A stretch of 64,000 nt of DNA from Herbaspirillum seropedicae (GTDB lineage Bacteria; Pseudomonadota; Gammaproteobacteria; Burkholderiales; Burkholderiaceae_D): NCBI RefSeq assembly GCF_001040945.1, contig NZ_CP011930.1, forward strand, positions 4,149,021 through 4,213,020, read 5' to 3'. Under the pieces are notes generated by a model. That model ran no database searches. It saw only the letters and a program-made list of their open reading frames with translations, and was not told the origin of the DNA. A program made the position numbers and the translations under genes. Below, in pieces: positions 1 to 64,000 of the stretch (its first letter is position 1; each line of letters starts with the position of its first letter).

Positions 1-1541
1 TGGCCGCTGACTACGCCGGCCGCTGCCACATGCGCTTCGACGACACCAATCCCGAGAAGGAAGAACAGGAATACGTCGACACCATCCTGGACTCGGTCAA
101 GTGGCTGGGCTTCTCCTGGGAGCATGAAGGCAAGTCGCACCTGTATTACGCCAGCAACTATTTCGACGTCATGTACGCCTGCGCCCAGGCCCTGATCCGC
201 AAGGGCCTGGCCTACGTGGACGAGCAGAACGCCGAGCAGATGCGCGAGAACCGCGGCACCCTGACCGAACCCGGCAAGAATTCCCCCTGGCGCGACCGCC
301 CAGCGGAGGAATCGCTGCGCCTGTTCGAGGAAATGCGCGACGGCAAGCATCCGGACGGCTCCATGATCCTGCGCGCCAAGATCGACATGGCCAGCCCCAA
401 CATGAACCTGCGCGATCCGGCCATCTACCGCATCCGCCACGCCACCCACCACAACACCGGCGACAAGTGGCGCGTGTACCCGATGTACACCTTCGCGCAT
501 CCCATCGAAGACGCGCTGGAAAACATCTCGCACTCCATCTGCACCCTGGAATTCGAAGACCAGCGCCCGTTCTACGACTGGCTGCTGGAACAGCTGGCCG
601 AGGAAGGCTTCTTCAAGAAGCCGCTGCCCCATCAATACGAATTCGCCCGCCTGAACCTGACCTACATCATCACCAGCAAGCGCAAGCTGCGCCAGCTGGT
701 CGATGAAAAGATCGTCTCCGGCTGGGACGACCCGCGCATGCCCACCATCGTCGGCCTGCGCCGCCGTGGCTACACGCCCGAGGCGATCCGCCTGATGTGC
801 GACCGCACCGGCGCCTCCAAGAACAACAGCTGGATCGACTTCAGCGTGCTCGAAGGCGCCCTGCGCGAAGACCTCGACCCCAAGGCCCCGCGCGCGGTGG
901 CCGTGCTGCGTCCCTTGAAGCTGATCATCGACAACTTCCCCGAAGGCGTCTCCATCGATTGCAGCGCCCCGGTCTATCCGCCCGCGCATCCGGAACACGA
1001 CACCGCGCACCGCCACTTCCCGATTACCAAGGAACTGTGGATCGAGCGCGAAGACTTCATGGAAGAACCAACCAAGGGCTACTTCCGTCTCTTCCCCGGC
1101 AACAAGGTGCGCCTGCGCTACGGCTACGTGGTCGAATGCACCGGCTGCGACAAGGATGAACACGGCAACGTCATCGCCGTGCACTGCAACTACTTCGAAG
1201 ACAGCAAGAGCGGCACCGAAGGCAGTTCCAACTACAAGGTCAAGGGCAACCTGCACTGGGTCAGCGCCGAACACGCCCTGGCCACCGAGGTGCGCCTGTA
1301 CGACCGCCTGTTCTCGGACCCGCATCCGGACGCGGGGGGCAAGGACTTCCTGGCGGCCCTGAATCCGAACTCCAAGGAAGTCATCACCGCCTACCTGGAG
1401 CCGACCCTCAAGACCGCCCAGCCGGGCGAGATCTACCAGTTCGAACGCCACGGCTACTTCGTGGCCGACCGCGTCGATTCGACCGCCGGCCAGCCGATCT
1501 TCAACCGCGCCGTGACACTCAAGGACAGCTGGGGCAAGTAA
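1..1541 (+). CDS. glnS: Glutaminyl-tRNA synthetase, C-terminal part (5' end outside window)
   Basis: Charges tRNA-Gln with glutamine in the cytoplasm. The reading frame is open from base 3, so the gene begins upstream of the window. About 512 residues are visible, against roughly 550-580 in the family, and the class I HIGH motif should lie just beyond the edge. The visible part opens with RFDDTNPEKE, which follows HIGH in GlnRS. The KMSKS-type loop reads ITSKRKL, as in GlnRS (MSKRKL in E. coli). The C-terminal anticodon-binding beta-barrels follow. It differs from GluRS in this loop and in the barrel-type C-terminus. The stop is TAA. Assignment is firm. Confidence 0.96.
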   Translation, partial: AADYAGRCHMRFDDTNPEKEEQEYVDTILDSVKWLGFSWEHEGKSHLYYASNYFDVMYACAQALIRKGLAYVDEQNAEQMRENRGTLTEPGKNSPWRDRPAEESLRLFEEMRDGKHPDGSMILRAKIDMASPNMNLRDPAIYRIRHATHHNTGDKWRVYPMYTFAHPIEDALENISHSICTLEFEDQRPFYDWLLEQLAEEGFFKKPLPHQYEFARLNLTYIITSKRKLRQLVDEKIVSGWDDPRMPTIVGLRRRGYTPEAIRLMCDRTGASKNNSWIDFSVLEGALREDLDPKAPRAVAVLRPLKLIIDNFPEGVSIDCSAPVYPPAHPEHDTAHRHFPITKELWIEREDFMEEPTKGYFRLFPGNKVRLRYGYVVECTGCDKDEHGNVIAVHCNYFEDSKSGTEGSSNYKVKGNLHWVSAEHALATEVRLYDRLFSDPHPDAGGKDFLAALNPNSKEVITAYLEPTLKTAQPGEIYQFERHGYFVADRVDSTAGQPIFNRAVTLKDSWGK

Positions 1542-1558
1542 GCCTGAACAGGTAAAGT

Positions 1559-1576
1559 CGGACCCGGGAGGGTCCG
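1559..1576 (+). terminator. Possible glnS terminator hairpin
   Basis: CGGACCC and GGGTCCG form a 7-bp stem around a GGGA loop, 18 bases after the glnS stop. No T-run follows, so it may be a weak or Rho-assisted terminator, or only an mRNA 3' end structure. Confidence 0.35.
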
Positions 1577-1687
1577 GCCAGGGGAATTCGGCCACAGGGC
1601 CACACGGGCGGCAGCGCGCCAGCCGTCCGTGCCATGGGAAGGCGCAGCTGGGCGGCAGCCGCCGCCAGCAGAGCAAGGGGAAGGCTC

Positions 1688-2050
1688 ATGTTCGAGCAGA
1701 TCAAGATCCAGCGCCTGTCGATGTCGTCCATCTACAAGCTGCTGGCCGTGGGTACCACGTTTTCGCTGGTGCCGTTTTCGACGCTGATGGGCGTGCTCTC
1801 GCTGTTCGGTGCACAAACCATCACCTGGGATGGCAAGCACCTGATCGGCTACGACGGCCTGATCGCCTCGCCCTTCATCGGCCTGTTCCTGTCGGCCTTC
1901 ATCACGCTCTTCATGGGCACCATGTGCTGCATCGGCCTGTGGCTGTATTCACTGTGGCGCCCGCTGTCGCTGAAGGTGGAAGCGGTGGACAACCTGGATA
2001 TCGACAAGCTCATTCGCGAAAGCGAAGAGGCCATGGCGACCCGCGACTGA
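1688..2050 (+). CDS. Small inner-membrane protein of unknown function
   Basis: A 120-residue protein with two hydrophobic segments: about residues 12-34 (around LLAVGTTFSLVPFSTLMGVL) and 55-85 (around FIGLFLSAFITLFMG). A polar, acidic C-terminal tail ends in ESEEAMATRD. The start was chosen at the ATG at 1688 because an AGGGGAAGG ribosome-binding sequence lies just upstream; the frame is open further upstream, but that part is low-complexity Arg/Ala. It follows glnS on the same strand after about 146 bases. I do not recognise the family; the topology suggests a small integral membrane protein. Confidence 0.7.
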   Translation: MFEQIKIQRLSMSSIYKLLAVGTTFSLVPFSTLMGVLSLFGAQTITWDGKHLIGYDGLIASPFIGLFLSAFITLFMGTMCCIGLWLYSLWRPLSLKVEAVDNLDIDKLIRESEEAMATRD

Positions 2051-2066
2051 GGTCCAGCCCGCATGA

Positions 2067-2098
2067 GCGCCACCGCAGCTGTCCGGCTGCGGTGGCGC
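2067..2098. terminator. Bidirectional terminator hairpin between convergent genes
   Basis: GCGCCACCGCAGC and GCTGCGGTGGCGC form a perfect 13-bp stem with a 6-base loop. It sits between the end of the small membrane protein gene (2050, plus) and the end of the CorA-family gene (2110, minus). Position and symmetry suit a shared terminator, although no clear T-run is present on either side. Confidence 0.6.
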
Positions 2099-2109
2099 AT
2101 CAGAAGAGA

Positions 2110-3123
2110 TCAGAATATCTTCATCCACTTCAGGAAGGCCACGGTCGCCACACCGAGGCCGCCCATCACCCCCATCACGATCCAGAACGAGGCCTCGTCA
2201 TGCAGGCCCGGCAGCCCCGCCACGTTCATCCCGAAGATCCCCGACACCAGCGTGGCCGGCATCAGCAATGCGGTCAGGATCGACAGCGCCATCAGGTTGC
2301 GGTTCATCTGTTCCGACATCTGCGAGGCAATCTCTTCCTGCAGCAGCTTGGCGCGTTCATAGACTGCTTCCACGGTGGAGTGCAATTCATTGAGTTCGTC
2401 CAGCGCATGGGTCAGGTCTTCCAGCGCCGCCAGCGGCACCCAGGACGGGCGCAGGCGATGGAATTGCGCCAGGATGCGCCGCTCCGGCGCGATATAGCGG
2501 CGCAGCTCGGCCAGTTGGCGACGGATGCCGGAGAGCTCGCTGCGGTCTTCCGCACGGCGGTCCGAGAGCACCGAGAATTCGATGTCATCGACCTTGTCAT
2601 TGAGCTTGTCCAGGCGCGCATTGAAGCCATCGGCCAGGCAGCGCAGCAGCTCGGCGAACAAGTCCATGGGATTGTCGAAGTCGCCGCCGTCCAGCACCTT
2701 CTGGCGCAGCATGTTAGTCGACAACAGCGGCTGAGTGCGCAGCGTCAGCAGGCGCGTGCGGTCCAGGTAGAAATGCAGCGCACCCTTCTCGGTGCCGGTG
2801 TCGCCGATCTCCATCTTCATGTCGGTCAGCGTGCCATAGACGCCGTCGGGCGTGGCATGCAGGCCGGGATGGGTATCGCTGCTGAGGAGGAATTCGGTGA
2901 TGTAGTCGGGAATACCGCTGTGGTGCTGCATCCAGTGCTGGATCTTCACATCGGCGGTCTTCACGTGCAGCCAAGTGAAGGCGGGCTCGACGGGCCGGTA
3001 ATCGACCAGGTCGTTCCAGTTCATCTGGCGCGCGCGCCCCTCTTCGAAACGGAATGCACAGATGAATCCGGCCGGCTCATAGAGCAGGTGCAGGGCTTGC
3101 GGGGTGTCCGGCGGATTGTGCAT
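2110..3123 (-). CDS. zntB: CorA/ZntB-family divalent metal ion transporter
   Basis: A 337-residue protein of the 2-TM GxN family, which forms pentameric inner-membrane channels or transporters for Mg2+, Zn2+ or similar ions. The N-terminal ~270 residues form the cytoplasmic funnel domain, including a long charged helix. The C-terminus has two transmembrane helices, with the GMN signature in SGIFGMNVAGLPG between them. The loop and overall length are closer to ZntB than to classical CorA (YGMNF loop), so zinc export or uptake is as likely as Mg2+ uptake. It is transcribed alone, convergent with the upstream small gene. Confidence 0.8.
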   Translation of the reverse strand: MHNPPDTPQALHLLYEPAGFICAFRFEEGRARQMNWNDLVDYRPVEPAFTWLHVKTADVKIQHWMQHHSGIPDYITEFLLSSDTHPGLHATPDGVYGTLTDMKMEIGDTGTEKGALHFYLDRTRLLTLRTQPLLSTNMLRQKVLDGGDFDNPMDLFAELLRCLADGFNARLDKLNDKVDDIEFSVLSDRRAEDRSELSGIRRQLAELRRYIAPERRILAQFHRLRPSWVPLAALEDLTHALDELNELHSTVEAVYERAKLLQEEIASQMSEQMNRNLMALSILTALLMPATLVSGIFGMNVAGLPGLHDEASFWIVMGVMGGLGVATVAFLKWMKIF

Positions 3124-3226
3124 GTGCGGCCAGGTCAGTAGGAAGCTTCAAGAACGAGGCATTCTAACGACCGTCTTTGACAGATTTGTGACAGCGCCGT
3201 GACGGCGCCTGCCCGCACCCGCCGGA

Positions 3227-3460
3227 TCAGTAGTTGAAGTTGCGGTTGCCCCAGGCTTCGCGTGCGGCGCCGCAGACCCGGATCTGGGCCTCGTTCATGC
3301 CGGAAGTGCCGTTCAACTGGCATTGGTCGGAGACCGACTTGGCCTCCTCGATATTGGCGCGGAAGTAGGCGTAATCCTTCTTGCCGGACTCAGGCTTGCA
3401 GGCCGACAGCAAAGGCATCGCGATGCACAGCAGCGCTGGCAGGCGGAGGGCAGAGTTCAT
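3227..3460 (-). CDS. Small predicted lipoprotein, EexN-like
   Basis: Starting at the ATG at 3460, the product is 77 residues with a type II signal peptide ending in the lipobox LLSAC (Cys21). The mature part has two cysteines and a Y-F/N/EEA/C...C spacing that resembles the EexN family (entry-exclusion lipoproteins) seen on conjugative plasmids and also on chromosomes. The longer upstream frame is rejected because it places the signal peptide internally. It may share a transcript with nothing: corA lies downstream on the same strand after about 100 bases. The lipoprotein nature is well supported; the EexN link is weak. Confidence 0.65.
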   Translation of the reverse strand: MNSALRLPALLCIAMPLLSACKPESGKKDYAYFRANIEEAKSVSDQCQLNGTSGMNEAQIRVCGAAREAWGNRNFNY

Positions 3461-3642
3461 GCGGTGTTTTCCCTGAAAACCAGGCCAGGCCCGGTGAAAG
3501 GCAGCGGCGCGTCCCGGCTCCTTCCCCAGGGCCGTTGTGGCGCGATTTCCACTCAAAAGCTACGCTGCGACGCCGCAGAGTATAGACAGCAAATCAGGAT
3601 TGCTCAACGGAAATCTACCCCTTGTCAGCAGCCTGTCATCCA

Positions 3643-3690
3643 ATAAAAAGGCCGGTCCCGAAGGACCGGGTCCCGAAGGACCGGCCTGCA
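3643..3690 (-). terminator. Rho-independent terminator of the pyrimidine permease gene
   Basis: Read on the minus strand, an outer stem GGCCGGTCC/GGACCGGCC encloses a tandem arrangement of two identical GGTCC-TTCG-GGACC-type tetraloop hairpins, followed by TTTTTATTGG. It lies about 55 bases after the permease stop codon. The UUCG loop, GC-rich stem and T-run make a strong terminator. Confidence 0.85.
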
Positions 3691-3743
3691 CAGGGTGTCA
3701 GACGGGCGTCAGGCTGTTATCAGCCCGACAAGCCGTCGCAGTA

Positions 3744-5039
3744 TCAAGCGCGACGCTTGAGCAAGGCGTGCAGGATGATGGCGCCAAAGGTGGCGGTCCC
3801 GATGCCGCCCAGCGCAAAGCCGCCCAGCTTGAGGGTAAAGTCGCCTGCCCCCAGCACCAGGGTGACGGCCGCCACGATCAGGTTGGTGTTGTTGGAGAAG
3901 TCCACCTTGTTTTCCACCCAGATGCGCGCCCCCGAGATGGTGATGAGGCCGAACACCACGATCGACACGCCCCCCAGCACCGCGCCAGGAATGGTCAGGA
4001 TGACGGCGCCGAACTTGGGCGAGAAGCCCAGCAGGATGGCGATGACTGCCGCCACCACGAAGACCAGGGTCGAATAGATCTTGGTGACGGCCATCACGCC
4101 GATGTTCTCGGCATAGGTAGTCACGCCGGTGCCGCCCACGCTGCCCGAGAGCATGGTCGCCAGACCGTCGCCGACGAAGGCGCGGCCGATGTAGCGATCC
4201 AGGTTCTGGCCGGTCATGGCCGACACCGCCTTGATGTGGCCCAGGTTCTCCGCCACCAGGATGATGGCCACCGGGGCCAGCAGCGCCATGGCGCCCGCGT
4301 GGAATACCGGGGCGGCAAAGTGCGGCACGCCGAACCAGGCGGCATTGGCCACGGTGGAAAAATCGATCGGCTTGCCCAGGCCCAGGCCATTGGTCAGCAC
4401 CGCATACAGCACATAGGCCAGCAGCAGGCCGACCAGGATCAACAGGCGTTGCAGCATGCCACGCGTAAACACCGCCACCCCACCCACGCAGAGGATGGTC
4501 GCCAGCGCCATCCAGCTATCGAAGCTGCTGCCGGAGACGCCCTTGACGGCAATGGGCGCCAGGTTCAGGCCGATCACCGCCACCACCGCACCGGTCACCA
4601 CCGGCGGCATCAGCGACTCGATCCAGCGCGTGCCCACACCAGCGACGATCAGGCCGATCACGGCGTAGACCGCGCCGCAGGCGATGATGCCGCCCAGCGC
4701 CACGCCCAGGTTGGTGTTGGGACCGGAACCGGCATAGCCGGTCACGGCGATGACCAGGCCGATGAAGGAAAAGCTCGATCCCAGGTAGCTCGGCACCCGT
4801 CCGCCCACCAGCAGGAAGAACAGCAGCGTACCCACGCCCGACATCAGGATCGCCAGGTTGGGATCGAAGCCCATGAGCAGCGGCGCCAGCACGGTCGAGC
4901 CGAACATGGCCACCACGTGCTGCACACCCATGGCCAGGGTCTGCGGGGCCGGCAGCCGCTCATCGGCGGCAATCACGGCGCCCTGGCCGTCGTTGGTGCT
5001 TTGGCGCAGCCGCCATTGGGGGAAATACGAACCCGACAT
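3744..5039 (-). CDS. rutG: RutG-like pyrimidine (uracil) permease, NCS2 family
   Basis: A 431-residue nucleobase:cation symporter-2 protein with many transmembrane segments. The sequence follows E. coli RutG almost block by block from memory: FPQW near the start, APQTLAMGVQHVVAMFGSTV, GGRVPSYLGSS, GTRWIESLMPPVVTGAVV, APVAIILVAENLGHIKAV, and AFVGDGLATMLSGSVGGTGV. These carry the NCS2 signature glutamate/asparagine region. The start at 5039 is supported by AAAGGGA upstream and alignment to the RutG N-terminus; the frame continues upstream only as non-coding sequence. No rutA-F genes are adjacent, so it is an orphan permease here. It probably imports uracil or thymine. Confidence 0.88.
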   Translation of the reverse strand: MSGSYFPQWRLRQSTNDGQGAVIAADERLPAPQTLAMGVQHVVAMFGSTVLAPLLMGFDPNLAILMSGVGTLLFFLLVGGRVPSYLGSSFSFIGLVIAVTGYAGSGPNTNLGVALGGIIACGAVYAVIGLIVAGVGTRWIESLMPPVVTGAVVAVIGLNLAPIAVKGVSGSSFDSWMALATILCVGGVAVFTRGMLQRLLILVGLLLAYVLYAVLTNGLGLGKPIDFSTVANAAWFGVPHFAAPVFHAGAMALLAPVAIILVAENLGHIKAVSAMTGQNLDRYIGRAFVGDGLATMLSGSVGGTGVTTYAENIGVMAVTKIYSTLVFVVAAVIAILLGFSPKFGAVILTIPGAVLGGVSIVVFGLITISGARIWVENKVDFSNNTNLIVAAVTLVLGAGDFTLKLGGFALGGIGTATFGAIILHALLKRRA

Positions 5040-5247
5040 GGAGATCCCTTTCGTTGTGGATTTGTTTTGATGAATGGACGTGGAGACGAAACGGGGGCTA
5101 GTGTATTGAGCGGACGCACAAATAACAATTGCTGCCGCCCGCCGCCGCAAAAAAAAATCCGTAAAACAATTCGGCCCCGCCGCCTGCTGCCGCTGCACGG
5201 TGCAAAAAACATCGGCAAACCCGGCCCCTGCCCCAAAACGGAACAGG

Positions 5248-5261
5248 CGTTTGCGCAAACG
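5248..5261. promoter_or_regulatory. 14-bp perfect palindrome in divergent promoter region
   Basis: CGTTTGCGCAAACG lies in the 294-base space between the divergent RutG-like and DUF2721 genes. It is a perfect inverted repeat, about 72 bases before the DUF2721 start, and resembles an operator. No matching regulator is adjacent. The rest of this space is a mix of A-runs and GC-rich sequence without another clear signal. Confidence 0.35.
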
Positions 5262-5333
5262 GGGCCGCCTCCTCACAGGCATGTTTCTTGCGGATCGGGA
5301 AAGGTTAGAATTCGCTCCCGCCTTCGTTCCGCC

Positions 5334-5756
5334 ATGTCGATGATCAACCTCACCACGCCCGCCCTGCTCTTTCCCGCCACCTCGCTGCTGCTGCTGGCCT
5401 ACACCAACCGCTTCCTGGTGCTGGCGCAACTGATCCGCAATCTGCAGCACCAGGGCCAGAACGACGAGCGCGGCCTGGTGATCCGGCAGATCCTCAACCT
5501 GCGCAAGCGCATCGTGCTGACCCGCTACATGCAGGCGCTGGGGGTGTCGAGCTTCATCATGTGCGCCATTTCCATGTTCCTCATCTTCGTGGACCGCAAC
5601 CGCGCGGCAGAAGTGCTGTTCGGCCTGAGCCTGTTCCTGCTGGTGCTGTCGCTGCTGGTCTCGCTGTGGGAGATCATGATCAGCACCCGCGCCATCGAAA
5701 TCACCCTGGAAGACATGGCCCACAAGCTCGAACGTGCGCCCATCGTGGTCGAATGA
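5334..5756 (+). CDS. DUF2721 family membrane protein
   Basis: A 140-residue integral membrane protein with an N-terminal hydrophobic segment (about residues 10-35) and two closely spaced C-terminal helices (around FIMCAISMFLIF and LFLLVLSLLVSLWEI), separated by an Arg-rich region with RYMQALG. This layout matches the DUF2721 family, whose role is unknown. The start at 5334 gives the family length; the much longer open frame upstream is the shadow of the permease gene. It is transcribed divergently from the permease. Confidence 0.75.
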   Translation: MSMINLTTPALLFPATSLLLLAYTNRFLVLAQLIRNLQHQGQNDERGLVIRQILNLRKRIVLTRYMQALGVSSFIMCAISMFLIFVDRNRAAEVLFGLSLFLLVLSLLVSLWEIMISTRAIEITLEDMAHKLERAPIVVE

Positions 5757-5901
5757 AGGCTGGCCCCCGCCTCGCTTGAACCCTTTTCACGGCCCCGCAA
5801 ATTCTATTGAACGCCTGTTGCGTCCGAAAATGTGATAATCGGGCAGCCCCGACCGGCGCACCACGGCGCCGGGGAGCCCTCTCAAGACTAAGGAGACCCA
5901 C

Positions 5902-6204
5902 ATGATCCTGGAACTGGCGGACATCCGCATCCAAGCCGGCAAGCAGGCCGAGTTCGACGAAGCCATCCAGCGCGGCATCGCGCAAACCATCGCCAAGTCC
6001 AAGGGCTATCTCGGCCATCAGGTCCAGAAAGGCGTCGAATCGCCCGAGCGCTACCTGCTCATGGTGCGCTGGGCAACGCTGGAAAACCACACCGTGGACT
6101 TCCGTGAATCGCCCGCCTTCACCGAATGGCGCGGCATTGTCGGCCCCTTCTTCGCCGGCGCCCCGCAGGTCGAGCACTTCGCCCTGCTGAGCGGCTCCGA
6201 CTAA
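5902..6204 (+). CDS. Antibiotic biosynthesis monooxygenase (ABM) fold protein
   Basis: A 100-residue single-domain ferredoxin-like ABM protein. Typical features are the MILELADIRIQAGKQAEFDEA opening, LGHQVQKGVESPERYLLMVRW in the middle, and a W/FR..PAFTEWR end. Such proteins are small dimeric cofactor-free oxygenases or stress and quinol-modifying enzymes (YgiN-like); the substrate cannot be read from sequence. A good ribosome-binding site (AAGGAGA) precedes the ATG. It stands alone between the DUF2721 gene and the lipoprotein pair. Confidence 0.8.
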   Translation: MILELADIRIQAGKQAEFDEAIQRGIAQTIAKSKGYLGHQVQKGVESPERYLLMVRWATLENHTVDFRESPAFTEWRGIVGPFFAGAPQVEHFALLSGSD

Positions 6205-6366
6205 GCCCCCCTGACCGCTTCCCCGCAGCGGCCCAGCACGCCGCCGCGGAACGTTTGTGGCGGCGCCCAGACTAAGCGCGTACCCAGGACGTGTACTGCC
6301 GCACGTTTTGTGACCCGCGCCGCCACGACAAGAGCGCCCGTTCATCCGGGCGCCAGGATGACCAGG

Positions 6367-6951
6367 ATGACCACACTGCCCCGCTCCCTCCGCTCGCCCC
6401 TCCCTGCCCTGGCCGCCCTGCGCGCCCTCGCCTGTGCGCTGGGCGTGCTGCTCGCGCTTTCCGGCTGCAACAGCGAGAGCAGCGATGAACAGCGCCAGGC
6501 CGACGTCATCGGCAATTTCTACCGCATCCATCTGCACAACCACGCCCCCGGCCTACCCTCGGCGGACGAACTCAAGCAATTCGAACCGCTGCTCAGCCAC
6601 GCCCTGCAGGCCCTGCTGACCCAGGCCGAGGCGGCCGAGGCGCGCTACCATGCCGCCGCCGGCCCGCAGGCCGCGCCGCTGGTGGAAGGCGACCTGTTCA
6701 CCTCGCTCTACGAGGGCGCGACCTCCTTCGCGGTGCAATCCTGCGACAGCGACGCCCAGCGCTCGACCTGCGAGGTGGCCTTCCGCTACCAGAAGGACGG
6801 CGCCGATGAATCCTGGAAGGACAAGATCCTGCTGGTGCGCGAAGGGCAGCAATGGCGCATCGATGACATCGAGTTCATCGGCAACGACCAGTCCAGTCAA
6901 CGCGAATACCTGACCGACACCCTGGCCGACGCCATCAGCCAGGTCCAGTAG
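6367..6951 (+). CDS. Lipoprotein, first of a tandem paralogous pair (DUF3828-like)
   Basis: About 194 residues with a signal peptide and lipobox LALSGC. Three in-frame ATGs (6310, 6358, 6367) are possible; 6367 gives the most normal signal peptide. The mature part shares ordered blocks with the gene that begins at 7263: xxxFYxxH near the N-terminus, VEGDLFTS / VQGDLFTT, a disulfide-like pair QSCDS...STCEV versus VQCEA...ASCAV, WKDKILLVREGQQWRIDDIEF versus WTDKVVLARDARGWVIDNIQF, then a similar C-terminal helix. The fold resembles DUF3828/NTF2-like lipoproteins. Function is unknown; likely anchored in the outer membrane. Confidence 0.72.
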   Translation: MTTLPRSLRSPLPALAALRALACALGVLLALSGCNSESSDEQRQADVIGNFYRIHLHNHAPGLPSADELKQFEPLLSHALQALLTQAEAAEARYHAAAGPQAAPLVEGDLFTSLYEGATSFAVQSCDSDAQRSTCEVAFRYQKDGADESWKDKILLVREGQQWRIDDIEFIGNDQSSQREYLTDTLADAISQVQ

Positions 6952-6968
6952 GCCGCGAGACGGCCTGG

Positions 6969-7016
6969 CTCGCCCCGCCCGGCCCGGGCAGGCGAGGGCG
7001 GAATTGGCGGCTTTTT
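6969..7016 (+). terminator. Hairpin in the 311-base gap between the two lipoprotein genes
   Basis: CTCGCC...GGCGAG (6969-6996) encloses an inner GCCCG-GCC-CGGGC stem, and CTTTTTGG follows at 7011-7018. This could terminate the first lipoprotein gene. The rest of the gap, to 7262, shows no gene and no clear promoter. Confidence 0.4.
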
Positions 7017-7262
7017 GGCGATGTGTTCTCTGGCTTCCGGATGAGGTGCAACGCGTAAGATCGCACCTGACAGGCTGGTCGGCGGCCCGCCAGCGCTCAG
7101 CGGCGCCCGGCAGGCAGGACCGCCAGCTCGATGGACGGGCGGCAGTCTGCCGCGCCGTCCCTTTGTGCGTGCGCCATGGCAAGCAGCCCGGCCAGATATA
7201 GAACCCCAGATAAAACCGATGACAAGCCGCCCGCTCCAGCGGACGGCACAGGGAGAGATGGA

Positions 7263-7829
7263 TTGAAGCGGATCGGCAAGATACTCGTGCTCGCTACCAG
7301 CCTGCTGCTGGCGGCCTGCTCGTCCAATGAAGAGAGCGCGGCCAAGGAACTGGTCAAGGAGTTCTACCAGACCCATGCCTCCACCCGCCCCAGCGGCGCG
7401 CTCACGCTCAAGGAACTGATCACCTTCCGCCGCTTCCTGTCGGTGCCGCTGTTCGACCTCCTCAAGGATGTCTCAGTGGCAGAGGAAGCCCGCGTGACCC
7501 AGGCCGCGTCCCGTGCGGACGATGAACCGCTGCCGGCGCTGGTGCAAGGTGATCTCTTCACCACCAACCCCAACGGCGCCTCGACCTTCCGCATCGTCCA
7601 GTGCGAAGCGCAGGAACGCGAAGCCAGCTGCGCCGTGGAACTGATCTTCAGCGACGCCAAGCTGCAATCGCCGGCCAAATGGACCGACAAGGTCGTGCTG
7701 GCGCGCGATGCGCGCGGTTGGGTGATCGACAACATCCAGTTCGCGGGCGGCCCCGCACCGATGCGCAGCGGCACCCTGCAAGAGGCCATGCGCAAGGTCC
7801 TCAAGCGCGACGCCGCGCCCTTGCAGTAG
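7263..7829 (+). CDS. Lipoprotein, second of a tandem paralogous pair (DUF3828-like)
   Basis: About 188 residues. The chosen start is a TTG at 7263, preceded by GGGAGAG at the right distance. It yields a compact signal peptide, LKRIGKILVLATSLLLAAC, with lipobox LLAAC. Earlier in-frame ATGs (7131, 7176) would bury this signal 30-45 residues inside. The mature protein starts SSNEESAAKELVKEFYQTH, shares the QGDLFTT block and the cysteine pair with its neighbour, and is clearly its paralogue from a local duplication. Function is unknown. Confidence 0.75.
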   Translation: MKRIGKILVLATSLLLAACSSNEESAAKELVKEFYQTHASTRPSGALTLKELITFRRFLSVPLFDLLKDVSVAEEARVTQAASRADDEPLPALVQGDLFTTNPNGASTFRIVQCEAQEREASCAVELIFSDAKLQSPAKWTDKVVLARDARGWVIDNIQFAGGPAPMRSGTLQEAMRKVLKRDAAPLQ

Positions 7830-7940
7830 ATCTGCCCCGCCCTGGACGGGACCGTCCAAGTCCTTCGAGAATACCGCCCTGATCCCCCCTGCGCCACCGG
7901 CGCCAGGGGCGATCTCGCCGCAAGGCGCCTTGCAAGGCTC

Positions 7941-7946
7941 TATAAT
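7941..7946 (+). promoter_or_regulatory. Sigma70 -10 element for sbcB
   Basis: A perfect TATAAT lies 29 bases before the sbcB start codon. The -35 region is poor. Transcription from here would leave only a short leader before the ATG at 7975, which has no obvious Shine-Dalgarno sequence. Confidence 0.5.
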
Positions 7947-7974
7947 CGCGCGATTCCCCTAGAAGCCCGCTGCG

Positions 7975-9411
7975 ATGTCCAACCACACCTTCCTCTGGCA
8001 CGACTACGAAACCTTTGGCGCCGTGCCGCGCCGCGACCGTCCCGCCCAGTTCGCGGCCGTGCGCACCGATGCCGAACTCAACGAGATCGGCGCGCCCATC
8101 ATGATCTACTGCAAGCCCGCGCCGGACTACCTGCCCGACCCGGTGTCCTGCCTGATCACCGGTATCACGCCCCAGCACTGCCTGGCACACGGGCTGCCCG
8201 AGCATGAATTCGCGGCCCGGATCGAACAGGCCCTGGGCGAACCCGGCACCATCGGCGTGGGCTACAACACCATCCGCTTCGATGACGAAGTCACCCGCTT
8301 CATGTTCTGGCGCAACCTGATCGATCCCTACGCCCGCGAATGGCAGAACGGCTGCGGCCGCTGGGACCTGCTGGACGTGGTGCGGCTGACCTATGCGCTG
8401 CGCCCGCAGGGCATACAGTGGCCGAAGAAGGACGACGGCAGTATCAGCTTCAAGCTGGAACATCTGTCCAAGGCCAATGGCCTGGTTCACGAGGCGGCCC
8501 ACGACGCGCTCTCCGACGTGCGCGCCACCATCGCCCTGGCGCGCCTGATCCGCCAGAACAATCCGCGCCTGTTCGACTTCGCCCTGGCCCTGTACAAGAA
8601 GGACAAGGCCGCCGCCGAAATCGGCCTGCCGGTGCCGCGCCCCTTCCTGCACGCCTCCGGCATGTTCCCGGTCGCGCATGGCTGCCTGGCGCTGATGTGG
8701 CCGCTGGGCATGCATCCCACCAACAAGAACGAAGTCATCGCCTGGGACCTGCGCCATGACCCCAGCGAACTGGCGACCCTGGACGCGGCCACCGTGCGCG
8801 AACGCCTCTTCAGCAAGCGCGACCAGTTGCCCGAGGGCGTGGAGCGCCTGCCGGTCAAGAGCATCCATCTGAACAAGTCCCCCATGGTGGTGGGCAGCCT
8901 GAAGACCCTCTCCGCCGAGCGCGCCGCCGAACTCGACATCGATGTCGAGGCTGCCCTGCGCCACGCCGACAAGGCCGCCGCCCTGCCCGACCTGACGAGG
9001 CTGTGGAGCGAGGTCTACCAGCGCGAGAGCGAAGGCCCGGCAGATGTGGATGAGGACCTGTACGGCGGCTTCATCGGCAACGGCGACCGCCGCCAGTTGA
9101 ACCAGTTGCGCGCCCTCTCGCCGCAAGCCCTGGCCACGGCCAGCGTGGCCTTCGACGACGCCCGCCTCAATGAGATCCTGTTCCGCTATCGCGCCCGCAG
9201 CTTCCCCGAGACCTTGAGCCCCGAGGAAGCGCAGCACTGGGAAGAGCACCGCGCCGCGCGCCTGTTCGAGGGCGCTGGCGGAGCCCGTACGATTGCGCAA
9301 CTGTTCGAGCAGATCGACCAGTTGCAGGAAGAAGCGGACGACGAACGCACCCAGGACATTCTGGGCGCGCTCTATGACTATGCGGAAATGATCGCGCCCG
9401 CCAACCAGTAA
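7975..9411 (+). CDS. sbcB: Exodeoxyribonuclease I
   Basis: A 478-residue 3'-to-5' single-strand DNA exonuclease used in mismatch repair and recombination. The N-terminal DEDDh exonuclease domain has Exo I FLWHDYETFG (Asp/Glu pair), Exo II in GVGYNTIRFDDE, and Exo III in HDALSDVRATIALARLI with the catalytic His and Asp. It is followed by the SH3-like and helical regions typical of ExoI, with FSKRDQL and LPVKSIHLNKSP. Length matches the family (E. coli 475). The gene is monocistronic by context, with convergent DUF3861 downstream. Confidence 0.96.
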   Translation: MSNHTFLWHDYETFGAVPRRDRPAQFAAVRTDAELNEIGAPIMIYCKPAPDYLPDPVSCLITGITPQHCLAHGLPEHEFAARIEQALGEPGTIGVGYNTIRFDDEVTRFMFWRNLIDPYAREWQNGCGRWDLLDVVRLTYALRPQGIQWPKKDDGSISFKLEHLSKANGLVHEAAHDALSDVRATIALARLIRQNNPRLFDFALALYKKDKAAAEIGLPVPRPFLHASGMFPVAHGCLALMWPLGMHPTNKNEVIAWDLRHDPSELATLDAATVRERLFSKRDQLPEGVERLPVKSIHLNKSPMVVGSLKTLSAERAAELDIDVEAALRHADKAAALPDLTRLWSEVYQRESEGPADVDEDLYGGFIGNGDRRQLNQLRALSPQALATASVAFDDARLNEILFRYRARSFPETLSPEEAQHWEEHRAARLFEGAGGARTIAQLFEQIDQLQEEADDERTQDILGALYDYAEMIAPANQ

Positions 9412-9433
9412 GGCAGGCCCAAACCGGTCGTCT

Positions 9434-9736
9434 CTACTGCGCGGCCGGCTTGCCCTGCGACTTGAGCTTCATGATGAAGGCGCGCAGGGCCGGCTGGATC
9501 TCTTCGAACAGCGGATGCTGGCGGTTCTTGAGCATCACCTCACTGAATAGTTTGAGGCCCAGCGCCAGCTGGGCGCTGGTGTCGCTGTCGAACTGGCCAT
9601 TGCCGCGCAGCCGGGCGATGATGCCGAAGAGGTCATCATGATTGCCCGCCTCGAAGCGGATGGGCTCATGCAGCGTCTGCCCTTCCGAGGCCGTGGCCAG
9701 GTGTTCCAGGGTGATGCGGTAGCGGTGTTCTCTCAT
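9434..9736 (-). CDS. DUF3861 family protein
   Basis: A 100-residue soluble protein beginning MREHRYRITLEHLA, the typical start of DUF3861, with the conserved GNHDDLFGIIARLR and LGLKLFSEVMLKNR blocks. Function is unknown. It lies 51 bases downstream of the PadR-family gene on the same strand, so it is probably co-transcribed with that regulator and under its control. Confidence 0.78.
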   Translation of the reverse strand: MREHRYRITLEHLATASEGQTLHEPIRFEAGNHDDLFGIIARLRGNGQFDSDTSAQLALGLKLFSEVMLKNRQHPLFEEIQPALRAFIMKLKSQGKPAAQ

Positions 9737-9787
9737 GTTCTTTTCCTTCCTTTTCCTTCTCTTGTCAGGATGGCGCTGGACCAGCGC

Positions 9788-10423
9788 TCAGACGCGTTCC
9801 ACCGCCACGGCGGCGCGGTCGATGATGTCGATGATGGCATGCAGTTCTTCCCGGGCCAGCTTGCCCTTGGCCAGGCGTGTATGCAGGGCCATGCGGAAGT
9901 TCTGCACAGCGCGCTGCAGCTCGGGCGAGTCGGCGTCCGGACGCTCCTGGCGGCGCAGTTCGAACTTGCGCAGCACCTGCTGCAGCGCCGCCACGTTGTC
10001 CTTCTCTTCCAGGTGCGCCTGGCCCTCGGGGCTGAGGGTGTAGAGCTTCTTGCCGCCGTCCTCGCCTTGTACCGAGGCATAGCCCATTTCTTCCAGCAGG
10101 GTCAGGGTCGGATAGATCACGCCCGGGCTGGGGCTGTAGCCGCCGCCCACGAGCTGCTCGATGGCCTTGATCATGTCGTAGCCGTGGCGCGGCTTTTCCT
10201 GCAACAGGTGCAGCATGACGATGCGCAATGCGCCCTGCTCGAACATGCGCGCACCGCGACCGCCGCCCTCGCGGCCGCGGGGGCCGTGGTGACCATGATG
10301 CGCGCGCGGACCGCGCTGCTCATCGTCGTCGAACATGCCGCCGCCATGGTGCGGGCGGTCATCACGCTGGTGCTTGGGGCCGTGGCCGGGCTGGCCTTGA
10401 TGGCCAAACAGATGCTTGAACAT
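9788..10423 (-). CDS. yqjI: PadR-family regulator with His-rich N-terminus, YqjI-like
   Basis: A 211-residue transcription regulator. The first ~60 residues are rich in His, Gly and Asp (GHQGQPGHGPKHQRDD, HHGHHGPRGREGG), a likely metal-binding extension as in E. coli YqjI, which responds to nickel and iron. Then comes the PadR winged helix: ALRIVMLHLLQEKPRHGYDMIKAIE, SPSPGVIYPTLTLLEEMGY, GKKLYTLSPEG. A C-terminal dimerisation helix ends in IIDRAAVAVERV, again like YqjI. The start at 10423 avoids a 90-residue non-coding extension. Two perfect palindromes lie 70-108 bases upstream, consistent with autoregulation. The divergent neighbour is a CMD protein rather than yqjH. Confidence 0.85.
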   Translation of the reverse strand: MFKHLFGHQGQPGHGPKHQRDDRPHHGGGMFDDDEQRGPRAHHGHHGPRGREGGGRGARMFEQGALRIVMLHLLQEKPRHGYDMIKAIEQLVGGGYSPSPGVIYPTLTLLEEMGYASVQGEDGGKKLYTLSPEGQAHLEEKDNVAALQQVLRKFELRRQERPDADSPELQRAVQNFRMALHTRLAKGKLAREELHAIIDIIDRAAVAVERV

Positions 10424-10492
10424 GGTGTGTTTCCTTCGTGTCGGGTGGTTGGGGCAGCGACTGACGCACGCTGCGTGTCGATCGATATAGCC

Positions 10493-10531
10493 AAGATATA
10501 TCTTAATCAGCAGCATTTCAAGATATATCTT
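10493..10531. promoter_or_regulatory. Twin palindromic operators for the PadR/YqjI-like regulator
   Basis: AAGATATATCTT occurs twice, at 10493-10504 and 10520-10531, each perfectly palindromic. The centres are 27 bases apart and both copies sit in the longer identical context CAAGATATATCTTAAT. They lie in an AT-rich island in otherwise GC-rich DNA, upstream of the PadR-family gene. PadR proteins bind such AT-rich inverted repeats. The overlap with likely -10 sequence suggests autorepression. Confidence 0.72.
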
Positions 10532-10561
10532 AATAATATTTTCATTGCATCGGGGCAATGT

Positions 10562-10582
10562 GGTGAAGCAAAAAGCTTCACC
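10562..10582. promoter_or_regulatory. Inverted repeat upstream of CMD gene
   Basis: GGTGAAGC and GCTTCACC form an 8-bp perfect inverted repeat around AAAAA. It is in the divergent space, between the twin PadR boxes and the CMD gene. It might be an operator for that gene or a 5' hairpin in its transcript. Confidence 0.35.
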
Positions 10583-10665
10583 GTCAGCCCGGTGACATTG
10601 CCAGGCGCGCAAAAGTGCTACCTTCTTCATGCCGCATCCACAACAAACGCCACCAGGAGACCCGC

Positions 10666-11262
10666 ATGACCCAGCCCGCCGCCCCAAGCGCACCCATCGG
10701 CCGCTTCCCCATCCCCGACCTGGACAGCCTGCCGGAAGACATCCGCAGCCGCATCCTGGCAGTCCAGGAAAAATCCGGCTTCATTCCCAACGTATTCCTG
10801 GTGCTGGCGCACCGGCCTGATGAATTCCGCGCCTTCTTCGCCTACCACGACGCCCTGATGGACAAACCCGGCCGGCTCACCAAGGCCGAGCGCGAGATGA
10901 TCGTGGTGGCCACCAGCAACGCCAACCAGTGCCAGTATTGCGTGGTGGCGCATGGGGCGATCCTGCGCATCCGCGCCAAGGATCCGCTGCTGGCCGACCA
11001 GGTCGCCATCAACTACCGCAAGGCCGATATCAGCGAGCGGCAGAAGGCCATGCTGGACTTTGCGATGAAGGTGTCGGCCAGCGCCTGGGCAGTCGGCGAA
11101 GAGGATTTCGCCACGCTGCGCAAGCATGGCTGGGAAGAGGAAGACGCCTGGGACATGGCCGCCATCGCGGCCTTCTTCGGCATGTCGAACCGGCTGGCCA
11201 ATGTGACCAGCATGCGGCCCAACGACGAGTTCTATCTGATGGGACGGGTACCGCTGCAATGA
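10666..11262 (+). CDS. Peroxidase-related CMD-family protein (AhpD-like)
   Basis: A 198-residue protein with a carboxymuconolactone decarboxylase/AhpD fold. The redox motif NQCQYCVVAHG has the CxxC-x3-His arrangement of AhpD-type peroxidases. It also carries the flanking helices (LTKAEREMIVVATSNAN; ISERQKAMLDFAMKVS) typical of the uncharacterised peroxidase-related enzyme subfamily. The start at 10666 has AGGAGA upstream. It is divergent from the PadR-family regulator and may be controlled by the intervening operators. Probable role: thiol-dependent peroxide removal. Confidence 0.82.
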   Translation: MTQPAAPSAPIGRFPIPDLDSLPEDIRSRILAVQEKSGFIPNVFLVLAHRPDEFRAFFAYHDALMDKPGRLTKAEREMIVVATSNANQCQYCVVAHGAILRIRAKDPLLADQVAINYRKADISERQKAMLDFAMKVSASAWAVGEEDFATLRKHGWEEEDAWDMAAIAAFFGMSNRLANVTSMRPNDEFYLMGRVPLQ

Positions 11263-11298
11263 AGATGAAGAGCCAGCAGGCTCATTGACGCGCCCGCT

Positions 11299-11799
11299 TC
11301 AGCGCTGGCCCGCATGCCAGCGCGCCACCCCTTGCAGGCAGTCGCGCAGGTCACCCTGTACCAGTTCGGCGGCATGGACCAGCATGAGATTGCGCGGCAG
11401 GCCGAAGTCTTCGATCAGCATACCCTGGCGGCAGTAGCCGGGTGCGCCCTGCGGCACCTGGCTCAGCAGATCCTGCGCGGGCGTGTTGTAGCCCCAGACC
11501 TTCTTGCCCCGTCCCACCGCATAGCCGATCTCGAAGACGGTGCCGGAATCCGGCTCGTGGCCGCGAAAGTCGCAGACATTGGCGACCACGTAATCGGCCG
11601 AGTCGATCAAGGCGATGTTGATTTCGTAGATGCGACGGGCCACCTCGGCCTTGTCTTCGCCGCTGACTTCATCATCGCCCGGGCACAGCGCCACCAGGCC
11701 CAGTTCGGCGCACCACTGCTTGATGCGCGCCTTGTGCCGGGCATAGTCAGGCTGGAAGACATCGGGGCCGGCCATATAGATGCGGGGTTGCGCGCTCAT
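11299..11799 (-). CDS. Nucleoside 2-deoxyribosyltransferase
   Basis: A 166-residue enzyme that exchanges the base of 2'-deoxynucleosides in nucleotide salvage. Seen: an N-terminal RIYMAGPDVFQPDY substrate-binding strand, the acidic DSADYVVANVCDFRGHEPDSGTV stretch, and FEIGYAVGRGKKVWGY with the expected nucleophilic Glu. The start at 11799 gives the family length. The longer open frame upstream overlaps fadE and is rejected. It lies downstream of fadE on the same strand with a 61-base gap. Confidence 0.85.
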   Translation of the reverse strand: MSAQPRIYMAGPDVFQPDYARHKARIKQWCAELGLVALCPGDDEVSGEDKAEVARRIYEINIALIDSADYVVANVCDFRGHEPDSGTVFEIGYAVGRGKKVWGYNTPAQDLLSQVPQGAPGYCRQGMLIEDFGLPRNLMLVHAAELVQGDLRDCLQGVARWHAGQR

Positions 11800-11860
11800 G
11801 CTTGATCCTGTGGAGGGTGCAGAAAACCGGCAGGATAGCGCATCGCCCAGGGCTGCGGTA

Positions 11861-14335
11861 TCAGGAGGACTGCGCCGCGACCTGCGCCACCATCTCGGCG
11901 CGGTCGAAGTCAGCGGCGAAATCATCCACCGCGACGCTCTGATGGCCGTATAGGGCGAAGGCGTCCAGCGCCTCCTTCTCCTGCAGCGACAGCAGCCCGC
12001 GTTCCAGCGCCAGCGCGCTCCAGGCGGTGAGCTCCAGCAGGCTCTGCGGCATGGGCGGCAGCTTGCCCTCGCGGATGTCGGGCTTGAGGCGATGCTCCAG
12101 CTGCTGCACCACCGGCGTGAGCGCAAAGGCCTGTTCACCGCAGGCCAGCGGATCGCCCGCGCGCGGCAGGTAGGCATCGGCCAGCAGGCGCTCGCGGCTT
12201 TCGCCTGGGGTCTGCATGGCCTTGGCCACGTGCGTGCCCAGCACATCGGCGGGCTTGCGGTACGGCAGGCCCAGCGGGAAGATCGCCAGCCGCAGCGCGA
12301 ACGCCACGAAGGGATTGGGGAAGTTGTGCAAGACCTCGACGATGGCTTCCTGGGCCCGGTTCAAGGCCTCCTGCACCGACCAGTCCACATAGGGCAGGTC
12401 GGCCTCTTGCCGGCCCTCGTCCTCATAGCGCTTCAACGCCGCCGAGACCAGGTAGAGCTGCGAGAGTACATCCCCCAGCCGCGCCGAGATGCGCTCGCGG
12501 AACTTGAGCGTGCCGCCCAGCACCGCCATGCTGGCGTCGGTCAGTAAGGCGAACGCCGAAGACAGGTGGACCACCGCCCGGTAATAGCGGCGCGTGGCAT
12601 GCGCAGCCTGCGCCGGCGCCGCCAACAGCCAGCCGCCGCTGAGCCCGCCCACCAGGCTGCGCGCTGCATTGGCCGCCACGAAGGACAGGTGTCCGAACAG
12701 CAGGCGATCGAACTCCTGGACGGCGCGCTCGCGATCTTCATCGGCGGCCGCGGCCAGTTCCTTGAGCACATAGGGATGGCAACGGATCGCCCCCTGCCCG
12801 AAAATGATGAGGCAGCGCGTGAGGATGTTGGCGCCTTCTACCGTGATGGCAATCGGGATCTGCTGGTACACCCGCGCCAGGAAGTTGCCCGGCCCCATGC
12901 AGATGCCCTTGCCGCCGATCACGTCCATGCCGTCATTGACCACCATGCGCCCGCGCTCGGTGATGTGATACTTGGAGATGGCCGAGATGACCGAGGGTTT
13001 CTCGCCCGCATCCACGGCCAGCGCCGACAACCGCCGGGTGGCGTCCATCATGTACAGATGCCCGCCCATGCGCGCCAGCGCTTCCTGCACGCCTTCGAAC
13101 TTGCCGATCTCGATCTTGAACTGGCGGCGCATGGCGGCATAGCCGCTGGTGCCGCGCACGGCCATCTTGGAAAAGCCGACGCTGGAAGAAGGCAGCGAAA
13201 TGGCCCGCCCCGCCGCCAGGCATTCCATGAGCATGCGCCAGCCGCGCCCGACCTGGGCCACGCCGCCGATGACCCATTCCATAGGGATGAAGACGTCCTT
13301 GCCCTCGGTCGGTCCATTCTGGAAGACCGCATTGAGAGGCCAATGGCGGCGCCCCGTGACCACGCCCGGATGATCGGTGGGAATCAGGGCGCAGGTGATG
13401 CCGGCTTCGCGCTCGCCGCCCAGCAGGCCGTCCGGATCGCTGGCCCGGAAGGCCAGCCCCAGCACGGTGGCAATCGGCGCCAGGGTGATGTAGCGCTTGC
13501 TCCAGGTGACCCGGAAGCCCAGCGTCTCGCGCCCCTCATGCACGCCCTTGCAGACGATGCCGATATCGGGAATGGCCGCCGCATCCGAGCCCGCATAGGG
13601 ACTGGTCAGGGCAAAGCAGGGAATCTCCAGTCCCTGGGCCAGGCGCGGCAGGTAGTGGTTCTTCTGGACTTCGGTACCGTAGTGCAACAGCAGTTCGGCC
13701 GGCCCCAGCGAATTGGGCACCATCACCGCAATGGCCGCCGCCGAACTGCGCGAGGCGAGCTTCATCACCACTTGCGAATGCATGTAGGCCGAGAACTGCT
13801 TGCCGCCGTACTGGCGCGGGATGATCATGCCCAGGAAGCCCTTGTCCTTGATGAATTGCCAAGCCTCGGGCGGCAGGTCCTGGGTCTTCACGGTGGCGTC
13901 CCAGTCGCTGACCATGCCGCACAACTGCTCGACCTCGTTGTCGAGGAAGGCCTGTTCTTCAGCGGTCAGGCGCGGCGCCGGCAACGCGAACAGGCGCGAC
14001 CAGTCCGGCTTGCCGGAGAACAGTTCAGCATCCCACCACACCGTGCCGGCCTCGATGGCGTCGCGCTCGGTGGCCGACATGGCCGGCATGATCTTGCGGA
14101 AGATATCCAGGGCGGGACGCGTCATCAGCGCTTGGCGCACCGACCGGATGGCCACCAGCAGCGTAGGCGTGAAGAACAGGATCGCCAGCAGCACCAGCAC
14201 CGGCCATTCGATCTCGGCCAGGCGCGCGCCCAGCCAGAGCAGCACCGCCTCCGCCGCCAGCCAGGCCCAGGCGCTGGCGCGCATCATCATGAGGGCCAGC
14301 GCACTGGCAATGAGAAGGATGAGCCAGATGATCAT
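11861..14335 (-). CDS. fadE: Acyl-CoA dehydrogenase FadE
   Basis: An 824-residue FadE-type acyl-CoA dehydrogenase (E. coli 814), which carries out the first FAD-dependent step of fatty acid beta-oxidation. Two N-terminal membrane segments (MIIWLILLIASALALMMM and VLVLLAILFFTPTLLVAI) precede the dehydrogenase core. Core motifs include GFLGMIIPRQYGGKQFS, ALTSPYAGSDAAAIPD, RVTWSKRYITLAP and VEGANILTRCLIIFGQGA, followed by the long DUF1974-type C-terminal domain. The ATG at 14335 is preceded by a perfect AGGAGG. The ypfJ-type gene is divergent. No fatty-acid regulator site was recognised. Confidence 0.95.
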   Translation of the reverse strand: MIIWLILLIASALALMMMRASAWAWLAAEAVLLWLGARLAEIEWPVLVLLAILFFTPTLLVAIRSVRQALMTRPALDIFRKIMPAMSATERDAIEAGTVWWDAELFSGKPDWSRLFALPAPRLTAEEQAFLDNEVEQLCGMVSDWDATVKTQDLPPEAWQFIKDKGFLGMIIPRQYGGKQFSAYMHSQVVMKLASRSSAAAIAVMVPNSLGPAELLLHYGTEVQKNHYLPRLAQGLEIPCFALTSPYAGSDAAAIPDIGIVCKGVHEGRETLGFRVTWSKRYITLAPIATVLGLAFRASDPDGLLGGEREAGITCALIPTDHPGVVTGRRHWPLNAVFQNGPTEGKDVFIPMEWVIGGVAQVGRGWRMLMECLAAGRAISLPSSSVGFSKMAVRGTSGYAAMRRQFKIEIGKFEGVQEALARMGGHLYMMDATRRLSALAVDAGEKPSVISAISKYHITERGRMVVNDGMDVIGGKGICMGPGNFLARVYQQIPIAITVEGANILTRCLIIFGQGAIRCHPYVLKELAAAADEDRERAVQEFDRLLFGHLSFVAANAARSLVGGLSGGWLLAAPAQAAHATRRYYRAVVHLSSAFALLTDASMAVLGGTLKFRERISARLGDVLSQLYLVSAALKRYEDEGRQEADLPYVDWSVQEALNRAQEAIVEVLHNFPNPFVAFALRLAIFPLGLPYRKPADVLGTHVAKAMQTPGESRERLLADAYLPRAGDPLACGEQAFALTPVVQQLEHRLKPDIREGKLPPMPQSLLELTAWSALALERGLLSLQEKEALDAFALYGHQSVAVDDFAADFDRAEMVAQVAAQSS

Positions 14336-14555
14336 GTCGCCTCCTGTGCTGTTGTCGTTCTTGGGTTCTCGGGAGTGTGGCACGCAATACCGGCAGCGCC
14401 AAGCGGCCAGGCTGCGGGCTCAGCGTACCCCGCCAGCTCAGCCGGTGGAATCGGACAGTGCAGTCTGCCCCCGTCAGACAACGCCTGACAAGCCGCGGCC
14501 CCATGGCATCCATTACAATCCCGGCATTGCAGACAGCAGCACCGGAGAAGACATC

Positions 14556-15431
14556 ATGAAATGGGAAGGCAATCGCGAAAGCGACAACGTGGAAGACCGG
14601 CGCGGCGAGGATGGCGGTGGTGGCGGCTTTGGTTTCGGCGGCCGCTCGATCGGCCTGGGCACGGTGGCAGTGGCCCTGGTGGCGTCCTACTTCCTGGGCA
14701 TCAACCCGCTGACCATGCTCAGCCTGCTCTCCGGCGGCAGTCCCGCCCCGGTGCAGCAGCAGGCCCCGGCGCACAAGCCTTCGCCCAACGACCAGATGGC
14801 GCGCTTCGTCGCCACCGTGCTGGCCGATACCGAAGACACCTGGGACAAGATCTTCGCCGCCAACGGCAAGCAATACGTGCGGCCCAAGCTGGTGCTCTTC
14901 TCCGGCAGCACGCCCACGGCCTGCGGCACCGGCCAGAGCGCCACCGGCCCCTTCTACTGCCCGGGCGACCAGAAGGTCTACATCGACCTGTCCTTCTATG
15001 AACTGATGAAGCAGCGCTTCAAGGTCTCCGGCAATTTTGCCCAGGCCTATGTGATCGCCCATGAAGTGGGCCACCACGTGCAACATCTCATGGGCATCTC
15101 CGACAAGGTCGATGCGGCCCGCCGCAACGCCACCGAGAAGCAGGCCAATGCCATGTCGGTGCGCCTGGAGCTGCAGGCCGACTGCTTTGCCGGCGTCTGG
15201 GCCTATCACGCCAACCAGGCCCGCCACATCCTGGAAGAAGGCGATATCGAATCGGCCCTGCATGCGGCCTCCGCCATCGGCGACGACGCCCTGCAGCGGC
15301 AGGCGCGCGGCGTGGTCGTGCCCGATTCCTTCACCCACGGCAGCTCCGCGCAGCGCATGACCTGGTTCAAGCGCGGCATCAGCGAAGGCAAGGTCAGCGC
15401 CTGCAATACCTTCGCCGCCAAGGAACTCTGA
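14556..15431 (+). CDS. ypfJ: Neutral zinc metallopeptidase, YpfJ family
   Basis: A 291-residue protein. The N-terminus is Gly/Arg-rich (RRGEDGGGGGFGFGGRS), followed by one transmembrane helix near residues 31-50 and a Pro-rich linker. The peptidase domain contains AYVIAHEVGHHVQ, the HExxH zinc motif, and a downstream LELQADCFAGVWA with the third acidic ligand. This is the YpfJ/neutral zinc metallopeptidase architecture. The active domain should lie outside the cytoplasm. The cellular substrate is unknown. Confidence 0.9.
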   Translation: MKWEGNRESDNVEDRRGEDGGGGGFGFGGRSIGLGTVAVALVASYFLGINPLTMLSLLSGGSPAPVQQQAPAHKPSPNDQMARFVATVLADTEDTWDKIFAANGKQYVRPKLVLFSGSTPTACGTGQSATGPFYCPGDQKVYIDLSFYELMKQRFKVSGNFAQAYVIAHEVGHHVQHLMGISDKVDAARRNATEKQANAMSVRLELQADCFAGVWAYHANQARHILEEGDIESALHAASAIGDDALQRQARGVVVPDSFTHGSSAQRMTWFKRGISEGKVSACNTFAAKEL

Positions 15432-15471
15432 TTTTCTGATTGCCTGACATCACAACGAGGAGACGCAACGC

Positions 15472-15852
15472 ATGACCCTATCCTACTGGTGCATCCTGAT
15501 CGCTGGCCTGATGCCAGTGCTGACCATTGCCGTAGCCAAGTATGGTCGCCGCGATTTCGACAATGCCGAACCGCGCGCCTGGCTGGACAAGCAGACCGGC
15601 GTGCGTCGCCGCGCCGACTACGCCCACCGCAACCATTTCGAAGCCTTCCCCTTCTTTGCCGCCGCCGTGCTGGTGGCGCAGCAGGTCGGCGCGCCCCAGG
15701 GACAGATCGACATCGCCGCACTGGTCTTCATTGCGGCGCGCATCCTCTACACGGCGCTGTACCTGAGCGACAAACCCTCGGCGCGCTCGGCGGTGTGGAT
15801 CATCGGCTATCTCAGCGTGATTGCCCTCTTCGTCATCGCCGCGCGCGCGTGA
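15472..15852 (+). CDS. MAPEG family membrane protein
   Basis: A 126-residue four-helix membrane protein of the MAPEG (eicosanoid and glutathione metabolism) superfamily. The family block RRADYAHRNHFEAFPFFAAAV has the conserved N-x-FE core, followed by ALVFIAARILYTALYL. Bacterial members are poorly characterised; some bind glutathione. The ATG follows a GAGGAG ribosome-binding sequence. It lies 41 bases after the metallopeptidase gene and 15 bases before the next small gene, so the three probably form an operon. Confidence 0.85.
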   Translation: MTLSYWCILIAGLMPVLTIAVAKYGRRDFDNAEPRAWLDKQTGVRRRADYAHRNHFEAFPFFAAAVLVAQQVGAPQGQIDIAALVFIAARILYTALYLSDKPSARSAVWIIGYLSVIALFVIAARA

Positions 15853-15866
15853 GCGGGGAGCCCATC

Positions 15867-16151
15867 ATGAGCCACCCCGCCGCCCCGCAACTGGCCCTCA
15901 TGCGCGCAGCGCTCGACGACCTGCGCACCGGCCGCGCCAGCATCGCCGATCTGTGCAGCGCCTGGCGCGCCCGCAGCGACGTGATGAACGCCCTGCCGCC
16001 GCGTTACCAGCAGGTCGCCGAAGACCTGCTGGGACGCCTGGAAGCAGGCAGCCTCTTTACCGAAGAGAGCTGCTCCTTCAGTCAGAAAGACCTCACCGAC
16101 AGCCTCTCGACCTGGCTGGACAAGGCGCAGCAGACGCTGGCGAGCGACTGA
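15867..16151 (+). CDS. Small conserved-looking hypothetical protein
   Basis: A 94-residue soluble, helical protein starting MSHPAAPQLALMRAALDDLR. There are no transmembrane segments and I do not recognise the family. GGGGAG before the ATG at 15867 and the short 15-base spacing to the MAPEG gene support translation in an operon. Gene-like codon use continues to the stop. Confidence 0.65.
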   Translation: MSHPAAPQLALMRAALDDLRTGRASIADLCSAWRARSDVMNALPPRYQQVAEDLLGRLEAGSLFTEESCSFSQKDLTDSLSTWLDKAQQTLASD

Positions 16152-16207
16152 AAAGCGCGATGAAGCCGGACTTGGAAGTGCTCACCCATTTCCTTGCTCT
16201 TGTCCCT

Positions 16208-16301
16208 CCCGTTCGGACTGAGTAGGCCCAAAGGGCCGTATCGAAGGCCTGACTCCCGTGCGTCTTCGATACGCGGCTATGCCGCTACTCAGTCCGAACG
16301 G
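16208..16301. repeat. Dispersed inverted-repeat element (REP pair) upstream of narK1
   Basis: Two inverted halves: CCGTTCGGACTGAGTAG then GCCCaaaGGGC then CGTATCGAAG on the left, and CTTCGATACG then CGGCtatGCCG then CTACTCAGTCCGAACGG on the right. The central spacer is about 17 bases. The arms pair fully and each carries its own small hairpin, so a cloverleaf-like or cruciform fold is possible. The same arms occur three times at 46.5-47.0 kb. The remainder of the 303-base gap to narK1 is pyrimidine-rich with no convincing FNR site. Confidence 0.85.
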
Positions 16302-16454
16302 TAGTGTCAGCGCCTCTCCCTTAGCCAAAAGAACTAGTCCTTCCGGCAGCTCCCCTCCTCCTTCTCCCTTCCCCCGCCTCACCGACGGACCGATATGGCC
16401 CGCCTGCCCTGATCGCTAAGCTGAAGCCATCGATCAACATCCGCAGGAGGCTCC

Positions 16455-17720
16455 ATGTCCGACCCGCGCAAGGCCAACGGGGTGCTGGCGTCCAGTACGC
16501 TGGCCTTCACTGTCTGCTTCACCATCTGGATGATGTTTGGCGTGATCGGCATCCCGATCAAGAACGCCCTGCATCTCAACGAAACCGAATTCGGCCTGCT
16601 CACCGCCATGCCGGTGCTGACCGGCTCGCTCATCCGTGTGCCGCTGGGCATCTGGACCGACCGCTACGGCGGGCGCATCGTCTTCTTCCTGCTCATGCTC
16701 AGCACCGTCATCCCGATCTGGCTGATCTCCTATGCCCATGCCTTCTGGCACTTCCTGGTGCTGGGCCTGTTCGTGGGCCTGGCCGGCGGCTCCTTCTCGG
16801 TCGGTACGCCCTACGTGGCGCGCTGGTTCAAGAAGGAACGCCAGGGGCTGGCCATGGGGGTGTTCGGCGCCGGCAACTCGGGGGCGGCGGTCAACAAGTT
16901 CATCGCGCCGGTGCTCATCGCCAGCGCCGGCTGGACGCTGGTGCCGCAGGTCTACGCTGGCCTGATGCTGGCCGCGGCCCTGATCTTCTGGCTAGGCTCG
17001 GCCACCGATCCCAGCCACCAGGTCAGTTCCGACACCCGCTTCATGGACCAGGTGCGCATGCTGCGCGATCCGCGCGTCTGGCGCTACTGCCAGTACTACT
17101 CGGTGGTCTTCGGCGGCTATGTCGGCCTGAGCCTGTGGATGGTCAAGTACTACGTCACCGAATACGGCTTCGACATCCGCCACGCCGCCCTGCTGGCGGC
17201 CTGCTTCTCGCTGCCCGGCGGCGTGCTGCGCGCCCTCGGAGGCTGGCTGTCCGACCGCTTCGGCGCCTATCAGGTCACCTGGTGGGTGATGTGGGTGTGC
17301 TGGGTGGCCTTCTTCCTGTTGTCTTATCCACAGACCGATTTCGTCATCCAGACCGTGGGCGGCCCGCAAGCCTTCCACATCGGCCTCAATCCGGTGCTGT
17401 TCACCATCCTGCTGTTCGTGGTGGGCGTGGCCATGGCCATCGGCAAGGCCTCGGTGTTCAAGTTCATCTCCGACGACTACAGCAGCAACATCGGTGCGGT
17501 CTCCGGCATCGTCGGCCTGGCCGGCGGACTGGGAGGCTTCATCCTGCCCATCCTCTTTGGCCTCGCGCTGGACCTGACGGGCGTACGCAGCTCCTGCTTC
17601 ATGCTGCTCTACGGCACGGTCTGCATCTCGCTGGTGTGGATGCATTTCCAGTTCCGCCGTGAATACCCGCAGACATCATCGGTCGCCCCGGCAGCGCCGG
17701 TCACATCTGACGCTGCCTGA
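16455..17720 (+). CDS. narK1: Nitrate transporter, NarK1 type (MFS)
   Basis: A 421-residue major facilitator of the nitrate/nitrite porter family with about 12 transmembrane helices. The nitrate signature motifs are seen as GLAGGSFSVGTPYVARWF and FGAGNSGAAVNKFIAP, with the substrate-binding Arg in GSLIRVPLGIWTDRYGG. Its length and lack of an N-terminal extension place it with NarK1, the proposed nitrate/proton symporter that starts nitrate respiration. A strong AGGAGG precedes the ATG. A second porter gene follows after 25 bases, and narG after that, so it heads the nar operon. Confidence 0.92.
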   Translation: MSDPRKANGVLASSTLAFTVCFTIWMMFGVIGIPIKNALHLNETEFGLLTAMPVLTGSLIRVPLGIWTDRYGGRIVFFLLMLSTVIPIWLISYAHAFWHFLVLGLFVGLAGGSFSVGTPYVARWFKKERQGLAMGVFGAGNSGAAVNKFIAPVLIASAGWTLVPQVYAGLMLAAALIFWLGSATDPSHQVSSDTRFMDQVRMLRDPRVWRYCQYYSVVFGGYVGLSLWMVKYYVTEYGFDIRHAALLAACFSLPGGVLRALGGWLSDRFGAYQVTWWVMWVCWVAFFLLSYPQTDFVIQTVGGPQAFHIGLNPVLFTILLFVVGVAMAIGKASVFKFISDDYSSNIGAVSGIVGLAGGLGGFILPILFGLALDLTGVRSSCFMLLYGTVCISLVWMHFQFRREYPQTSSVAPAAPVTSDAA

Positions 17721-17745
17721 CTTCCCTCTCTCAAGGACACCCATC

Positions 17746-19128
17746 ATGAACCACGTACTGCAACGCTGGGAGCCGGAAAACCCGGACTTCTGGCACAAGC
17801 AAGGCGAGCAGATCGCCCGCCGCAACCTCTGGATCTCCATCCCCTGCCTCATGCTGGCCTTCGCGGTCTGGATGCTGTGGAGCGTGGTGGCGGCCAACCT
17901 CGACAAGGCTGGTTTCCACTTCAGCAAGGACCAGCTGTTCTTCCTGACCGCCCTGCCGGCGCTGTCGGGGGCGACGCTGCGCATCTTCTATTCCTTCCTG
18001 GTGCCGGTCTTTGGCGGCCGCAAATGGACCGCCATCTCCACCGCCAGCCTCTTGATCCCGGCCATCGGCATGGGCCTGGCGCTGCAGGACCCCACCACCC
18101 GCTATTCCACCCTGCTGGGCCTGGCGCTGCTGTGCGGGCTGGGCGGCGGCAACTTCAGCTCCAGCATGGCCAACATCAGCTTCTTCTTTCCCAAGGCGCG
18201 CAAGGGCTACGCCACCGGCATGAACGCTGGCATCGGCAACCTCGGTGTGTCGGTGGTGCAGTTCGTCACGCCGCTGGTGATTGCCTCGGCCATGTTCGGC
18301 AGCGCGGTGTCGGGCCAGGGCTTCCTCTTCCACGATCCCAAGAGCGGCCTGGAGAGCAGCTTCTGGCTGGCCAATGCCGGTTTCATCTGGGTCCCCTTCA
18401 TCATTGCCGCAACTGTCGCAGCCTGGTTCGGCATGAATGACATCGCCTCCGCACACGCCTCGCTGGCCGACCAGGCGGTGATCTTCAAGCGCAAGCACAA
18501 CTGGCTGATGTGCTGGCTGTACGTCGGCACCTTCGGCTCCTTCATCGGTTTCTCGGCGGCCTTCGCCATGCTGATCAAGGCCGAGTTCCCCGAGATCGCG
18601 GTGGCGCAATACGCCTTCCTGGGCCCCTTGGCCGGTGCGCTGGCGCGTCCGCTGGGCGGCATGATCTCCGACCGCGTGGGGGGTGCGCGGGTGACCTTCT
18701 GGGTGTTCCTGGCCATGGGCCTGATCATCCTGCTGGGCATCCTGCCGGCGCTGCATACGCACCAGTTCATGCTCTTCCTGGCCTCCTTCATCGGCATGTT
18801 CATCCTCACGGGCCTGGGCAATGGCTCCACCTTCTGCATGATCCCCGTGATCTTCCAGACCGAGCGCGAGCGCGCCGTACAGGGCCAGGGCGAGGCCGCG
18901 CAGCAGCAGGCGCGGCTGGACGCGGGCAAGGAATCGGCCGCCGTGCTGGGCTTCTCGGGCGCCATCGGGGCCTATGGCGGCTTCTTCATCCCGCAGAGCT
19001 TCGGCACCTCCATCAAGATGACCGGCGCGCCGGACATGGCCATGTATGTCTTCATCGCCTTCTACGCCAGCTGCATGGCCATCACCTGGTGGTACTACGC
19101 GCGTCGTAACGCGCCCATGCCGTGCTGA
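17746..19128 (+). CDS. narK2: Nitrate/nitrite antiporter, NarK2/NarU type (MFS)
   Basis: A 460-residue nitrate/nitrite porter. Signature motifs are LLCGLGGGNFSSSMANISFFFP and TGMNAGIGNLGVSVVQF. The N-terminal extension MNHVLQRWEPENPDFW and a longer loop near residues 195-215 are typical of NarK2/NarU nitrate-nitrite exchangers. The ATG at 17746 was preferred over an in-frame ATG at 17659, which lies inside narK1. Separate narK1 and narK2 genes here correspond to the two halves of the fused Paracoccus protein. Expected role: nitrate import coupled to nitrite export for NarGHI. Confidence 0.92.
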   Translation: MNHVLQRWEPENPDFWHKQGEQIARRNLWISIPCLMLAFAVWMLWSVVAANLDKAGFHFSKDQLFFLTALPALSGATLRIFYSFLVPVFGGRKWTAISTASLLIPAIGMGLALQDPTTRYSTLLGLALLCGLGGGNFSSSMANISFFFPKARKGYATGMNAGIGNLGVSVVQFVTPLVIASAMFGSAVSGQGFLFHDPKSGLESSFWLANAGFIWVPFIIAATVAAWFGMNDIASAHASLADQAVIFKRKHNWLMCWLYVGTFGSFIGFSAAFAMLIKAEFPEIAVAQYAFLGPLAGALARPLGGMISDRVGGARVTFWVFLAMGLIILLGILPALHTHQFMLFLASFIGMFILTGLGNGSTFCMIPVIFQTERERAVQGQGEAAQQQARLDAGKESAAVLGFSGAIGAYGGFFIPQSFGTSIKMTGAPDMAMYVFIAFYASCMAITWWYYARRNAPMPC

Positions 19129-19166
19129 GCCCAGAACCCATTTCATAAATAGGCGTGAGATGCGTT

Positions 19167-19184
19167 CTAGTTCTTTCGAACTAG
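19167..19184 (+). promoter_or_regulatory. Hairpin in the narK2-narG intergenic region
   Basis: CTAGTTC-TTTC-GAACTAG, a 7-bp perfect stem with a 4-base loop, sits 38 bases after the narK2 stop in the 179-base gap before narG. No T-run follows. It could act as an mRNA processing or stabilising structure that sets different amounts of transporter and reductase, or as an operator. A GAACTAG word also occurs upstream of narK1 (near 16330). Confidence 0.45.
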
Positions 19185-19307
19185 GCGGCCTCCTCCTGCT
19201 GGCAGGGGCCGGCCGCCAACTCGGCGAATAGGCGCGAGGCCGCCGCTTTCCTACACTTTCATCAGTCAACGCAGGTGGGTATCCACCCACGCAACCGAGG
19301 ATTCACG

Positions 19308-22300
19308 ATGAGTCATTTTCTGGACCGATTGAAATTCATGTCGCGGGTGAAGTCCACCTTCGCCAACGGCCATGGGGCGGTGGTCAATGAAGACCGCCAA
19401 TGGGAAAACGCCTACCGCAGCCGCTGGCAGCATGACAAGGTGGTGCGCTCCACACACGGGGTGAACTGCACCGGTTCCTGTTCCTGGAAGGTCTATGTCA
19501 AGAACGGCCTGATCACCTGGGAAACCCAGCAGACCGATTACCCGCGCACCCGTCCCGACCTGCCCAACCATGAGCCGCGCGGCTGTCCGCGTGGGGCTTC
19601 CTACAGCTGGTACGTCTATTCAGCGCAGCGGGTGAAGTATCCGATGATCCGGGGCCGCCTGATGAAGCTGTGGCAGGAAGCCCGCAAGACCATGGAACCC
19701 GTCCAGGCCTGGGCCGCCATCACGGGCGACGCCGCCAAGGCGCAGCACTACAAGTCCGTGCGCGGGCTGGGCGGCTTCGTGCGGACCGACTGGGAGACCG
19801 CCAACGAGATCATCGCCGCCGCCAATGCCCATACCATCAAGGAATATGGCCCGGACCGGGTGGTCGGCTTCTCGCCCATCCCGGCCATGTCCATGGTCTC
19901 CTATGCCGCCGGGGCGCGCTACCTGAGCCTCATCGGCGGGGTGCCGCTGTCCTTCTACGACTGGTATTGCGACCTGCCGCCAGCCAGTCCGCAGGTCTGG
20001 GGCGAGCAGACCGACGTGCCGGAATCGGCCGACTGGTACAACGCCGGCTATCTGATGGTGTGGGGCTCCAACGTGCCACTCACCCGCACGCCCGACGCCC
20101 ACTTCTACACCGAGGTCCGCTACAAGGGGACCAAGACGGTGGCGGTCTCCTCGGACTTCGGCGAGATGGTCAAGTTCGGCGATATCTGGCTGGCCCCGCG
20201 CCAGGGCACCGATGCGGCGCTGGCCATGGCCATGGGGCATGTGGTCCTCAAGGAATTCCATCTCGAACGTCCCTCGCCCTACTTCCGTTCCTACGTCAAG
20301 CAATACACCGACCTGCCCATGCTGGTGCGCCTGGTCGAGCGCGATGGCCGCTACCTGCCGGAACACCTGCTGCGCGCCTCGCAACTGCCGGGCCAGCTGG
20401 AAGAAGCCAACAATGCCGACTGGAAGACCCTGGCCATCGATGCCGCCACCGGCGAGATCGTCGCCCCCAACGGTTCCATCGGCTATCGCTGGGGCGAAGG
20501 CCAGGTCAATGACGGCGCCAAGGTCGGCCGCTGGAACCTGGAAAGCCGCGACGGCCATTCCGGCCGCGAGATCGATCCGCTGCTCTCGCTGGTCGAGGCG
20601 CATGACGAGGTGGTGGCGGTGAGCTTCAACTACTTCGGCGGCGACGACGCCGAGCAATTGCTGGAGCGCCGCGTGCCAGTGCGTCACGTGCGCCTGGCCA
20701 ATGGCAGCACCGCACGGGTGGCCACGGTGCATGACCTGATGATGGCCAACTATGGCGTGGACCAGGGCCTGGGCGGCGACGTCCCCCGCTCCTACGACGA
20801 CGACCTGCCCTATACCCCGGCCTGGCAAGAGAAGCACACCGGTGTGAAGCGCGAGCTGGTGATCCAGGTGGCGCGCGAGTTCGCCCAGAACGCCCACGAT
20901 ACCGAGGGCCGCAGCATGGTCATCCTGGGCGCGGCGCTGAATCACTGGTACCACAACGACATGATCTATCGCGGCATCATCAACCTCTTGATGATGTGCG
21001 GCTGCATCGGCAAGTCCGGTGGCGGCTGGGCCCACTACGTCGGCCAGGAAAAGCTGCGTCCGCAGTTCGGCTGGGCGCCGCTGGCCTTCGCCACCGACTG
21101 GGTGCGTCCGCCGCGGCAGATGAACAGCACCAGCTTCTTCTATGCCCACACCAGCCAGTGGCGGCATGAAAAGCTGGGCTTGGACGAGATCGTCGCGCCC
21201 ACCGCCGACCACGACAAGCTGGCCGCCATGAGCATGATCGACATGAACGCCAAGTCCGAACGCATGGGCTGGCTGCCCTCGGCGCCGCAGCTGGAAACCA
21301 ATCCGCTGGATGTCTGCGACGCCGCCCAGGCGGCGGGCCAGAGTCCGCAGGACTATTTGAAGGCGGCGCTGAAGTCGGGCGCTGTCAACATGAGCTGCGA
21401 CGACCCCGACAACCCCAAGAACTTCCCGCGCAACATGTTCGTCTGGCGTTCCAACATCCTGGGCAGTTCAGGCAAGGGCCATGAGTATTTCCTGAAGTAC
21501 CTGCTGGGCACCCAGAACGCCCTCTTCGATGATGCCGCTGAGGCCATCCGCCCCAGCGAGGTCAAGTACCGCGAGCAGGCCGCCGAAGGCAAGCTGGACC
21601 TGCTGGTGACGCTGGACTTCCGCATGAGCACCACTTGCCTGTACGCCGACATCGTGCTGCCCACCGCGACCTGGTATGAAAAGGATGATCTCAACACCTC
21701 CGACATGCATCCCTTCATCCACCCCTTGAGCGAAGCCGTGCAACCGCTATGGGACAGCAAGACCGACTGGGAAATCTACAAGGGCCTGGCCAAGAAGTTC
21801 AGCGAGATCGGCGGCGAGCACCTGGGCACCCGCAGCGACATCGTCCTGCAACCGCTGATGCATGACACGCCCGCCGAACTGGGCCAACCCTTCGAACCCA
21901 AGGACTGGAAGAAGGGCGAATGCGATCTCATCCCCGGCAAGACCGCGCCCAACTTCGTGGTGGTGGAACGCAACTACCGCGACATCTACAAGAAGTTCAC
22001 CTCGGTGGGCCCGCTGCTGGACAAGCTGGGCAACGGCGGCAAGGGCATCAACTGGAATACCGAACATGAAGTGGGCGAACTGGCCGGCTTGAACAAGCGC
22101 GTCACCGAAGCCGGCGTGAGCCAGGGCCGTCCGCGCCTGGACACGGCCATCGATGCCTGCGAGATGATCCTCACCTTCGCGCCGGAAACCAATGGCCATG
22201 TCTCGGTCAAGGCCTGGGAAGCCCTGGGCAAGATCACCGGGCGCGACCACACCCATCTGGCGGTGGGACGCGAGCACGACAAGATCCGCCTGCGCGACGT

Positions 22301-23036
22301 CCAGGCGCAACCGCGCAAGATCATCTCGGCGCCGACCTGGTCCGGACTGGAATCCGAAGAGGTGAGCTACAACGCCGGCTACACCAATGTGCATGAATAC
22401 ATTCCCTGGCGCACCCTGACCGGACGCCAGCAGTTCTACCAGGATCACCGCTGGATGCTCGACTTCGGCGAAGGCCTGTGCGTCTACAAGCCGGCCATCG
22501 ATACCAAGACGGTCGCGCCCATGCTGAACCGCCATCCCAATGGTGAAAAGGAGATCGTGCTCAACTTCCTCACGCCGCACCAGAAGTGGGGTATCCACTC
22601 CACCTATTCGGACAACCTGCGCATGCTCACCCTGAGCCGTGGCGGACCGCATGTGTGGATCTCGGAAGACGATGCCAGGCGCGCCGGGCTGGTGGACAAC
22701 GACTGGGTCGAAGTCTTCAACAGCAACGGCACGCTGACAGCGCGGGTGGTGGTGAGCCAGCGCATCCCGGGCGGGATGTGCCTGATGTATCACGCCCAGG
22801 AAAAGATCGTCAACACGCCCGGCGCGCAACTGAGCGGCCAGCGCGGCGGCATCCACAACTCGGTCACCCGCGCCGTGCTCAAGCCGACCCACATGATAGG
22901 CGGCTACGCGCAGCTGTCCTATGGCTTCAACTACTACGGCACGGTGGGCAGCAACCGCGATGAATTCATCGTCCTGCGCAAGATGAACAAGGTGGACTGG
23001 CTGCAAGGCTCTCTGGAAGAAAGGACTGCATCATGA
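19308..23036 (+). CDS. narG: Respiratory nitrate reductase alpha subunit
   Basis: A 1242-residue catalytic subunit (E. coli 1247) that reduces nitrate to nitrite in the cytoplasm at the Mo-bisMGD centre. The N-terminal FS0 iron-sulfur ligands are in STHGVNCTGSCSWKVYV (His plus cysteines), with the fourth ligand in EPRGCPRGASYSWY. The molybdopterin guanine dinucleotide-binding regions continue through VWGSNVPLTRTPDAH and LGAALNHWYHNDMIYRG. No Tat signal needed for export is evident, as in other NarG. The start at 19308 corresponds to MSHFLDRLKF; 11 in-frame upstream residues are less likely. It overlaps narH by 4 bases (ATGA). Confidence 0.98.
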   Translation: MSHFLDRLKFMSRVKSTFANGHGAVVNEDRQWENAYRSRWQHDKVVRSTHGVNCTGSCSWKVYVKNGLITWETQQTDYPRTRPDLPNHEPRGCPRGASYSWYVYSAQRVKYPMIRGRLMKLWQEARKTMEPVQAWAAITGDAAKAQHYKSVRGLGGFVRTDWETANEIIAAANAHTIKEYGPDRVVGFSPIPAMSMVSYAAGARYLSLIGGVPLSFYDWYCDLPPASPQVWGEQTDVPESADWYNAGYLMVWGSNVPLTRTPDAHFYTEVRYKGTKTVAVSSDFGEMVKFGDIWLAPRQGTDAALAMAMGHVVLKEFHLERPSPYFRSYVKQYTDLPMLVRLVERDGRYLPEHLLRASQLPGQLEEANNADWKTLAIDAATGEIVAPNGSIGYRWGEGQVNDGAKVGRWNLESRDGHSGREIDPLLSLVEAHDEVVAVSFNYFGGDDAEQLLERRVPVRHVRLANGSTARVATVHDLMMANYGVDQGLGGDVPRSYDDDLPYTPAWQEKHTGVKRELVIQVAREFAQNAHDTEGRSMVILGAALNHWYHNDMIYRGIINLLMMCGCIGKSGGGWAHYVGQEKLRPQFGWAPLAFATDWVRPPRQMNSTSFFYAHTSQWRHEKLGLDEIVAPTADHDKLAAMSMIDMNAKSERMGWLPSAPQLETNPLDVCDAAQAAGQSPQDYLKAALKSGAVNMSCDDPDNPKNFPRNMFVWRSNILGSSGKGHEYFLKYLLGTQNALFDDAAEAIRPSEVKYREQAAEGKLDLLVTLDFRMSTTCLYADIVLPTATWYEKDDLNTSDMHPFIHPLSEAVQPLWDSKTDWEIYKGLAKKFSEIGGEHLGTRSDIVLQPLMHDTPAELGQPFEPKDWKKGECDLIPGKTAPNFVVVERNYRDIYKKFTSVGPLLDKLGNGGKGINWNTEHEVGELAGLNKRVTEAGVSQGRPRLDTAIDACEMILTFAPETNGHVSVKAWEALGKITGRDHTHLAVGREHDKIRLRDVQAQPRKIISAPTWSGLESEEVSYNAGYTNVHEYIPWRTLTGRQQFYQDHRWMLDFGEGLCVYKPAIDTKTVAPMLNRHPNGEKEIVLNFLTPHQKWGIHSTYSDNLRMLTLSRGGPHVWISEDDARRAGLVDNDWVEVFNSNGTLTARVVVSQRIPGGMCLMYHAQEKIVNTPGAQLSGQRGGIHNSVTRAVLKPTHMIGGYAQLSYGFNYYGTVGSNRDEFIVLRKMNKVDWLQGSLEERTAS

Positions 23037-24586
23037 AGATACGCGCACAAGTGGGCATGGTGCTCAACCTGGACAAGTGCATCGGCTGCCACACCTGTTC
23101 GGTCAGCTGCAAGAACGTCTGGACCAGCCGCGACGGCGTCGAATACGCCTGGTTCAACAACGTCGAGACCAAGCCTGGCATCGGCTATCCGAAGCAATGG
23201 GAAAACCAGGAGAAATGGCAAGGCGGCTGGCAGCGCACCGCCGAGGGCAAGCTGGAACCGCGCCAGGGCGGCAAGATGCGCATCCTGTCCAATCTCTTCG
23301 CCAATCCCAACCTGCCGGCCATCGATGACTACTACGAGCCCTTCACCTACGACTACGAGCACCTGCAGAAAGCCCCGCTGATGCAGACCCCGCCCACGGC
23401 GCGCCCGGTCTCGGTGCTGACCGGCAAGAAGATGGACAAGATCAGCTGGGGCCCGAACTGGGAAGACGACCTCGGCGGCGAATTCAGCGCGCGCAGCCAG
23501 GACGTGCTCTTCGAAGGCGTGCAGAAGGAAATGCACAGCACCTTCGAATCGACCTTCATGATGTACCTGCCGCGCCTGTGCGAACACTGCCTGAACCCGG
23601 CCTGCGTGGCCTCCTGCCCCTCGGGCTCGGTCTACAAGCGCGAGGATGACGGCATCGTCCTGGTGGATCAGGACAAGTGCCGGGGCTGGCGCATGTGCAT
23701 CTCCGGCTGCCCCTACAAGAAGATCTACTTCAACTGGAGTTCGGGCAAGGCCGAGAAATGCACCCTGTGCTATCCGCGCCTGGAAGCCGGCCAACCGACG
23801 GTGTGCTCGGAAACCTGTGTGGGCCGCATCCGCTACCTGGGCGTCATGCTCTACGACGCCGACCAGATCGAAGCCGCTGCCGCCGTGGAAAACGAACAGG
23901 ATCTCTACGAAGCCCAACTGGCCTGCTTCCTCGATCCGCATGATCCTGCCGTGATCGCCGAGGCGCGCCGCCAGGGGATCGCCGAGAGTTGGCTGGAGGC
24001 GGCACGCAAGTCGCCCGTGTACAAGATGGCGATGCAATGGAAGATCGCCTTCCCGCTGCATCCGGAATACCGCACCCTGCCCATGGTCTGGTACGTACCG
24101 CCGCTGTCGCCCATCCAGAAGGCCGCTGAAGCGGGCCAGATGGGCATGCAAGGGATGATCCCGGACGTGAAGTCGCTGCGCATCCCGCTGCGCTACCTGG
24201 CCAACCTACTCACGGCCGGCAAGGAAGCGCCGGTCTTGAGCGCCCTGGAACGACTGCTGGCCATGCGCGCCTACAAGCGCGCCGAGACCATACACGGCCA
24301 GCGTGACGAGGCCCTGCTGCAACAGGTGGGACTCACTGCCGCCGAGGTGGAAGACATGTACCAGACCCTGGCCATCGCCAACTACGAAGACCGCTTCGTG
24401 GTGCCGTCCTCGCACAAGGAAATGGTGGAAGACAGCTTCAACGAGAAAGGCAGTTGCGGCTTCAGCTTCGGCAATGGCTGTTCCGGCGGCGCGTCCGAAG
24501 GCAGCCTGTTCGGCAAGAAGCCGCAGGGCAGCGTGATCTTCGTGGACATGCCCAAGTCGCGCAAGAAAACCCCGCTCACCGAATGA
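23033..24586 (+). CDS. narH: Respiratory nitrate reductase beta subunit
   Basis: A 517-residue iron-sulfur electron-transfer subunit linking NarI haems to NarG. Four cysteine clusters are visible: DKCIGCHTCSVSCKNVW at the start, LCEHCLNPACVASCPSG, DKCRGWRMCISGCPYKK with Trp in place of one Cys (the hallmark of the [3Fe-4S] centre in NarH), and KCTLCYPRLEAGQPTVCSETC. Length matches E. coli NarH (512). It is translationally coupled to narG by an ATGA overlap. Confidence 0.98.
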   Translation: MKIRAQVGMVLNLDKCIGCHTCSVSCKNVWTSRDGVEYAWFNNVETKPGIGYPKQWENQEKWQGGWQRTAEGKLEPRQGGKMRILSNLFANPNLPAIDDYYEPFTYDYEHLQKAPLMQTPPTARPVSVLTGKKMDKISWGPNWEDDLGGEFSARSQDVLFEGVQKEMHSTFESTFMMYLPRLCEHCLNPACVASCPSGSVYKREDDGIVLVDQDKCRGWRMCISGCPYKKIYFNWSSGKAEKCTLCYPRLEAGQPTVCSETCVGRIRYLGVMLYDADQIEAAAAVENEQDLYEAQLACFLDPHDPAVIAEARRQGIAESWLEAARKSPVYKMAMQWKIAFPLHPEYRTLPMVWYVPPLSPIQKAAEAGQMGMQGMIPDVKSLRIPLRYLANLLTAGKEAPVLSALERLLAMRAYKRAETIHGQRDEALLQQVGLTAAEVEDMYQTLAIANYEDRFVVPSSHKEMVEDSFNEKGSCGFSFGNGCSGGASEGSLFGKKPQGSVIFVDMPKSRKKTPLTE

Positions 24587-24609
24587 CACCGAACCAAGGG
24601 ACCATGATC

Positions 24610-25302
24610 ATGCCGCAACCCATCTACCGCATCCTCTCGGCACTGCTGAGCTATCCGCAGCCCGAGCTGATCGACGCCCTGCCCGAGATCAGCCAGGCGC
24701 TGCAAGCCGAACCGGCGCATCAGGCAGCCTTGCAGGACTTGCTGGAACACCTGCGCCAGACGCCGCTGCTGCACCTGCAGGAAAGCTATGTCGATACCTT
24801 CGACCGCAGCCACGCCCTGTCGCTGCACCTGTTCGAACACATCCACGGCGAGAGCCGCGACCGTGGGCAGGCCATGGTGGACCTGCTGGAAGAATACCGC
24901 CGTCATGGCTTCGAACCGGTCAGCGCGGAGTTGTCCGACTACGTGCCGCTGTTCCTGGAATTCCTGAGCCTGCTGGAGCCAGACACCGCCAGCGCCCTGC
25001 TGGGCGAAGCCATCCATGTGCTGGCTGCGCTGGGCCAGCGCCTGCAACAGCGCGACAGCCTCTACGCCAGCGCCCTGCTGCTGCTGACCCGCTTCACCGA
25101 TATCGCGCCGCGCCAGCAGGATGAACCACCGGTGCGCGACATGGACGAGGCCATGGAAGTCTTCGGCCCCGGCGCCGATGGCGTGGAGCCGCTGCTGCGG
25201 CCGGCCATGGCGAACATGAACATGAGCGGCGTGCAGCCGCTGCATTTCCATCCCAGGCCCGCGGAGGTCCGCGCCGGCCAGACCTCGGGGAGACTCTCAT
25301 GA
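24610..25302 (+). CDS. narJ: Nitrate reductase delta subunit (assembly chaperone)
   Basis: A 230-residue cytoplasmic chaperone needed to insert the Mo cofactor into NarG and to assemble NarGHI. The family signature LFEHIHGESRDRGQAMVDLL is intact, and the opening YRILSALLSYPQPELIDALP fits NarJ. ATGs at 24583, 24604 and 24610 are all in frame. AAGGG at 24596-24600 is best spaced for 24610, but the ATG at 24583 overlaps the narH stop and would give coupled translation. The C-terminus is Pro/Ala-rich and overlaps narI by 4 bases. Confidence 0.94.
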   Translation: MPQPIYRILSALLSYPQPELIDALPEISQALQAEPAHQAALQDLLEHLRQTPLLHLQESYVDTFDRSHALSLHLFEHIHGESRDRGQAMVDLLEEYRRHGFEPVSAELSDYVPLFLEFLSLLEPDTASALLGEAIHVLAALGQRLQQRDSLYASALLLLTRFTDIAPRQQDEPPVRDMDEAMEVFGPGADGVEPLLRPAMANMNMSGVQPLHFHPRPAEVRAGQTSGRLS

Positions 25303-25991
25303 ACTTCACCACCTACCTGCATCAATTCCTCTACGGCATCTACCCCTACATCGCCCTGACGGTGTTCTTGCTGGGCAGCCTGGTGCGCTTCGAGCGCGAG
25401 CAGTACACCTGGAAGAGCGATTCTTCCCAGCTGCTGCATGCGGGCCGTCTGCGGCTGGGCAATATCCTCTTCCACGTCGGCGTGCTCGGACTGTTCTTCG
25501 GTCACCTGGTGGGCCTGCTCACGCCGGTGATGGTGTGGGACGCGCTGGGCGTGACGCACAGCTTCAAGCAACTGGTGGCCATGGCCGCTGGCGGCCTGTT
25601 CGGTTCGCTCTGCCTGGCGGGCTTGCTGATCCTGATCCACCGCCGCCTCACCGACGCCCGCATCGCCGCCGTCACCCGCCCCGGTGACAAGCTGCTCTTG
25701 CTATGGCTGCTGGTGACGCTGGCCCTGGGCCTGTCCACCATCGCCGAATCGGCGCAGCACCGCGATGGCCACATGATGGTGCTGCTGATGACCTGGGCGC
25801 AGCACATCGTCACCTTCCGAGGTGATGCGGCCAGCTTCATCGTCGGGGCGCCGCTGCTGTTCAAGCTGCACCTCTTCATGGGGCTCACGCTGTTCGTGAT
25901 CTTCCCCTTCACCCGGCTGGTGCATGTGTGGAGCGGCTTTGCCACGCTGGGCTACCTCGGTCGCGCCTGGCAACTGGTGCGTCCGCGCTGA
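25299..25991 (+). CDS. narI: Respiratory nitrate reductase gamma subunit (cytochrome b)
   Basis: A 230-residue membrane protein with five transmembrane helices that binds two b-type haems, oxidises quinol and anchors NarGH. The haem-ligand histidines are seen in NILFHVGVLGLFFGHLVGLL and in FKLHLFMGLTLFVIFPFTRLVHVWS, matching E. coli NarI. The N-terminus FLYGIYPYIALTVFLLGSLVRFEREQYTW is typical. It starts within narJ (ATGA) and is followed by moaA after 6 bases. Confidence 0.97.
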   Translation: MNFTTYLHQFLYGIYPYIALTVFLLGSLVRFEREQYTWKSDSSQLLHAGRLRLGNILFHVGVLGLFFGHLVGLLTPVMVWDALGVTHSFKQLVAMAAGGLFGSLCLAGLLILIHRRLTDARIAAVTRPGDKLLLLWLLVTLALGLSTIAESAQHRDGHMMVLLMTWAQHIVTFRGDAASFIVGAPLLFKLHLFMGLTLFVIFPFTRLVHVWSGFATLGYLGRAWQLVRPR

Positions 25992-25997
25992 GGCATC

Positions 25998-26999
25998 ATG
26001 GCCGCCTCCACGCATCCGCCTGCCGTGCTGCAAGACCGCTTCGGCCGCCGCATCAGCTACCTGCGGATATCGGTGACGGACCGTTGCGACCTTCGTTGCA
26101 GCTATTGCCTGCCCAAGGGGCATACCGGCTTCGAGGAACCGCAGAACTGGCTGCGCTTCGATGAGATCAGTCGCGTCGTCGCCGCCTTCGCCCGGCTGGG
26201 CGCCGGGCGGGTGCGGCTGACCGGCGGCGAACCGCTGCTGCGACGCGGCCTAGCGACGCTGGCCGCGCAACTGTCGGCCTTGCCGGGTGTGGATGAGCTG
26301 TCGCTGTCCACCAACGCCACCCAATTGCACAAGCATGCCGCCAGCCTGCGCGCGGCGGGCGTGCAGCGCATCAACGTCAGTCTGGACAGCCTGGACCGCG
26401 CCTGCAGCGCAAGCATCACCGGACGCGACAGCCTGGCCAGCGTGATGAGCGGCTTAGAAGCGGCCAAGGCCGCCGGCTTTGCGCCCATCAAGATCAACAT
26501 GGTGCTGCTGCGCGGCGTCAACGAGCAGGAAGTCCCGCAGATGGCGCAGTTCTGCTTCGAGCATGGATTCATCCTGCGCCTGATCGAAACCATGCCCATG
26601 GGCGCGACCGGACGCAGCAGTCCGGCGCTGGAACTGGGTCCGCTGCGCGAGGCCCTGGTGGCGCGCTTCGGCCTGCGTCCGCTGGCCGCCGAGCTGGGCG
26701 GCGGGCCGGCGCGTTACTGGAGCACGCCCGATGGGCGCAGCACGATAGGCTTCATCTCACCCATCAGCCAGCACTTCTGCGCCACCTGCAACCGCGTGCG
26801 CCTGTCCGTGGATGGCACGCTCTACCTCTGCCTGGGGCAGGAAGAGCGATTCGAACTGCGTCCCCTGCTGCGCGCCGGGATCGACGATGCCGGCCTGGAG
26901 AGCGCCATCCGCGCAGCGATCGAACTGAAGCCGGAACGCCATGAATTCAACGAGGCGCCACAGAAGATCGTGCGTTTCATGTCACAGACGGGTGGCTAG
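25998..26999 (+). CDS. moaA: GTP 3',8-cyclase (molybdenum cofactor biosynthesis protein A)
   Basis: A 333-residue radical SAM enzyme catalysing the first step of Mo-cofactor synthesis from GTP. The N-terminal cluster motif is RCDLRCSYC (CxxxCxxC), followed by RVRLTGGEPLLRRGL. The C-terminal second cluster reads FCATCNRVRLSVDGTLYLC. The C-terminal Gly-Gly tail (MSQTGG), needed in MoaA/MoaC chemistry, is present. It is just downstream of narI in the same operon, so cofactor supply is linked to nitrate reductase expression. Confidence 0.95.
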   Translation: MAASTHPPAVLQDRFGRRISYLRISVTDRCDLRCSYCLPKGHTGFEEPQNWLRFDEISRVVAAFARLGAGRVRLTGGEPLLRRGLATLAAQLSALPGVDELSLSTNATQLHKHAASLRAAGVQRINVSLDSLDRACSASITGRDSLASVMSGLEAAKAAGFAPIKINMVLLRGVNEQEVPQMAQFCFEHGFILRLIETMPMGATGRSSPALELGPLREALVARFGLRPLAAELGGGPARYWSTPDGRSTIGFISPISQHFCATCNRVRLSVDGTLYLCLGQEERFELRPLLRAGIDDAGLESAIRAAIELKPERHEFNEAPQKIVRFMSQTGG

Positions 27000-27122
27000 C
27001 CGGACTGCCTGTTGCAGTTTCCCAGGCTTTCTGCTGCTTTTTTAAGAAACATTGACTTGGCTTCCATACATGCTGGCAACGATGGGCATAGACTGCCTGT
27101 CGTTCCCGCCCCGAGTACCCTC

Positions 27123-29075
27123 ATGGACCCTGCCGCCGCTCCCTTCGCGCCCTTGCCCCCGCACAAGCGCCTGACCTTCCGCATCCTGCTGATGACCCTC
27201 ATCGGCCTGGGCCTGACCATGACGGCCATCGGCTATACCCTGCTGCTGTCCTGGCAATTGGAAGGCGGCGGCACCGTCATCAATGAAGCGGGCAGCCTGC
27301 GCATGCGCTCCTACCAGCTGGGACTGGCGCTGGAAATGCACCAGCGGGACAGTGCGGTGCTGCCGGAGATCGAACGTTTCGACCAGATCCTGCGTAGCCT
27401 GCATACCGGCCAAGGCGACCAGAGCGGCCAGGGTGGCCAGCCCAGCTTCGTGCCGCCGCGTGGTCCCATCCACGAACAGTTGCTGCGCGTGCAAGATGGC
27501 TGGACGCATCGCATGCAGGTCCACGCACGCGCTGCGCTTGAGACCGCTGATCCGGTGCTGCGCCGCCAGGCCATCACGCTGTACCTGCAGGAATTGCCCG
27601 ACTTCGTGGATGACATCAACCTGCTGGTCGCCCTGGTGGAAGCCGACCTGGCCGGCAAGACCACCTGGCTGCGCCTGTGCCAGACCGCACTGATCTTCCT
27701 GGCGCTGGCGGCCAGCATTGCCGTGCTCTACCTGCTCTACCTCTGGATCGTCGGGCCGGTGCGGCGCATGCAGGCCGGCATTGCGCGCATGTCCATGAAC
27801 GACCTCGACGTGCGCCTGCCCATCGAGTCGGCCGATGAATTCGGCCAGCTCGCGTGCGCCTTCAACCAGATGGCCGACCATGTGCGCAGCGTGCATCGCA
27901 CCCTGGAACAGCGCGTAGCCGAGAAGACCGCGCAGCTGCAGGAACAGAACGACGAAGTCAGCACCCTCTACGAAGTCACCGGCTTCCTCTCCGGCGCGCA
28001 CGCCATCGAGGCGCTGTGCGGCGGCTTCCTGCAACGCATCATGGCGCGCCTGCAGGCCGATGGCGGCACGGTACGCATCCTCGACGAACGCGGTCATCTC
28101 CACCTGACCGTGCATGAGGGGGTATCCGAGGCCATCATCGAAGCCGAGCGCTGCCTCAAGGTCGATGACTGCCTGTGCGGCTCGGCCACGCAGCAAGGCG
28201 TGATCATCGTGCGTGACTTCCACGAACTGGGTGAGCGCCGCCGCTACCGCTGCAAGGAAGAAGGGGCGCGCTCCATCGGCATCTTCCAGATCCTGGTGCG
28301 CGAACAGGTCATCGGCAGCTTCTCGCTGCACTTCTCGCACCCCCGCGAGATCAGCGCCGATGAACGTCGCCTGCTGGAAACCCTGGGCCGGCACCTGGGC
28401 TCGGCCATCGAGAACCAGCGCCTGATCGCCCGCGAAAAGGAATTCGCCATCGCCAACGAACGCAACCTGCTGGCGCAGGGCTTGCACGACAGCATCGCCC
28501 AGGGCCTCAACTTCCTCAACCTGCAGGTGCAGATGCTGGAGGATTCACTGGCGCGCGACCGCCTCGACGAGATCCGCGACATCGCGCCCCTGCTGCGCAC
28601 CGGCGTGCAAGAGAATTACGAAGACGTGCGCGAGCTGCTGCTGAACTTCCGCACCCGCCTGCAAGACAGCAATCTCGACTCCGAGATGCGCAAGGCGCTC
28701 GACAAGCTGCAACGCCAGAGCGGATTGCAGGGCCAGATCACGCTCACCGGCGACGGCCCGCCGCTGGCGCCGGAACAGCAGTTGCAGGTGCTGTTCATCC
28801 TGCAGGAAGCCTTGTCCAACATCCGCAAGCATGCGCGTGCGCAACAGGTGCAGATCAGCGTGGACAACCGCCAGGACTTCCGCATGACCGTGTCCGACGA
28901 CGGCCACGGCTTCACGCTCGAATCGGCCCGCGCCAAGGGGCTGGAACACGTAGGCCTGCGCATCATGCAGGAGCGCGCCGAACGGCTGGGGGCGAACCTG
29001 GAGATCGACAGCCAGCCCGGCCACGGCACCCGCATCGCCCTGACGCTGCTGCGCCAGGAACGGCTGGTGGCCTAG
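27123..29075 (+). CDS. narX: Nitrate/nitrite sensor histidine kinase NarX
   Basis: A 650-residue membrane sensor. Two transmembrane segments flank a periplasmic domain whose first helix carries the nitrate-binding P-box, EAGSLRMRSYQLGLALE. A HAMP domain follows (WIVGPVRRMQAGIARMS), then a signalling helix, and a GAF-like region with the NarX/NarQ cysteine cluster (AERCLKVDDCLCGS ... RCKEEGARS). The H-box is ERNLLAQGLHDSIAQGLNFL, and the HATPase domain has SDDGHGFTLES. The ATG at 27123 was chosen; an ATG at 27012 would add 37 atypical residues. It is longer than E. coli NarX (598), partly through an insert near residues 90-115. It pairs with NarL immediately downstream. Confidence 0.95.
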   Translation: MDPAAAPFAPLPPHKRLTFRILLMTLIGLGLTMTAIGYTLLLSWQLEGGGTVINEAGSLRMRSYQLGLALEMHQRDSAVLPEIERFDQILRSLHTGQGDQSGQGGQPSFVPPRGPIHEQLLRVQDGWTHRMQVHARAALETADPVLRRQAITLYLQELPDFVDDINLLVALVEADLAGKTTWLRLCQTALIFLALAASIAVLYLLYLWIVGPVRRMQAGIARMSMNDLDVRLPIESADEFGQLACAFNQMADHVRSVHRTLEQRVAEKTAQLQEQNDEVSTLYEVTGFLSGAHAIEALCGGFLQRIMARLQADGGTVRILDERGHLHLTVHEGVSEAIIEAERCLKVDDCLCGSATQQGVIIVRDFHELGERRRYRCKEEGARSIGIFQILVREQVIGSFSLHFSHPREISADERRLLETLGRHLGSAIENQRLIAREKEFAIANERNLLAQGLHDSIAQGLNFLNLQVQMLEDSLARDRLDEIRDIAPLLRTGVQENYEDVRELLLNFRTRLQDSNLDSEMRKALDKLQRQSGLQGQITLTGDGPPLAPEQQLQVLFILQEALSNIRKHARAQQVQISVDNRQDFRMTVSDDGHGFTLESARAKGLEHVGLRIMQERAERLGANLEIDSQPGHGTRIALTLLRQERLVA

Positions 29076-29106
29076 CCGGCAATCTCACGCACAGACAGGA
29101 AAGAAG

Positions 29107-29766
29107 ATGGCAATCCGTATTCTGCTGGTCGATGACCACACCCTCTTTCGCAGCGGCATCCGCCTGCTGCTGCAACGGCACCCCGACATCGACGTGGTGG
29201 GCGAGGCCGTCGATGGGCTGGACGGCGTCAAGCGCGCCCTGCAGCTGCGTCCCGACGTGGTGCTGATGGACCTGAACATGCCCGGCCTGTCGGGCCTGGA
29301 AGCCATGCAGCTGATCGTGCAGGACCTGCCCGAGACCGCCGTGCTGATGCTGTCGGTCTCGGAAGAAGCCGACGACCTCACCACGGCCCTGCACAATGGC
29401 GCGCGCGGCTACCTGCTCAAGAACATCGAGGCCGACTACCTGGTGCAATCCATCAAGCGCGCCGCCGCGGGCGAACCGGTGATCTCCGAATCCATGACCG
29501 CCAAGCTGGTCATGCAACTGCGGGCTGGGGCCGGCAACCCCGCCGCCAGCGCCGCCGAGCCCACCGACAAGCTCACCGCACGCGAACGCGCGACCATGGT
29601 CTGCATAGCGCGCGGCCAGAGCAACAAGGAAATCGCGCGCAGCCTGGAAGTGGCCGAAAGCACCGTCAAGATCCATGTGCAGAACCTGCTCAGGAAGCTG
29701 CAGCTCTCCAGCCGGGTGCAGATAGCGGTGTATGCTGTGGAACACGGCCTGGACAAATCGTCCTGA
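29107..29766 (+). CDS. narL: Nitrate/nitrite response regulator NarL
   Basis: A 219-residue response regulator. The receiver domain has acidic residues in LVDDHTLF and phospho-acceptor Asp in VVLMDLNMPGLSG, plus Lys in GYLLKNIEAD. The LuxR/NarL-type helix-turn-helix has LTARERATMVCIARGQSNKEIA and ESTVKIHVQNLLRKL. It is 31 bases after narX with AGGAAAG upstream. Expected targets include the narK1 operon; good paired NarL heptamers were not found by eye. Confidence 0.96.
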   Translation: MAIRILLVDDHTLFRSGIRLLLQRHPDIDVVGEAVDGLDGVKRALQLRPDVVLMDLNMPGLSGLEAMQLIVQDLPETAVLMLSVSEEADDLTTALHNGARGYLLKNIEADYLVQSIKRAAAGEPVISESMTAKLVMQLRAGAGNPAASAAEPTDKLTARERATMVCIARGQSNKEIARSLEVAESTVKIHVQNLLRKLQLSSRVQIAVYAVEHGLDKSS

Positions 29767-29826
29767 CCGGCGTACCGTACCGCTCCGCCCGGGCCTGCCC
29801 CGGGCACCGTCCAGGACAGAAAGCCC

Positions 29827-30048
29827 ATGCAAAAGATCACCTTCCCCCTGCAAGACCACCCTTATGTGGAACTGAACCAGCTGCTCAAGCTCTGCGGCCT
29901 GTGTGACAGCGGCGGCGCCGGCAAGCAGCTGGTGGCCGAGGGGCATGTGCGGGTCGACGGCAAGCCCGAAAGCCGCAAGACCTGCAAGATCACCGCTGGC
30001 CAGAAGGTCAGCCTGGGTGACGTGCAGATCACGGTCGTGGCGCAATGA
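29827..30048 (+). CDS. ybcJ: S4-domain RNA-binding protein, YbcJ type
   Basis: A 73-residue single S4 RNA-binding domain: LNQLLKLCGLCDSGGAGKQLVAEG, VRVDGKPESRKTCKI, and a terminal beta-strand. It matches the YbcJ family in length. Probably binds structured RNA or ribosomal particles. It overlaps the DUF924 gene by 4 bases (ATGA) and lies 60 bases after narL. Confidence 0.88.
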   Translation: MQKITFPLQDHPYVELNQLLKLCGLCDSGGAGKQLVAEGHVRVDGKPESRKTCKITAGQKVSLGDVQITVVAQ

Positions 30049-30662
30049 GCCTCCAGCCGCAGGCCGAGGAGCTGCTCAGCTTCTGGTTCGGCCCCGACTG
30101 GGACCGCCTGCCGGCGCACCAGGTGGCCGAACGCCAGAAAGCCCTGTGGTGGAGCAAGAACCCCGAGACCGACGCCCTGTGCCGCACGCGCTTCGAGCCG
30201 CTGGTGCAGGACGCCGCCGCCAACCGGCTCAGCGACTGGGCCGATACGCCGCGTTCACTGCTGGCCCTGGTGCTGCTGCTGGACCAGTTGCCGCGCAACA
30301 TCTACCGCGACACCCCGCAAGCCTTCGCCTTCGACGAACTGGCGCGCCAGTGCACCCATCTGGCCCTGGCCATGGGCGTGGAGCAGGAACTGCCGGCCAT
30401 CGCCCGCGTCTTCCTCTACCTGCCGCTGGAGCATTCCGAAGACATCGACGACCAGCACTACGTGGTGCAGCTCATGGGCGCGCTGGCCAAGGCGGCCCAG
30501 GGCGAGGACAAGCCGGCCTTCGATGGCTATGCCGACTATGCCCGCCGACACCTGGCCGTCATCGAGCGCTTTGGCCGCTTCCCGCACCGCAACCGCATCC
30601 TGGGGCGCGCCTCCAGCGCCGAGGAAAGCGCATTCCTGAAGCAGCCCGGCTCCTCGTTCTGA
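30045..30662 (+). CDS. DUF924 family protein
   Basis: A 205-residue soluble alpha-helical protein with TPR-like repeats, of the DUF924 family. Typical blocks are ELLSFWFG at the N-terminus, WWSKNPETDALCRTRF, LALVLLLDQLPRNIYRDTPQAFAFD, FLYLPLEHSED and FGRFPHRNRILGRASS..E. Function is unknown across bacteria. It is translationally coupled to the S4-domain gene and followed by a strong terminator. Confidence 0.9.
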   Translation: MSLQPQAEELLSFWFGPDWDRLPAHQVAERQKALWWSKNPETDALCRTRFEPLVQDAAANRLSDWADTPRSLLALVLLLDQLPRNIYRDTPQAFAFDELARQCTHLALAMGVEQELPAIARVFLYLPLEHSEDIDDQHYVVQLMGALAKAAQGEDKPAFDGYADYARRHLAVIERFGRFPHRNRILGRASSAEESAFLKQPGSSF

Positions 30663-30684
30663 ACTTTTCGATAGTGGACCACTG

Positions 30685-30718
30685 AAAGCGCCTCCTGCTG
30701 GAGGCGCTTTGCGCTTTT
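30685..30718 (+). terminator. Rho-independent terminator after DUF924 gene
   Basis: AAAGCGCCTCC-TGCT-GGAGGCGCTTT is a perfect 11-bp stem with a 4-base loop, followed by GCGCTTTTGCC. It separates the S4/DUF924 pair from the minor-pilin operon. Confidence 0.88.
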
Positions 30719-30753
30719 GCCTACACTCGCGGCTTTCCATGGAGGAATGCCGC

Positions 30754-31266
30754 ATGCGCGCGCCAGCCCTAGTCTCCGGTTTTTCCCTGATCGAAGTGCT
30801 GGTGGCCATGCTGGTGGTGGGGACCGGGGCACTGGCCATGGTCATGCTGCAACTGCATGCCCTGCGCAGCAGCCACGACAGCGCCCTGCACGCCCGCGCT
30901 ACCCTCATGGCGCTGGAACTGGCCGAATTGCGCGCCGCCCTGGCACCGGCCCCGGGCATGGCCGATCCCACCCTGTTTGCATTCGACGGTGGTCGCGCTC
31001 CAGGCTCGCACATCGCCTGCAGCAACACCCCATGCAGCGCCGCCGACTTCGCCAGCGCAGCCATCGCCGACTGGAGCGCACGCCTGGTGCGCGGGTTTCC
31101 CGGCGCGCGGGTGGCGGTCTGCCGTGATGGCGGCCAGACGCCGCAACAAAGCTGGTCCTGTGACCACACCCCCGCTGCGCCGGTGATCTTCAGGCTCTCC
31201 TGGCGGCGACCGGGGACAGCCAGCGCAGCCGCGCTGCCGATGCTGACCCTGGCGCTGGGCCACTGA
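30754..31266 (+). CDS. pilV: Type IV pilus minor pilin PilV
   Basis: A 170-residue prepilin. The class III signal ends in Gly before FSLIEVLVAMLVVGTGALAM, with Glu at position +5, the hallmark of type IV prepilins cleaved by PilD. The frame LIEVLVAMLV...G fits PilV. The ATG at 30754 has GGAGG seven bases upstream, and an ATG at 30739 is less well placed. The C-terminal part has two cysteine pairs. It is the first gene of a five-gene minor-pilin operon and overlaps pilW by one base. Confidence 0.85.
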   Translation: MRAPALVSGFSLIEVLVAMLVVGTGALAMVMLQLHALRSSHDSALHARATLMALELAELRAALAPAPGMADPTLFAFDGGRAPGSHIACSNTPCSAADFASAAIADWSARLVRGFPGARVAVCRDGGQTPQQSWSCDHTPAAPVIFRLSWRRPGTASAAALPMLTLALGH

Positions 31267-32150
31267 TGCGCGCGCCATCGTCTCCACGCAGGCAGGCCGG
31301 CCTCACCCTGGTCGAACTGATGGTGGCGCTGGCCGTGGGGCTGCTGGTGGTGCTGGCCGCCGGCGTGCTGCTGCAACAGGCGCGCGAGAGCTACGAAGAC
31401 ATCGACGACGCCAGCCGCGTCAACGAGACCGGCCGCCTGGTGCTGGATCACCTGCAGCAAGCGCTGCGCCAGGCCGGCCACCTGCCCTGGGAAGACCTGC
31501 GCCAGCCACCGGCGCTAGCCGCCGGCCTGCGCGGAGTGGACGACAGCCGCCAGGCCGAACTCCATGATCCGGCAACCGGCCAGTTCGGCGGCAGCACCGG
31601 TGATGGCCTGCATCACAGCGACCTGCTGATGCTGGGCCTGTTCGGCGCAGCGCCTGCCAGCCGCGCTCAGGTCGGCAACTGCAGCGGTGCGCCCGCGCCC
31701 ACCGGCCCTCTGGAAGAGTCGGCGCGTCACTGGATGATCTACTACATCGCCGCCGGTTCCAGCGGCGAACCCGAACTGCGTTGCCGCTACCAGGGCCGCC
31801 ATGGCGTGTGGACTTCCGACGCCATCGCCCGAGGCGTGGAAGCCATGCAGTTGCGCTACGCCATCGACAGCGATAGCGACGGCGCGCCCGATCAATGGCG
31901 CGATGCCTCCGACATGTCAGCGGCGCAGTGGTCCCAGGTGGTGCTGGTGCAGATCGCGCTGCTGGTGCGCGGCGAGCGGCAACGGCCCCGCGACGTCGTC
32001 AGTCCACGCCGCTACGAACTGCTGGCCGCGCCCCCGCCGACCCCGCCCGGCTGGACCGTGGACGCCGCCCCCGGCGAGGACAGGCGGCGCGCCGTCTTCC
32101 GCGCCACGGTCTTGCTGCGCAACCTGCGCTCGCCTGGAGCAGGCCCATGA
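31266..32150 (+). CDS. pilW: Type IV pilus minor pilin PilW
   Basis: A 294-residue prepilin with a class III signal: GLTLVELMVALAVGLLVVLA, with Glu at +5. The size, the following Q/E-rich helix (LLQQARESYEDIDDASRVNETGR) and ILDHLQQALRQAGH-type sequence are typical of PilW. It contributes to priming of pilus assembly as part of the minor pilin tip complex. The start codon overlaps the pilV stop and its end overlaps pilX by 4 bases. Confidence 0.87.
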   Translation: MRAPSSPRRQAGLTLVELMVALAVGLLVVLAAGVLLQQARESYEDIDDASRVNETGRLVLDHLQQALRQAGHLPWEDLRQPPALAAGLRGVDDSRQAELHDPATGQFGGSTGDGLHHSDLLMLGLFGAAPASRAQVGNCSGAPAPTGPLEESARHWMIYYIAAGSSGEPELRCRYQGRHGVWTSDAIARGVEAMQLRYAIDSDSDGAPDQWRDASDMSAAQWSQVVLVQIALLVRGERQRPRDVVSPRRYELLAAPPPTPPGWTVDAAPGEDRRRAVFRATVLLRNLRSPGAGP

Positions 32151-32752
32151 AGCACACGCGCCAGCGCGGCGCCACCCTGATGATTGCACTCACCCTGTTG
32201 AGCCTGATCCTGTTGCTGGGCGCAGCGGCGACCTCGCTGCTGTTGCTCTCCGAGCAGGCTGCCCGCAATCACGCCGAACACGCCCAGGCCCATCTGGCCG
32301 CCCAGGCCGCGCTGGACGATGCCTGCCTCGACCTGCGCCAGGGGCGTGCGCCCAGCAAGGATGCCGCCGCACCGCAGGCAGGCTGCCGCCACGACCCGGC
32401 AGGCGCTGGCTGGTGCCTGGGACGCGCGCACCGCAGCACCTGGCAAAGCGCGCAGTTGCATGGCGCGCAGGCCATCTCGGCGCAGTACGGGCAGTTCACC
32501 GGACGCCGCTTCCCCGCTCTGCCGGGTATAAGCCCACCGCGCTACCTGATCGAGCAGTTGACCGACGGCGCTGCCGCCACCGGCGCTGACGACACGACCA
32601 CCGCGCTGTACCGCCTCAACGCCATCGGCTATGGCCGTGATGGCGCGCAGGTGGCGCTGCAGGCGCTGGTGCGGCATCCCGACCCGCACGCAGCGCCTGC
32701 CAGTTGCCGCACCCTGGCCTGGCGCCCGCTTTTCCTTCCCGACATGGAGTGA
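32147..32752 (+). CDS. pilX: Minor pilin PilX-like protein
   Basis: A 201-residue protein starting MKHTRQRGATLMIALTLLSLILLLGAA. It has a short basic leader, a Gly-Ala cleavage region and a long hydrophobic helix but lacks the +5 Glu, as in many PilX proteins. The globular part has several cysteines. It is translationally coupled to pilW. In most betaproteobacteria pilY1 would come next, but here a pilE-like gene follows after 2 bases. Confidence 0.78.
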   Translation: MKHTRQRGATLMIALTLLSLILLLGAAATSLLLLSEQAARNHAEHAQAHLAAQAALDDACLDLRQGRAPSKDAAAPQAGCRHDPAGAGWCLGRAHRSTWQSAQLHGAQAISAQYGQFTGRRFPALPGISPPRYLIEQLTDGAAATGADDTTTALYRLNAIGYGRDGAQVALQALVRHPDPHAAPASCRTLAWRPLFLPDME

Positions 32753-32754
32753 GC

Positions 32755-33237
32755 ATGACACCCTTCCCGCCCCCTTTCCTCTTGATCCGCCGGCTTCACC
32801 GCCAGCCAGGCTTCACCCTGACCGAACTGATGGCCGCCCTGCTGGTGGTGATGGTGCTGGCCGGACTGAGCTGGAGCAGCTACCAGCACGCCGTCCTGAA
32901 AGCGCGCCGCGCCGAAGGCCGCGCCGCCCTGCTGCAAGTGCTGCTGCAACAGGAGCGCCAGTTCGCCTACCAGCAGCGCTACCAGGCCTTCGAGCCCGCC
33001 CAGGGCGTGCCGGGCGAGAGCGACGACTTCAAATGGTATTCCGGCGGCACGCCCCAGACCAGCGCCTACGCCCTCTCGGCGCGCGCCTGCGACGGCGCCT
33101 CGCTGGACAGCTGCGTGCTGGTGACGGCCACCCCGGGCGGCCCCGGCGTCCATGCCGGTTTCAGCGACAGCGCCTGCGGCCGGCTCCACGCCGACAGTCG
33201 CGGCGGCCGCAGCGCCGATGGACCGGACTGCTGGTGA
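32755..33237 (+). CDS. pilE: PilE-like type IV pilin
   Basis: A 160-residue prepilin. A 19-residue leader ends in Gly before FTLTELMAALLVVMVLAGLSW with Glu at +5, then helix YQHAVLKARRAEGRAALLQV and QERQFAYQQRYQ. This is close to the PilE/ComP-like minor pilins at the end of the fimT-pilVWXY1E cluster. Cys pairs in the globular domain could form the D-loop. The leader is longer than in the major pilin PilA. Confidence 0.82.
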   Translation: MTPFPPPFLLIRRLHRQPGFTLTELMAALLVVMVLAGLSWSSYQHAVLKARRAEGRAALLQVLLQQERQFAYQQRYQAFEPAQGVPGESDDFKWYSGGTPQTSAYALSARACDGASLDSCVLVTATPGGPGVHAGFSDSACGRLHADSRGGRSADGPDCW

Positions 33238-33241
33238 GCGC

Positions 33242-33715
33242 ATGGACGCGCGCGGCTTCACGCTCATCGAGCTGATGGTGGTGCTGCTCATCGTCAGCCT
33301 GCTGCTGGCCGCAGGCGTGCCGGCGCTACAGCAGGCCGCGGCCGAACAGCGGCTGGTCGCCGCCGCCAACCAGTTCTTCCACGGCGTGAGCCTGGCGCGT
33401 GCGCAGGCGCTGCGCCACGCCCGCCGCGCCGAGATGCGCCCCAGCGACGGCCTGCATTGGGAGCGCGGATGGCAGATCGAGGTCGGCCAGCGCGTGCTGC
33501 GGCGCGAGCCGGCGCTGCCCGCCGGCATCAGCGTGGCCCATACCGCCGGCGGCGAAGTGCTGGGCTACCAGCCCAATGGCCAACCGCTCACCCGCGGCAG
33601 CTGGCACTTCAGCAGCGACGGGCGCAGTCGCGTGGTGGTGATCAATTTCCTGGGCCGCGCGCGGGTCTGCAATCCCGCCAGGGAGACCCAGTGCAGCAAG
33701 GCCGAGCTTGACTGA
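33242..33715 (+). CDS. fimT: GspH/FimT-family minor pilin
   Basis: A 157-residue prepilin with a short leader: MDARG then FTLIELMVVLLIVSLLLAAGVP, with Glu at +5. The GspH/FimT signature regions are AAANQFFHGVSLARAQALRHAR and SWHFSSDGRSR. A C-terminal Cys pair (VCNPARETQC) is seen. FimT usually heads the minor-pilin cluster; here it is last. FimT homologues bind DNA in natural transformation in some species; whether this one does cannot be said. Confidence 0.84.
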   Translation: MDARGFTLIELMVVLLIVSLLLAAGVPALQQAAAEQRLVAAANQFFHGVSLARAQALRHARRAEMRPSDGLHWERGWQIEVGQRVLRREPALPAGISVAHTAGGEVLGYQPNGQPLTRGSWHFSSDGRSRVVVINFLGRARVCNPARETQCSKAELD

Positions 33716-33795
33716 GCCGGTCTTGCCGCCCGGCCAAAGGCGTGTATATTGGCGGGCATCGCCCGGGCCTGCCTGGGCAGCTTTCTCTATCGCCC

Positions 33796-34917
33796 ATGAC
33801 TTCCATCACCGAACCGCTCTACCAATTCGAGATCGAGAACGACCAGCAGGCCATGGCGCTGGCCCTGATCCAGGCCGGCTTCGGCATGCTCGACACCACG
33901 CCCAATCCGCGTGTGGGCTGCGTCATCGTCAAGGACCAGCGCATCATCGGCGCCGGCTTCACCCAGCCGCCCGGCGGCAACCACGCCGAGATCCAGGCCA
34001 TGGCCGACGCCGCCGCGCGTGGCCACGACGTGCGCGGCGCGACCGTCTACGTCACCCTGGAACCCTGCAGCCACTTCGGCCGCACCCCACCCTGCGCCGA
34101 CGCCCTCATCCGTGCCGGCGTAGCGCGGGTGGTCGCGGCCATCGCCGACCCCAACCCCATGGTGGCCGGACAGGGCCTGGCGCGCCTGCAGGCCGCCGGC
34201 ATCGAGGTCAGCTGCGGCCTGCTGGAAGAAGAAGCGCGCGACATCAATATCGGCTTCCTGCACCGCATGCGCACCGGCCGCCCCTGGGTACGCATGAAGA
34301 GCGCCGCCAGCCTGGACGGCAAGACCGCCTTGCACAATGGCGTGAGCCAGTGGATCACCGGCCAGGCCGCCCGTGACGACGGCCACATCTGGCGCGCCCG
34401 CGCCTGCGCCATCATGGCCGGCATCGGCACCATCCAGAAGGACGACGCGCAACTGACCGTACGCGCCATCGAGACCCCGCGCCAGCCGCGCCGCATCGTC
34501 ATCGACAGCAAGCTCATCGTTTCACCCGAGGCGCGGGTGATCCAGGGCGGCAACACCTGGGTCTTCACCGCCACTGACGACCGCGACAAGCGCGCCGCCC
34601 TCGAAGCCGAGGGCGCCGAGGTGATCCTGCTGGCCAATGAGCAGGGCAAGGTCGACCTGCCCGGCCTGATGCGCGAACTAGGCCAGCGCCAGATCAATGA
34701 ATTGCACGTGGAAGCCGGCGCCCGGCTCAATGGCGCATTGCTGCGCGAAGGCTGCGTGGATGAACTGCTGGTCTACCTGGCGCCGTCCCTGATCGGCGAC
34801 GGCCGCAACATGTTCGAGCTGCCGCCGCTGGAAGACCTGTCGGGCAAGATCGGCATCCGTTTCCATGAGGTCAAGCAGGTCGGGGCGGATTTGCGTATCC
34901 TTGCTCGTTTCGAATGA
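33796..34917 (+). CDS. ribD: Bifunctional riboflavin biosynthesis deaminase/reductase
   Basis: A 373-residue enzyme. The N-terminal deaminase has the zinc motif GGNHAEIQAM and LEPCSHFGRTPPCADALI (HAE and PCxxxGRTPPC). The C-terminal reductase includes MKSAASLDGKTAL and LHVEAGARLNGALL. It converts the 2,5-diaminopyrimidine intermediate to 5-amino-6-ribitylamino-uracil phosphate. The ATG at 33796 was chosen; in-frame sequence upstream is not protein-like. ribE follows after 47 bases. Confidence 0.96.
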   Translation: MTSITEPLYQFEIENDQQAMALALIQAGFGMLDTTPNPRVGCVIVKDQRIIGAGFTQPPGGNHAEIQAMADAAARGHDVRGATVYVTLEPCSHFGRTPPCADALIRAGVARVVAAIADPNPMVAGQGLARLQAAGIEVSCGLLEEEARDINIGFLHRMRTGRPWVRMKSAASLDGKTALHNGVSQWITGQAARDDGHIWRARACAIMAGIGTIQKDDAQLTVRAIETPRQPRRIVIDSKLIVSPEARVIQGGNTWVFTATDDRDKRAALEAEGAEVILLANEQGKVDLPGLMRELGQRQINELHVEAGARLNGALLREGCVDELLVYLAPSLIGDGRNMFELPPLEDLSGKIGIRFHEVKQVGADLRILARFE

Positions 34918-34964
34918 TCGCGTTTGGATTTCTCTTTTTTAGATTTTCGTCTCAGGACTGAACC

Positions 34965-35585
34965 ATGTTTACAGGAATCGTCGCCGCCATCGGCACCATC
35001 ACTTCCGTCACCCCTCTGGCCGCCGGCCCGGACGCTGGCGTGCGCCTGACCATTGACGCCGGCAGCCTGCCCATGGCCGATGTGGGACTGGGCGATTCGA
35101 TCGCCCTGAACGGCGCCTGCATGACCGTGGTCGAGAAGACCGCCAACGGTTTCACCGTCGATGTCTCGCGTGAAAGCCTGCGCCTGACCGCCGGCCTGGA
35201 CGCCCCCGGAGAAGTCAACCTGGAAAAAGCCCTGACCCTGGCCGAGCGCCTGGGCGGCCACCTCGTTTCCGGCCACGTCGATGGCCTGGGCCAGGTGCAT
35301 TCCTTCGAGCCGGTGGGCGAATCGCGCGAACTCATCGTCGATGCGCCCAAGGCGCTAGGCAAGTACCTCGCCTACAAGGGATCGATCGTGGTCAATGGGG
35401 TGTCGCTGACGGTCAACCGCGTGGAAGACCTGGCTGAAGCCTGCCGCTTCTCCATCAACCTGATTCCGCATACGGTGGAAGTGACCACGTTCAAGCATCT
35501 GAAGGCGGGTAGCAAGGTCAATCTGGAGATCGATCTGATTGCGCGGTATGTGGAGCGCATGCTGTCGTCCTCGCAGGCTTCCTGA
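34965..35585 (+). CDS. ribE: Riboflavin synthase alpha chain
   Basis: A 206-residue enzyme made of two tandem lumazine-binding barrels: MFTGIVAAIGTI...GDSIALNGACMTVVEKTANGFTVDVSRE and LGGHLVSGHVDGLG...GSIVVNGVSLTVNRV...FSINLIPHT. It dismutates 6,7-dimethyl-8-ribityllumazine into riboflavin. It lies in an operon with ribD. No FMN riboswitch was recognised in the 47-base gap. Confidence 0.96.
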   Translation: MFTGIVAAIGTITSVTPLAAGPDAGVRLTIDAGSLPMADVGLGDSIALNGACMTVVEKTANGFTVDVSRESLRLTAGLDAPGEVNLEKALTLAERLGGHLVSGHVDGLGQVHSFEPVGESRELIVDAPKALGKYLAYKGSIVVNGVSLTVNRVEDLAEACRFSINLIPHTVEVTTFKHLKAGSKVNLEIDLIARYVERMLSSSQAS

Positions 35586-35597
35586 TCCCTCGTCCTT

Positions 35598-35628
35598 GCG
35601 CAGGCCTTGCCCTAGCGCCGGCCTGCGC
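35598..35628. terminator. Hairpin between convergent ribE and hydrolase genes
   Basis: GCGCAGGCC and GGCCTGCGC form a 9-bp perfect stem with a 13-base loop. It begins 13 bases after the ribE stop and overlaps the last codons of the convergent alpha/beta-hydrolase gene, so it may serve both as terminator. Confidence 0.5.
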
Positions 35629-36481
35629 TGTTCATTTCCGCAATCACCGCCCTGCACACGGAACTGTCCGCATCGGCCAGCGGGAACAGCACCGTGTAAT
35701 GATGCGTATCAGGCACCACATGATGCGCCACCACCTGCGGCCAGCAATTGGCCATCACCGCCGCCTGCAGGTGGAATTGCAAGGTCTCCAGTTCACCGAT
35801 GATGGTGTGCACGCGGGTCTGCGCCGGACCCGTCTGCAACACTGGCGAGAGCGCATCGGCGCGCACCTGATCCAGCGTCAGCGCCTTGTTGAGCGACGTC
35901 GGGATCAAGGGCGCCAGATCGAATACACCACTGATGGCGAACACCGCCTGTACCGGCATCCTCCCCGGCTGCGCGGCGACAAAGGCCGCCAGATGACCGC
36001 CCGCCGAATGCCCCATCAGCGAGATGCGATCCACATCGATGCCGAGACGCTCGGCCTGCTGCGCAATGGTGGAAAGACAGGCCTGCACCTCCTTCACCAT
36101 ATCCTCGATGCGCGCCTGCGGCGCCAGCGAATAATTGATCACTGCCACGCTGATGCCCGCCTTGACGTAAGGCGCAGCAATGAAGCCGATATCGCGCTTG
36201 TCGCCCCCTTGCCAATAGCCGCCGTGGATGAACACCAGCAAGGGCCGCTGCGCGCCCTCTGCACGATAGAAGTCGAAACGCTGCAGCGGCGCGTCACCAT
36301 AGGAGATGTCGGACTCGGTCAGCAGCGTATCGGCAATGGCGGCGGTGGCCTGCTGCCACTGCTGCAGCACCTGGGGAAAATCCGGGAAGGCCGCCTTGAG
36401 GTTGTAACCCGCCTCGCACTCGGCGACGGGACAAAGGACGCGACGGGTGTCCGTACTGATGCTGATGCCGGAATGAAGCAT
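35612..36481 (-). CDS. Alpha/beta hydrolase, arylformamidase-like (HGGYW motif)
   Basis: A 289-residue esterase-type hydrolase. The oxyanion-hole motif is VFIHGGYWQGG, the nucleophile elbow is LMGHSAGGHLA, and the late His lies in PDTHHYTVLFPL. The HGGYW form is shared with kynurenine formamidases (arylformamidases) and related carboxylesterases. It is the last gene of the minus-strand run dioxygenase-reductase-livKHMGF, 87 bases after livF. One inference is that it releases an aromatic acid (anthranilate or a relative) from an amide or ester imported by the Liv system. Substrate is not proven. Confidence 0.8.
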   Translation of the reverse strand: MLHSGISISTDTRRVLCPVAECEAGYNLKAAFPDFPQVLQQWQQATAAIADTLLTESDISYGDAPLQRFDFYRAEGAQRPLLVFIHGGYWQGGDKRDIGFIAAPYVKAGISVAVINYSLAPQARIEDMVKEVQACLSTIAQQAERLGIDVDRISLMGHSAGGHLAAFVAAQPGRMPVQAVFAISGVFDLAPLIPTSLNKALTLDQVRADALSPVLQTGPAQTRVHTIIGELETLQFHLQAAVMANCWPQVVAHHVVPDTHHYTVLFPLADADSSVCRAVIAEMNSAGRR

Positions 36482-36568
36482 TCAATTTTCCTTAAGGCTG
36501 ATTGCCACAGCATTAACCACGAGTTAATGGCTCATTGTTCATTGTTCATTGCCCGGAGAAGCCAGGTG

Positions 36569-37275
<707 letters not shown>

Positions 37276-37279
<4 letters not shown>

Positions 37280-38043
37280 TGCGTTTCCTCCTCGCCCAGG
37301 TAGGCCAGCTTGACCTCGGCATTGGCGCGGATCTCGTCCACGCTGCCGGTGGCCAGCACCGCCCCCTGTACCAGCACCGTCATGCGGTCGGCGAGGGCGA
37401 AGACGGCCTCCATGTCATGTTCCACCAGCACCACCGTCAGCTCCTCCTTGAGGGACTGGATCAGCGCGATCATGTCGCCGGACTCCTCATGCCCCATGCC
37501 GGCCATCGGCTCATCCATGAGCAGCACACGCGGACTACAGGCGATGGCCAGCCCCACGTCCAGGCGACGGCGGGCGCCGTGCGAGAGCTGTGAGGACAAT
37601 TGATGCACCACCTTCTCCAGGCCCACCCGACGCGCCACCGTCATCGCCGCCTCGCGTGCAGCGCGATCACCGGCGCTGGCGTGGAAGAAACCATAGCTGC
37701 GATGCTGGCCGCGCTGCACGGCGACCTGGAGATTCTCCAGCACGCTCAGTTCATCGAAGACACTGGTGATCTGGAACGAACGCACCAGTCCTGCCGCGAC
37801 CCGGGCCTGCTCGGCATGGCCATGCATGGGCTGGCCGAACAGGTGGATCTCGCCCGCATCGGCCGCCAGCGCCCCCGAGAGCAGCGACAGCAAGGTCGTC
37901 TTGCCCGCCCCGTTGGGGCCGATGATGGCGTGCACCTGGCCGGCAGCAATCTCCAGATCCACATCGCGCGTGGCGGCGAGGCCACCGTAGTTCTTCTTGA
38001 GGCCCTTGACCACGAGCGCCAGGGCTGCCGGTTCACGCACCAT
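37276..38043 (-). CDS. livG: Branched-chain amino acid-type ABC transporter ATPase LivG
   Basis: A 255-residue ATP-binding subunit with Walker A GPNGAGKTTLL, the LivG-type signature LSHGARRRLDVGLA, Walker B VLLMDEPMAGMG and the switch His in VLVEHDMEAVF. The ATG at 38043 overlaps the livM stop by 11 bases and gives the family length; the upstream in-frame extension is rejected. Pairs with LivF. Confidence 0.92.
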
Positions 38044-38986
38044 GCTGCTCTCCCTGCTTGAGTGTCTTGCCGATGCTGACCAGTGAACTGACGCCACGCG
38101 GCGCCACCATCACCACCAGCAAGAGGATCAGGCCGACATAGATCTGCCAGTATTCGAAATGGGTGGACAGCACCTCTTCCAGCAACAGGAAGGCCGCTGC
38201 CCCCAACAGGCCGCCGTAGAAATAGCCGACCCCGCCCAGCGCCACCATCACCAGCAGGATGCCGGACTGTGACCAGTGCAGCAGCTTGGGACTGGCGAAG
38301 AGATTGCTCATGCCGATGAGACTGCCGGCGATGCCCGCGATGACGGCGGCAATCACGAAGGCCGCCAGCTTGTAGCGCAGCGCCGGATAGCCAATGGCCT
38401 GGGCGCGCCGTTCGTTCTGCCGGATCGCATTCAAGGCCAGCCCGAAGCGCGAGGCCAGCAGCCGCTGCAGCAAGATAAAGCTGGCCGCCAGCCAGGCCAG
38501 CACCACCCAGTAGAAGGCGTTGTCACCGCTCATGTCGAGACCGAAGCCCAGCAGCGGACGCGCCGTCACCTGCAAACCATCGTCACCGCCGTAATACCGG
38601 AAGCCCACGAAGAAGTAGTAGAACAATTGCGCCAGCGCCATGGTGATCATGATGAAATACACCGCCCGCGTGCGCAGTGCAATCACGCCGATGACCAGCC
38701 CCACCAGGGCCGTCACCAGCGCGGCGAGCAGCCAGATCAACCAGGCGCTGGTCACGCCATGGAAACTGGCGATGGCCGTGACGTAGGCGCCCAGACCGAA
38801 GAACACCGCATGGCCGAAGCTGACCATGCCGCCGTAGCCAAGGATGAAATTGAGGCTGGCCGCCACCATCGCAAAAATCAGGATGCGGGTGAGCACGCCG
38901 ATGTAGTACTCCATCCCGCTGGCCTGCGCCAGCAAAGGCAACAGCAGCGCCAGGACGAGCAACAGGGGAATGAACAGACGTTGCAT
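38033..38986 (-). CDS. livM: Branched-chain amino acid-type ABC permease LivM
   Basis: A 317-residue inner-membrane permease with 8-10 transmembrane helices. The family block LASRFGLALNAIRQNERRAQAIGYPALRYKLAAFVIAA contains the coupling-helix motif, and GYGGMVSFGHAVFFGLGAY is the LivM N-terminal signature. It lies 8 bases after livH. Confidence 0.93.
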   Translation of the reverse strand: MQRLFIPLLLVLALLLPLLAQASGMEYYIGVLTRILIFAMVAASLNFILGYGGMVSFGHAVFFGLGAYVTAIASFHGVTSAWLIWLLAALVTALVGLVIGVIALRTRAVYFIMITMALAQLFYYFFVGFRYYGGDDGLQVTARPLLGFGLDMSGDNAFYWVVLAWLAASFILLQRLLASRFGLALNAIRQNERRAQAIGYPALRYKLAAFVIAAVIAGIAGSLIGMSNLFASPKLLHWSQSGILLVMVALGGVGYFYGGLLGAAAFLLLEEVLSTHFEYWQIYVGLILLLVVMVAPRGVSSLVSIGKTLKQGEQHGA

Positions 38987-38994
38987 GGAACTCC

Positions 38995-39909
38995 TCAGGT
39001 ACGGGCAGGGAACAGACCGCTGGGTCGCCAGAACAGCACCGCGATCATCACCAGATAGATCATCATCGAGCCCAGCGCCGGACCGACCGAGGCCGCCGCA
39101 TCGGCGCTGAGGAACAGCGCGAACAGCTGCGGCAGCAAGCTGCGCCCCAGTGTATCGACCACCCCCACGATGAGCGCGCCGATGGCCGCGCCCGGCACCG
39201 AACCGATGCCACCGATGACCACCACCACGAAAGCCAGGATCAGCACATCGTCACCCATGCCGGCCTGCACCGCCACCAGCGGCCCCAGCATGATGCCCGC
39301 CAGCGCCGCCAGCAGTAGCCCGAAGCTGAACACCAGCCGGAACAGCAGGCGGATGTTGATGCCCATGGCCGTGACCATCTCCAGGTTGTTGGCGCCGGCG
39401 CGCACCCACATGCCGATCCGGGTGCGATTGATGAGGAAGTACAGCGCAATGGCCACCACCACGCCCACCGCCATCACCAGCAGGCGATAGCTGGAATACG
39501 GCAGTCCGAACAAATTGACCGGACCGGCAAAGGCCGCCGGCATGTTCAGCGGCAGCGGCTGCGGCCCCCAGATCATGCGCACGCCATCATTGAAGATCAG
39601 GATGAAGGCAAAGGTGGCCAGCACCTGCACCATGTGGTCCTTCTGGTAGAGCCGCCGGAACACCACCCACTCCAGCAGGAAACCCAGTGCAGCCGTGGCC
39701 GGCAGCGCCACCAGCAGACCCAGCCAGAAGGAACCACTGGCGCCGGCCACCACCGCCGCCACGTAGGCGCCGATCATGAAGAAGCTGCCGTGCGCCAGGT
39801 TCACGAAGTTCATCACGCCAAAGATCAGTGTCAATCCTGATGCGATCAGGAACAGCATGACGCCGAACTGCAGACTGTTGAGCACCTGCTCGAAGATCAG
39901 ATTACCCAA
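38995..39909 (-). CDS. livH: Branched-chain amino acid-type ABC permease LivH
   Basis: A 304-residue permease. MNFVNLAHGSFFMIGAYVAA, near residues 32-50, is the LivH hallmark, and the coupling-helix region reads RTRIGMWVRAGANNLEMVTAMGIN. VVIGGIGSVPGAAIGALIVG follows. It forms the channel with LivM. livK is 12 bases upstream in the operon. Confidence 0.93.
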   Translation of the reverse strand: MGNLIFEQVLNSLQFGVMLFLIASGLTLIFGVMNFVNLAHGSFFMIGAYVAAVVAGASGSFWLGLLVALPATAALGFLLEWVVFRRLYQKDHMVQVLATFAFILIFNDGVRMIWGPQPLPLNMPAAFAGPVNLFGLPYSSYRLLVMAVGVVVAIALYFLINRTRIGMWVRAGANNLEMVTAMGINIRLLFRLVFSFGLLLAALAGIMLGPLVAVQAGMGDDVLILAFVVVVIGGIGSVPGAAIGALIVGVVDTLGRSLLPQLFALFLSADAAASVGPALGSMMIYLVMIAVLFWRPSGLFPART

Positions 39910-39921
39910 GGTGCACCGTCC

Positions 39922-41100
39922 TCATGGCATCTTGCATTGGCCGACATAGGCATCGACGTGGTCCGTCAGCACCGTCTGCGTCATGTTGTTGACGTACTTG
40001 CCGTCGGCGCCCTTGGTCACTACCCGGGCATACTGGTTCTGGATCGGGAAATGGTTGGCCGCAAACCTGAACCCACCGCGCACCGACTTGAAGTTGGCCG
40101 TCTTGATCGCCGCGATCAGGGCTTCGCGGTTCTCGACCTTGCCGCCGACGGCCTTGACGGCGCTATCGATGAGCATGGCCGCGTCATAGGCCTGGGAGGC
40201 AAACATCGAGGGCTGACGACCATATTCCTTGAGGTAGGCCGCCACGAAGGCGCGGTTCTGCTCATTGGGCAGGTCACTGGACCACTGGCCGGTATTGGCC
40301 ACGCCAGCGATGAGGTCGCCGTTGGAGAGCATCTGCTGGTCGGCGTCATAGGCGGGCATCACGCGCACGATCTTGGGGTCCATGCCGGCGGCCGCATATT
40401 GCTTCACGAAATTCACCCCCATGCCACCCGGCAGGAAGAAATACAGGGCATCGATATTGGCGGCGCGCAGCTGGGCGATCTCGGTGGCGAAATCGAGCTG
40501 ACCAAGCTTGGGGAAGAGTTCGACGGCGGGATCTTTCTTCAGGAAGCGCTTGAAGCCAGCCGAAGCATCCTTGCCCGCCGGATAATTGGGGGCGATGATG
40601 GCCACGCGCTGGTAGCCCTTGTCGGCCATGAGCTTGCCAGCCGCTTCATGAGCGGCGTCGTTCTGGTAGCTGGCGCTGAAGAAATACGGGTTGCAGCCCG
40701 CACCGGCCAGTTGTGCCGGACCGGCGTTGGCGCTGACCACCACGGTCTTGCTGGCGAAAGCGGCAGGCGCCACGGCCAGCAGGATGTTGGAGTAGACGAA
40801 GCCGCTCAGGATATCGACCTTCTCGCGCTTGATGAGACGGTCCGCGCCCTGCTTGGCGGCGTCGGGACTGAACTGGTCGTCCACCACGATGACTTCGGCA
40901 GGCACGCCGCCGAGCTTGTTACCCAGGGTCTTCAAGGCCAGCATGAAGCCCTCGCGTTCATCCACGCCCGGCGCGCTGGCCGGACCACTCAGCGTGGTCA
41001 GGAAGCCCACCTTCACCACATCGGCCGCCTGGGCGGGCAGGCTTGCGCCCACCGCCATCGCCATCATTACCGCACCTGCCACTTTGCTCAGTCGATTCAT
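39922..41100 (-). CDS. livK: Periplasmic substrate-binding protein, LivK family
   Basis: A 392-residue type I periplasmic binding protein. A Sec signal peptide ends at AQAADV. The mature protein starts VVKVGFLTTLSGPASAPG and contains the two-lobe Leu/Ile/Val-binding fold (VVDDQFSPDAAKQGADRLI; VVSANAGPAQLAGAGCNPYFF). A single mature-domain Cys is present. It captures the transporter cargo; linkage to the dioxygenase suggests an aromatic acid ligand. It follows the reductase gene after a 115-base gap, the largest in this operon, where a secondary promoter is possible. Confidence 0.92.
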   Translation of the reverse strand: MNRLSKVAGAVMMAMAVGASLPAQAADVVKVGFLTTLSGPASAPGVDEREGFMLALKTLGNKLGGVPAEVIVVDDQFSPDAAKQGADRLIKREKVDILSGFVYSNILLAVAPAAFASKTVVVSANAGPAQLAGAGCNPYFFSASYQNDAAHEAAGKLMADKGYQRVAIIAPNYPAGKDASAGFKRFLKKDPAVELFPKLGQLDFATEIAQLRAANIDALYFFLPGGMGVNFVKQYAAAGMDPKIVRVMPAYDADQQMLSNGDLIAGVANTGQWSSDLPNEQNRAFVAAYLKEYGRQPSMFASQAYDAAMLIDSAVKAVGGKVENREALIAAIKTANFKSVRGGFRFAANHFPIQNQYARVVTKGADGKYVNNMTQTVLTDHVDAYVGQCKMP

Positions 41101-41215
41101 GCCTGGATTCCCCTCTAGGTTCTATGGTTTGAATTCGGTGTGAAGCTGCAATGCCGTGAAGCTGGCGCGCATGGTCGCGCATGACACCGGAGCATCACGC
41201 GCAACGACCCGGAAA

Positions 41216-42298
41216 CTATTTCCGCAGGTCTGCCCTGGAAACGAAGGCATCGGCAAAGAACGCCGTCTCCGACAACCCGCAGGCGGCCGTGAAATCGCGC
41301 CGCGCTGACTCTACCACGACCGGCGCGCCACAGGCATAGACCTGATATTGCTGCATCGCAGGCACATCCTGCATCACGGCCCGGTGGACCAGGCCGGTGC
41401 GACCGCTCCAGCCACTGGTCGCATCGGCCTCCGAGAGCACCGGCACGTAGTCGAACCACGGCAGGCTCGCCGCCCAGTCACGGCACAGGGCATCGAGATA
41501 CAGATCGGCTGCACGGCGACCGCCCCAGTACAAGCGCATCGCACGGGTGCTGCCGCTGGCGATGGCTTCTTCCACCAGCGCCTTGACCGGAGCAAATCCT
41601 GTGCCACTGGCCAGCAGGATCAGCGGCTGCGTGCCCTCGCGCATGAAGAAGCTGCCGGCGGGTCCTTCGAGCGAGAACTGCTGACCCGGCTGCATACCGT
41701 TGAAGAGGCGGTCCGTGAACAGTCCGCCGGGCAGGTGGCGCACGTGCAGCTCCAGCAGATCACTGCCGTCCTTGGCATAGGTCGCCATGGAATAGCTGCG
41801 GCGCTGGCCATCTTCCAGCAGCAGGTCGATGTACTGGCCGGCGCGATACGACAGCGGAGCAGCACAACGCAGACGCAGGATGGCCACATCCGGGGCGGCG
41901 CGGGTGAGGCTTTCCAGGGTGGCCTGTACTTGCTGCGCTGCTGGTGCGGGGCTCGCGACGGTGAGCACATCGCCCCCACCGCCCTCCCCGCCCACCCCGA
42001 TCTCGACCCGGCCCGCGACCACGCGCACCGGGAAGCTGCGCACCGCCTCCGTCACCGGCGCACAGCGCGGTGCGCCGCTACGGATGTCGAACAGGCCCTG
42101 GTGCAGCGGACACTCGACGCAGCCATCTTCCACATAGCCATCGGAAAGCTTGGCATTGCCATGGGTACACAAGTCCTTGAGCGCAAAGATTTCCTCGCCC
42201 AGGCGAAACACCGCCACCGCCTGGCCGCCCGCTCGGGCTGCCGCCACCTCGCCCTCGGCGAAATCATCGGCATGGCCGACATCGAACCACTCGCTCAT
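41216..42298 (-). CDS. Rieske ferredoxin-flavin reductase fusion, electron-transfer component of the dioxygenase
   Basis: A 360-residue two-part protein. Residues about 1-105 form a Rieske [2Fe-2S] ferredoxin with CTHG and CPLHQGLFD (CxH...CxxH). After a Gly/Ala linker, residues ~120-360 form a ferredoxin-NADP reductase-type module: FAD-binding RRSYSMATYA, NAD-binding LLASGTGFAPVKALVEEA, and a C-terminal YACGAPVVVESARRDF. It lacks the plant-type [2Fe-2S] domain of BenC and the glutathione-reductase-type fold of AndAa. It should carry electrons from NAD(P)H to the oxygenase encoded just upstream. It lies 7 bases after the beta-subunit gene. Confidence 0.88.
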   Translation of the reverse strand: MSEWFDVGHADDFAEGEVAAARAGGQAVAVFRLGEEIFALKDLCTHGNAKLSDGYVEDGCVECPLHQGLFDIRSGAPRCAPVTEAVRSFPVRVVAGRVEIGVGGEGGGGDVLTVASPAPAAQQVQATLESLTRAAPDVAILRLRCAAPLSYRAGQYIDLLLEDGQRRSYSMATYAKDGSDLLELHVRHLPGGLFTDRLFNGMQPGQQFSLEGPAGSFFMREGTQPLILLASGTGFAPVKALVEEAIASGSTRAMRLYWGGRRAADLYLDALCRDWAASLPWFDYVPVLSEADATSGWSGRTGLVHRAVMQDVPAMQQYQVYACGAPVVVESARRDFTAACGLSETAFFADAFVSRADLRK

Positions 42299-42305
42299 GG
42301 CCGCC

Positions 42306-42806
42306 TCAGATCGGGGTGGCCAAGAGGGTCGCCACGCGCAACGTGTCGTAGATCACGCGGCGACGGGCATAGCGCCAGCCGGCCTCGGTCTTGACCACGC
42401 GGTCTTCATAGCGTCCCGCCTGATAGACGAAGGACTCGCCGTTCTGCAGCGTCTGCACCACCACATAGCTGGAGTGCGCATCGACCGAACCATCGGCGTT
42501 CTGCGTGAACACCAGGCCGGAGCTCATGTGGCGATAGGTATGCGCCTCGTAGATGTTGGCGTGGCGCAGCGAGAGCACGCGGTCGTGCAGCATCTTCTTG
42601 CTGTCGCAATAGATGATGCCGATCGGCAGGCCCTCATCGGCGTTCTCGCGCGGCACGATCTCGTACAGGCAATCGTCGGTGAAGAATTCCGGCCATTGCT
42701 CCAGCCGGTCATTGTCGAGCGCATGCACGTAGCGTTCCTGCAATTGGTGCAGCTCGAACCACAAGCTCATCTGTTCCGTGTTTTGCATCTGCTTTGCCTC
42801 GCTCAT
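42306..42806 (-). CDS. andAd: Aromatic-ring-hydroxylating dioxygenase beta subunit (anthranilate dioxygenase-like)
   Basis: A 166-residue NTF2-like small subunit (SnoaL/ring-hydroxylating beta family) with the blocks LQERYVHALDNDRLEQWPEFFTDDCLYEI, DRVLSLRHANIYEAHTYRHMSS and YARRRVIYDTLR. It is structural in the alpha3beta3 oxygenase. The ATG at 42806 overlaps the alpha-subunit stop (ATGA), so coupled translation is likely; a later ATG at 42788 is possible. The symbol is offered by analogy to the andAcAd pair of Burkholderia and is tentative. Confidence 0.85.
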   Translation of the reverse strand: MSEAKQMQNTEQMSLWFELHQLQERYVHALDNDRLEQWPEFFTDDCLYEIVPRENADEGLPIGIIYCDSKKMLHDRVLSLRHANIYEAHTYRHMSSGLVFTQNADGSVDAHSSYVVVQTLQNGESFVYQAGRYEDRVVKTEAGWRYARRRVIYDTLRVATLLATPI

Positions 42807-44083
42807 GCCTTCTCGATGGACGGGAAGCCCATCAGTTTCTGGTAGCCCATCCAGAACTTGCGGATCAGGCTTTCGGTGATCAATGTGTCTTCCTGGTCGG
42901 GGTTGTCGCGCGCCATGTCGATCACCGAGCATTGATCGGGATCGCGGGCCGTGCCACGCTGCACCAGTTCGGTGGCCTCGGTGTCTTCCATCGAGATGTA
43001 GCCGGCCGGCCCCACCAGGTTGGCCTGCTTGATGCGCAGCGCGCGCAGTTCGGGGGTATCGTCTTCGTAACCGAAGAAGTGGAAGACCAGCTCGAAGTTG
43101 CTGGGCCCCTTGGGCAGCAACTGGCGCGCCACGAGCGTGTTGTGGATCTGCTGCACCACCAGCTGCGGGAAGATGGGCTGGATGTGGTTGGTGGTCAGCT
43201 CCTCGAATTCCTTGATCTGGCCCAGCACCGACGGGTCCTGCAGCGAGAAACCCTCGTCGAAGGAACGGATCTCCTGCTGCTTGTAGGCATCGGCCGTCTC
43301 CACTTCATTCTTGGTAGCGGTGATGATGCTGTGCAGGCCGTGATGCTTGTCGGCCAGCGAGCGCGCCTTCATGCCCACGCGGAAGATGTTGAAGGTGGTG
43401 TGGAACAGGTGCAGCAGGCTGGCGTGATACGGGTCCTTGACGTTTTCCAGGTAGAGCTTCCAGTTCGACTTGGAATACTGGCGCGTGCAGCCGAGGTAGA
43501 CGATGGGCTTGTGGAAGATGCGGTCGATCCACGGACGCATCTCGGCGCCGATGTAGTCGGGCAGCGCTTCCACGGTCTCGCTGAAGGTGGCGAAGACCAG
43601 GCCCTTGTAGCTGTCCACGCGCAACTGGCGCAGGCCGTGGCATTTCGGATCGAAGTCCTTGGCCATGCCGGTAGCGCCCTTCTGGCCCCGGCGGAACGGC
43701 ACGCCCAGCAGGTTGCCGCGCGAATCGAAACTCCATTGATGGTAAGCACAGCTGTGCGAGCTGGCATTGCCGCGCGGGGTGCGGCAGACCATTGCGCCCC
43801 GGTGCGAACACTTGTTGACCCAGGCCGCCAGGGCGCCATCCTCGGTGCGGGTGACCACGACCGGGGTATCGCCCACGAAGGTGCTCTTGTAATCGCCATT
43901 GTTGGGAATCTCGGCTTCCAGCGCCAGGAAGCTCCAGGTTTCGCCCCGGTAGATGCGCTCCTGTTCCAGGTCATAGACCTCCCTGGAGCTGAATACCTTG
44001 TACGGGGTGCGCGCCCCGTCGGTGCGGGGGAATTGCACCAGCGGTGCATAGCCTTGCTGTTCAAGCGGAGTGGATGTATTCAT
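42803..44083 (-). CDS. andAc: Aromatic-ring-hydroxylating dioxygenase alpha subunit (anthranilate 1,2-dioxygenase-like)
   Basis: A 426-residue catalytic subunit. The Rieske motif is NKCSHRGAMVC...SCAYHQWSFD (CxH-x17-CxxH). The mononuclear iron site is in ENVKDPYHASLLHLFH (Asp, His and His ligands). Size and the alpha-beta-ferredoxin/reductase set fit three-component oxygenases. The divergent catBA and the absence of a diol dehydrogenase (benD) favour a substrate giving catechol directly, i.e. anthranilate or salicylate, over benzoate. The symbol rests on this reasoning and on resemblance to AndAc, not on a database match. It is the first gene of the long minus-strand operon. Confidence 0.85.
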   Translation of the reverse strand: MNTSTPLEQQGYAPLVQFPRTDGARTPYKVFSSREVYDLEQERIYRGETWSFLALEAEIPNNGDYKSTFVGDTPVVVTRTEDGALAAWVNKCSHRGAMVCRTPRGNASSHSCAYHQWSFDSRGNLLGVPFRRGQKGATGMAKDFDPKCHGLRQLRVDSYKGLVFATFSETVEALPDYIGAEMRPWIDRIFHKPIVYLGCTRQYSKSNWKLYLENVKDPYHASLLHLFHTTFNIFRVGMKARSLADKHHGLHSIITATKNEVETADAYKQQEIRSFDEGFSLQDPSVLGQIKEFEELTTNHIQPIFPQLVVQQIHNTLVARQLLPKGPSNFELVFHFFGYEDDTPELRALRIKQANLVGPAGYISMEDTEATELVQRGTARDPDQCSVIDMARDNPDQEDTLITESLIRKFWMGYQKLMGFPSIEKA

Positions 44084-44218
44084 GCTGCGGTCCTCATCGT
44101 TGGATGCCAGGTGGGGCCTGGACGATGAGCCATCTTAGGCAGACCGCCCGAGGACGGATATCCGCCATTTGCATACTTGCCGACCAGTCTTGTCCGTTTT
44201 TTGCACAGCCGCTTCGTT

Positions 44219-44233
44219 ATACCCAAAAGGTAT
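44219..44233. promoter_or_regulatory. CatM/BenM-type LysR operator (ATAC-N7-GTAT)
   Basis: ATAC-CCAAAAG-GTAT exactly fits the consensus bound by CatM and BenM, the muconate-responsive LysR activators of catechol genes. It lies in the 256-base divergent region between the dioxygenase operon and catB. A further ATAC half is at 44173-44176. The regulator gene at 47095-47997 is the obvious candidate to bind here. Confidence 0.72.
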
Positions 44234-44339
44234 GCAGCATGCCCAAATCGGTCTTGGACACCAGCACCGCTTTGTTTCTATCATTCCTCCCAGGTCAGAC
44301 ATTGTCAGCTTTCGCCATCCCTTTTCCACGGACTGCATC

Positions 44340-45500
44340 TTGAATCCCACCCTCCCCGCCACCTCCATCGAAACCGTCGAGGTCCTGCTGCTGGACGTTC
44401 CCACCATCCGCCCGCATCGTCTGTCGATGACCACCATGCATCGCCAGACCCTGGTGCTGGTGCGCATCACCGGCAACGATGGCGTGGCCGGCTGGGGCGA
44501 GGCCACCACCATCGGCGGCCTGGCCTATGGCGAAGAAAGCCCGGAAAGCATCAAGGTCAACATTGACACCTACATCACGCCCTTGCTGCTGGGTGCGGAT
44601 GCCAACCAGGTCGCCGCCCGCATGCACCACATCGATGAACACGTGCAAGGCAACCGCTTCGCCAAGTGCGCTATCGAGACTGCGCTCTCGGATGCGCTGG
44701 CGCGCCGCCTGGGCGTGCCCTTGTCCACGCTCTTCGGTGGGCGCGTGCGCGACAGCCTGCCCATCGCCTGGACCCTGGCCAGCGGCGACACCGCCCGCGA
44801 TATCGATGAAGCCGAGAAGATGCTGGCCCAGCGCCGTCACAATCTCTTCAAGCTCAAGATCGGCGCGCGCACGGTGCAGCAGGATTGCGCCCACGTGGCC
44901 GCCATCAAGCGCGCCCTGGGCGAGCGTGGCAGCGTGCGCGTGGATGTGAACCAGGCCTGGACCGAGACCGAGGCCATGCTGGGCATGCAATGGCTGGCCG
45001 ACGCCGGTGTGGACCTGGTGGAACAGCCCATCGCCGCCAGCAACCACGACGGCCTGCGCCGCCTGCGCCAGAAGAACCGCATCGCCATCATGGCCGATGA
45101 AAGCCTGCACGGCCCGCAAGACGCCTACCAGCTCGCGCGCGCGGGCGCCGCCGATGTCTTCGCCGTGAAGATCAACCAGTCCGGCGGACTGGCCGGTGCG
45201 CAGCAGGTGGCCGCCATCGCCAGCGCCGCCCAGGTCGAGCTGTATGGCGGCACCATGCTCGAAGGCGCCATCGGCACCATGGCGTCGGCCCAGCTGTTCG
45301 CCACCTTTGGCACGCTGGCCTGGGGCAGCGAACTGTTCGGCCCGCTGCTGCTGACCGAAGAAATCCTGGCCACGCCGCTGCGTTATCGTGACTTCGCCCT
45401 GGAACTGCCGACCGGTCCCGGCCTGGGCATTACCCTGGATGAGGATCGCGTCAACGCCCTGCGCCGCGACCGCAAGACCCCGCTGGTCTCGCTGGTCTGA
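44340..45500 (+). CDS. catB: Muconate cycloisomerase
   Basis: A 386-residue enolase-superfamily enzyme converting cis,cis-muconate to muconolactone. The N-terminus LLLDVPTIRPHRLSM matches CatB (VDLPTIRPHKL). Catalytic and Mg2+-binding residues lie in FKLKIGAR (KxK), RVDVNQAWT, VDLVEQPIA and IMADESLHGPQDA. SGDTARDI and GGTMLEGAIGTMAS are CatB signatures. No ATG fits: the in-frame ATG at 44232 lies inside the operator, so the TTG at 44340 is preferred and aligns with the CatB start, though its ribosome-binding site is weak. catA follows after 69 bases. Confidence 0.92.
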   Translation: MNPTLPATSIETVEVLLLDVPTIRPHRLSMTTMHRQTLVLVRITGNDGVAGWGEATTIGGLAYGEESPESIKVNIDTYITPLLLGADANQVAARMHHIDEHVQGNRFAKCAIETALSDALARRLGVPLSTLFGGRVRDSLPIAWTLASGDTARDIDEAEKMLAQRRHNLFKLKIGARTVQQDCAHVAAIKRALGERGSVRVDVNQAWTETEAMLGMQWLADAGVDLVEQPIAASNHDGLRRLRQKNRIAIMADESLHGPQDAYQLARAGAADVFAVKINQSGGLAGAQQVAAIASAAQVELYGGTMLEGAIGTMASAQLFATFGTLAWGSELFGPLLLTEEILATPLRYRDFALELPTGPGLGITLDEDRVNALRRDRKTPLVSLV

Positions 45501-45569
45501 AGGCGCAAGCCCGAGACCGGACGGACCGCCCCACCCCACACATATCCAACCAGAGACAGGAGAGACAAA

Positions 45570-46481
45570 GTGGACAAGAAAGCCATCGACGCCGTACTGC
45601 AAAAAATCGAAAGCACCGAACTCGCGGAGGGCAACCAGCGTGTCAAGACCGTCGTCAACCGCCTCGTGCGCGACATGTTTTATACGATTGAAGAACTGGA
45701 TGTGCAGCCGGAAGAATTTTGGGCTGCCGTGGATTATCTGACTTCGGCCGGCAAGTCCGGCGAGTTCGGCCTGATCGCCGCCGGCCTGGGTTTCGAGCAT
45801 TTCCTCGACCTGCGCATGGATGAAGCCGAAGCGCGCCGTGGCGTGCAGGGCGGCACCCCGCGCACCATCGAAGGACCGCTGTACGTCTCGGGCGCACCCG
45901 AGCAGAAGGGCTTTGCGCGCATGGACAAGGACCCCCAACCGGGCGACACCCTCTTCATGCAAGGCCAGGTCTTCGACGAGCACGGCAAGCCGCTGGCCAA
46001 TGCGCTGGTGGAAGTCTGGCACGCCAACCACCTGGGCCGTTATTCCTTCTTCGATCCGGACCAGAGCCCGTTCAACCTGCGCTGCTCCATCCGTACCGAC
46101 GAGCAAGGCCGCTATCGCTTCCGCAGCCGCGTGCCGGTCGGCTACAGCGTGCCGCCAGGTGGCGCGACCGATCGCCTGCTGACCAAGCTGGGCCGTCATG
46201 GCAGCCGTCCTGCGCACATCCACTTCTTCGTCACCGTGCCGGGCTATCGCAAGCTGACCACGCAGATCAATATTGCGGGCGATCCGTACCTGTGGGATGA
46301 CTTCGCCTTCGCCACCCGCGAGGGCCTGGTGCCGGAACTGAAGCACGTCACCGACCCAGCCGAGATCCGCAAGCATGAAGTCGATGCGCCCTTCTATGCC
46401 ATCGAGTTCAACTTCAACTTGCTGCCGGAACAGGCTGACCTGCCCAAGGCCGATATCAATCGGCCGCGGCTGGCGGCTTGA
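45570..46481 (+). CDS. catA: Catechol 1,2-dioxygenase
   Basis: A 303-residue intradiol dioxygenase cleaving catechol to cis,cis-muconate. An N-terminal helical dimerisation domain is followed by the Fe(III) site. Ligand regions are seen: ALVEVWHANHLGRYSFFD (Tyr), RYRFRSRVPVGYSVPPGG (Tyr), and SRPAHIHFFV (two His). The GTG start at 45570 has AGGAGA upstream. It is co-transcribed with catB. REP-type repeats begin 51 bases past its stop. Confidence 0.95.
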   Translation: MDKKAIDAVLQKIESTELAEGNQRVKTVVNRLVRDMFYTIEELDVQPEEFWAAVDYLTSAGKSGEFGLIAAGLGFEHFLDLRMDEAEARRGVQGGTPRTIEGPLYVSGAPEQKGFARMDKDPQPGDTLFMQGQVFDEHGKPLANALVEVWHANHLGRYSFFDPDQSPFNLRCSIRTDEQGRYRFRSRVPVGYSVPPGGATDRLLTKLGRHGSRPAHIHFFVTVPGYRKLTTQINIAGDPYLWDDFAFATREGLVPELKHVTDPAEIRKHEVDAPFYAIEFNFNLLPEQADLPKADINRPRLAA

Positions 46482-46531
46482 GACGGTCGGGCAGCGATCG
46501 GACCTTGATCTGATCTCATGCTGATCAGCAG

Positions 46532-47069
46532 GACTCCCGTTCGGACTGAGTAGGCCCACAGGGCCGGATCGAAGACGCGCATGCCTGTACCCTCCGCAAC
46601 ACCTTCGGAGCGCCTTCGATACGCGGCTGCGCCGCTACTCAGTCCGAACGGGAGGAGGTGAGGCAAGACTGAGCAAGAGCCTGCGGACCCAATGTACGCT
46701 ACTCCCGCCTATCGAATCTTCCTGACTCCCGTTCGGACTGAGTAGGCCCGCAGGGCCGTATCGAAGACGCACATGCCTGCACCCCCGCAACACCTTCGGA
46801 GCGCCTTCGATACGCGGCTGCGCCGCTACTCAGTCCGAACGGGAGGAGGTGAGGCAAGACTGAGCAAGAGCCTGCGGACCCAATGTACGCTACTCCGGCC
46901 TATCGAATCTCGACTCCCGTTCGGACTGAGTAGGCCCGCAGGGCCGTATCGAAGACGCACATGCCTGCACCCCCGCAACACCTTCGGAGCACCTTCGATA
47001 CGCGGCTGCGCCGCTACTCAGTCCGAACGGGAGGAGGTGAGGCAAGACTGAGCAAAGGCCCGCGGTCCA
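46532..47069. repeat. Tandem array of three ~190-bp units with inverted-repeat (REP-pair) cores
   Basis: Units start at 46532, 46724 and 46912 (periods 192 and 188 bases); the third is incomplete at its end. Each has an inverted-repeat core (46536-46652, 46728-46843, 46916-47031) made of CCCGTTCGGACTGAGTAG...CGAAG and CTTCGATACG...CTACTCAGTCCGAACGGG. The core arms contain their own side hairpins (GCCC...GGGC, CGGCtgcGCCG). A conserved tail (GGAGGTGAGGCAAGACTGAG...) ends with TATCGAATCT in the first two units. The array fills the 613-base space between convergent catA and the lysR gene. No protein gene is supported inside; short open frames there are by-products of the repeats. Confidence 0.9.
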
Positions 47070-47094
47070 AAGACCAGCGAGTACGCCATATCGA

Positions 47095-47997
47095 TCAGGT
47101 ATATTCCTGCGCATGCAAGCGCGCAATCGTCGCGGCCGTGGTGCGCAGTCTTTCCAGCAGCAACGACCGGTCATTGGCGCGGAAATTCATGATCACCGGC
47201 GAATGCACGCCCTTGTTGGACAACGGCCGGTACACCACATCCGAACGATGCAAACCCTGCACCGAACGCGGCACCAGGGTCACGCCCACACCGGCTGCCA
47301 CGAGACCAATGGCGGTCTGCATCTCGTTGGCTTCCTTGACGATGGACGGACGCAATGCACGACTGGAAAAGATGTCCAGCACCTGGTCCGCATAGCTGGG
47401 ACGCGGTCGCGCCGGGTAGAGGATGAAACGTTGCGCCGCCAGTTGCGCCAGCGTCACCTTGTTGCGCGCCAGCAGCGGATGCCCCAGCGGAAACACCGCC
47501 ACCAGCGGCTCTTCCACGATGGTCTCGCAGACGATGTCGGGATCGCTGATGGGCAAGCGCCCGAAGCCCACGTCGATGCGTCCGGACTTGAGCGCCTCGA
47601 CCTGTTCCATGGTCACGATTTCCGAAAAACCGATCTCGATCTCCGGCATCTCGGTGCGGAAACGCTTGATCATCTCCGGCAACAGACCATACAGGGCCGA
47701 AGGCACGAAGCCGATGTTGAACCAGTGCTGCCGCCCACGGGCGATCACGCGCGTGCCCTCCTCGATCTGTTCCAGCCGGGACAATACCTGCAAGGTCTGT
47801 TCATAGAAGAACTTGCCCGCCATGGTCAACGCAATCGGGCGCGAGGCGCGGTCGATCAGTTCTACCCCCAGCATCTCCTCGAGCTGGCGGATCTGCCGGC
47901 TCAGGGGTGGCTGGGCGATGTGCAGCAACTCGGCTGCGCGGCTGAAGCTGAGCGTGCTGGCGACGGCATTGAAATACTTGAGATGACGCAGTTCCAC
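47095..47997 (-). CDS. catR: LysR-family regulator, CatR/CatM/BenM-like
   Basis: A 300-residue activator. The N-terminal helix-turn-helix reads LRHLKYFNAVASTLSFSRAAELLHIAQPPLSRQIRQLEEMLG, typical of CatR/CatM/BenM, with the conserved RPIALTMAG. The C-terminal domain binds an inducer, cis,cis-muconate in known members (EIGFSEIVTMEQVEALKSGRIDVGFGR). The start is a GTG at 47997 with GGAGG four bases upstream; in-frame ATG starts further up lack support. It is convergent with catA, across the repeat array. A predicted target is the ATAC-N7-GTAT site at 44219. Confidence 0.88.
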   Translation of the reverse strand: MELRHLKYFNAVASTLSFSRAAELLHIAQPPLSRQIRQLEEMLGVELIDRASRPIALTMAGKFFYEQTLQVLSRLEQIEEGTRVIARGRQHWFNIGFVPSALYGLLPEMIKRFRTEMPEIEIGFSEIVTMEQVEALKSGRIDVGFGRLPISDPDIVCETIVEEPLVAVFPLGHPLLARNKVTLAQLAAQRFILYPARPRPSYADQVLDIFSSRALRPSIVKEANEMQTAIGLVAAGVGVTLVPRSVQGLHRSDVVYRPLSNKGVHSPVIMNFRANDRSLLLERLRTTAATIARLHAQEYT

Positions 47998-48158
47998 TAT
48001 ACCTCCGAGGCATACCATGATGCAGATTTGATATTGTACGTTCTTGCGCCAAGGGCATAGAATCCAAGGCCAGCGGGCCAGAGAGCCACGCGTCCAGAGC
48101 AACGAGGCCCGCGTCCACGGCAGCAGGGTCCGTCCAGAAGACCGTAGAGGAGACCGAC

Positions 48159-48245
48159 ATGCATCAACCCGCCCACGCAGGCGTCCTTTGGCCTGCCCAT
48201 CCCCGACGACGCCCGCACCCGGGCACGAAACTTGCAACTTCCTGA
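48159..48245 (+). CDS. Possible 28-residue leader peptide ORF upstream of araC-family gene
   Basis: In the 427-base space between the lysR and araC-family genes, an ATG at 48159 has GAGGAGA nine bases upstream and opens a 28-codon frame (MHQPAHAGVLWPAHPRRRPHPG...) that ends in TGA. The peptide is rich in Pro, His and Arg with one Trp. It could be a leader peptide in the regulator's transcript or be chance in GC-rich DNA. The rest of the space has no recognised site, apart from the small inverted repeat GTTAA-GAGG-TTAAC at 48411-48424, which encloses the araC Shine-Dalgarno sequence. Confidence 0.25.
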   Translation: MHQPAHAGVLWPAHPRRRPHPGTKLATS

Positions 48246-48424
48246 CAGTGAACGCCGTCGCCGCTGACTGAGGGAAAGCAGGCAGCGCGCACTGCGTTTG
48301 CACAGTCCATGAAGGTGCAGGGCATCGCGGCGCATGCGTCGCATGCCGGCAGCAGCACCCCTACCCGGTATCACCGCCCCTCCGCCGCCCGCACTGTGCG
48401 GACGGGCAGCGTTAAGAGGTTAAC

Positions 48425-49447
48425 ATGCTCAACACTGTCCACGCGCTCAGTCTGGAGCCCCTGTATCGTCGCCGCGTCTTCCAGTCCAGCCGCAAGGTCG
48501 ACTGTCACGCCCAGGTCGCCAATGAACTGTCCGAACATGACCTGTTCTGGAAGGGTGACGATGTCGATACGGTACTGTTCAAGGCTGCCATCCAGCAGTT
48601 GCAGATCTTCATGCTCAAGTATGGCGCCGAGGTGATCGTGCGCCCGCGCCTGTTCAATGGTTTCGCGCTGGTCCACATGACGCTCTCGGGCAGTGCCGAG
48701 ATCGAATCGGATGGCCGCAAAGTGTGCATCCCGCAAGGCCACACCGCGCTGATCGCACCAAAACGGAATCTGCGGCTGTGGTGGCAAGCCGGTTCCGAAC
48801 AATTGATCCTGAAGGTGCCGCTGGCGCTGTTCGAGGAATTGCGCGCGGCCGGCCAGAGCGCTCCGCTGGAGCTGCCGTCGGTATTGCTGTTGCCGCCGCA
48901 GGCCGCACCCTACTGGGACTTGCTGATCCAGTCGCTGCTGCGCGTGCTGGCCCTGCCGGAGCAAGGGCAAGGCCAAGGCCAGGGCGAATGGGTGCGCCAC
49001 TTCGAACGCAGCGCCGTACAGTTCCTGCTGTCGCAATTGACCAGCACGGTCGAGCCTGTGACCAGTCCGAGCGGCGCACAGCGCGGCGCCAGCCAATGCG
49101 CCGACAGTCTGGTGGGCGCGGGCAAGCTGCAACGCCTGGACATGCTGGAGCGCTACATCCGCAGCCGCCTGTGCGCACCGCTGGCGCTGGCCGACCTGGC
49201 TGGTGCGGCCGGCGTGAGCGTACGCACGCTCAATGCGCTGTGCCACCAGCAATACGGCGTGGCGCCGATGGACCTGCTGCGCAACATCCGCCTGGATGCC
49301 GTGCGCGAACGCCTGCTCACGCATCCCGGCGCCAACGTCACCGACACCGCCTTCGAGTTCGGCTTCGGGCATCTGGGCCGCTTCTCGGCCTACTATCGCG
49401 AGCGCTTCGGGGAATTGCCCAAGCAGACCCGCGGCATGCTGCGCTAA
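48425..49447 (+). CDS. AraC/XylS-family transcription regulator
   Basis: A 340-residue regulator. The N-terminal part resembles the AraC-binding-like domain found in FeaR and in anthranilate-type regulators: GFALVHMTLSGSAEI, HTALIAPKRNLRLWW. The C-terminal double helix-turn-helix has LALADLAGAAGVSVRTLNALCHQQYG and VTDTAFEFGFGHLGRFSAYYRERFGELPKQT. A run LPEQGQGQGQGEW is a low-complexity linker encoded by repeated CAAGGC-type units. Anthranilate dioxygenase operons of Burkholderia and Pseudomonas are controlled by AraC/XylS proteins (AndR, AntR), so this could control the minus-strand dioxygenase operon. AAGAGG precedes the ATG. Confidence 0.85.
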   Translation: MLNTVHALSLEPLYRRRVFQSSRKVDCHAQVANELSEHDLFWKGDDVDTVLFKAAIQQLQIFMLKYGAEVIVRPRLFNGFALVHMTLSGSAEIESDGRKVCIPQGHTALIAPKRNLRLWWQAGSEQLILKVPLALFEELRAAGQSAPLELPSVLLLPPQAAPYWDLLIQSLLRVLALPEQGQGQGQGEWVRHFERSAVQFLLSQLTSTVEPVTSPSGAQRGASQCADSLVGAGKLQRLDMLERYIRSRLCAPLALADLAGAAGVSVRTLNALCHQQYGVAPMDLLRNIRLDAVRERLLTHPGANVTDTAFEFGFGHLGRFSAYYRERFGELPKQTRGMLR

Positions 49448-49605
49448 GGCCCGCTGGCTGGCCTTGACAGTCCCGTCGGATCGTCGCGACGGGCACAGCG
49501 CATATACTTATGAGAAATTATTGCTTGGCGCTGGCTCCATGCTCGCGCTAGCTTCTCGGGTGCGCCTTGCCCTTCCCGCATTCCATCAACGATAAGAGAG
49601 ACGAC

Positions 49606-50895
49606 ATGCCAGACAACCCGCAATGGAAATTCGAAACCATCTCCGTGCATGGTGGTTATGATCCCGATCCGACCACCCGCGCCGTGGCCGTGCCGATCTA
49701 CCAGACCGTGGCCTTTGCCTTCGACGATACCCAGCATGGCGCCGACCTGTTCGACCTGAAGGTCCAGGGCAATATCTATTCGCGCATCATGAACCCCACC
49801 CAGGACGTGCTGGAAAAACGCCTGGCCGCCCTCGAAGGTGGTATCGGCGCGCTGGCGCTGGCGTCGGGCCAGGCGGCCGTGACCTACGCGATCCAGACCA
49901 TTGCCGAGGCCGGCGACAATATCGTCTCCGCCTCCACCCTCTATGGCGGCACCTACAACCTGTTCGCCCATACCCTGCCGCAATATGGCGTCCAGACCCG
50001 CTTTGCCGATCCGCGCCAGCCGGCTTCCTTCGAGCCACTGATCGATGACCGCACCAAGGCCATCTATATCGAATCCATCGGCAATCCGCTGGGCAATATC
50101 ACCGACATCGCCGCCGTGGCCGACATCGCGCATCGCCATGGCGTGCCCCTCATCGTCGATAACACGGTCGCCACGCCCTACCTGCTGCGTCCCTTCGAAC
50201 ATGGCGCCGACATCGTGGTGCATTCGCTGACCAAGTACCTGGGCGGCCATGGCACCACCCTGGGCGGGGCCATCGTGGATTCGGGCAAGTTCCCCTGGGC
50301 CAAGCACAAGCAACGCTTCAAGCGCCTCAACGAACCGGATGTCAGCTATCACGGCGTGGTCTATACCGAGGCGCTGGGCGAAGCGGCCTATATCGGCCGC
50401 GCACGCGTGGTGCCACTGCGCAACATGGGCGCGGCGCTCTCGCCCTTCAATGCCTTCCAGATCCTGCAAGGCATCGAGACCCTGGGCCTGCGCCTGGACC
50501 GCATCACCGCCAATACCCTGGCCGTGGCGCAGTACCTGAAGCGTCACCCGAAAGTACGCTGGGTCAACTATGCCGGCCTGGAAGACCATCCCGACCATGC
50601 GCTGGCGCAGACGTATTTCAAGGGCCGCGCTTCGGGCGTGCTGACCTTTGGCGTGGCCAATGGCCGCGAGGGCGGTGCGCGCTTCCAGGATGCGCTGCAA
50701 TTGTTCACGCGCCTGGTCAACATTGGCGACGCCAAGTCGCTGGCCACGCATCCGGCCTCCACCACCCACCGCCAGCTCTCGCCCACCGAACTGGAAAAGG
50801 CGGGCGTGACCGAGGATACGGTGCGTCTGTCCATCGGCATCGAGCATATCGATGACTTGCTGGCCGATCTGGAGCAGGCCTTGCAATCGGCCTGA
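49606..50895 (+). CDS. metY: O-acetylhomoserine aminocarboxypropyltransferase (sulfhydrylase)
   Basis: A 429-residue PLP enzyme of the Cys/Met metabolism family, making homocysteine from O-acetylhomoserine and sulfide. It starts [34 protein letters not shown] Lys is in [39 protein letters not shown] and [20 protein letters not shown] are family blocks. Length and the extended middle region favour MetY over MetZ/MetB. The ATG at 49606 has AAGAGAG upstream. A TATACT -10-like element lies at 49503. A strong terminator follows. Confidence 0.94.
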
Positions 50896-50931
50896 GCTCT
50901 CCCGGCCCGAACCGGCCGTGCTGCATCAGGA

Positions 50932-50964
50932 CAATGGCTCCGCATGACGGAGCCATTGCCTTTT
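50932..50964 (+). terminator. Rho-independent terminator of metY
   Basis: CAATGGCTCCG-CATGA-CGGAGCCATTG is a perfect 11-bp stem followed by CCTTTTC. It is 37 bases past the metY stop and ends at the stop of the convergent DUF4105 gene. Confidence 0.9.
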
Positions 50965-52001
50965 CAGGGCTGCAGGGGGTCTTGGCCCAGCTCCAGCGGC
51001 GTGACGCCGGGGACGCCCTGGCGGATCAGGCGGCTGTAGTCGCCCTGCGCACTGCCCTCCAGGGCGCGCCCGGTAATGCGCCCGGCCTGGCGCAACTGCG
51101 CGAAGGAATAGCCCGGCGTGAGCACGCCATGGTCGAACACGTAATCGGCGAAGTAGCCCGACAGCAGCAGCCGGTAATCCAGCGGCAGCGCGGGCGAGAG
51201 ACGGCGCGCCAGTTCGAAGACGATGGTGGTGCAATTGCTGGTGAGGGTGTTGTAGAAGCGCGGATGCTGGCGTAACTGCGAGGCACGCTCCAGGTAGCCG
51301 AGGAAGACTTTACGTAACTGGTCGTGACGTAACTGCAGACGGTAGAGATAGACATCTTCGCCACGCGCATTGGTACGGGTGCGGATGATGTCGCGCTCAT
51401 CGGCGGCGACGATGACGGTTTCGAACTTGCGGAAGAATCCGCCCAGGGCCGAGAAGGCTTCACCGCGTTCACGACGGATTTCCAGCGAGAACACCAGCCG
51501 CCTGCCATCGGCAAACCCGAACGATACCAGCGTATGGGCAATGGCCGGCCCCATCCAGTAGGACAGCAGCAGGTCCGCCGAGACCAATTGAGCGAGATCG
51601 TACTGGCGCGATTCCCAGCTGATGTCGTAGTCGGTCTCGGTGCGCCAGTCGAAGTTGCGCACATTCTCCAGCCGCACGATATCGCCCTGCACCTGCGGCG
51701 CCAGCATGCGCGCCACATCGTCGGCCCATTCCCGCTCATGACTGGGGCGGATGCCGTGCCACCATACCGCCATTGCCAGGGTCGCCAGCGCAAAGGCCGG
51801 CAGCGCCCAGCGCCAGTGGCCAGGCGCACCCGCCAGCGCGGCATACGCCGACAGGGCCATGCAGCACCACAGGCCGCTGGCCAGCATACGCCCCCAGGCC
51901 GGTCCCGGCAGCTGGAACCACAGCGCCAAGCCGCCCCATAGGCCCAGCCCCAGCGTGAGCAGGCCCAGCACGATCAACAACGCTATCTGGAAAAAAGCCA
52001 T
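50964..52001 (-). CDS. DUF4105-domain membrane protein (Lnb-type N-terminal domain)
   Basis: A 345-residue protein with three N-terminal transmembrane segments and then a periplasmic domain. Conserved blocks are RLENVRNFDWRTETDYDISWESRQYDL, HTLVSFGFADGRRLVFSLEIRRERGE, RQHPRFYNTLTSNCTTIVFELAR (the Asn-Cys core) and LLLSGYFADYVFDHGVL. This pattern is that of DUF4105, a papain-like (NlpC/P60-related) fold; the Cys in TSNCTT may be catalytic. The ATG at 52001 with AAGAAG upstream was preferred to a GTG at 52007. The role may be in lipoprotein or envelope processing, but this is unproven. Confidence 0.85.
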   Translation of the reverse strand: MAFFQIALLIVLGLLTLGLGLWGGLALWFQLPGPAWGRMLASGLWCCMALSAYAALAGAPGHWRWALPAFALATLAMAVWWHGIRPSHEREWADDVARMLAPQVQGDIVRLENVRNFDWRTETDYDISWESRQYDLAQLVSADLLLSYWMGPAIAHTLVSFGFADGRRLVFSLEIRRERGEAFSALGGFFRKFETVIVAADERDIIRTRTNARGEDVYLYRLQLRHDQLRKVFLGYLERASQLRQHPRFYNTLTSNCTTIVFELARRLSPALPLDYRLLLSGYFADYVFDHGVLTPGYSFAQLRQAGRITGRALEGSAQGDYSRLIRQGVPGVTPLELGQDPLQP

Positions 52002-52048
52002 CGGCACATCTTCTTGTCGGAGTCATCAACAGTCCCGGCGCTGCCGGG

Positions 52049-52951
52049 TCAGCCCATTGTAGCGGCCTGCACCTGCACCGGCTTGCTGGCGCGCAGCGCG
52101 GCGATCATGTTACGCACCGCCGGGGCGCGTTCGAAGCGGCGATAGACCGCCGCCACCTCCGACACCACCGCGGCCCCGGCGAGCGCCCGGTAGCTGACGT
52201 TGGGCAGGTTCACCACCGTGGTCAGCACGCCCGGCACCACGGCCACGCCCGCTCCCACGGCTACCTCGGCCAGCACCGCCAGCAGCCCGCCGGGCCGGCT
52301 CACCCTGCGCGGGGCAAAGCCGCCGCGCCGCCACACTTCGCGACTGCCCAGTTCCTGCTCGGGGAGGATGAAGTCTTCACCGGCCAGGGCGCGCGAACGG
52401 ATCGCGCCCGGCTTGCTGGCCAGCGCGTGATCCGTGGGCAAGGCCAGGCAGAAGCGATCGCGCAGCAGCACATGCGATTGCAGCGTCTGCCCCAGCGGCA
52501 CGGGCAAGCGCACGAAGGCGATATCGAGCTTGCCCTCTTCCAGCGCCGCACCCAGCTGCAGCATCGGCCACTCGCGTGCATGCACCAGCACCTGCGGCCA
52601 ACGCTGGCGAAAGGCGCTGAGCTGCTGCTGCAGGATGCCGCCGAACACGGCTGAGCCGACATAGCCCACTTCCACCCGCCCCATCTCGCCGCGCCCGGCG
52701 CGACGACCGGCATCGATGGCCTGTTCGAAGCGCGCCAGCACGGCGCGCGCCTGGACCACGAAATCCTCGCCGGCCGAGGTCAGCGCGATGGCGCGCTTGC
52801 CGCGCACGAACAGTTGCGCCTGCAACTGCCGTTCCAGCTGCTGGATCTGTACGCTCAGGGTGGGCGGCGCGATGCCGAGGACCTCGGCGGCGCGGGCGAA
52901 ATGCAGTTCCTCGGCAACGGTGAGGAAATAACGCAGGTGTCGCAATTCCAT
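52049..52951 (-). CDS. LysR-family transcription regulator
   Basis: A 300-residue LysR protein: LRHLRYFLTVAEELHFARAAEVLGIAPPTLSVQIQQLERQLQ is the helix-turn-helix, and a type 2 periplasmic-binding-like effector domain follows. It is divergent from an MFS transporter gene, with 162 bases between the two starts that contain two perfect palindromes. Regulation of the transporter and of itself is the natural inference. The effector is unknown. Confidence 0.92.
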   Translation of the reverse strand: MELRHLRYFLTVAEELHFARAAEVLGIAPPTLSVQIQQLERQLQAQLFVRGKRAIALTSAGEDFVVQARAVLARFEQAIDAGRRAGRGEMGRVEVGYVGSAVFGGILQQQLSAFRQRWPQVLVHAREWPMLQLGAALEEGKLDIAFVRLPVPLGQTLQSHVLLRDRFCLALPTDHALASKPGAIRSRALAGEDFILPEQELGSREVWRRGGFAPRRVSRPGGLLAVLAEVAVGAGVAVVPGVLTTVVNLPNVSYRALAGAAVVSEVAAVYRRFERAPAVRNMIAALRASKPVQVQAATMG

Positions 52952-53001
52952 CGTATAGGGCTCCTTGGCGATGGCGGCAAAAGGGAATGGACTTGGAATG
53001 A

Positions 53002-53060
53002 CTTGATTAGCTTATACCTAATCAAGTGCTTGAAATCCATGATTGAAGCGAATCATGGAT
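53002..53060. promoter_or_regulatory. Two perfect inverted repeats in the lysR/MFS divergent promoter
   Basis: CTTGATTAG-N7-CTAATCAAG lies at 53002-53026 and contains the LysR T-N11-A core. ATCCATGATT-N6-AATCATGGAT lies at 53035-53060. Centres are about 33 bases apart, close to three helical turns. The region is AT-richer than its surroundings and sits between the LysR gene start (52951) and MFS start (53114). Confidence 0.68.
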
Positions 53061-53113
53061 CTTGTTTCAATGAAGGCCCGTTCCTCTTGCCCTTTAGCCT
53101 TTACCCTGCCGCC

Positions 53114-54673
53114 ATGTCCCTGCGCCTGTCCACCTCCGCTGGCCGTATCCTGCTGACCGGATCATTCGGCTGCGCCATGACGGTGCTCGACACCAATGTG
53201 GTCGGCATCATCCTGCCCACGGTGGCGCGTGACCTGGGTGCGTCCTTCAGCCAGATCGAATGGGTGGTCAGCAGTTACGTCCTCTGCTTTGCCGCCCTGC
53301 TGCTGCCGGCCGGCGCCACCGCCGACCGCTATGGCCGCAGGCGCGTGCTGCTCGGGGGCATCGCGCTCTTTGCGCTGACCTCGCTGGCCTGCGCGCTGGC
53401 CCCCTCCGCACAGGCCCTGTATGGGGCGCGCGCCTTGCAGGGCGTGGGTGCGGCCTTCCTGCTGGCGCCGGCGCTGGCGGTGATCGGCCACGCCTTCCAT
53501 GACGAAGACCAGCGCGAGCGCGCCTGGGCGCTCTGGGGTGGGATCATGGGCCTGACCATGGTGCTGGCCCCGCTCATCGGCGGCGTGGTCAATACCCTGC
53601 TGGGCTGGCGCTGGGCCTTTGCCGTGAACCTGCCGGCCTGCCTGCTGCTGGCCGTGGCGGTGTGGCGGCATGTGCCGGAGTCGCGCAATCCCTTGCCGCG
53701 TCCGCTGGACCCGCTGGGCATCCTCAGTTCCTCCAGCGCGGTCTTCCTGTTGACTTGGGCTCTGATCACCGGGCCGGAACACGGGTGGACCAGCGTTGCT
53801 TGCGTCGCCCGCGGTCTGGGTGGCGCTCTTTTATTGGTGCTCTTCATCGCCTGGCAGCGTCGCGCTGCGCATCCGATGCTGGAGCTGTCGCTGTTCCGTC
53901 ACGCCGGCTTCGTGGCGGCGGTTGCGGCCATGTTCGCCTATGCCGCGTCGGCCCAGGTGATGGCGTCGCTGCTGCCACTGTTCCTGCAGAACGCACGCGG
54001 CCTGAGCGCCTGGCAGACCGGACTGGCGATGCTGCCCTTTGCGCTGGCCATGCTGCTGTTGCCGCAGGTGGGCAGCCGGCTGGCCCGCTGGCTATCCTCA
54101 CCGCAGATGCTGGCGCTGGGACTGGGCGTGACGGCGCTGGGCAACCTGCTGATGATCCAGGCGGCGCTCTCCGGGGCCGCCGCCTGGACCGCGCTGGGCA
54201 TGGCGGTGCTGGGCAGTGGCGGCGGTTTGTTGAATGGACAGACGCAAAAGGCCATCATGGGCAATGTGCCGCGTGAACGCGCCGGCATGGCCTCGGGGAT
54301 CAGCACCACGGCGCGCTTCACGGGCGTGCTGGCGGGCTTTGCGGGACTGGGGGCGGTGCTGGCCGACACGGCGCGGCACGCCATGCAGAACGCCCTGGCA
54401 GCACTGGATGCCTCAGCCAGCGCTGCCGCCTTCGTGGAACGCGCCATGGCCGGTGACCTGGCGCAGGCCGCAGCCCTGCTGCCGCAACACGGCCAGGCTG
54501 CCGTGATGCTGGCGCGCCAGGCCTATGCCCAGGGCTTTGCCCACGCCTTTGCGGCAGCGGCGCTGCTGGCCGTGGCCACGGCCTTGCTGGTGCTGTGGTC
54601 GATCAGGCGGACGGCGCGCCCAGCAGCGCGGCCAGGCGCGGCAGCACGGCTTCGGCGTCCGCCTGGAGCTTGA
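53114..54673 (+). CDS. MFS multidrug efflux transporter, DHA2 (EmrB/QacA) family
   Basis: A 519-residue drug:proton antiporter with about 14 transmembrane helices. Motif D1 is seen in LDTNVVGIILPTVARDLG, motif A in ATADRYGRRRVLLGG, motif C-like in GLTMVLAPLIGGVV, with the long C-terminal loop near residues 420-470 typical of DHA2. The ATG at 53114 gives a normal N-terminus. The gene's last 71 bases overlap the end of the convergent sirtuin gene, and its Arg/Pro-rich C-terminal tail is encoded there. Confidence 0.9.
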   Translation: MSLRLSTSAGRILLTGSFGCAMTVLDTNVVGIILPTVARDLGASFSQIEWVVSSYVLCFAALLLPAGATADRYGRRRVLLGGIALFALTSLACALAPSAQALYGARALQGVGAAFLLAPALAVIGHAFHDEDQRERAWALWGGIMGLTMVLAPLIGGVVNTLLGWRWAFAVNLPACLLLAVAVWRHVPESRNPLPRPLDPLGILSSSSAVFLLTWALITGPEHGWTSVACVARGLGGALLLVLFIAWQRRAAHPMLELSLFRHAGFVAAVAAMFAYAASAQVMASLLPLFLQNARGLSAWQTGLAMLPFALAMLLLPQVGSRLARWLSSPQMLALGLGVTALGNLLMIQAALSGAAAWTALGMAVLGSGGGLLNGQTQKAIMGNVPRERAGMASGISTTARFTGVLAGFAGLGAVLADTARHAMQNALAALDASASAAAFVERAMAGDLAQAAALLPQHGQAAVMLARQAYAQGFAHAFAAAALLAVATALLVLWSIRRTARPAARPGAAARLRRPPGA

Positions 54674-55514
54674 GGGACAGCAAGGCGTCGGCGCGGGTCA
54701 CGCCGCGGTTGATCGCCGCCACCGGCTTGCCCGCCTCGGCCACCATGCGCGGCAGCCGAAAGCCCGACAACACCATCAATGACGACCCCACCACCAGCAT
54801 GGCGTCACAGGCGCGCGCGGCGGCCTCGGCCTGGGCGCTGCGGGCCGCTGGCACGCCATCGCCGAAGAACACCACATCCGGTTGCAGCACCCCGCCACAG
54901 GCCGGGCAATCGGGCACATGGAAGGCGGCGTCGGCCTCTGGTTCAAGCTGGGCGTCGCCATCAGGCAAGGGTGCGGCCTGGAGGTGGGTGAAGGCTGGAT
55001 TGCAGCGCGCCAGTTCCTGCTGGATCTGGGTGCGCGGATAGACGCTGGCGCACGCCAGGCAGCGCACCGCATGGATGCTGCCATGCAGCTCGATGACCTC
55101 GCCGCTGCCGGCCTGCTGGTGCAGGCCATCGACGTTCTGCGTCACGATCGCCCCGAGGTAGCCCGCCTGCTGCAGTTGCGCCAGCGCCCGGTGCGCGGCA
55201 TTGGGTGCGGCTTGCGCCAGGCGCGGCCAGCCCAGCATGCTGCGCGCCCAGTAACGCTGGCGCGCCGCAGCGCTGCGGCGGAATTCATCCCCCTGGATGG
55301 GCAGGCGTCCACGGCGTACGCCGGCGTCGTCACGGTAGTCGGGGATGCCGGAGGCAGTGCTGATGCCGGCCCCGGTCAGCACCACCACCTGGCGATGGCG
55401 ACGCAGGAGCTGCGCCAGCGCTGGCAGGGCGGCGGCGGGGTCAGTGGACCCGGTGGACCCGGTGGACTCGATGGGCTCGGTGGACAACGCTAACCCGGTC
55501 AGGATCTGGCTCAT
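54603..55514 (-). CDS. NAD-dependent protein deacylase (sirtuin), class II-like
   Basis: A 303-residue Sir2 protein. NAD-binding [20 protein letters not shown] (class II/SIRT4-like form), TQNVDGLH, catalytic His in [13 protein letters not shown], zinc ligands CLAC and CPAC, and VVFFGDGVP are all present. It removes acyl groups from lysines, so it may regulate acyl-CoA-using enzymes. A ~25-residue N-terminal extension has a STGSTGST stretch from a DNA microrepeat. It is 79 bases downstream of the ABC permease on the same strand, so may share its transcript, and overlaps the convergent MFS gene by 71 bases. Confidence 0.92.
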
Positions 55515-55593
55515 GGGAGGACTCGCTGGACGATGACAGCCCAGAGCCTACGCGAAATGGCGGCCGGCTGCTCGCGCCATGGGTCGCCTCGGC

Positions 55594-56445
55594 TCAGAGC
55601 TTTTCGGTCTCGCCACTCTTGGGCTGCCACTTCATCAGCCGCTTTTCGATCACGCCCACGGCCAGGTCCAGCACCAGCGCAAAAATGGTCAGCACGACGA
55701 TGCCGGCAAAGACGGTGTTGATGTCGAAGGTCCCTTCGGCCTGCAGGATCAGGTAGCCGACGCCGCGCGCCGAGCCCAGGTATTCCCCCACCACCGCACC
55801 GACGAAGGCCAGGCCGATGGAGGTATGCAGGCTGGAAAACACCCACGAGGTGGCCGAAGGCAGGTACACCGTGCGCAGCAGCTGGCGCGCATTGGCGCCC
55901 AGCATGCGGGCATTGGCCAACACCACCGGGCTGACTTCCTTGACGCCCTGGTAGACGTTGAAGAAGACGATGAAGAACACCAGCGTCACCGCCAGCGCCA
56001 CCTTGGACCAGATGCCCAGGCCGAACCACATCGCAAAGATCGGCGCCAGGATCACGCGCGGCATGGAGTTGGCCGCCTTCACATAGGGATCGAGGATGGC
56101 CGAGGCGGTCGGCGAGAGCGCCAGCCACAGGCCGATGGCCAGGCCGAAGACAGTGCCGATCACGAAGGCCAGCACGGTTTCGGTCAGGGTGATCAAGAGG
56201 TGGGAATAGATTTCAGCGGGGAAGCTGAGCGTGAAGAAGGTGGTGTCGCCGATACCCACCTCCAGCGAGCCACTGCCCACCGTAAACCATTCCCAGATGC
56301 GCTGCGCCACCTTCAGCGGTTCGCCGAAGAAGAAGGCGGTCTGCGGATTGCGCGTGGCGACGTGCCACACCACCAGCACGATGGCCAATACCATCAACTG
56401 CCAGAAACGGATGTTCTTGTGATTCGGTTTAAATAATTTCCACAT
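55594..56445 (-). CDS. ABC transporter permease, SsuC/TauC-like
   Basis: A 283-residue permease with about six transmembrane helices. The coupling motif EAA-like region reads SPVVLANARMLGANARQLLRTVYLPSA, and SIGLAFVGAVVGEYLGSARGVGYLI follows, as in SsuC/TauC and other nitrate/sulfonate/bicarbonate-type importers. It starts 48 bases after the ATPase gene. Cargo is not set by sequence; see the CoA-transferase gene upstream. Confidence 0.88.
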   Translation of the reverse strand: MWKLFKPNHKNIRFWQLMVLAIVLVVWHVATRNPQTAFFFGEPLKVAQRIWEWFTVGSGSLEVGIGDTTFFTLSFPAEIYSHLLITLTETVLAFVIGTVFGLAIGLWLALSPTASAILDPYVKAANSMPRVILAPIFAMWFGLGIWSKVALAVTLVFFIVFFNVYQGVKEVSPVVLANARMLGANARQLLRTVYLPSATSWVFSSLHTSIGLAFVGAVVGEYLGSARGVGYLILQAEGTFDINTVFAGIVVLTIFALVLDLAVGVIEKRLMKWQPKSGETEKL

Positions 56446-56493
56446 GGTGCTGGTTCTCTTCCCTGATCTTTTCGCTGTCTTTTCCGCTGCGGC

Positions 56494-57303
56494 TTAGGCG
56501 GCGCGCTTCTGTTGCTGATACCCCTTGAGCACTTCATCGCGCAGCACGTCCCAGATCTGCTGGTGCAGTTCGACGAAGCGCGGGTGCATGCGGATCTCGG
56601 CCACATCGCGCGGGCGCGGCAGGTCGATCCTGAATTCGCCGATGGGATGGGTGCCGGGGCCGGCGGCCAGGACGATGACGCGGTCGGACATGGCAATGGC
56701 TTCGTCGAGGTCGTGGGTGATGAAGAGGACGGCCTTCTTCTTGGCATTCCACAGGTCCAGCACTTCGTTTTCCATCAGTTGGCGGGTCTGGATGTCCAGG
56801 GCGGAAAAAGGTTCGTCCATGAGGATGATGTCGGGGTCCAGGATCAGCGTCTGCGCCAGCGCCACGCGCTTGCGCATGCCGCCGGAGAGCTGGTGCGGAT
56901 AGCGGTCGCCAAAGCCTTGCAGGCCCACGCGCGCGAGCCACTGCTCGCCCAGCTCTGCGGCGGCCTTTTCTTCATGGCCGCGATATTGCAGGCCGGCGAT
57001 CACGTTCTGCAGGGCGCTGCGCCAGGGCATCAGCGCTTCGGCCTGGAACATGTAGCCGGCGCGGCGGTTGATGCCCTTGAGTTCTTCGCCAAAGACCTTG
57101 ACGCTGCCCGAGGACGGTTGCAGCAGGCCGGCGCCGACGTTCAGGAGCGTGGACTTGCCGCAGCCGGTGGGACCGACCACGGAAACGAATTCGCCCGGCG
57201 CAATCGCAAGATCGGTATTGGCCACGGCGGTGTAGCGCTGGGAACGGTCGTCCTTGGAGACGAAGGTGCAGGTGATGTTGTCGAACTGGAGGGCTGGCGT
57301 CAT
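56494..57303 (-). CDS. ABC transporter ATPase, SsuB/TauB-like
   Basis: A 269-residue nucleotide-binding protein: Walker A GPTGCGKSTLLN, signature LSGGMRKRVALAQ, Walker B IILMDEPFSALD, switch His in LFITHDLDEAI. The ATG at 57303 was chosen. A GTG at 57327 is also in frame; neither has a good ribosome-binding site. Confidence 0.9.
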   Translation of the reverse strand: MTPALQFDNITCTFVSKDDRSQRYTAVANTDLAIAPGEFVSVVGPTGCGKSTLLNVGAGLLQPSSGSVKVFGEELKGINRRAGYMFQAEALMPWRSALQNVIAGLQYRGHEEKAAAELGEQWLARVGLQGFGDRYPHQLSGGMRKRVALAQTLILDPDIILMDEPFSALDIQTRQLMENEVLDLWNAKKKAVLFITHDLDEAIAMSDRVIVLAAGPGTHPIGEFRIDLPRPRDVAEIRMHPRFVELHQQIWDVLRDEVLKGYQQQKRAA

Positions 57304-57431
57304 GGCAATGCGGGCCGGTGGGGCCACGGTGGATCAACGGAAAGAGGATGGCAGCGCCCAGATGCGCAAATGCCCGTTGCCGGGCATCTGCGGTCGCTGC
57401 AATGGCTGCGCATCAACGGGGAGCGCCGCGC

Positions 57432-58469
57432 TTACTTGTACTTGGCGTTGGCCTTCTGGACGAAGGAGTTGGTGAAGGTCTTGGACAGGTCGATCTGCTT
57501 GTCCGCCAGCGAAGGCTCGAAGGCCTTCAAGGTGCGCAGCGCGGTATCCGGGCCGCCCGGCGGAAAGTAGCCGTCCGGCGAGATGGCCTGGCGCACCTTC
57601 ATGAAGGCATCGATGTAGAGCGAGCGGTCGCCCAGCAGGTAGCTCTCCGGCACCGCCTTGATGATGTCGGAGGGACCGGCCTTCTGGATCCACTTCAGCG
57701 CCCGCACCATGGCGTTGGTCAGGGCCTGCGTGGTGTTGGGATACTTCTGGATGAAGGCAGCCGGGGCATACAGGGTGGCCGCTGGCATCGGGCCGCCGAA
57801 GACGTCATTAGTGTCCTTCAGGGTGCGGGTATCGGCGATGGTCTTGATTTCCTTGCTCTGCTCCAGCATGGAGATCACCGGATCGAGGTTGGCGATCGCA
57901 TCGATCTGTCCCGAGCGCACGGCCGAGATGGCGCCGGCTGCGGCGCCCACGCCGATGAAGGAGACATCGCTGGGCTTCAGGCCCGCCTTGGCCAGCACAT
58001 AGCTGGCCATGACGCTGGTGGAGGAGCCCGGTGCGGTGACGCCGATCTTCTTGCCCTTGAGGTCGGCCACGGTCTTGTAGTTGGGCATGGTCTTGTTGTT
58101 GACCGCCAGCACGATCTGCGGCGCCCGGCCCTGCAGCACGAAGGCTACGATGGGCTGGTTCTTGGCCTGCATGTTGATGGTGTGCTCATAGGCGCCCGAG
58201 ACCACGTCGGCGCTGCCGCCGACCATGGCCTGCAGCGCCTTGGCGCCGCCAGCGAAGTCGGAGATCTCGACCTGCAGGCCTTCATCCTTGAAATAGCCGA
58301 GCTGTTCGGCAATGGTCAGCGGCAGGTAGTAGAACAGGTTCTTGCCACCCACGGCGATGGAGACCTTGGGTTTTTCCAGCGCCTGCGCGCCGGCGCTGCC
58401 GTTGAAGGAAAAGTAGCCGGCCAGGAACAGGCCAGCGGCGATCAGCAATTGCTTCCAGCTCAATTTCAT
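57432..58469 (-). CDS. ABC transporter substrate-binding protein, SsuA/NMT1-like
   Basis: A 345-residue periplasmic binding protein with a Sec signal peptide (MKLSWKQLLIAAGLFLAGYF...GAQA). NMT1/SsuA-type blocks are PLTIAEQLGYFKDEGLQVEI, GGSADVVSGAYEH, LKGKKIGVTAPGSSTSVMASY and DAIANLDPV. GGAGAC precedes the ATG at 58469; the upstream open frame is not coding. It is 94 bases downstream of the CoA-transferase gene on the same strand. Substrate unknown; such proteins bind sulfonates, aromatic sulfonates, pyrimidine precursors or other small organic ions. Confidence 0.88.
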   Translation of the reverse strand: MKLSWKQLLIAAGLFLAGYFSFNGSAGAQALEKPKVSIAVGGKNLFYYLPLTIAEQLGYFKDEGLQVEISDFAGGAKALQAMVGGSADVVSGAYEHTINMQAKNQPIVAFVLQGRAPQIVLAVNNKTMPNYKTVADLKGKKIGVTAPGSSTSVMASYVLAKAGLKPSDVSFIGVGAAAGAISAVRSGQIDAIANLDPVISMLEQSKEIKTIADTRTLKDTNDVFGGPMPAATLYAPAAFIQKYPNTTQALTNAMVRALKWIQKAGPSDIIKAVPESYLLGDRSLYIDAFMKVRQAISPDGYFPPGGPDTALRTLKAFEPSLADKQIDLSKTFTNSFVQKANAKYK

Positions 58470-58563
58470 TATGTCTCCTCCGTGTCGTGGATGGGGGTGC
58501 TGCCTGTTGTGATGATGCTCGTACGGGACCCCGGGCAGATCACCGTCGCCTTGCTGCACTGCT

Positions 58564-59811
58564 TCAGACCACGCCCTGGTCCCGCAGCATCTTGATGTGG
58601 GCCTCATCATACCCCAGCGATTGCAGGATTTCATCGCTGTGCGCGCCCAGTTCCGGGCCCAGCCATTTGGTCTGGCCGGGAGTCTCGGACATCTTGGGCG
58701 TAATGCCGGGCAGCTTGACCGGGGTGCCATCGGCAAACTGGTGCTGCTCGAACATGTCGCGCGCGAGGAACTGGGCGTCGTTCATCATGTCCTTGACCGA
58801 ATAGATCTTGCCCACCGGGACATCGGCGGCCTGCAGCGTGGCCAGGGCCGTTTCGATGGTCTGGGTGCTGCACCACTGCTGGATGGCGGCGTCGATTTCC
58901 TCGGTGCGGGGCACGCGGCCATCGTTGCGCGCCAGGCCGGGATCATTGGCCATGTCCTCGCGGCCGATGGCGCTCATCAGGCGCTTGAAGATGGCGTCGC
59001 CATTGCCGGCGATGACGATGTTCATGCCCTCGCCGGTGGTGTAGGTGTTGGAGGGCACGATGCCCGGCAGTGCGCCGCCGGTGCGCTCGCGCACCACGCC
59101 GGCGAAATCGAATTCGGGGACCATCGATTCCATCATGTTGAAGACGGCCTCGTACAAGGCCACGTCCACCATCTGCCCCTGCCCTGCCACGCAATCGGCG
59201 CCCTGCTTGCCGTTCCAGCGTCCGCCGGTGACGTCGCGATGGCGCAGCGCCATCATCGCGCCGATCACGCCGTGCAGCGCGGCGATGGAGTCGCCAATGG
59301 AAATACCGATACGCACCGGCGGGCGGTCAGGATGGCCGGAGACGTAACGGATGCCGCCCATGGACTCGCCGATGGCGCCAAAGCCCGGCAGGTCGCGCAG
59401 CGGCCCGGTCTGGCCGTAGCCGGACAGGCGCACCATGATGGTGGCGGGATTGAGCTGCTTTAAGTCCTCATAGCCGAGCTTCCATTTCTCCAGCACGCCG
59501 GGGCGGTAGTTCTCGATGATGACGTCGGCTTCCAGGGCGAGCTTGCGGGCGATCTCCTGGGCCCGCTCGTCCTTCATGTTCAGGGTGATGCTCTTTTTGT
59601 TGCGGGCCTGGACCGACCACCACAGCGAGGTGCCGTCCTTCAGTACCCGCCACTGGCGCAGCGGATCGCCATTGCCGGGCGCTTCGACCTTGATCACGTC
59701 AGCGCCGAATTCGGCCAGCATGCGCGAGCAGAACGGTCCTGCGATCAGCGTGCCCAGTTCCAGTACCTTGATGCCGGCCAGCGGGCCGGGCTTGGATGTG
59801 CCTGTGGTCAT
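58564..59811 (-). CDS. CaiB/BaiF family III CoA-transferase
   Basis: A 415-residue enzyme that moves CoA between carboxylic acids. The N-terminus GIKVLELGTLIAGPFCSRMLAEFGADVIKVE is diagnostic, with catalytic Asp expected in the mid-region (GQGQMVDVALYEAVFNMME). Other blocks are RLSGYGQTGPLRDLPGFGAIGESMGG and SIGDSIAALHGVIGAMMAL. The start at 59811 gives the family length. It lies upstream of the ABC importer genes in the same direction, suggesting that an imported acid is activated as a CoA thioester. Confidence 0.9.
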   Translation of the reverse strand: MTTGTSKPGPLAGIKVLELGTLIAGPFCSRMLAEFGADVIKVEAPGNGDPLRQWRVLKDGTSLWWSVQARNKKSITLNMKDERAQEIARKLALEADVIIENYRPGVLEKWKLGYEDLKQLNPATIMVRLSGYGQTGPLRDLPGFGAIGESMGGIRYVSGHPDRPPVRIGISIGDSIAALHGVIGAMMALRHRDVTGGRWNGKQGADCVAGQGQMVDVALYEAVFNMMESMVPEFDFAGVVRERTGGALPGIVPSNTYTTGEGMNIVIAGNGDAIFKRLMSAIGREDMANDPGLARNDGRVPRTEEIDAAIQQWCSTQTIETALATLQAADVPVGKIYSVKDMMNDAQFLARDMFEQHQFADGTPVKLPGITPKMSETPGQTKWLGPELGAHSDEILQSLGYDEAHIKMLRDQGVV

Positions 59812-60121
59812 CGTGCTTGCACCGGCCGCCTGAGGGAGCGATCCGGTGTTCTCCTGTTGATCGATGGGGTGGGACCTGGCTCTTGTGGGTGGGGAGGCCA
59901 GTGTCCTGACTGCGGGCGGATGCATCTGCACCCTGCACGGCTGGCGATGCGGCGGCGCGCGGGTCGGTAGACTGGGCTGGCGCCGCCAGATCGCCTGACG
60001 TCGTACGTGCAAGCCGGCAGCCGTCATTCTATTGCAGCATGCGCCTGATGTCGCGCATTTTGCCCGTCATTGCAGACGACTTGCCTGCAAGTTTTTCATC
60101 TGAAAACGATTCCGGCCAGAC
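59812..60121. other. Intergenic region upstream of the CoA-transferase gene
   Basis: 310 bases between the CoA-transferase start and the recR stop, both minus strand. A 14-base inverted repeat ACTTGC-CT-GCAAGT lies at 60079-60092, followed on the plus strand by a TTTTTC run; it might act in recR termination. No gene was recognised. Confidence 0.5.
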
Positions 60122-60718
60122 TCAGGTGGTGCGACGGTCCAGCATGGCGCGGGCGATGGTGCCGGCGTCCACGTATTCCAGCTCGCCGCCCACCGGCACG
60201 CCGCGCGCCAGGCGACTCACCTTCAGGCCGCGGGCCTTGAGGGTTTCGCTGATGTAGTGGGCGGTGGCTTCGCCTTCGTTGGTGAAGTTGGTGGCCAGCA
60301 CCACTTCGCTGACCACGCCATCGGTGGCGCGGGTGATGAGTTTTTCCAGGTGGATGTCGCGCGGGCCGATGCCGTCCAGTGGCGAGAGCCGGCCCATGAG
60401 CACGAAGTACAGGCCCTTGAAGGTCAGGGTCTGCTCGATCATGACCTGGTCCGAGGGCGACTCCACCACGCACAGCTGGGTGTGGTCGCGCTGGCTGTCC
60501 TGGCAGGTCTCGCAGACGACCTGCTCGGTGAAGGTATTGCACAGGGCGCAGTGACGGATGGTGTCCAGCGCCTTGGCCAGCGACTGGCTCAGGTCGGCGG
60601 CGGCGTCGCGGTCGTGCTGCAGCAGGTGGTAGGCCATGCGCTGCGCGGTCTTGGGGCCGATGCCGGGAAGCCGGCGCAGCGAGTCGGTCAGGACGGTGAG
60701 ACTGGAGGGCGTTTTCAA
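60122..60718 (-). CDS. recR: Recombination mediator RecR
   Basis: A 198-residue protein acting with RecF/RecO to load RecA at gaps. An N-terminal helix-hairpin-helix ([20 protein letters not shown]), a four-Cys zinc finger ([16 protein letters not shown]), a Toprim domain ([16 protein letters not shown]) and a Walker B-like C-terminus ([25 protein letters not shown]) are in family order. The start overlaps the yciI-like stop by 4 bases (ATGA). Confidence 0.97.
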
Positions 60719-61017
60719 TTGCGGTCTACGGAATAGCGGAAAGCTTCCAGCGCCTCGGCCGTCATGGAGGGGACGAATTCGATGATCTCGTATTCGGCCA
60801 CGCCGCCGATGAAGAAGGGATCGGATTCCATGATGGCTTCGATCTCGGCGCGATCGGCGCAGTCGGCGATGATGATGCCGCCGGTGCGCGGGACCTTGCG
60901 GCCCGACATCAGGAACACGCCCTCGGCGTATTGCTGGTTGAGGAATTTCTTGTGCGCGGTCAGCAGGGCGTCGATGTCGCCTGCCGGCTTGGTATACGTG
61001 ATCGAGACGATGAACAT
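60715..61017 (-). CDS. YciI-like protein
   Basis: A 100-residue ferredoxin-like YciI/DGPF-domain protein: [52 protein letters not shown] and the SDPFF block with the His-Asp pair typical of YciI (HKKFL...DPFF). Function is not established, possibly a small-molecule lyase. It is inserted between ybaB and recR, which are often adjacent, and is translationally coupled to recR. Confidence 0.85.
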
Positions 61018-61112
61018 GGAGCCTCCACTAAGCAATCCTGCATTCCATCATAACCCACTCTCCTGCGCGGTCTGGTCTGCCCCGAGGGCGCTGCCCCGGG
61101 GTGCAGCCAGCC

Positions 61113-61439
61113 TCAGAACGGCATCTTGAAGCCCGGCGGCAGCGGCATGCCGGCGGTCACGCCCGACATCTTTTCCTGGGCGGTGGCTTCGGCCTTGCGC
61201 ACGGCGTCGTTGAAGGCGGCGGCGACCAGGTCTTCCAGCATGTCCTTGTCGTCAGCCAGCAGCGACGGGTCGATGGAGACGCGCTTCACGTCGTTCTTGC
61301 AGGTCATCACCACCTTCACAAGGCCGGCGCCGGACTGGCCCTCGACCTCGATGCTGGCCAGTTGCTCCTGGGCCTTCTTCATGTTGTCCTGCATGGCCTG
61401 TGCTTGCTTCATCAGACCTGCCAGTTGACCTTTCATCAT
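61113..61439 (-). CDS. ybaB: YbaB/EbfC nucleoid-associated protein
   Basis: A 108-residue dimeric DNA-binding protein: [28 protein letters not shown] and [31 protein letters not shown] with [12 protein letters not shown] at the end, as in YbaB. The ATG at 61439 has AAGGAG at good spacing; an ATG at 61445 is too close. It belongs to the dnaX operon, 60 bases after dnaX. Confidence 0.95.
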
Positions 61440-61499
61440 GCTCATGCTCCTTGTTTCAATTCACGGGATTCTATCGCGTTTGGCCCGCAGGCCGGCGAC

Positions 61500-63629
61500 T
61501 CAACGGGGCTGGATCGATCCTGGCACGATGGAAGCGCCGAATTCGCGCATCATGGTCACCACGAAAGGATCGTTCTTCATCTTGTGCTCGGCCTGGCGCT
61601 GGCGTTCTGCGCGCTCGGCCTCGGCGACCGCATTGGCGGTGTCGGCGACGGCGCCGATCTCGGTCTCGACGCGGATTTCCTTGCCGAAGCGTTCACTCAA
61701 GGCTGCCGTCAGCTTTTCGACACTGCCGGAAGAGCGCAGGGTTTCCAGCGGGATGCGCAGGTGGAAGCAGACGTTGCCGCCATTGAGCGGCTCGCAGCGC
61801 ACCAGTTCACTCTGGAAAGCCATCTGGTGCGCCACGCCGCGCAGGGAGGCGAGGCTGGCGGCCAGGGTCGGCCAGTGGCCGTCCCAGCCCAGTTCGGCGG
61901 CGATGCGGGCGGTTTCCTGCTGCTGCGCGGGGGTGGCGGCCGGGCGCTGCGGCGCGGGTGCGGCGGGCGGCGCTACGGCGGCGGGCTCAGTTTTTTTTTC
62001 AGCGACCTCGGCCATCGGGATGGGCGGCGGCATGGACGAGGCGGCACCGGTCTCTTCTTCCCATGGCGGAATCGCATCGAAAGGCGGCGGCTCGGGCATG
62101 TCCGGCGGCATCGACGCAGCGGCGCGTTCGGCCCTGGCGGCGGGTGCAGGCGGTGCGGACGGGGCCGGGGCTGCAGCCGGTGCAGGCGCGGGCGTGGCGG
62201 CTGCGGGAGCCGCTGGCCGCGCGGGGGCCTTGCCCCCCTTGCCGCCACGCAAGGCCATCAGGGCGGCTTCACGGGCAGAAGTGGGTGCGGCCGGCGCGGC
62301 TGCCTGGACGGGCGCCGACGGGGCGGCAGCGGGAGCGGATGCGGCAGGGACCGCAGCCGCAGGAGCGGCCGGCGCTGGCGCGGTGGCGGCTTGGGTACGG
62401 CTGACCGGGGCGCTGGTCACGGCCACTTGCGGGGCCATCAGCGGCGCGGCCTGACGCGGTGCGGTCGGTCGGCCACCTGCGGCAGCCGGTGCAGACGAGG
62501 CGGCCGGTATGGGCGCAGTGGCGCTGGCGCTGACCGGACGGAAGGCCAGCATGCGCAACAGCGTCATGCTGAAACCGGCGTATTCATCCGGGGCCAGGCC
62601 CAGCTCGTTGCGGCCATGCACGGCGATCTGGTAGAACAGTTGCACATGTTCCGGGCTGAACTGGCCGGACAGGCGCAGGATATCTTCGCGATTGGGCAGG
62701 TCGTCGGCCAGCGCGGCCGGCACGGCCTGGGCCAGGGCGATCTGGTGCAGCAGCGTGCCCAGGTCTTGCAGGGCGGCGTTATAGGACAGGCTGCGGGTGG
62801 CCATGTCGTCGGCCACGCCCAGGAGGGCTGCGCCATCCTGCACCGCCAGCGCATCGAGGATGCGGATCAGGTAGGACTGGTCGAGCGCGCCCAGCATGCC
62901 CTGCACGGCTTCCAGCGTGACCTTGCCGGCGGCATAGGCGATGGCCTGGTCGGTCAGCGAGAGCGCATCGCGCATGGAACCGGAAGCGCCCTGCGCCAAC
63001 AGGCGCAGGGCCGGCGCATCGAACTCGATGCCTTCCTGGTTCAGGATGTTGTCGAGATGGCCGATGATGTGGCCGGGCGGCATCTGCTTCAGATTGAACT
63101 GCAGGCAGCGCGAGAGCACCGTCACGGGAATCTTTTGCGGGTCGGTCGTGGCCAGGATGAACTTGATGTGCTCGGGCGGCTCTTCCAGCGTCTTCAGCAT
63201 GGCGTTGAAGGCGTGGTTGGTGAGCATGTGCACTTCGTCGATCATGTAGACCTTGAAGCGGGCGTTGGAGGGCGCATAGATGGCCTGCTCCAGCAGTTGC
63301 GCCATCTCGTCCACGCCGCGGTTGGAGGCCGCGTCCATCTCGATGTAATCGACGAAACGCCCGGCGTCGATGGCCACACAGGCTTCGCACACGCCACAGG
63401 GGGCGGCAGTGATGCCGCCCGCGCCATCGGGACCGACGCAGTTGAGCGACTTGGCCAGGATGCGCGAGAGCGTGGTCTTGCCCACGCCGCGGGTACCGGT
63501 GAAGAGATAGGCGTGGTGCAGCCGCTGCTGTTCCAGCGCGTGCGTCAGCGCGCGCACGACGTGCTCCTGGCCTACCAGGGTGTCGAAGCTGCGGGGACGA
63601 TATTTACGGGCAAGAACTTGATAGGACAT
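61500..63629 (-). CDS. dnaX: DNA polymerase III tau subunit (gamma/tau)
   Basis: A 709-residue clamp-loader and polymerase-organising subunit. AAA+ motifs: Walker A GTRGVGKTT, zinc-type cysteines in APCGVCEAC, Walker B VYMIDEVHML, SRC in VTVLSRCLQF. Domain III ends near residue 370. A long Ala/Pro-rich domain IV spans ~370-560, and domain V (tau-specific, alpha-binding) occupies the C-terminus. An A9 run at codons 543-546 may cause slippage to a gamma-like 546-residue product. It is the first gene of the dnaX-ybaB-yciI-recR operon within the window. Confidence 0.96.
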   Translation of the reverse strand: MSYQVLARKYRPRSFDTLVGQEHVVRALTHALEQQRLHHAYLFTGTRGVGKTTLSRILAKSLNCVGPDGAGGITAAPCGVCEACVAIDAGRFVDYIEMDAASNRGVDEMAQLLEQAIYAPSNARFKVYMIDEVHMLTNHAFNAMLKTLEEPPEHIKFILATTDPQKIPVTVLSRCLQFNLKQMPPGHIIGHLDNILNQEGIEFDAPALRLLAQGASGSMRDALSLTDQAIAYAAGKVTLEAVQGMLGALDQSYLIRILDALAVQDGAALLGVADDMATRSLSYNAALQDLGTLLHQIALAQAVPAALADDLPNREDILRLSGQFSPEHVQLFYQIAVHGRNELGLAPDEYAGFSMTLLRMLAFRPVSASATAPIPAASSAPAAAGGRPTAPRQAAPLMAPQVAVTSAPVSRTQAATAPAPAAPAAAVPAASAPAAAPSAPVQAAAPAAPTSAREAALMALRGGKGGKAPARPAAPAAATPAPAPAAAPAPSAPPAPAARAERAAASMPPDMPEPPPFDAIPPWEEETGAASSMPPPIPMAEVAEKKTEPAAVAPPAAPAPQRPAATPAQQQETARIAAELGWDGHWPTLAASLASLRGVAHQMAFQSELVRCEPLNGGNVCFHLRIPLETLRSSGSVEKLTAALSERFGKEIRVETEIGAVADTANAVAEAERAERQRQAEHKMKNDPFVVTMMREFGASIVPGSIQPR
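61991..61999 (-). promoter_or_regulatory. A9 slippery run in dnaX
   Basis: On the coding strand: GCT GAA AAA AAA ACT GAG. Nine A residues lie between domains IV and V. A -1 shift, or one extra A in the mRNA, reads AAC then TGA at once. A +1 shift, or one missing A, reads CTG AGC CCG CCG CCG then TAG. A GAGG Shine-Dalgarno-like word lies 6 bases upstream. This is the position and design of dnaX slippage sites in E. coli and Thermus. Confidence 0.7.
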
Positions 63630-63723
63630 GAGGTGGCTGCTGTCGGCTTTTTGGCTCAGGGGGGCATTTTAAGCTATTTCGCCGCCCGTATCGCCTTTGC
63701 CTTGCCGCCATCGCCTGCATCGT

Positions 63724-64000
63724 TCATCCGGCCTGGGCGCGGCGGGTTTTCTTGCGTTCGTACATGAGCGCATCGGCGCTGTGCTGCAAGGCCGCCAGAT
63801 CGGCATGGCGGGCCGCATCATACTGCACCACACCGACGCTGTAGGCCAGCGCATAGGGGCGCGGACGCAGCACATTGAATTCGCGCACGGACTGCGCGAA
63901 GTGGGCCAGCACGGTATCGGATTCGGCCAGGTCAGCATTGGTCAGGAAAACGGCGAACTCGTCACCGCCCAGGCGGGCGATCACATCGGATTCGCGGAAG
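63724..64000 (-). CDS. GGDEF-domain diguanylate cyclase, C-terminal fragment (5' end outside window)
   Basis: 91 residues are visible and the frame is open to the window edge. FRESDVIARLGGDEFAVFLT carries both the I-site RxxD (RESD), five residues before GGDEF, and an intact GGDEF active-site loop. ALAYSVGVVQYD and ALQHSADALMYERKKTRR complete the domain. It should make cyclic di-GMP and be inhibited by product at the I-site. The sensor part lies outside the window. Confidence 0.9.
   Translation of the reverse strand, partial: FRESDVIARLGGDEFAVFLTNADLAESDTVLAHFAQSVREFNVLRPRPYALAYSVGVVQYDAARHADLAALQHSADALMYERKKTRRAQAG

Follow-up and report, generated by a model that had tools for sequence, protein, structure and literature searches.

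A recurrent A9 run in the dnaX genes of Herbaspirillum and its relatives as a probable slippage site

The dnaX locus and its A9 run

The window, a stretch of 64,000 nucleotides of Herbaspirillum seropedicae DNA (contig NZ_CP011930.1), carries on its minus strand the gene dnaX (61500..63629), which encodes the tau subunit of DNA polymerase III (709 aa) and is predicted to give gamma as well. The assignment comes from the open reading frame, NCBIfam equivalogs, and Pfam. Two Pfam domains on the same strand are relevant here: domain III (PF12169, aa 237-362, 62544..62921), which is retained in the predicted gamma, and the tau domain V (PF12170, aa 584-705, 61515..61880), which is missing from it and which Pfam names as interacting with alpha. 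Tau is one open reading frame with domain V in frame, and needs no change of frame. Inside this single frame, between the two domains, lies a run of nine A on the coding strand (A9, 61991..61999, minus strand), which ends 37 residues N-terminal of the start of domain V. The original prediction gave these coordinates exactly; the codons it assigned to the run, 543-546, are corrected here to codon 544 (position 2) through codon 547 (position 1).

The run is flanked on the coding strand by G upstream and C downstream. It contains the heptamer A_AAA_AAA in phase, and the E. coli-type A_AAA_AAG is absent. As predicted, both shifted frames meet a stop soon after the run. In the -1 frame, entered through one extra A or a -1 ribosomal shift, the codon AAC is followed by TGA (61987..61989, minus strand), for a predicted product of 547 aa ending in KKN. 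In the +1 frame, entered through the loss of one A or the gain of two, the five codons CTG AGC CCG CCG CCG precede TAG (61973..61975, minus strand), for a predicted product of 551 aa ending in KKLSPPP. The alignment of relatives places the run in a conserved island (61986..62005, minus strand) with the family consensus CGGCTC-A9-CTGAA, which reads TCGCTG-A9-CTGAG in the window. A GAGG word (62006..62009, minus strand) lies 6 nt upstream of A9; judged by counts of Shine-Dalgarno-like words it is not conserved and is probably outside the signal.

The window contains two A9 runs (four overlapping A8 matches), against a mean of 0.14 in dinucleotide shuffles. In the 5.51-Mb genome, both strands included, 29 A9 matches correspond to 28 distinct runs, because one A10 is matched twice; A9 by itself is therefore not unique in the genome. 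The second run of the window, at 5149-5157, apparently precedes a minus-strand permease-like gene, lying before its likely start, as judged by eye from the list of open reading frames.

Conservation of the run among relatives

We compared dnaX across a named set and three evenly drawn samples. The named set consists of the 80 best among 589 confirmed matches to the dnaX query and is not an even sample. The evenly drawn genomes of the family, order, and class gave a dnaX match in 92 of 97, 108 of 110, and 87 of 94 cases, respectively, and 204 dnaX genes were read from these draws. The family and named genes amount to 145 distinct sequences, from which we dropped eight with a frame of at most 500 codons (contig ends), leaving 137 complete genes. 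The order count refers to 87 complete genes from the 110-genome draw, a few of the 110 being counted as family, and the class count to 29 loci of the 94 class genomes, 25 of them complete.

A9 followed by [CG]TGA is present in 52 of the 137 complete family and named genes, always in the same phase. Runs of at least nine A in the linker were expected in 0.18 genes under a synonymous null and in 0.10 under a codon-order null, against the 52 seen. T9 was found in the linker of none of the 137 family and named genes and none of the 87 order genes. Judged by this comparison of sequences, the A9 site is real and selected, not the product of chance. The evenly drawn family sample has A9 in 32 of 82 complete dnaX genes, and its 42 genus codes divide into 16 that are all positive, 23 all negative, and 3 mixed. 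One family member, G417, has A9 GTGA in dnaX. The motif CTCAAAAAAAAACTGA has four matches in 399 order genomes, three of them in dnaX (G141, G050, G095). The remaining match, found in G362, is on a different contig from that genome's dnaX.

Conservation in the 52 A9 genes is limited to about 20 nt (GGCTC-A9-CTGA). Outside this island most positions carry less than 0.7 bits, and many about 0.2. Because A9 followed by [CG]TGA was the criterion for choosing the genes, those letters are invariant by construction; the choice does not set the GCT codon, the +1 stops, or the counts against the null. Among the 56 runs with an in-phase A_AAA_AAA, the length is nine in 52, eight in three, and seven in one. 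In all 52 genes the run is followed by 128 or more further codons of open tau frame. The expectation that an alignment would show the run and both stops conserved amid varying codons held for A9 and the -1 stop, which are fixed while neighbouring codons are free, and in part for the +1 stop, which stays near while its place and codon shift; it failed for the closest relatives, which have no run.

The peptide at the site is mostly A-[QE]-K-K-T-E in the 52 genes, and AEKKTE in the window. The Ala ahead of the element is encoded by GCT in 45 of 46 cases (background 11%), a preference independent of how the genes were chosen. AAA encodes Lys in 104 of 104 cases (background 42%), ACT encodes Thr in 51 of 51 (background 10%), and CAA encodes Gln in 40 of 40 (background 36%), all three being partly fixed by the choice of genes. 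Selection for a lysine-rich peptide was rejected on the evidence of the A9-less genes, none of whose 85 complete linkers has [QE]KK[TS] after codon 340, whatever the Lys codons. At the upstream edge of the element (62000-62005, coding strand), NCT precedes the Gln/Glu codon in 50 of 52 genes, a preference explained by neither stop placement nor run length; the upstream flank possibly affects slippage.

The closest relatives of the window, G178, G449, L017, and L002, are without A9, G449 being a near-twin of L002. Identity to the window's dnaX is 98% for G178 and 99% for G449 in the first 370 residues, and 99% for L017. At the A9 site G178 reads GAA GAA AGA AGA GAC ACC, and has lost the Lys-Lys peptide too. 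The original prediction named mixed AAG/AAA lysine codons without a conserved run as evidence against a selected site. None of the 85 complete A9-less genes encodes [QE]KK[TS] with such mixed codons; the objection holds in part, in that the run is missing from the nearest relatives within Herbaspirillum, though their Lys-Lys peptide is lost as well. The nearest decayed forms are A8CCTGA in L020 and interrupted runs in L013, L049, and G178, and the complete dnaX genes read from Massilia, Duganella, Janthinobacterium, and Undibacterium contain no A9. On a quick tree with many open forks, the presence or absence of A9 changes state at least 15 times, a count that does not distinguish gain from loss. 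Since the closest relatives and whole clades are without the run, gamma made by the A9 route is, on this gene evidence, dispensable. We also searched the A9-less family genes for a replacement of A9 by an E. coli-like A_AAA_AAG or another in-phase heptamer with a -1 stop within six codons. Such heptamers are scattered and none is widely common; AAATTTT recurs in G239/L070 and G476/L073, and GGGGGGC in G476/L073.

Shifted-frame stops and the mechanism

A ribosomal -1 shift needs the -1 stop alone, whereas transcriptional slippage yields both shifted frames. The 52 A9 genes reach their +1 stop a median of 5.5 codons after the run, and 42 of them within 13 codons, compared with medians of 28.7 elsewhere in the same genes and 29.5 after synonymous shuffling; none of 20,000 position draws had a median as low as 5.5. 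With the next 60 codons put in random order, the median was 20.6, the lowest of 500 draws being 11.5. With one gene per cluster at 97, 93, and 90% identity (40, 27, and 14 genes), the median is 5.0, and 0, 0, and 1 of 20,000 draws were as low. In distance and codon taken together, the +1 stops of the 52 genes are of 29 different kinds. Two A9 genes of the family are exceptions, with +1 stops 49 and 90 codons away. The sequence of E. coli K-12 dnaX has a +1 stop 11 codons past its slippery site. As that site is ribosomal, a near +1 stop in one gene is not diagnostic, and the argument rests on the excess over the whole set. Off-frame stops of this kind could also be a mere clean-up of errors.

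We consider it probable that A9 is a selected transcriptional slippage site of the Thermus type, making the predicted gamma from dnaX. RNA polymerase would slip on A9 and produce a pool of dnaX mRNAs, some with nine A (or 9+3n) and some with other numbers. The former would be translated into tau (709 aa). One extra A would bring the TGA into frame one codon past the run and give gamma (547 aa), and one A lost or two gained would lead to the TAG after five codons and a product of 551 aa. The short product would lose the alpha-binding domain V but retain the ATPase core together with domain III and most of the linker. The site, its conservation where present, both stops, and the closeness of the +1 stop are direct observations, from which we infer that slippage occurs, that it occurs in transcription, and that gamma is used; the comparison of relatives lends support to the earlier reading of the run as a probable slippage site. 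If insertion prevails, as in E. coli, the -1 frame would give the main product, which fits the -1 stop being the tightest. In published reporters (PMC6260861), slippage by the E. coli RNA polymerase is undetected below eight A, which speaks for the transcriptional reading; it is weak on poly(A) and without deletion there, which speaks against it. The far +1 stops also count against this reading, both those of the two family genes (49 and 90 codons) and those of genus g56 in lineage f50 (78 and 110).

We favour slippage by RNA polymerase, with a possible ribosomal contribution, because the +1 stops are close, the run is of nine rather than seven, and there is little Shine-Dalgarno signal and, by a weak test, little structure signal. 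Shine-Dalgarno-like words precede the run in 6 of the 52 A9 genes, the window included, against a control mean of 2.6 (p 0.036). The GAGG word proposed earlier as a ribosomal stimulator is present where it was said to be, and its role is weakened by this small number of genes. Folding of the downstream 50 nt has a z of -0.25 against -0.16 in controls, in a weak test by which E. coli dnaX itself reaches z -0.54, and the stretch is less stable than other linker stretches (-12.8 vs -17.2 kcal/mol). The window's own downstream z is -0.77, by the measure that gives the E. coli positive control only -0.54. The 52 A9 genes have no structure excess on either side of the run by this weak folding test, and conserved RNA structure or a Shine-Dalgarno word as stimulators are to that extent unsupported.

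A ribosomal share could take the form of a joint origin, in which A9 gives mixed mRNAs, ribosomes slide on the Lys AAA codons, and gamma comes from both. The two signals lie within the same run, and ribosome sliding on poly(A) is published (excerpt of PMC4363877); we regard this as possible, though not likely. A -1 ribosomal frameshift on A_AAA_AAA as the sole source, stopping at the TGA one codon on, would make the same 547-aa gamma. The heptamer is in phase within the run, and PMC4066793 includes it among the motifs that shift at above 0.10% in E. coli even with no stimulator. Of the two stops the -1 stop is the tighter, its TGA is spaced as in E. coli K-12 (A_AAA_AAG AG TGA), itself with a +1 stop at 11 codons, and the GAGG word lies 6 nt upstream, with the slight excess of such words over controls. 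We nevertheless hold this explanation to be unlikely. It leaves unexplained the close +1 stops over the set and a run of nine where seven would do for the heptamer; 46 of the 52 A9 genes have no Shine-Dalgarno-like word, and the downstream folding, in its weak test, is near that of controls and weaker than that of the linker.

It is highly improbable that the run is accidental, or that its function concerns the DNA or the peptide (as a mutational product, a lysine-rich linker, an intragenic promoter, an antisense terminator, or a phase-variation tract) with no gamma made: the run is missing from many lineages, the genome has 28 such runs, and clean-up of errors could account for the off-frame stops, but 52 genes were seen against 0.18 expected, the peptide is not retained without the run, and the tau frame is open for at least 128 codons past it in 52 of 52 genes. 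Phase variation was rejected on the strength of this open frame and because, among the other genes of the set, none has an A-run of at least seven at the end of a broken frame. An antisense terminator or intragenic promoter was rejected for want of conserved structure on either side of the run and of any further box, no candidate bases of a -10 box being conserved outside the 20-nt island. A known RNA family was likewise set aside, as 61400-63700 contains no Rfam match at the gathering score.

Known dnaX systems and other lineages

The dnaX gene of Thermus thermophilus uses transcriptional slippage at A9, with gamma as the short product (as described in excerpts of PMC1088944 and PMC5009743). 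According to that description, the two genes share a sense-strand A9 late in a single tau frame, nearby stops in both shifted frames, and gamma as the short form. They differ in lineage, the genes here belonging to relatives of Herbaspirillum, and in that slippage is predicted here and reported in Thermus. The GGCTC/CTGA flank is conserved among the A9 genes here, and the Thermus site is known by description rather than by sequence alignment.

The dnaX gene of E. coli is a proven case of a -1 ribosomal frameshift, with a downstream stem-loop according to the literature. Its K-12 sequence reads GCA AAA AAG AGT GAA at the site, with a Shine-Dalgarno-like AGGGAG upstream. As in the window, a TGA in the -1 frame lies one codon past the slippery Lys codons, and the peptides are similar, AKKSE there and AEKKTE here. 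Where E. coli has A_AAA_AAG, AGGGAG, and the stem-loop, the genes here have A9, no conserved Shine-Dalgarno-like word, and, by the weak folding test, no structure excess. In addition, the +1 stops are closer than expected over the whole set here, whereas E. coli has its own at 11 codons. A third arrangement is the two-ORF dnaX with a poly-A run, in which tau is made through the shift; transcriptional realignment was proposed for it, and 9 of 12 poly-A genes have A10 (Antonov et al. 2013, PMC3711429, in the excerpt used here). The poly-A run within dnaX is common to both, but the shift makes tau in that case, whereas in the genes studied here tau is read in frame and the shift would be needed for gamma. 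The literature searched contained no report of dnaX slippage in Herbaspirillum, and an earlier mention is possible.

The role of gamma is still argued. A family with a sharp element in 32 of 82 evenly drawn species, missing in very close relatives, provides a natural experiment on this role. A 2012 review, in the part used here, states that most bacteria besides enterobacteria and Thermus are without a dnaX frameshift signature and may make no gamma (PMC3290774). Slippage yielding a shorter protein was set aside as a class hard to judge comparatively (PMC1088944, excerpt); selected stops in both frames suggest a search route for slippage of this kind.

At the order level, runs of at least nine A occur in 14 of 87 complete dnaX genes against about 0.35 expected. 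The class level shows no clear excess, as only 1 of 25 complete genes has such a run against 0.25 expected under the synonymous null. The order-level carriers include both genes read in each of the lineages f12, f36, f42, f47, f49, and f50, one gene of f4 (two others being without), and one AT-rich gene of f44 (the other being without). These runs lie at codons 365-450, in all three phases. Without the AT-rich gene, the remaining 13 have a median distance of 8 codons to whichever stop is farther, versus 45. Lineage f50 has A9 in 7 of 7 complete dnaX genes, one of its two genera using TGA and the second TAA as the -1 stop, so it is the stop that is preserved rather than its letters; its genus g56 is the one with distant +1 stops. 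We also observed A9 or A10 after domain III, with the farther stop at 3 to 13 codons, in L303 and L302 (f47), L279 and L280 (f49), L297 and L305 (f12), L314 and L315 (f42), and L268 and L270 (f36). Over lineages f1, f12, f36, f42, f47, f49, and f50, the sites differ in position and phase, and mostly have both stops near. We tentatively suggest that a two-product dnaX may be a fast-turning trait in the order, and that A9 and the E. coli site might share an AKK[ST]E signal as their ancestor, one signal that switched between RNA polymerase and ribosome.

Broken dnaX frames were observed in a few genomes. In L185 (G502, class level), the frame closes after 453 aa, and sequence resembling domain V lies in another frame, in a single genome where an assembly error is possible. 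In genera g94 and g25 of lineage f19 (L344, L345, L350, L351; genomes G149, G594, G066, G019), the frame stops at 441-463 aa after [AP]PW in 4 of 4 genomes. A PF12170 match follows in the +1 frame after the end of dnaX (E 1e-8 to 3e-6), above the curated cut-off in two of the four. The junction has a GGGGAGA word nearby and no run of A. A +1 shift would be required for tau in these genera, unlike the -1 shift of the two-ORF dnaX as excerpted from PMC3711429.
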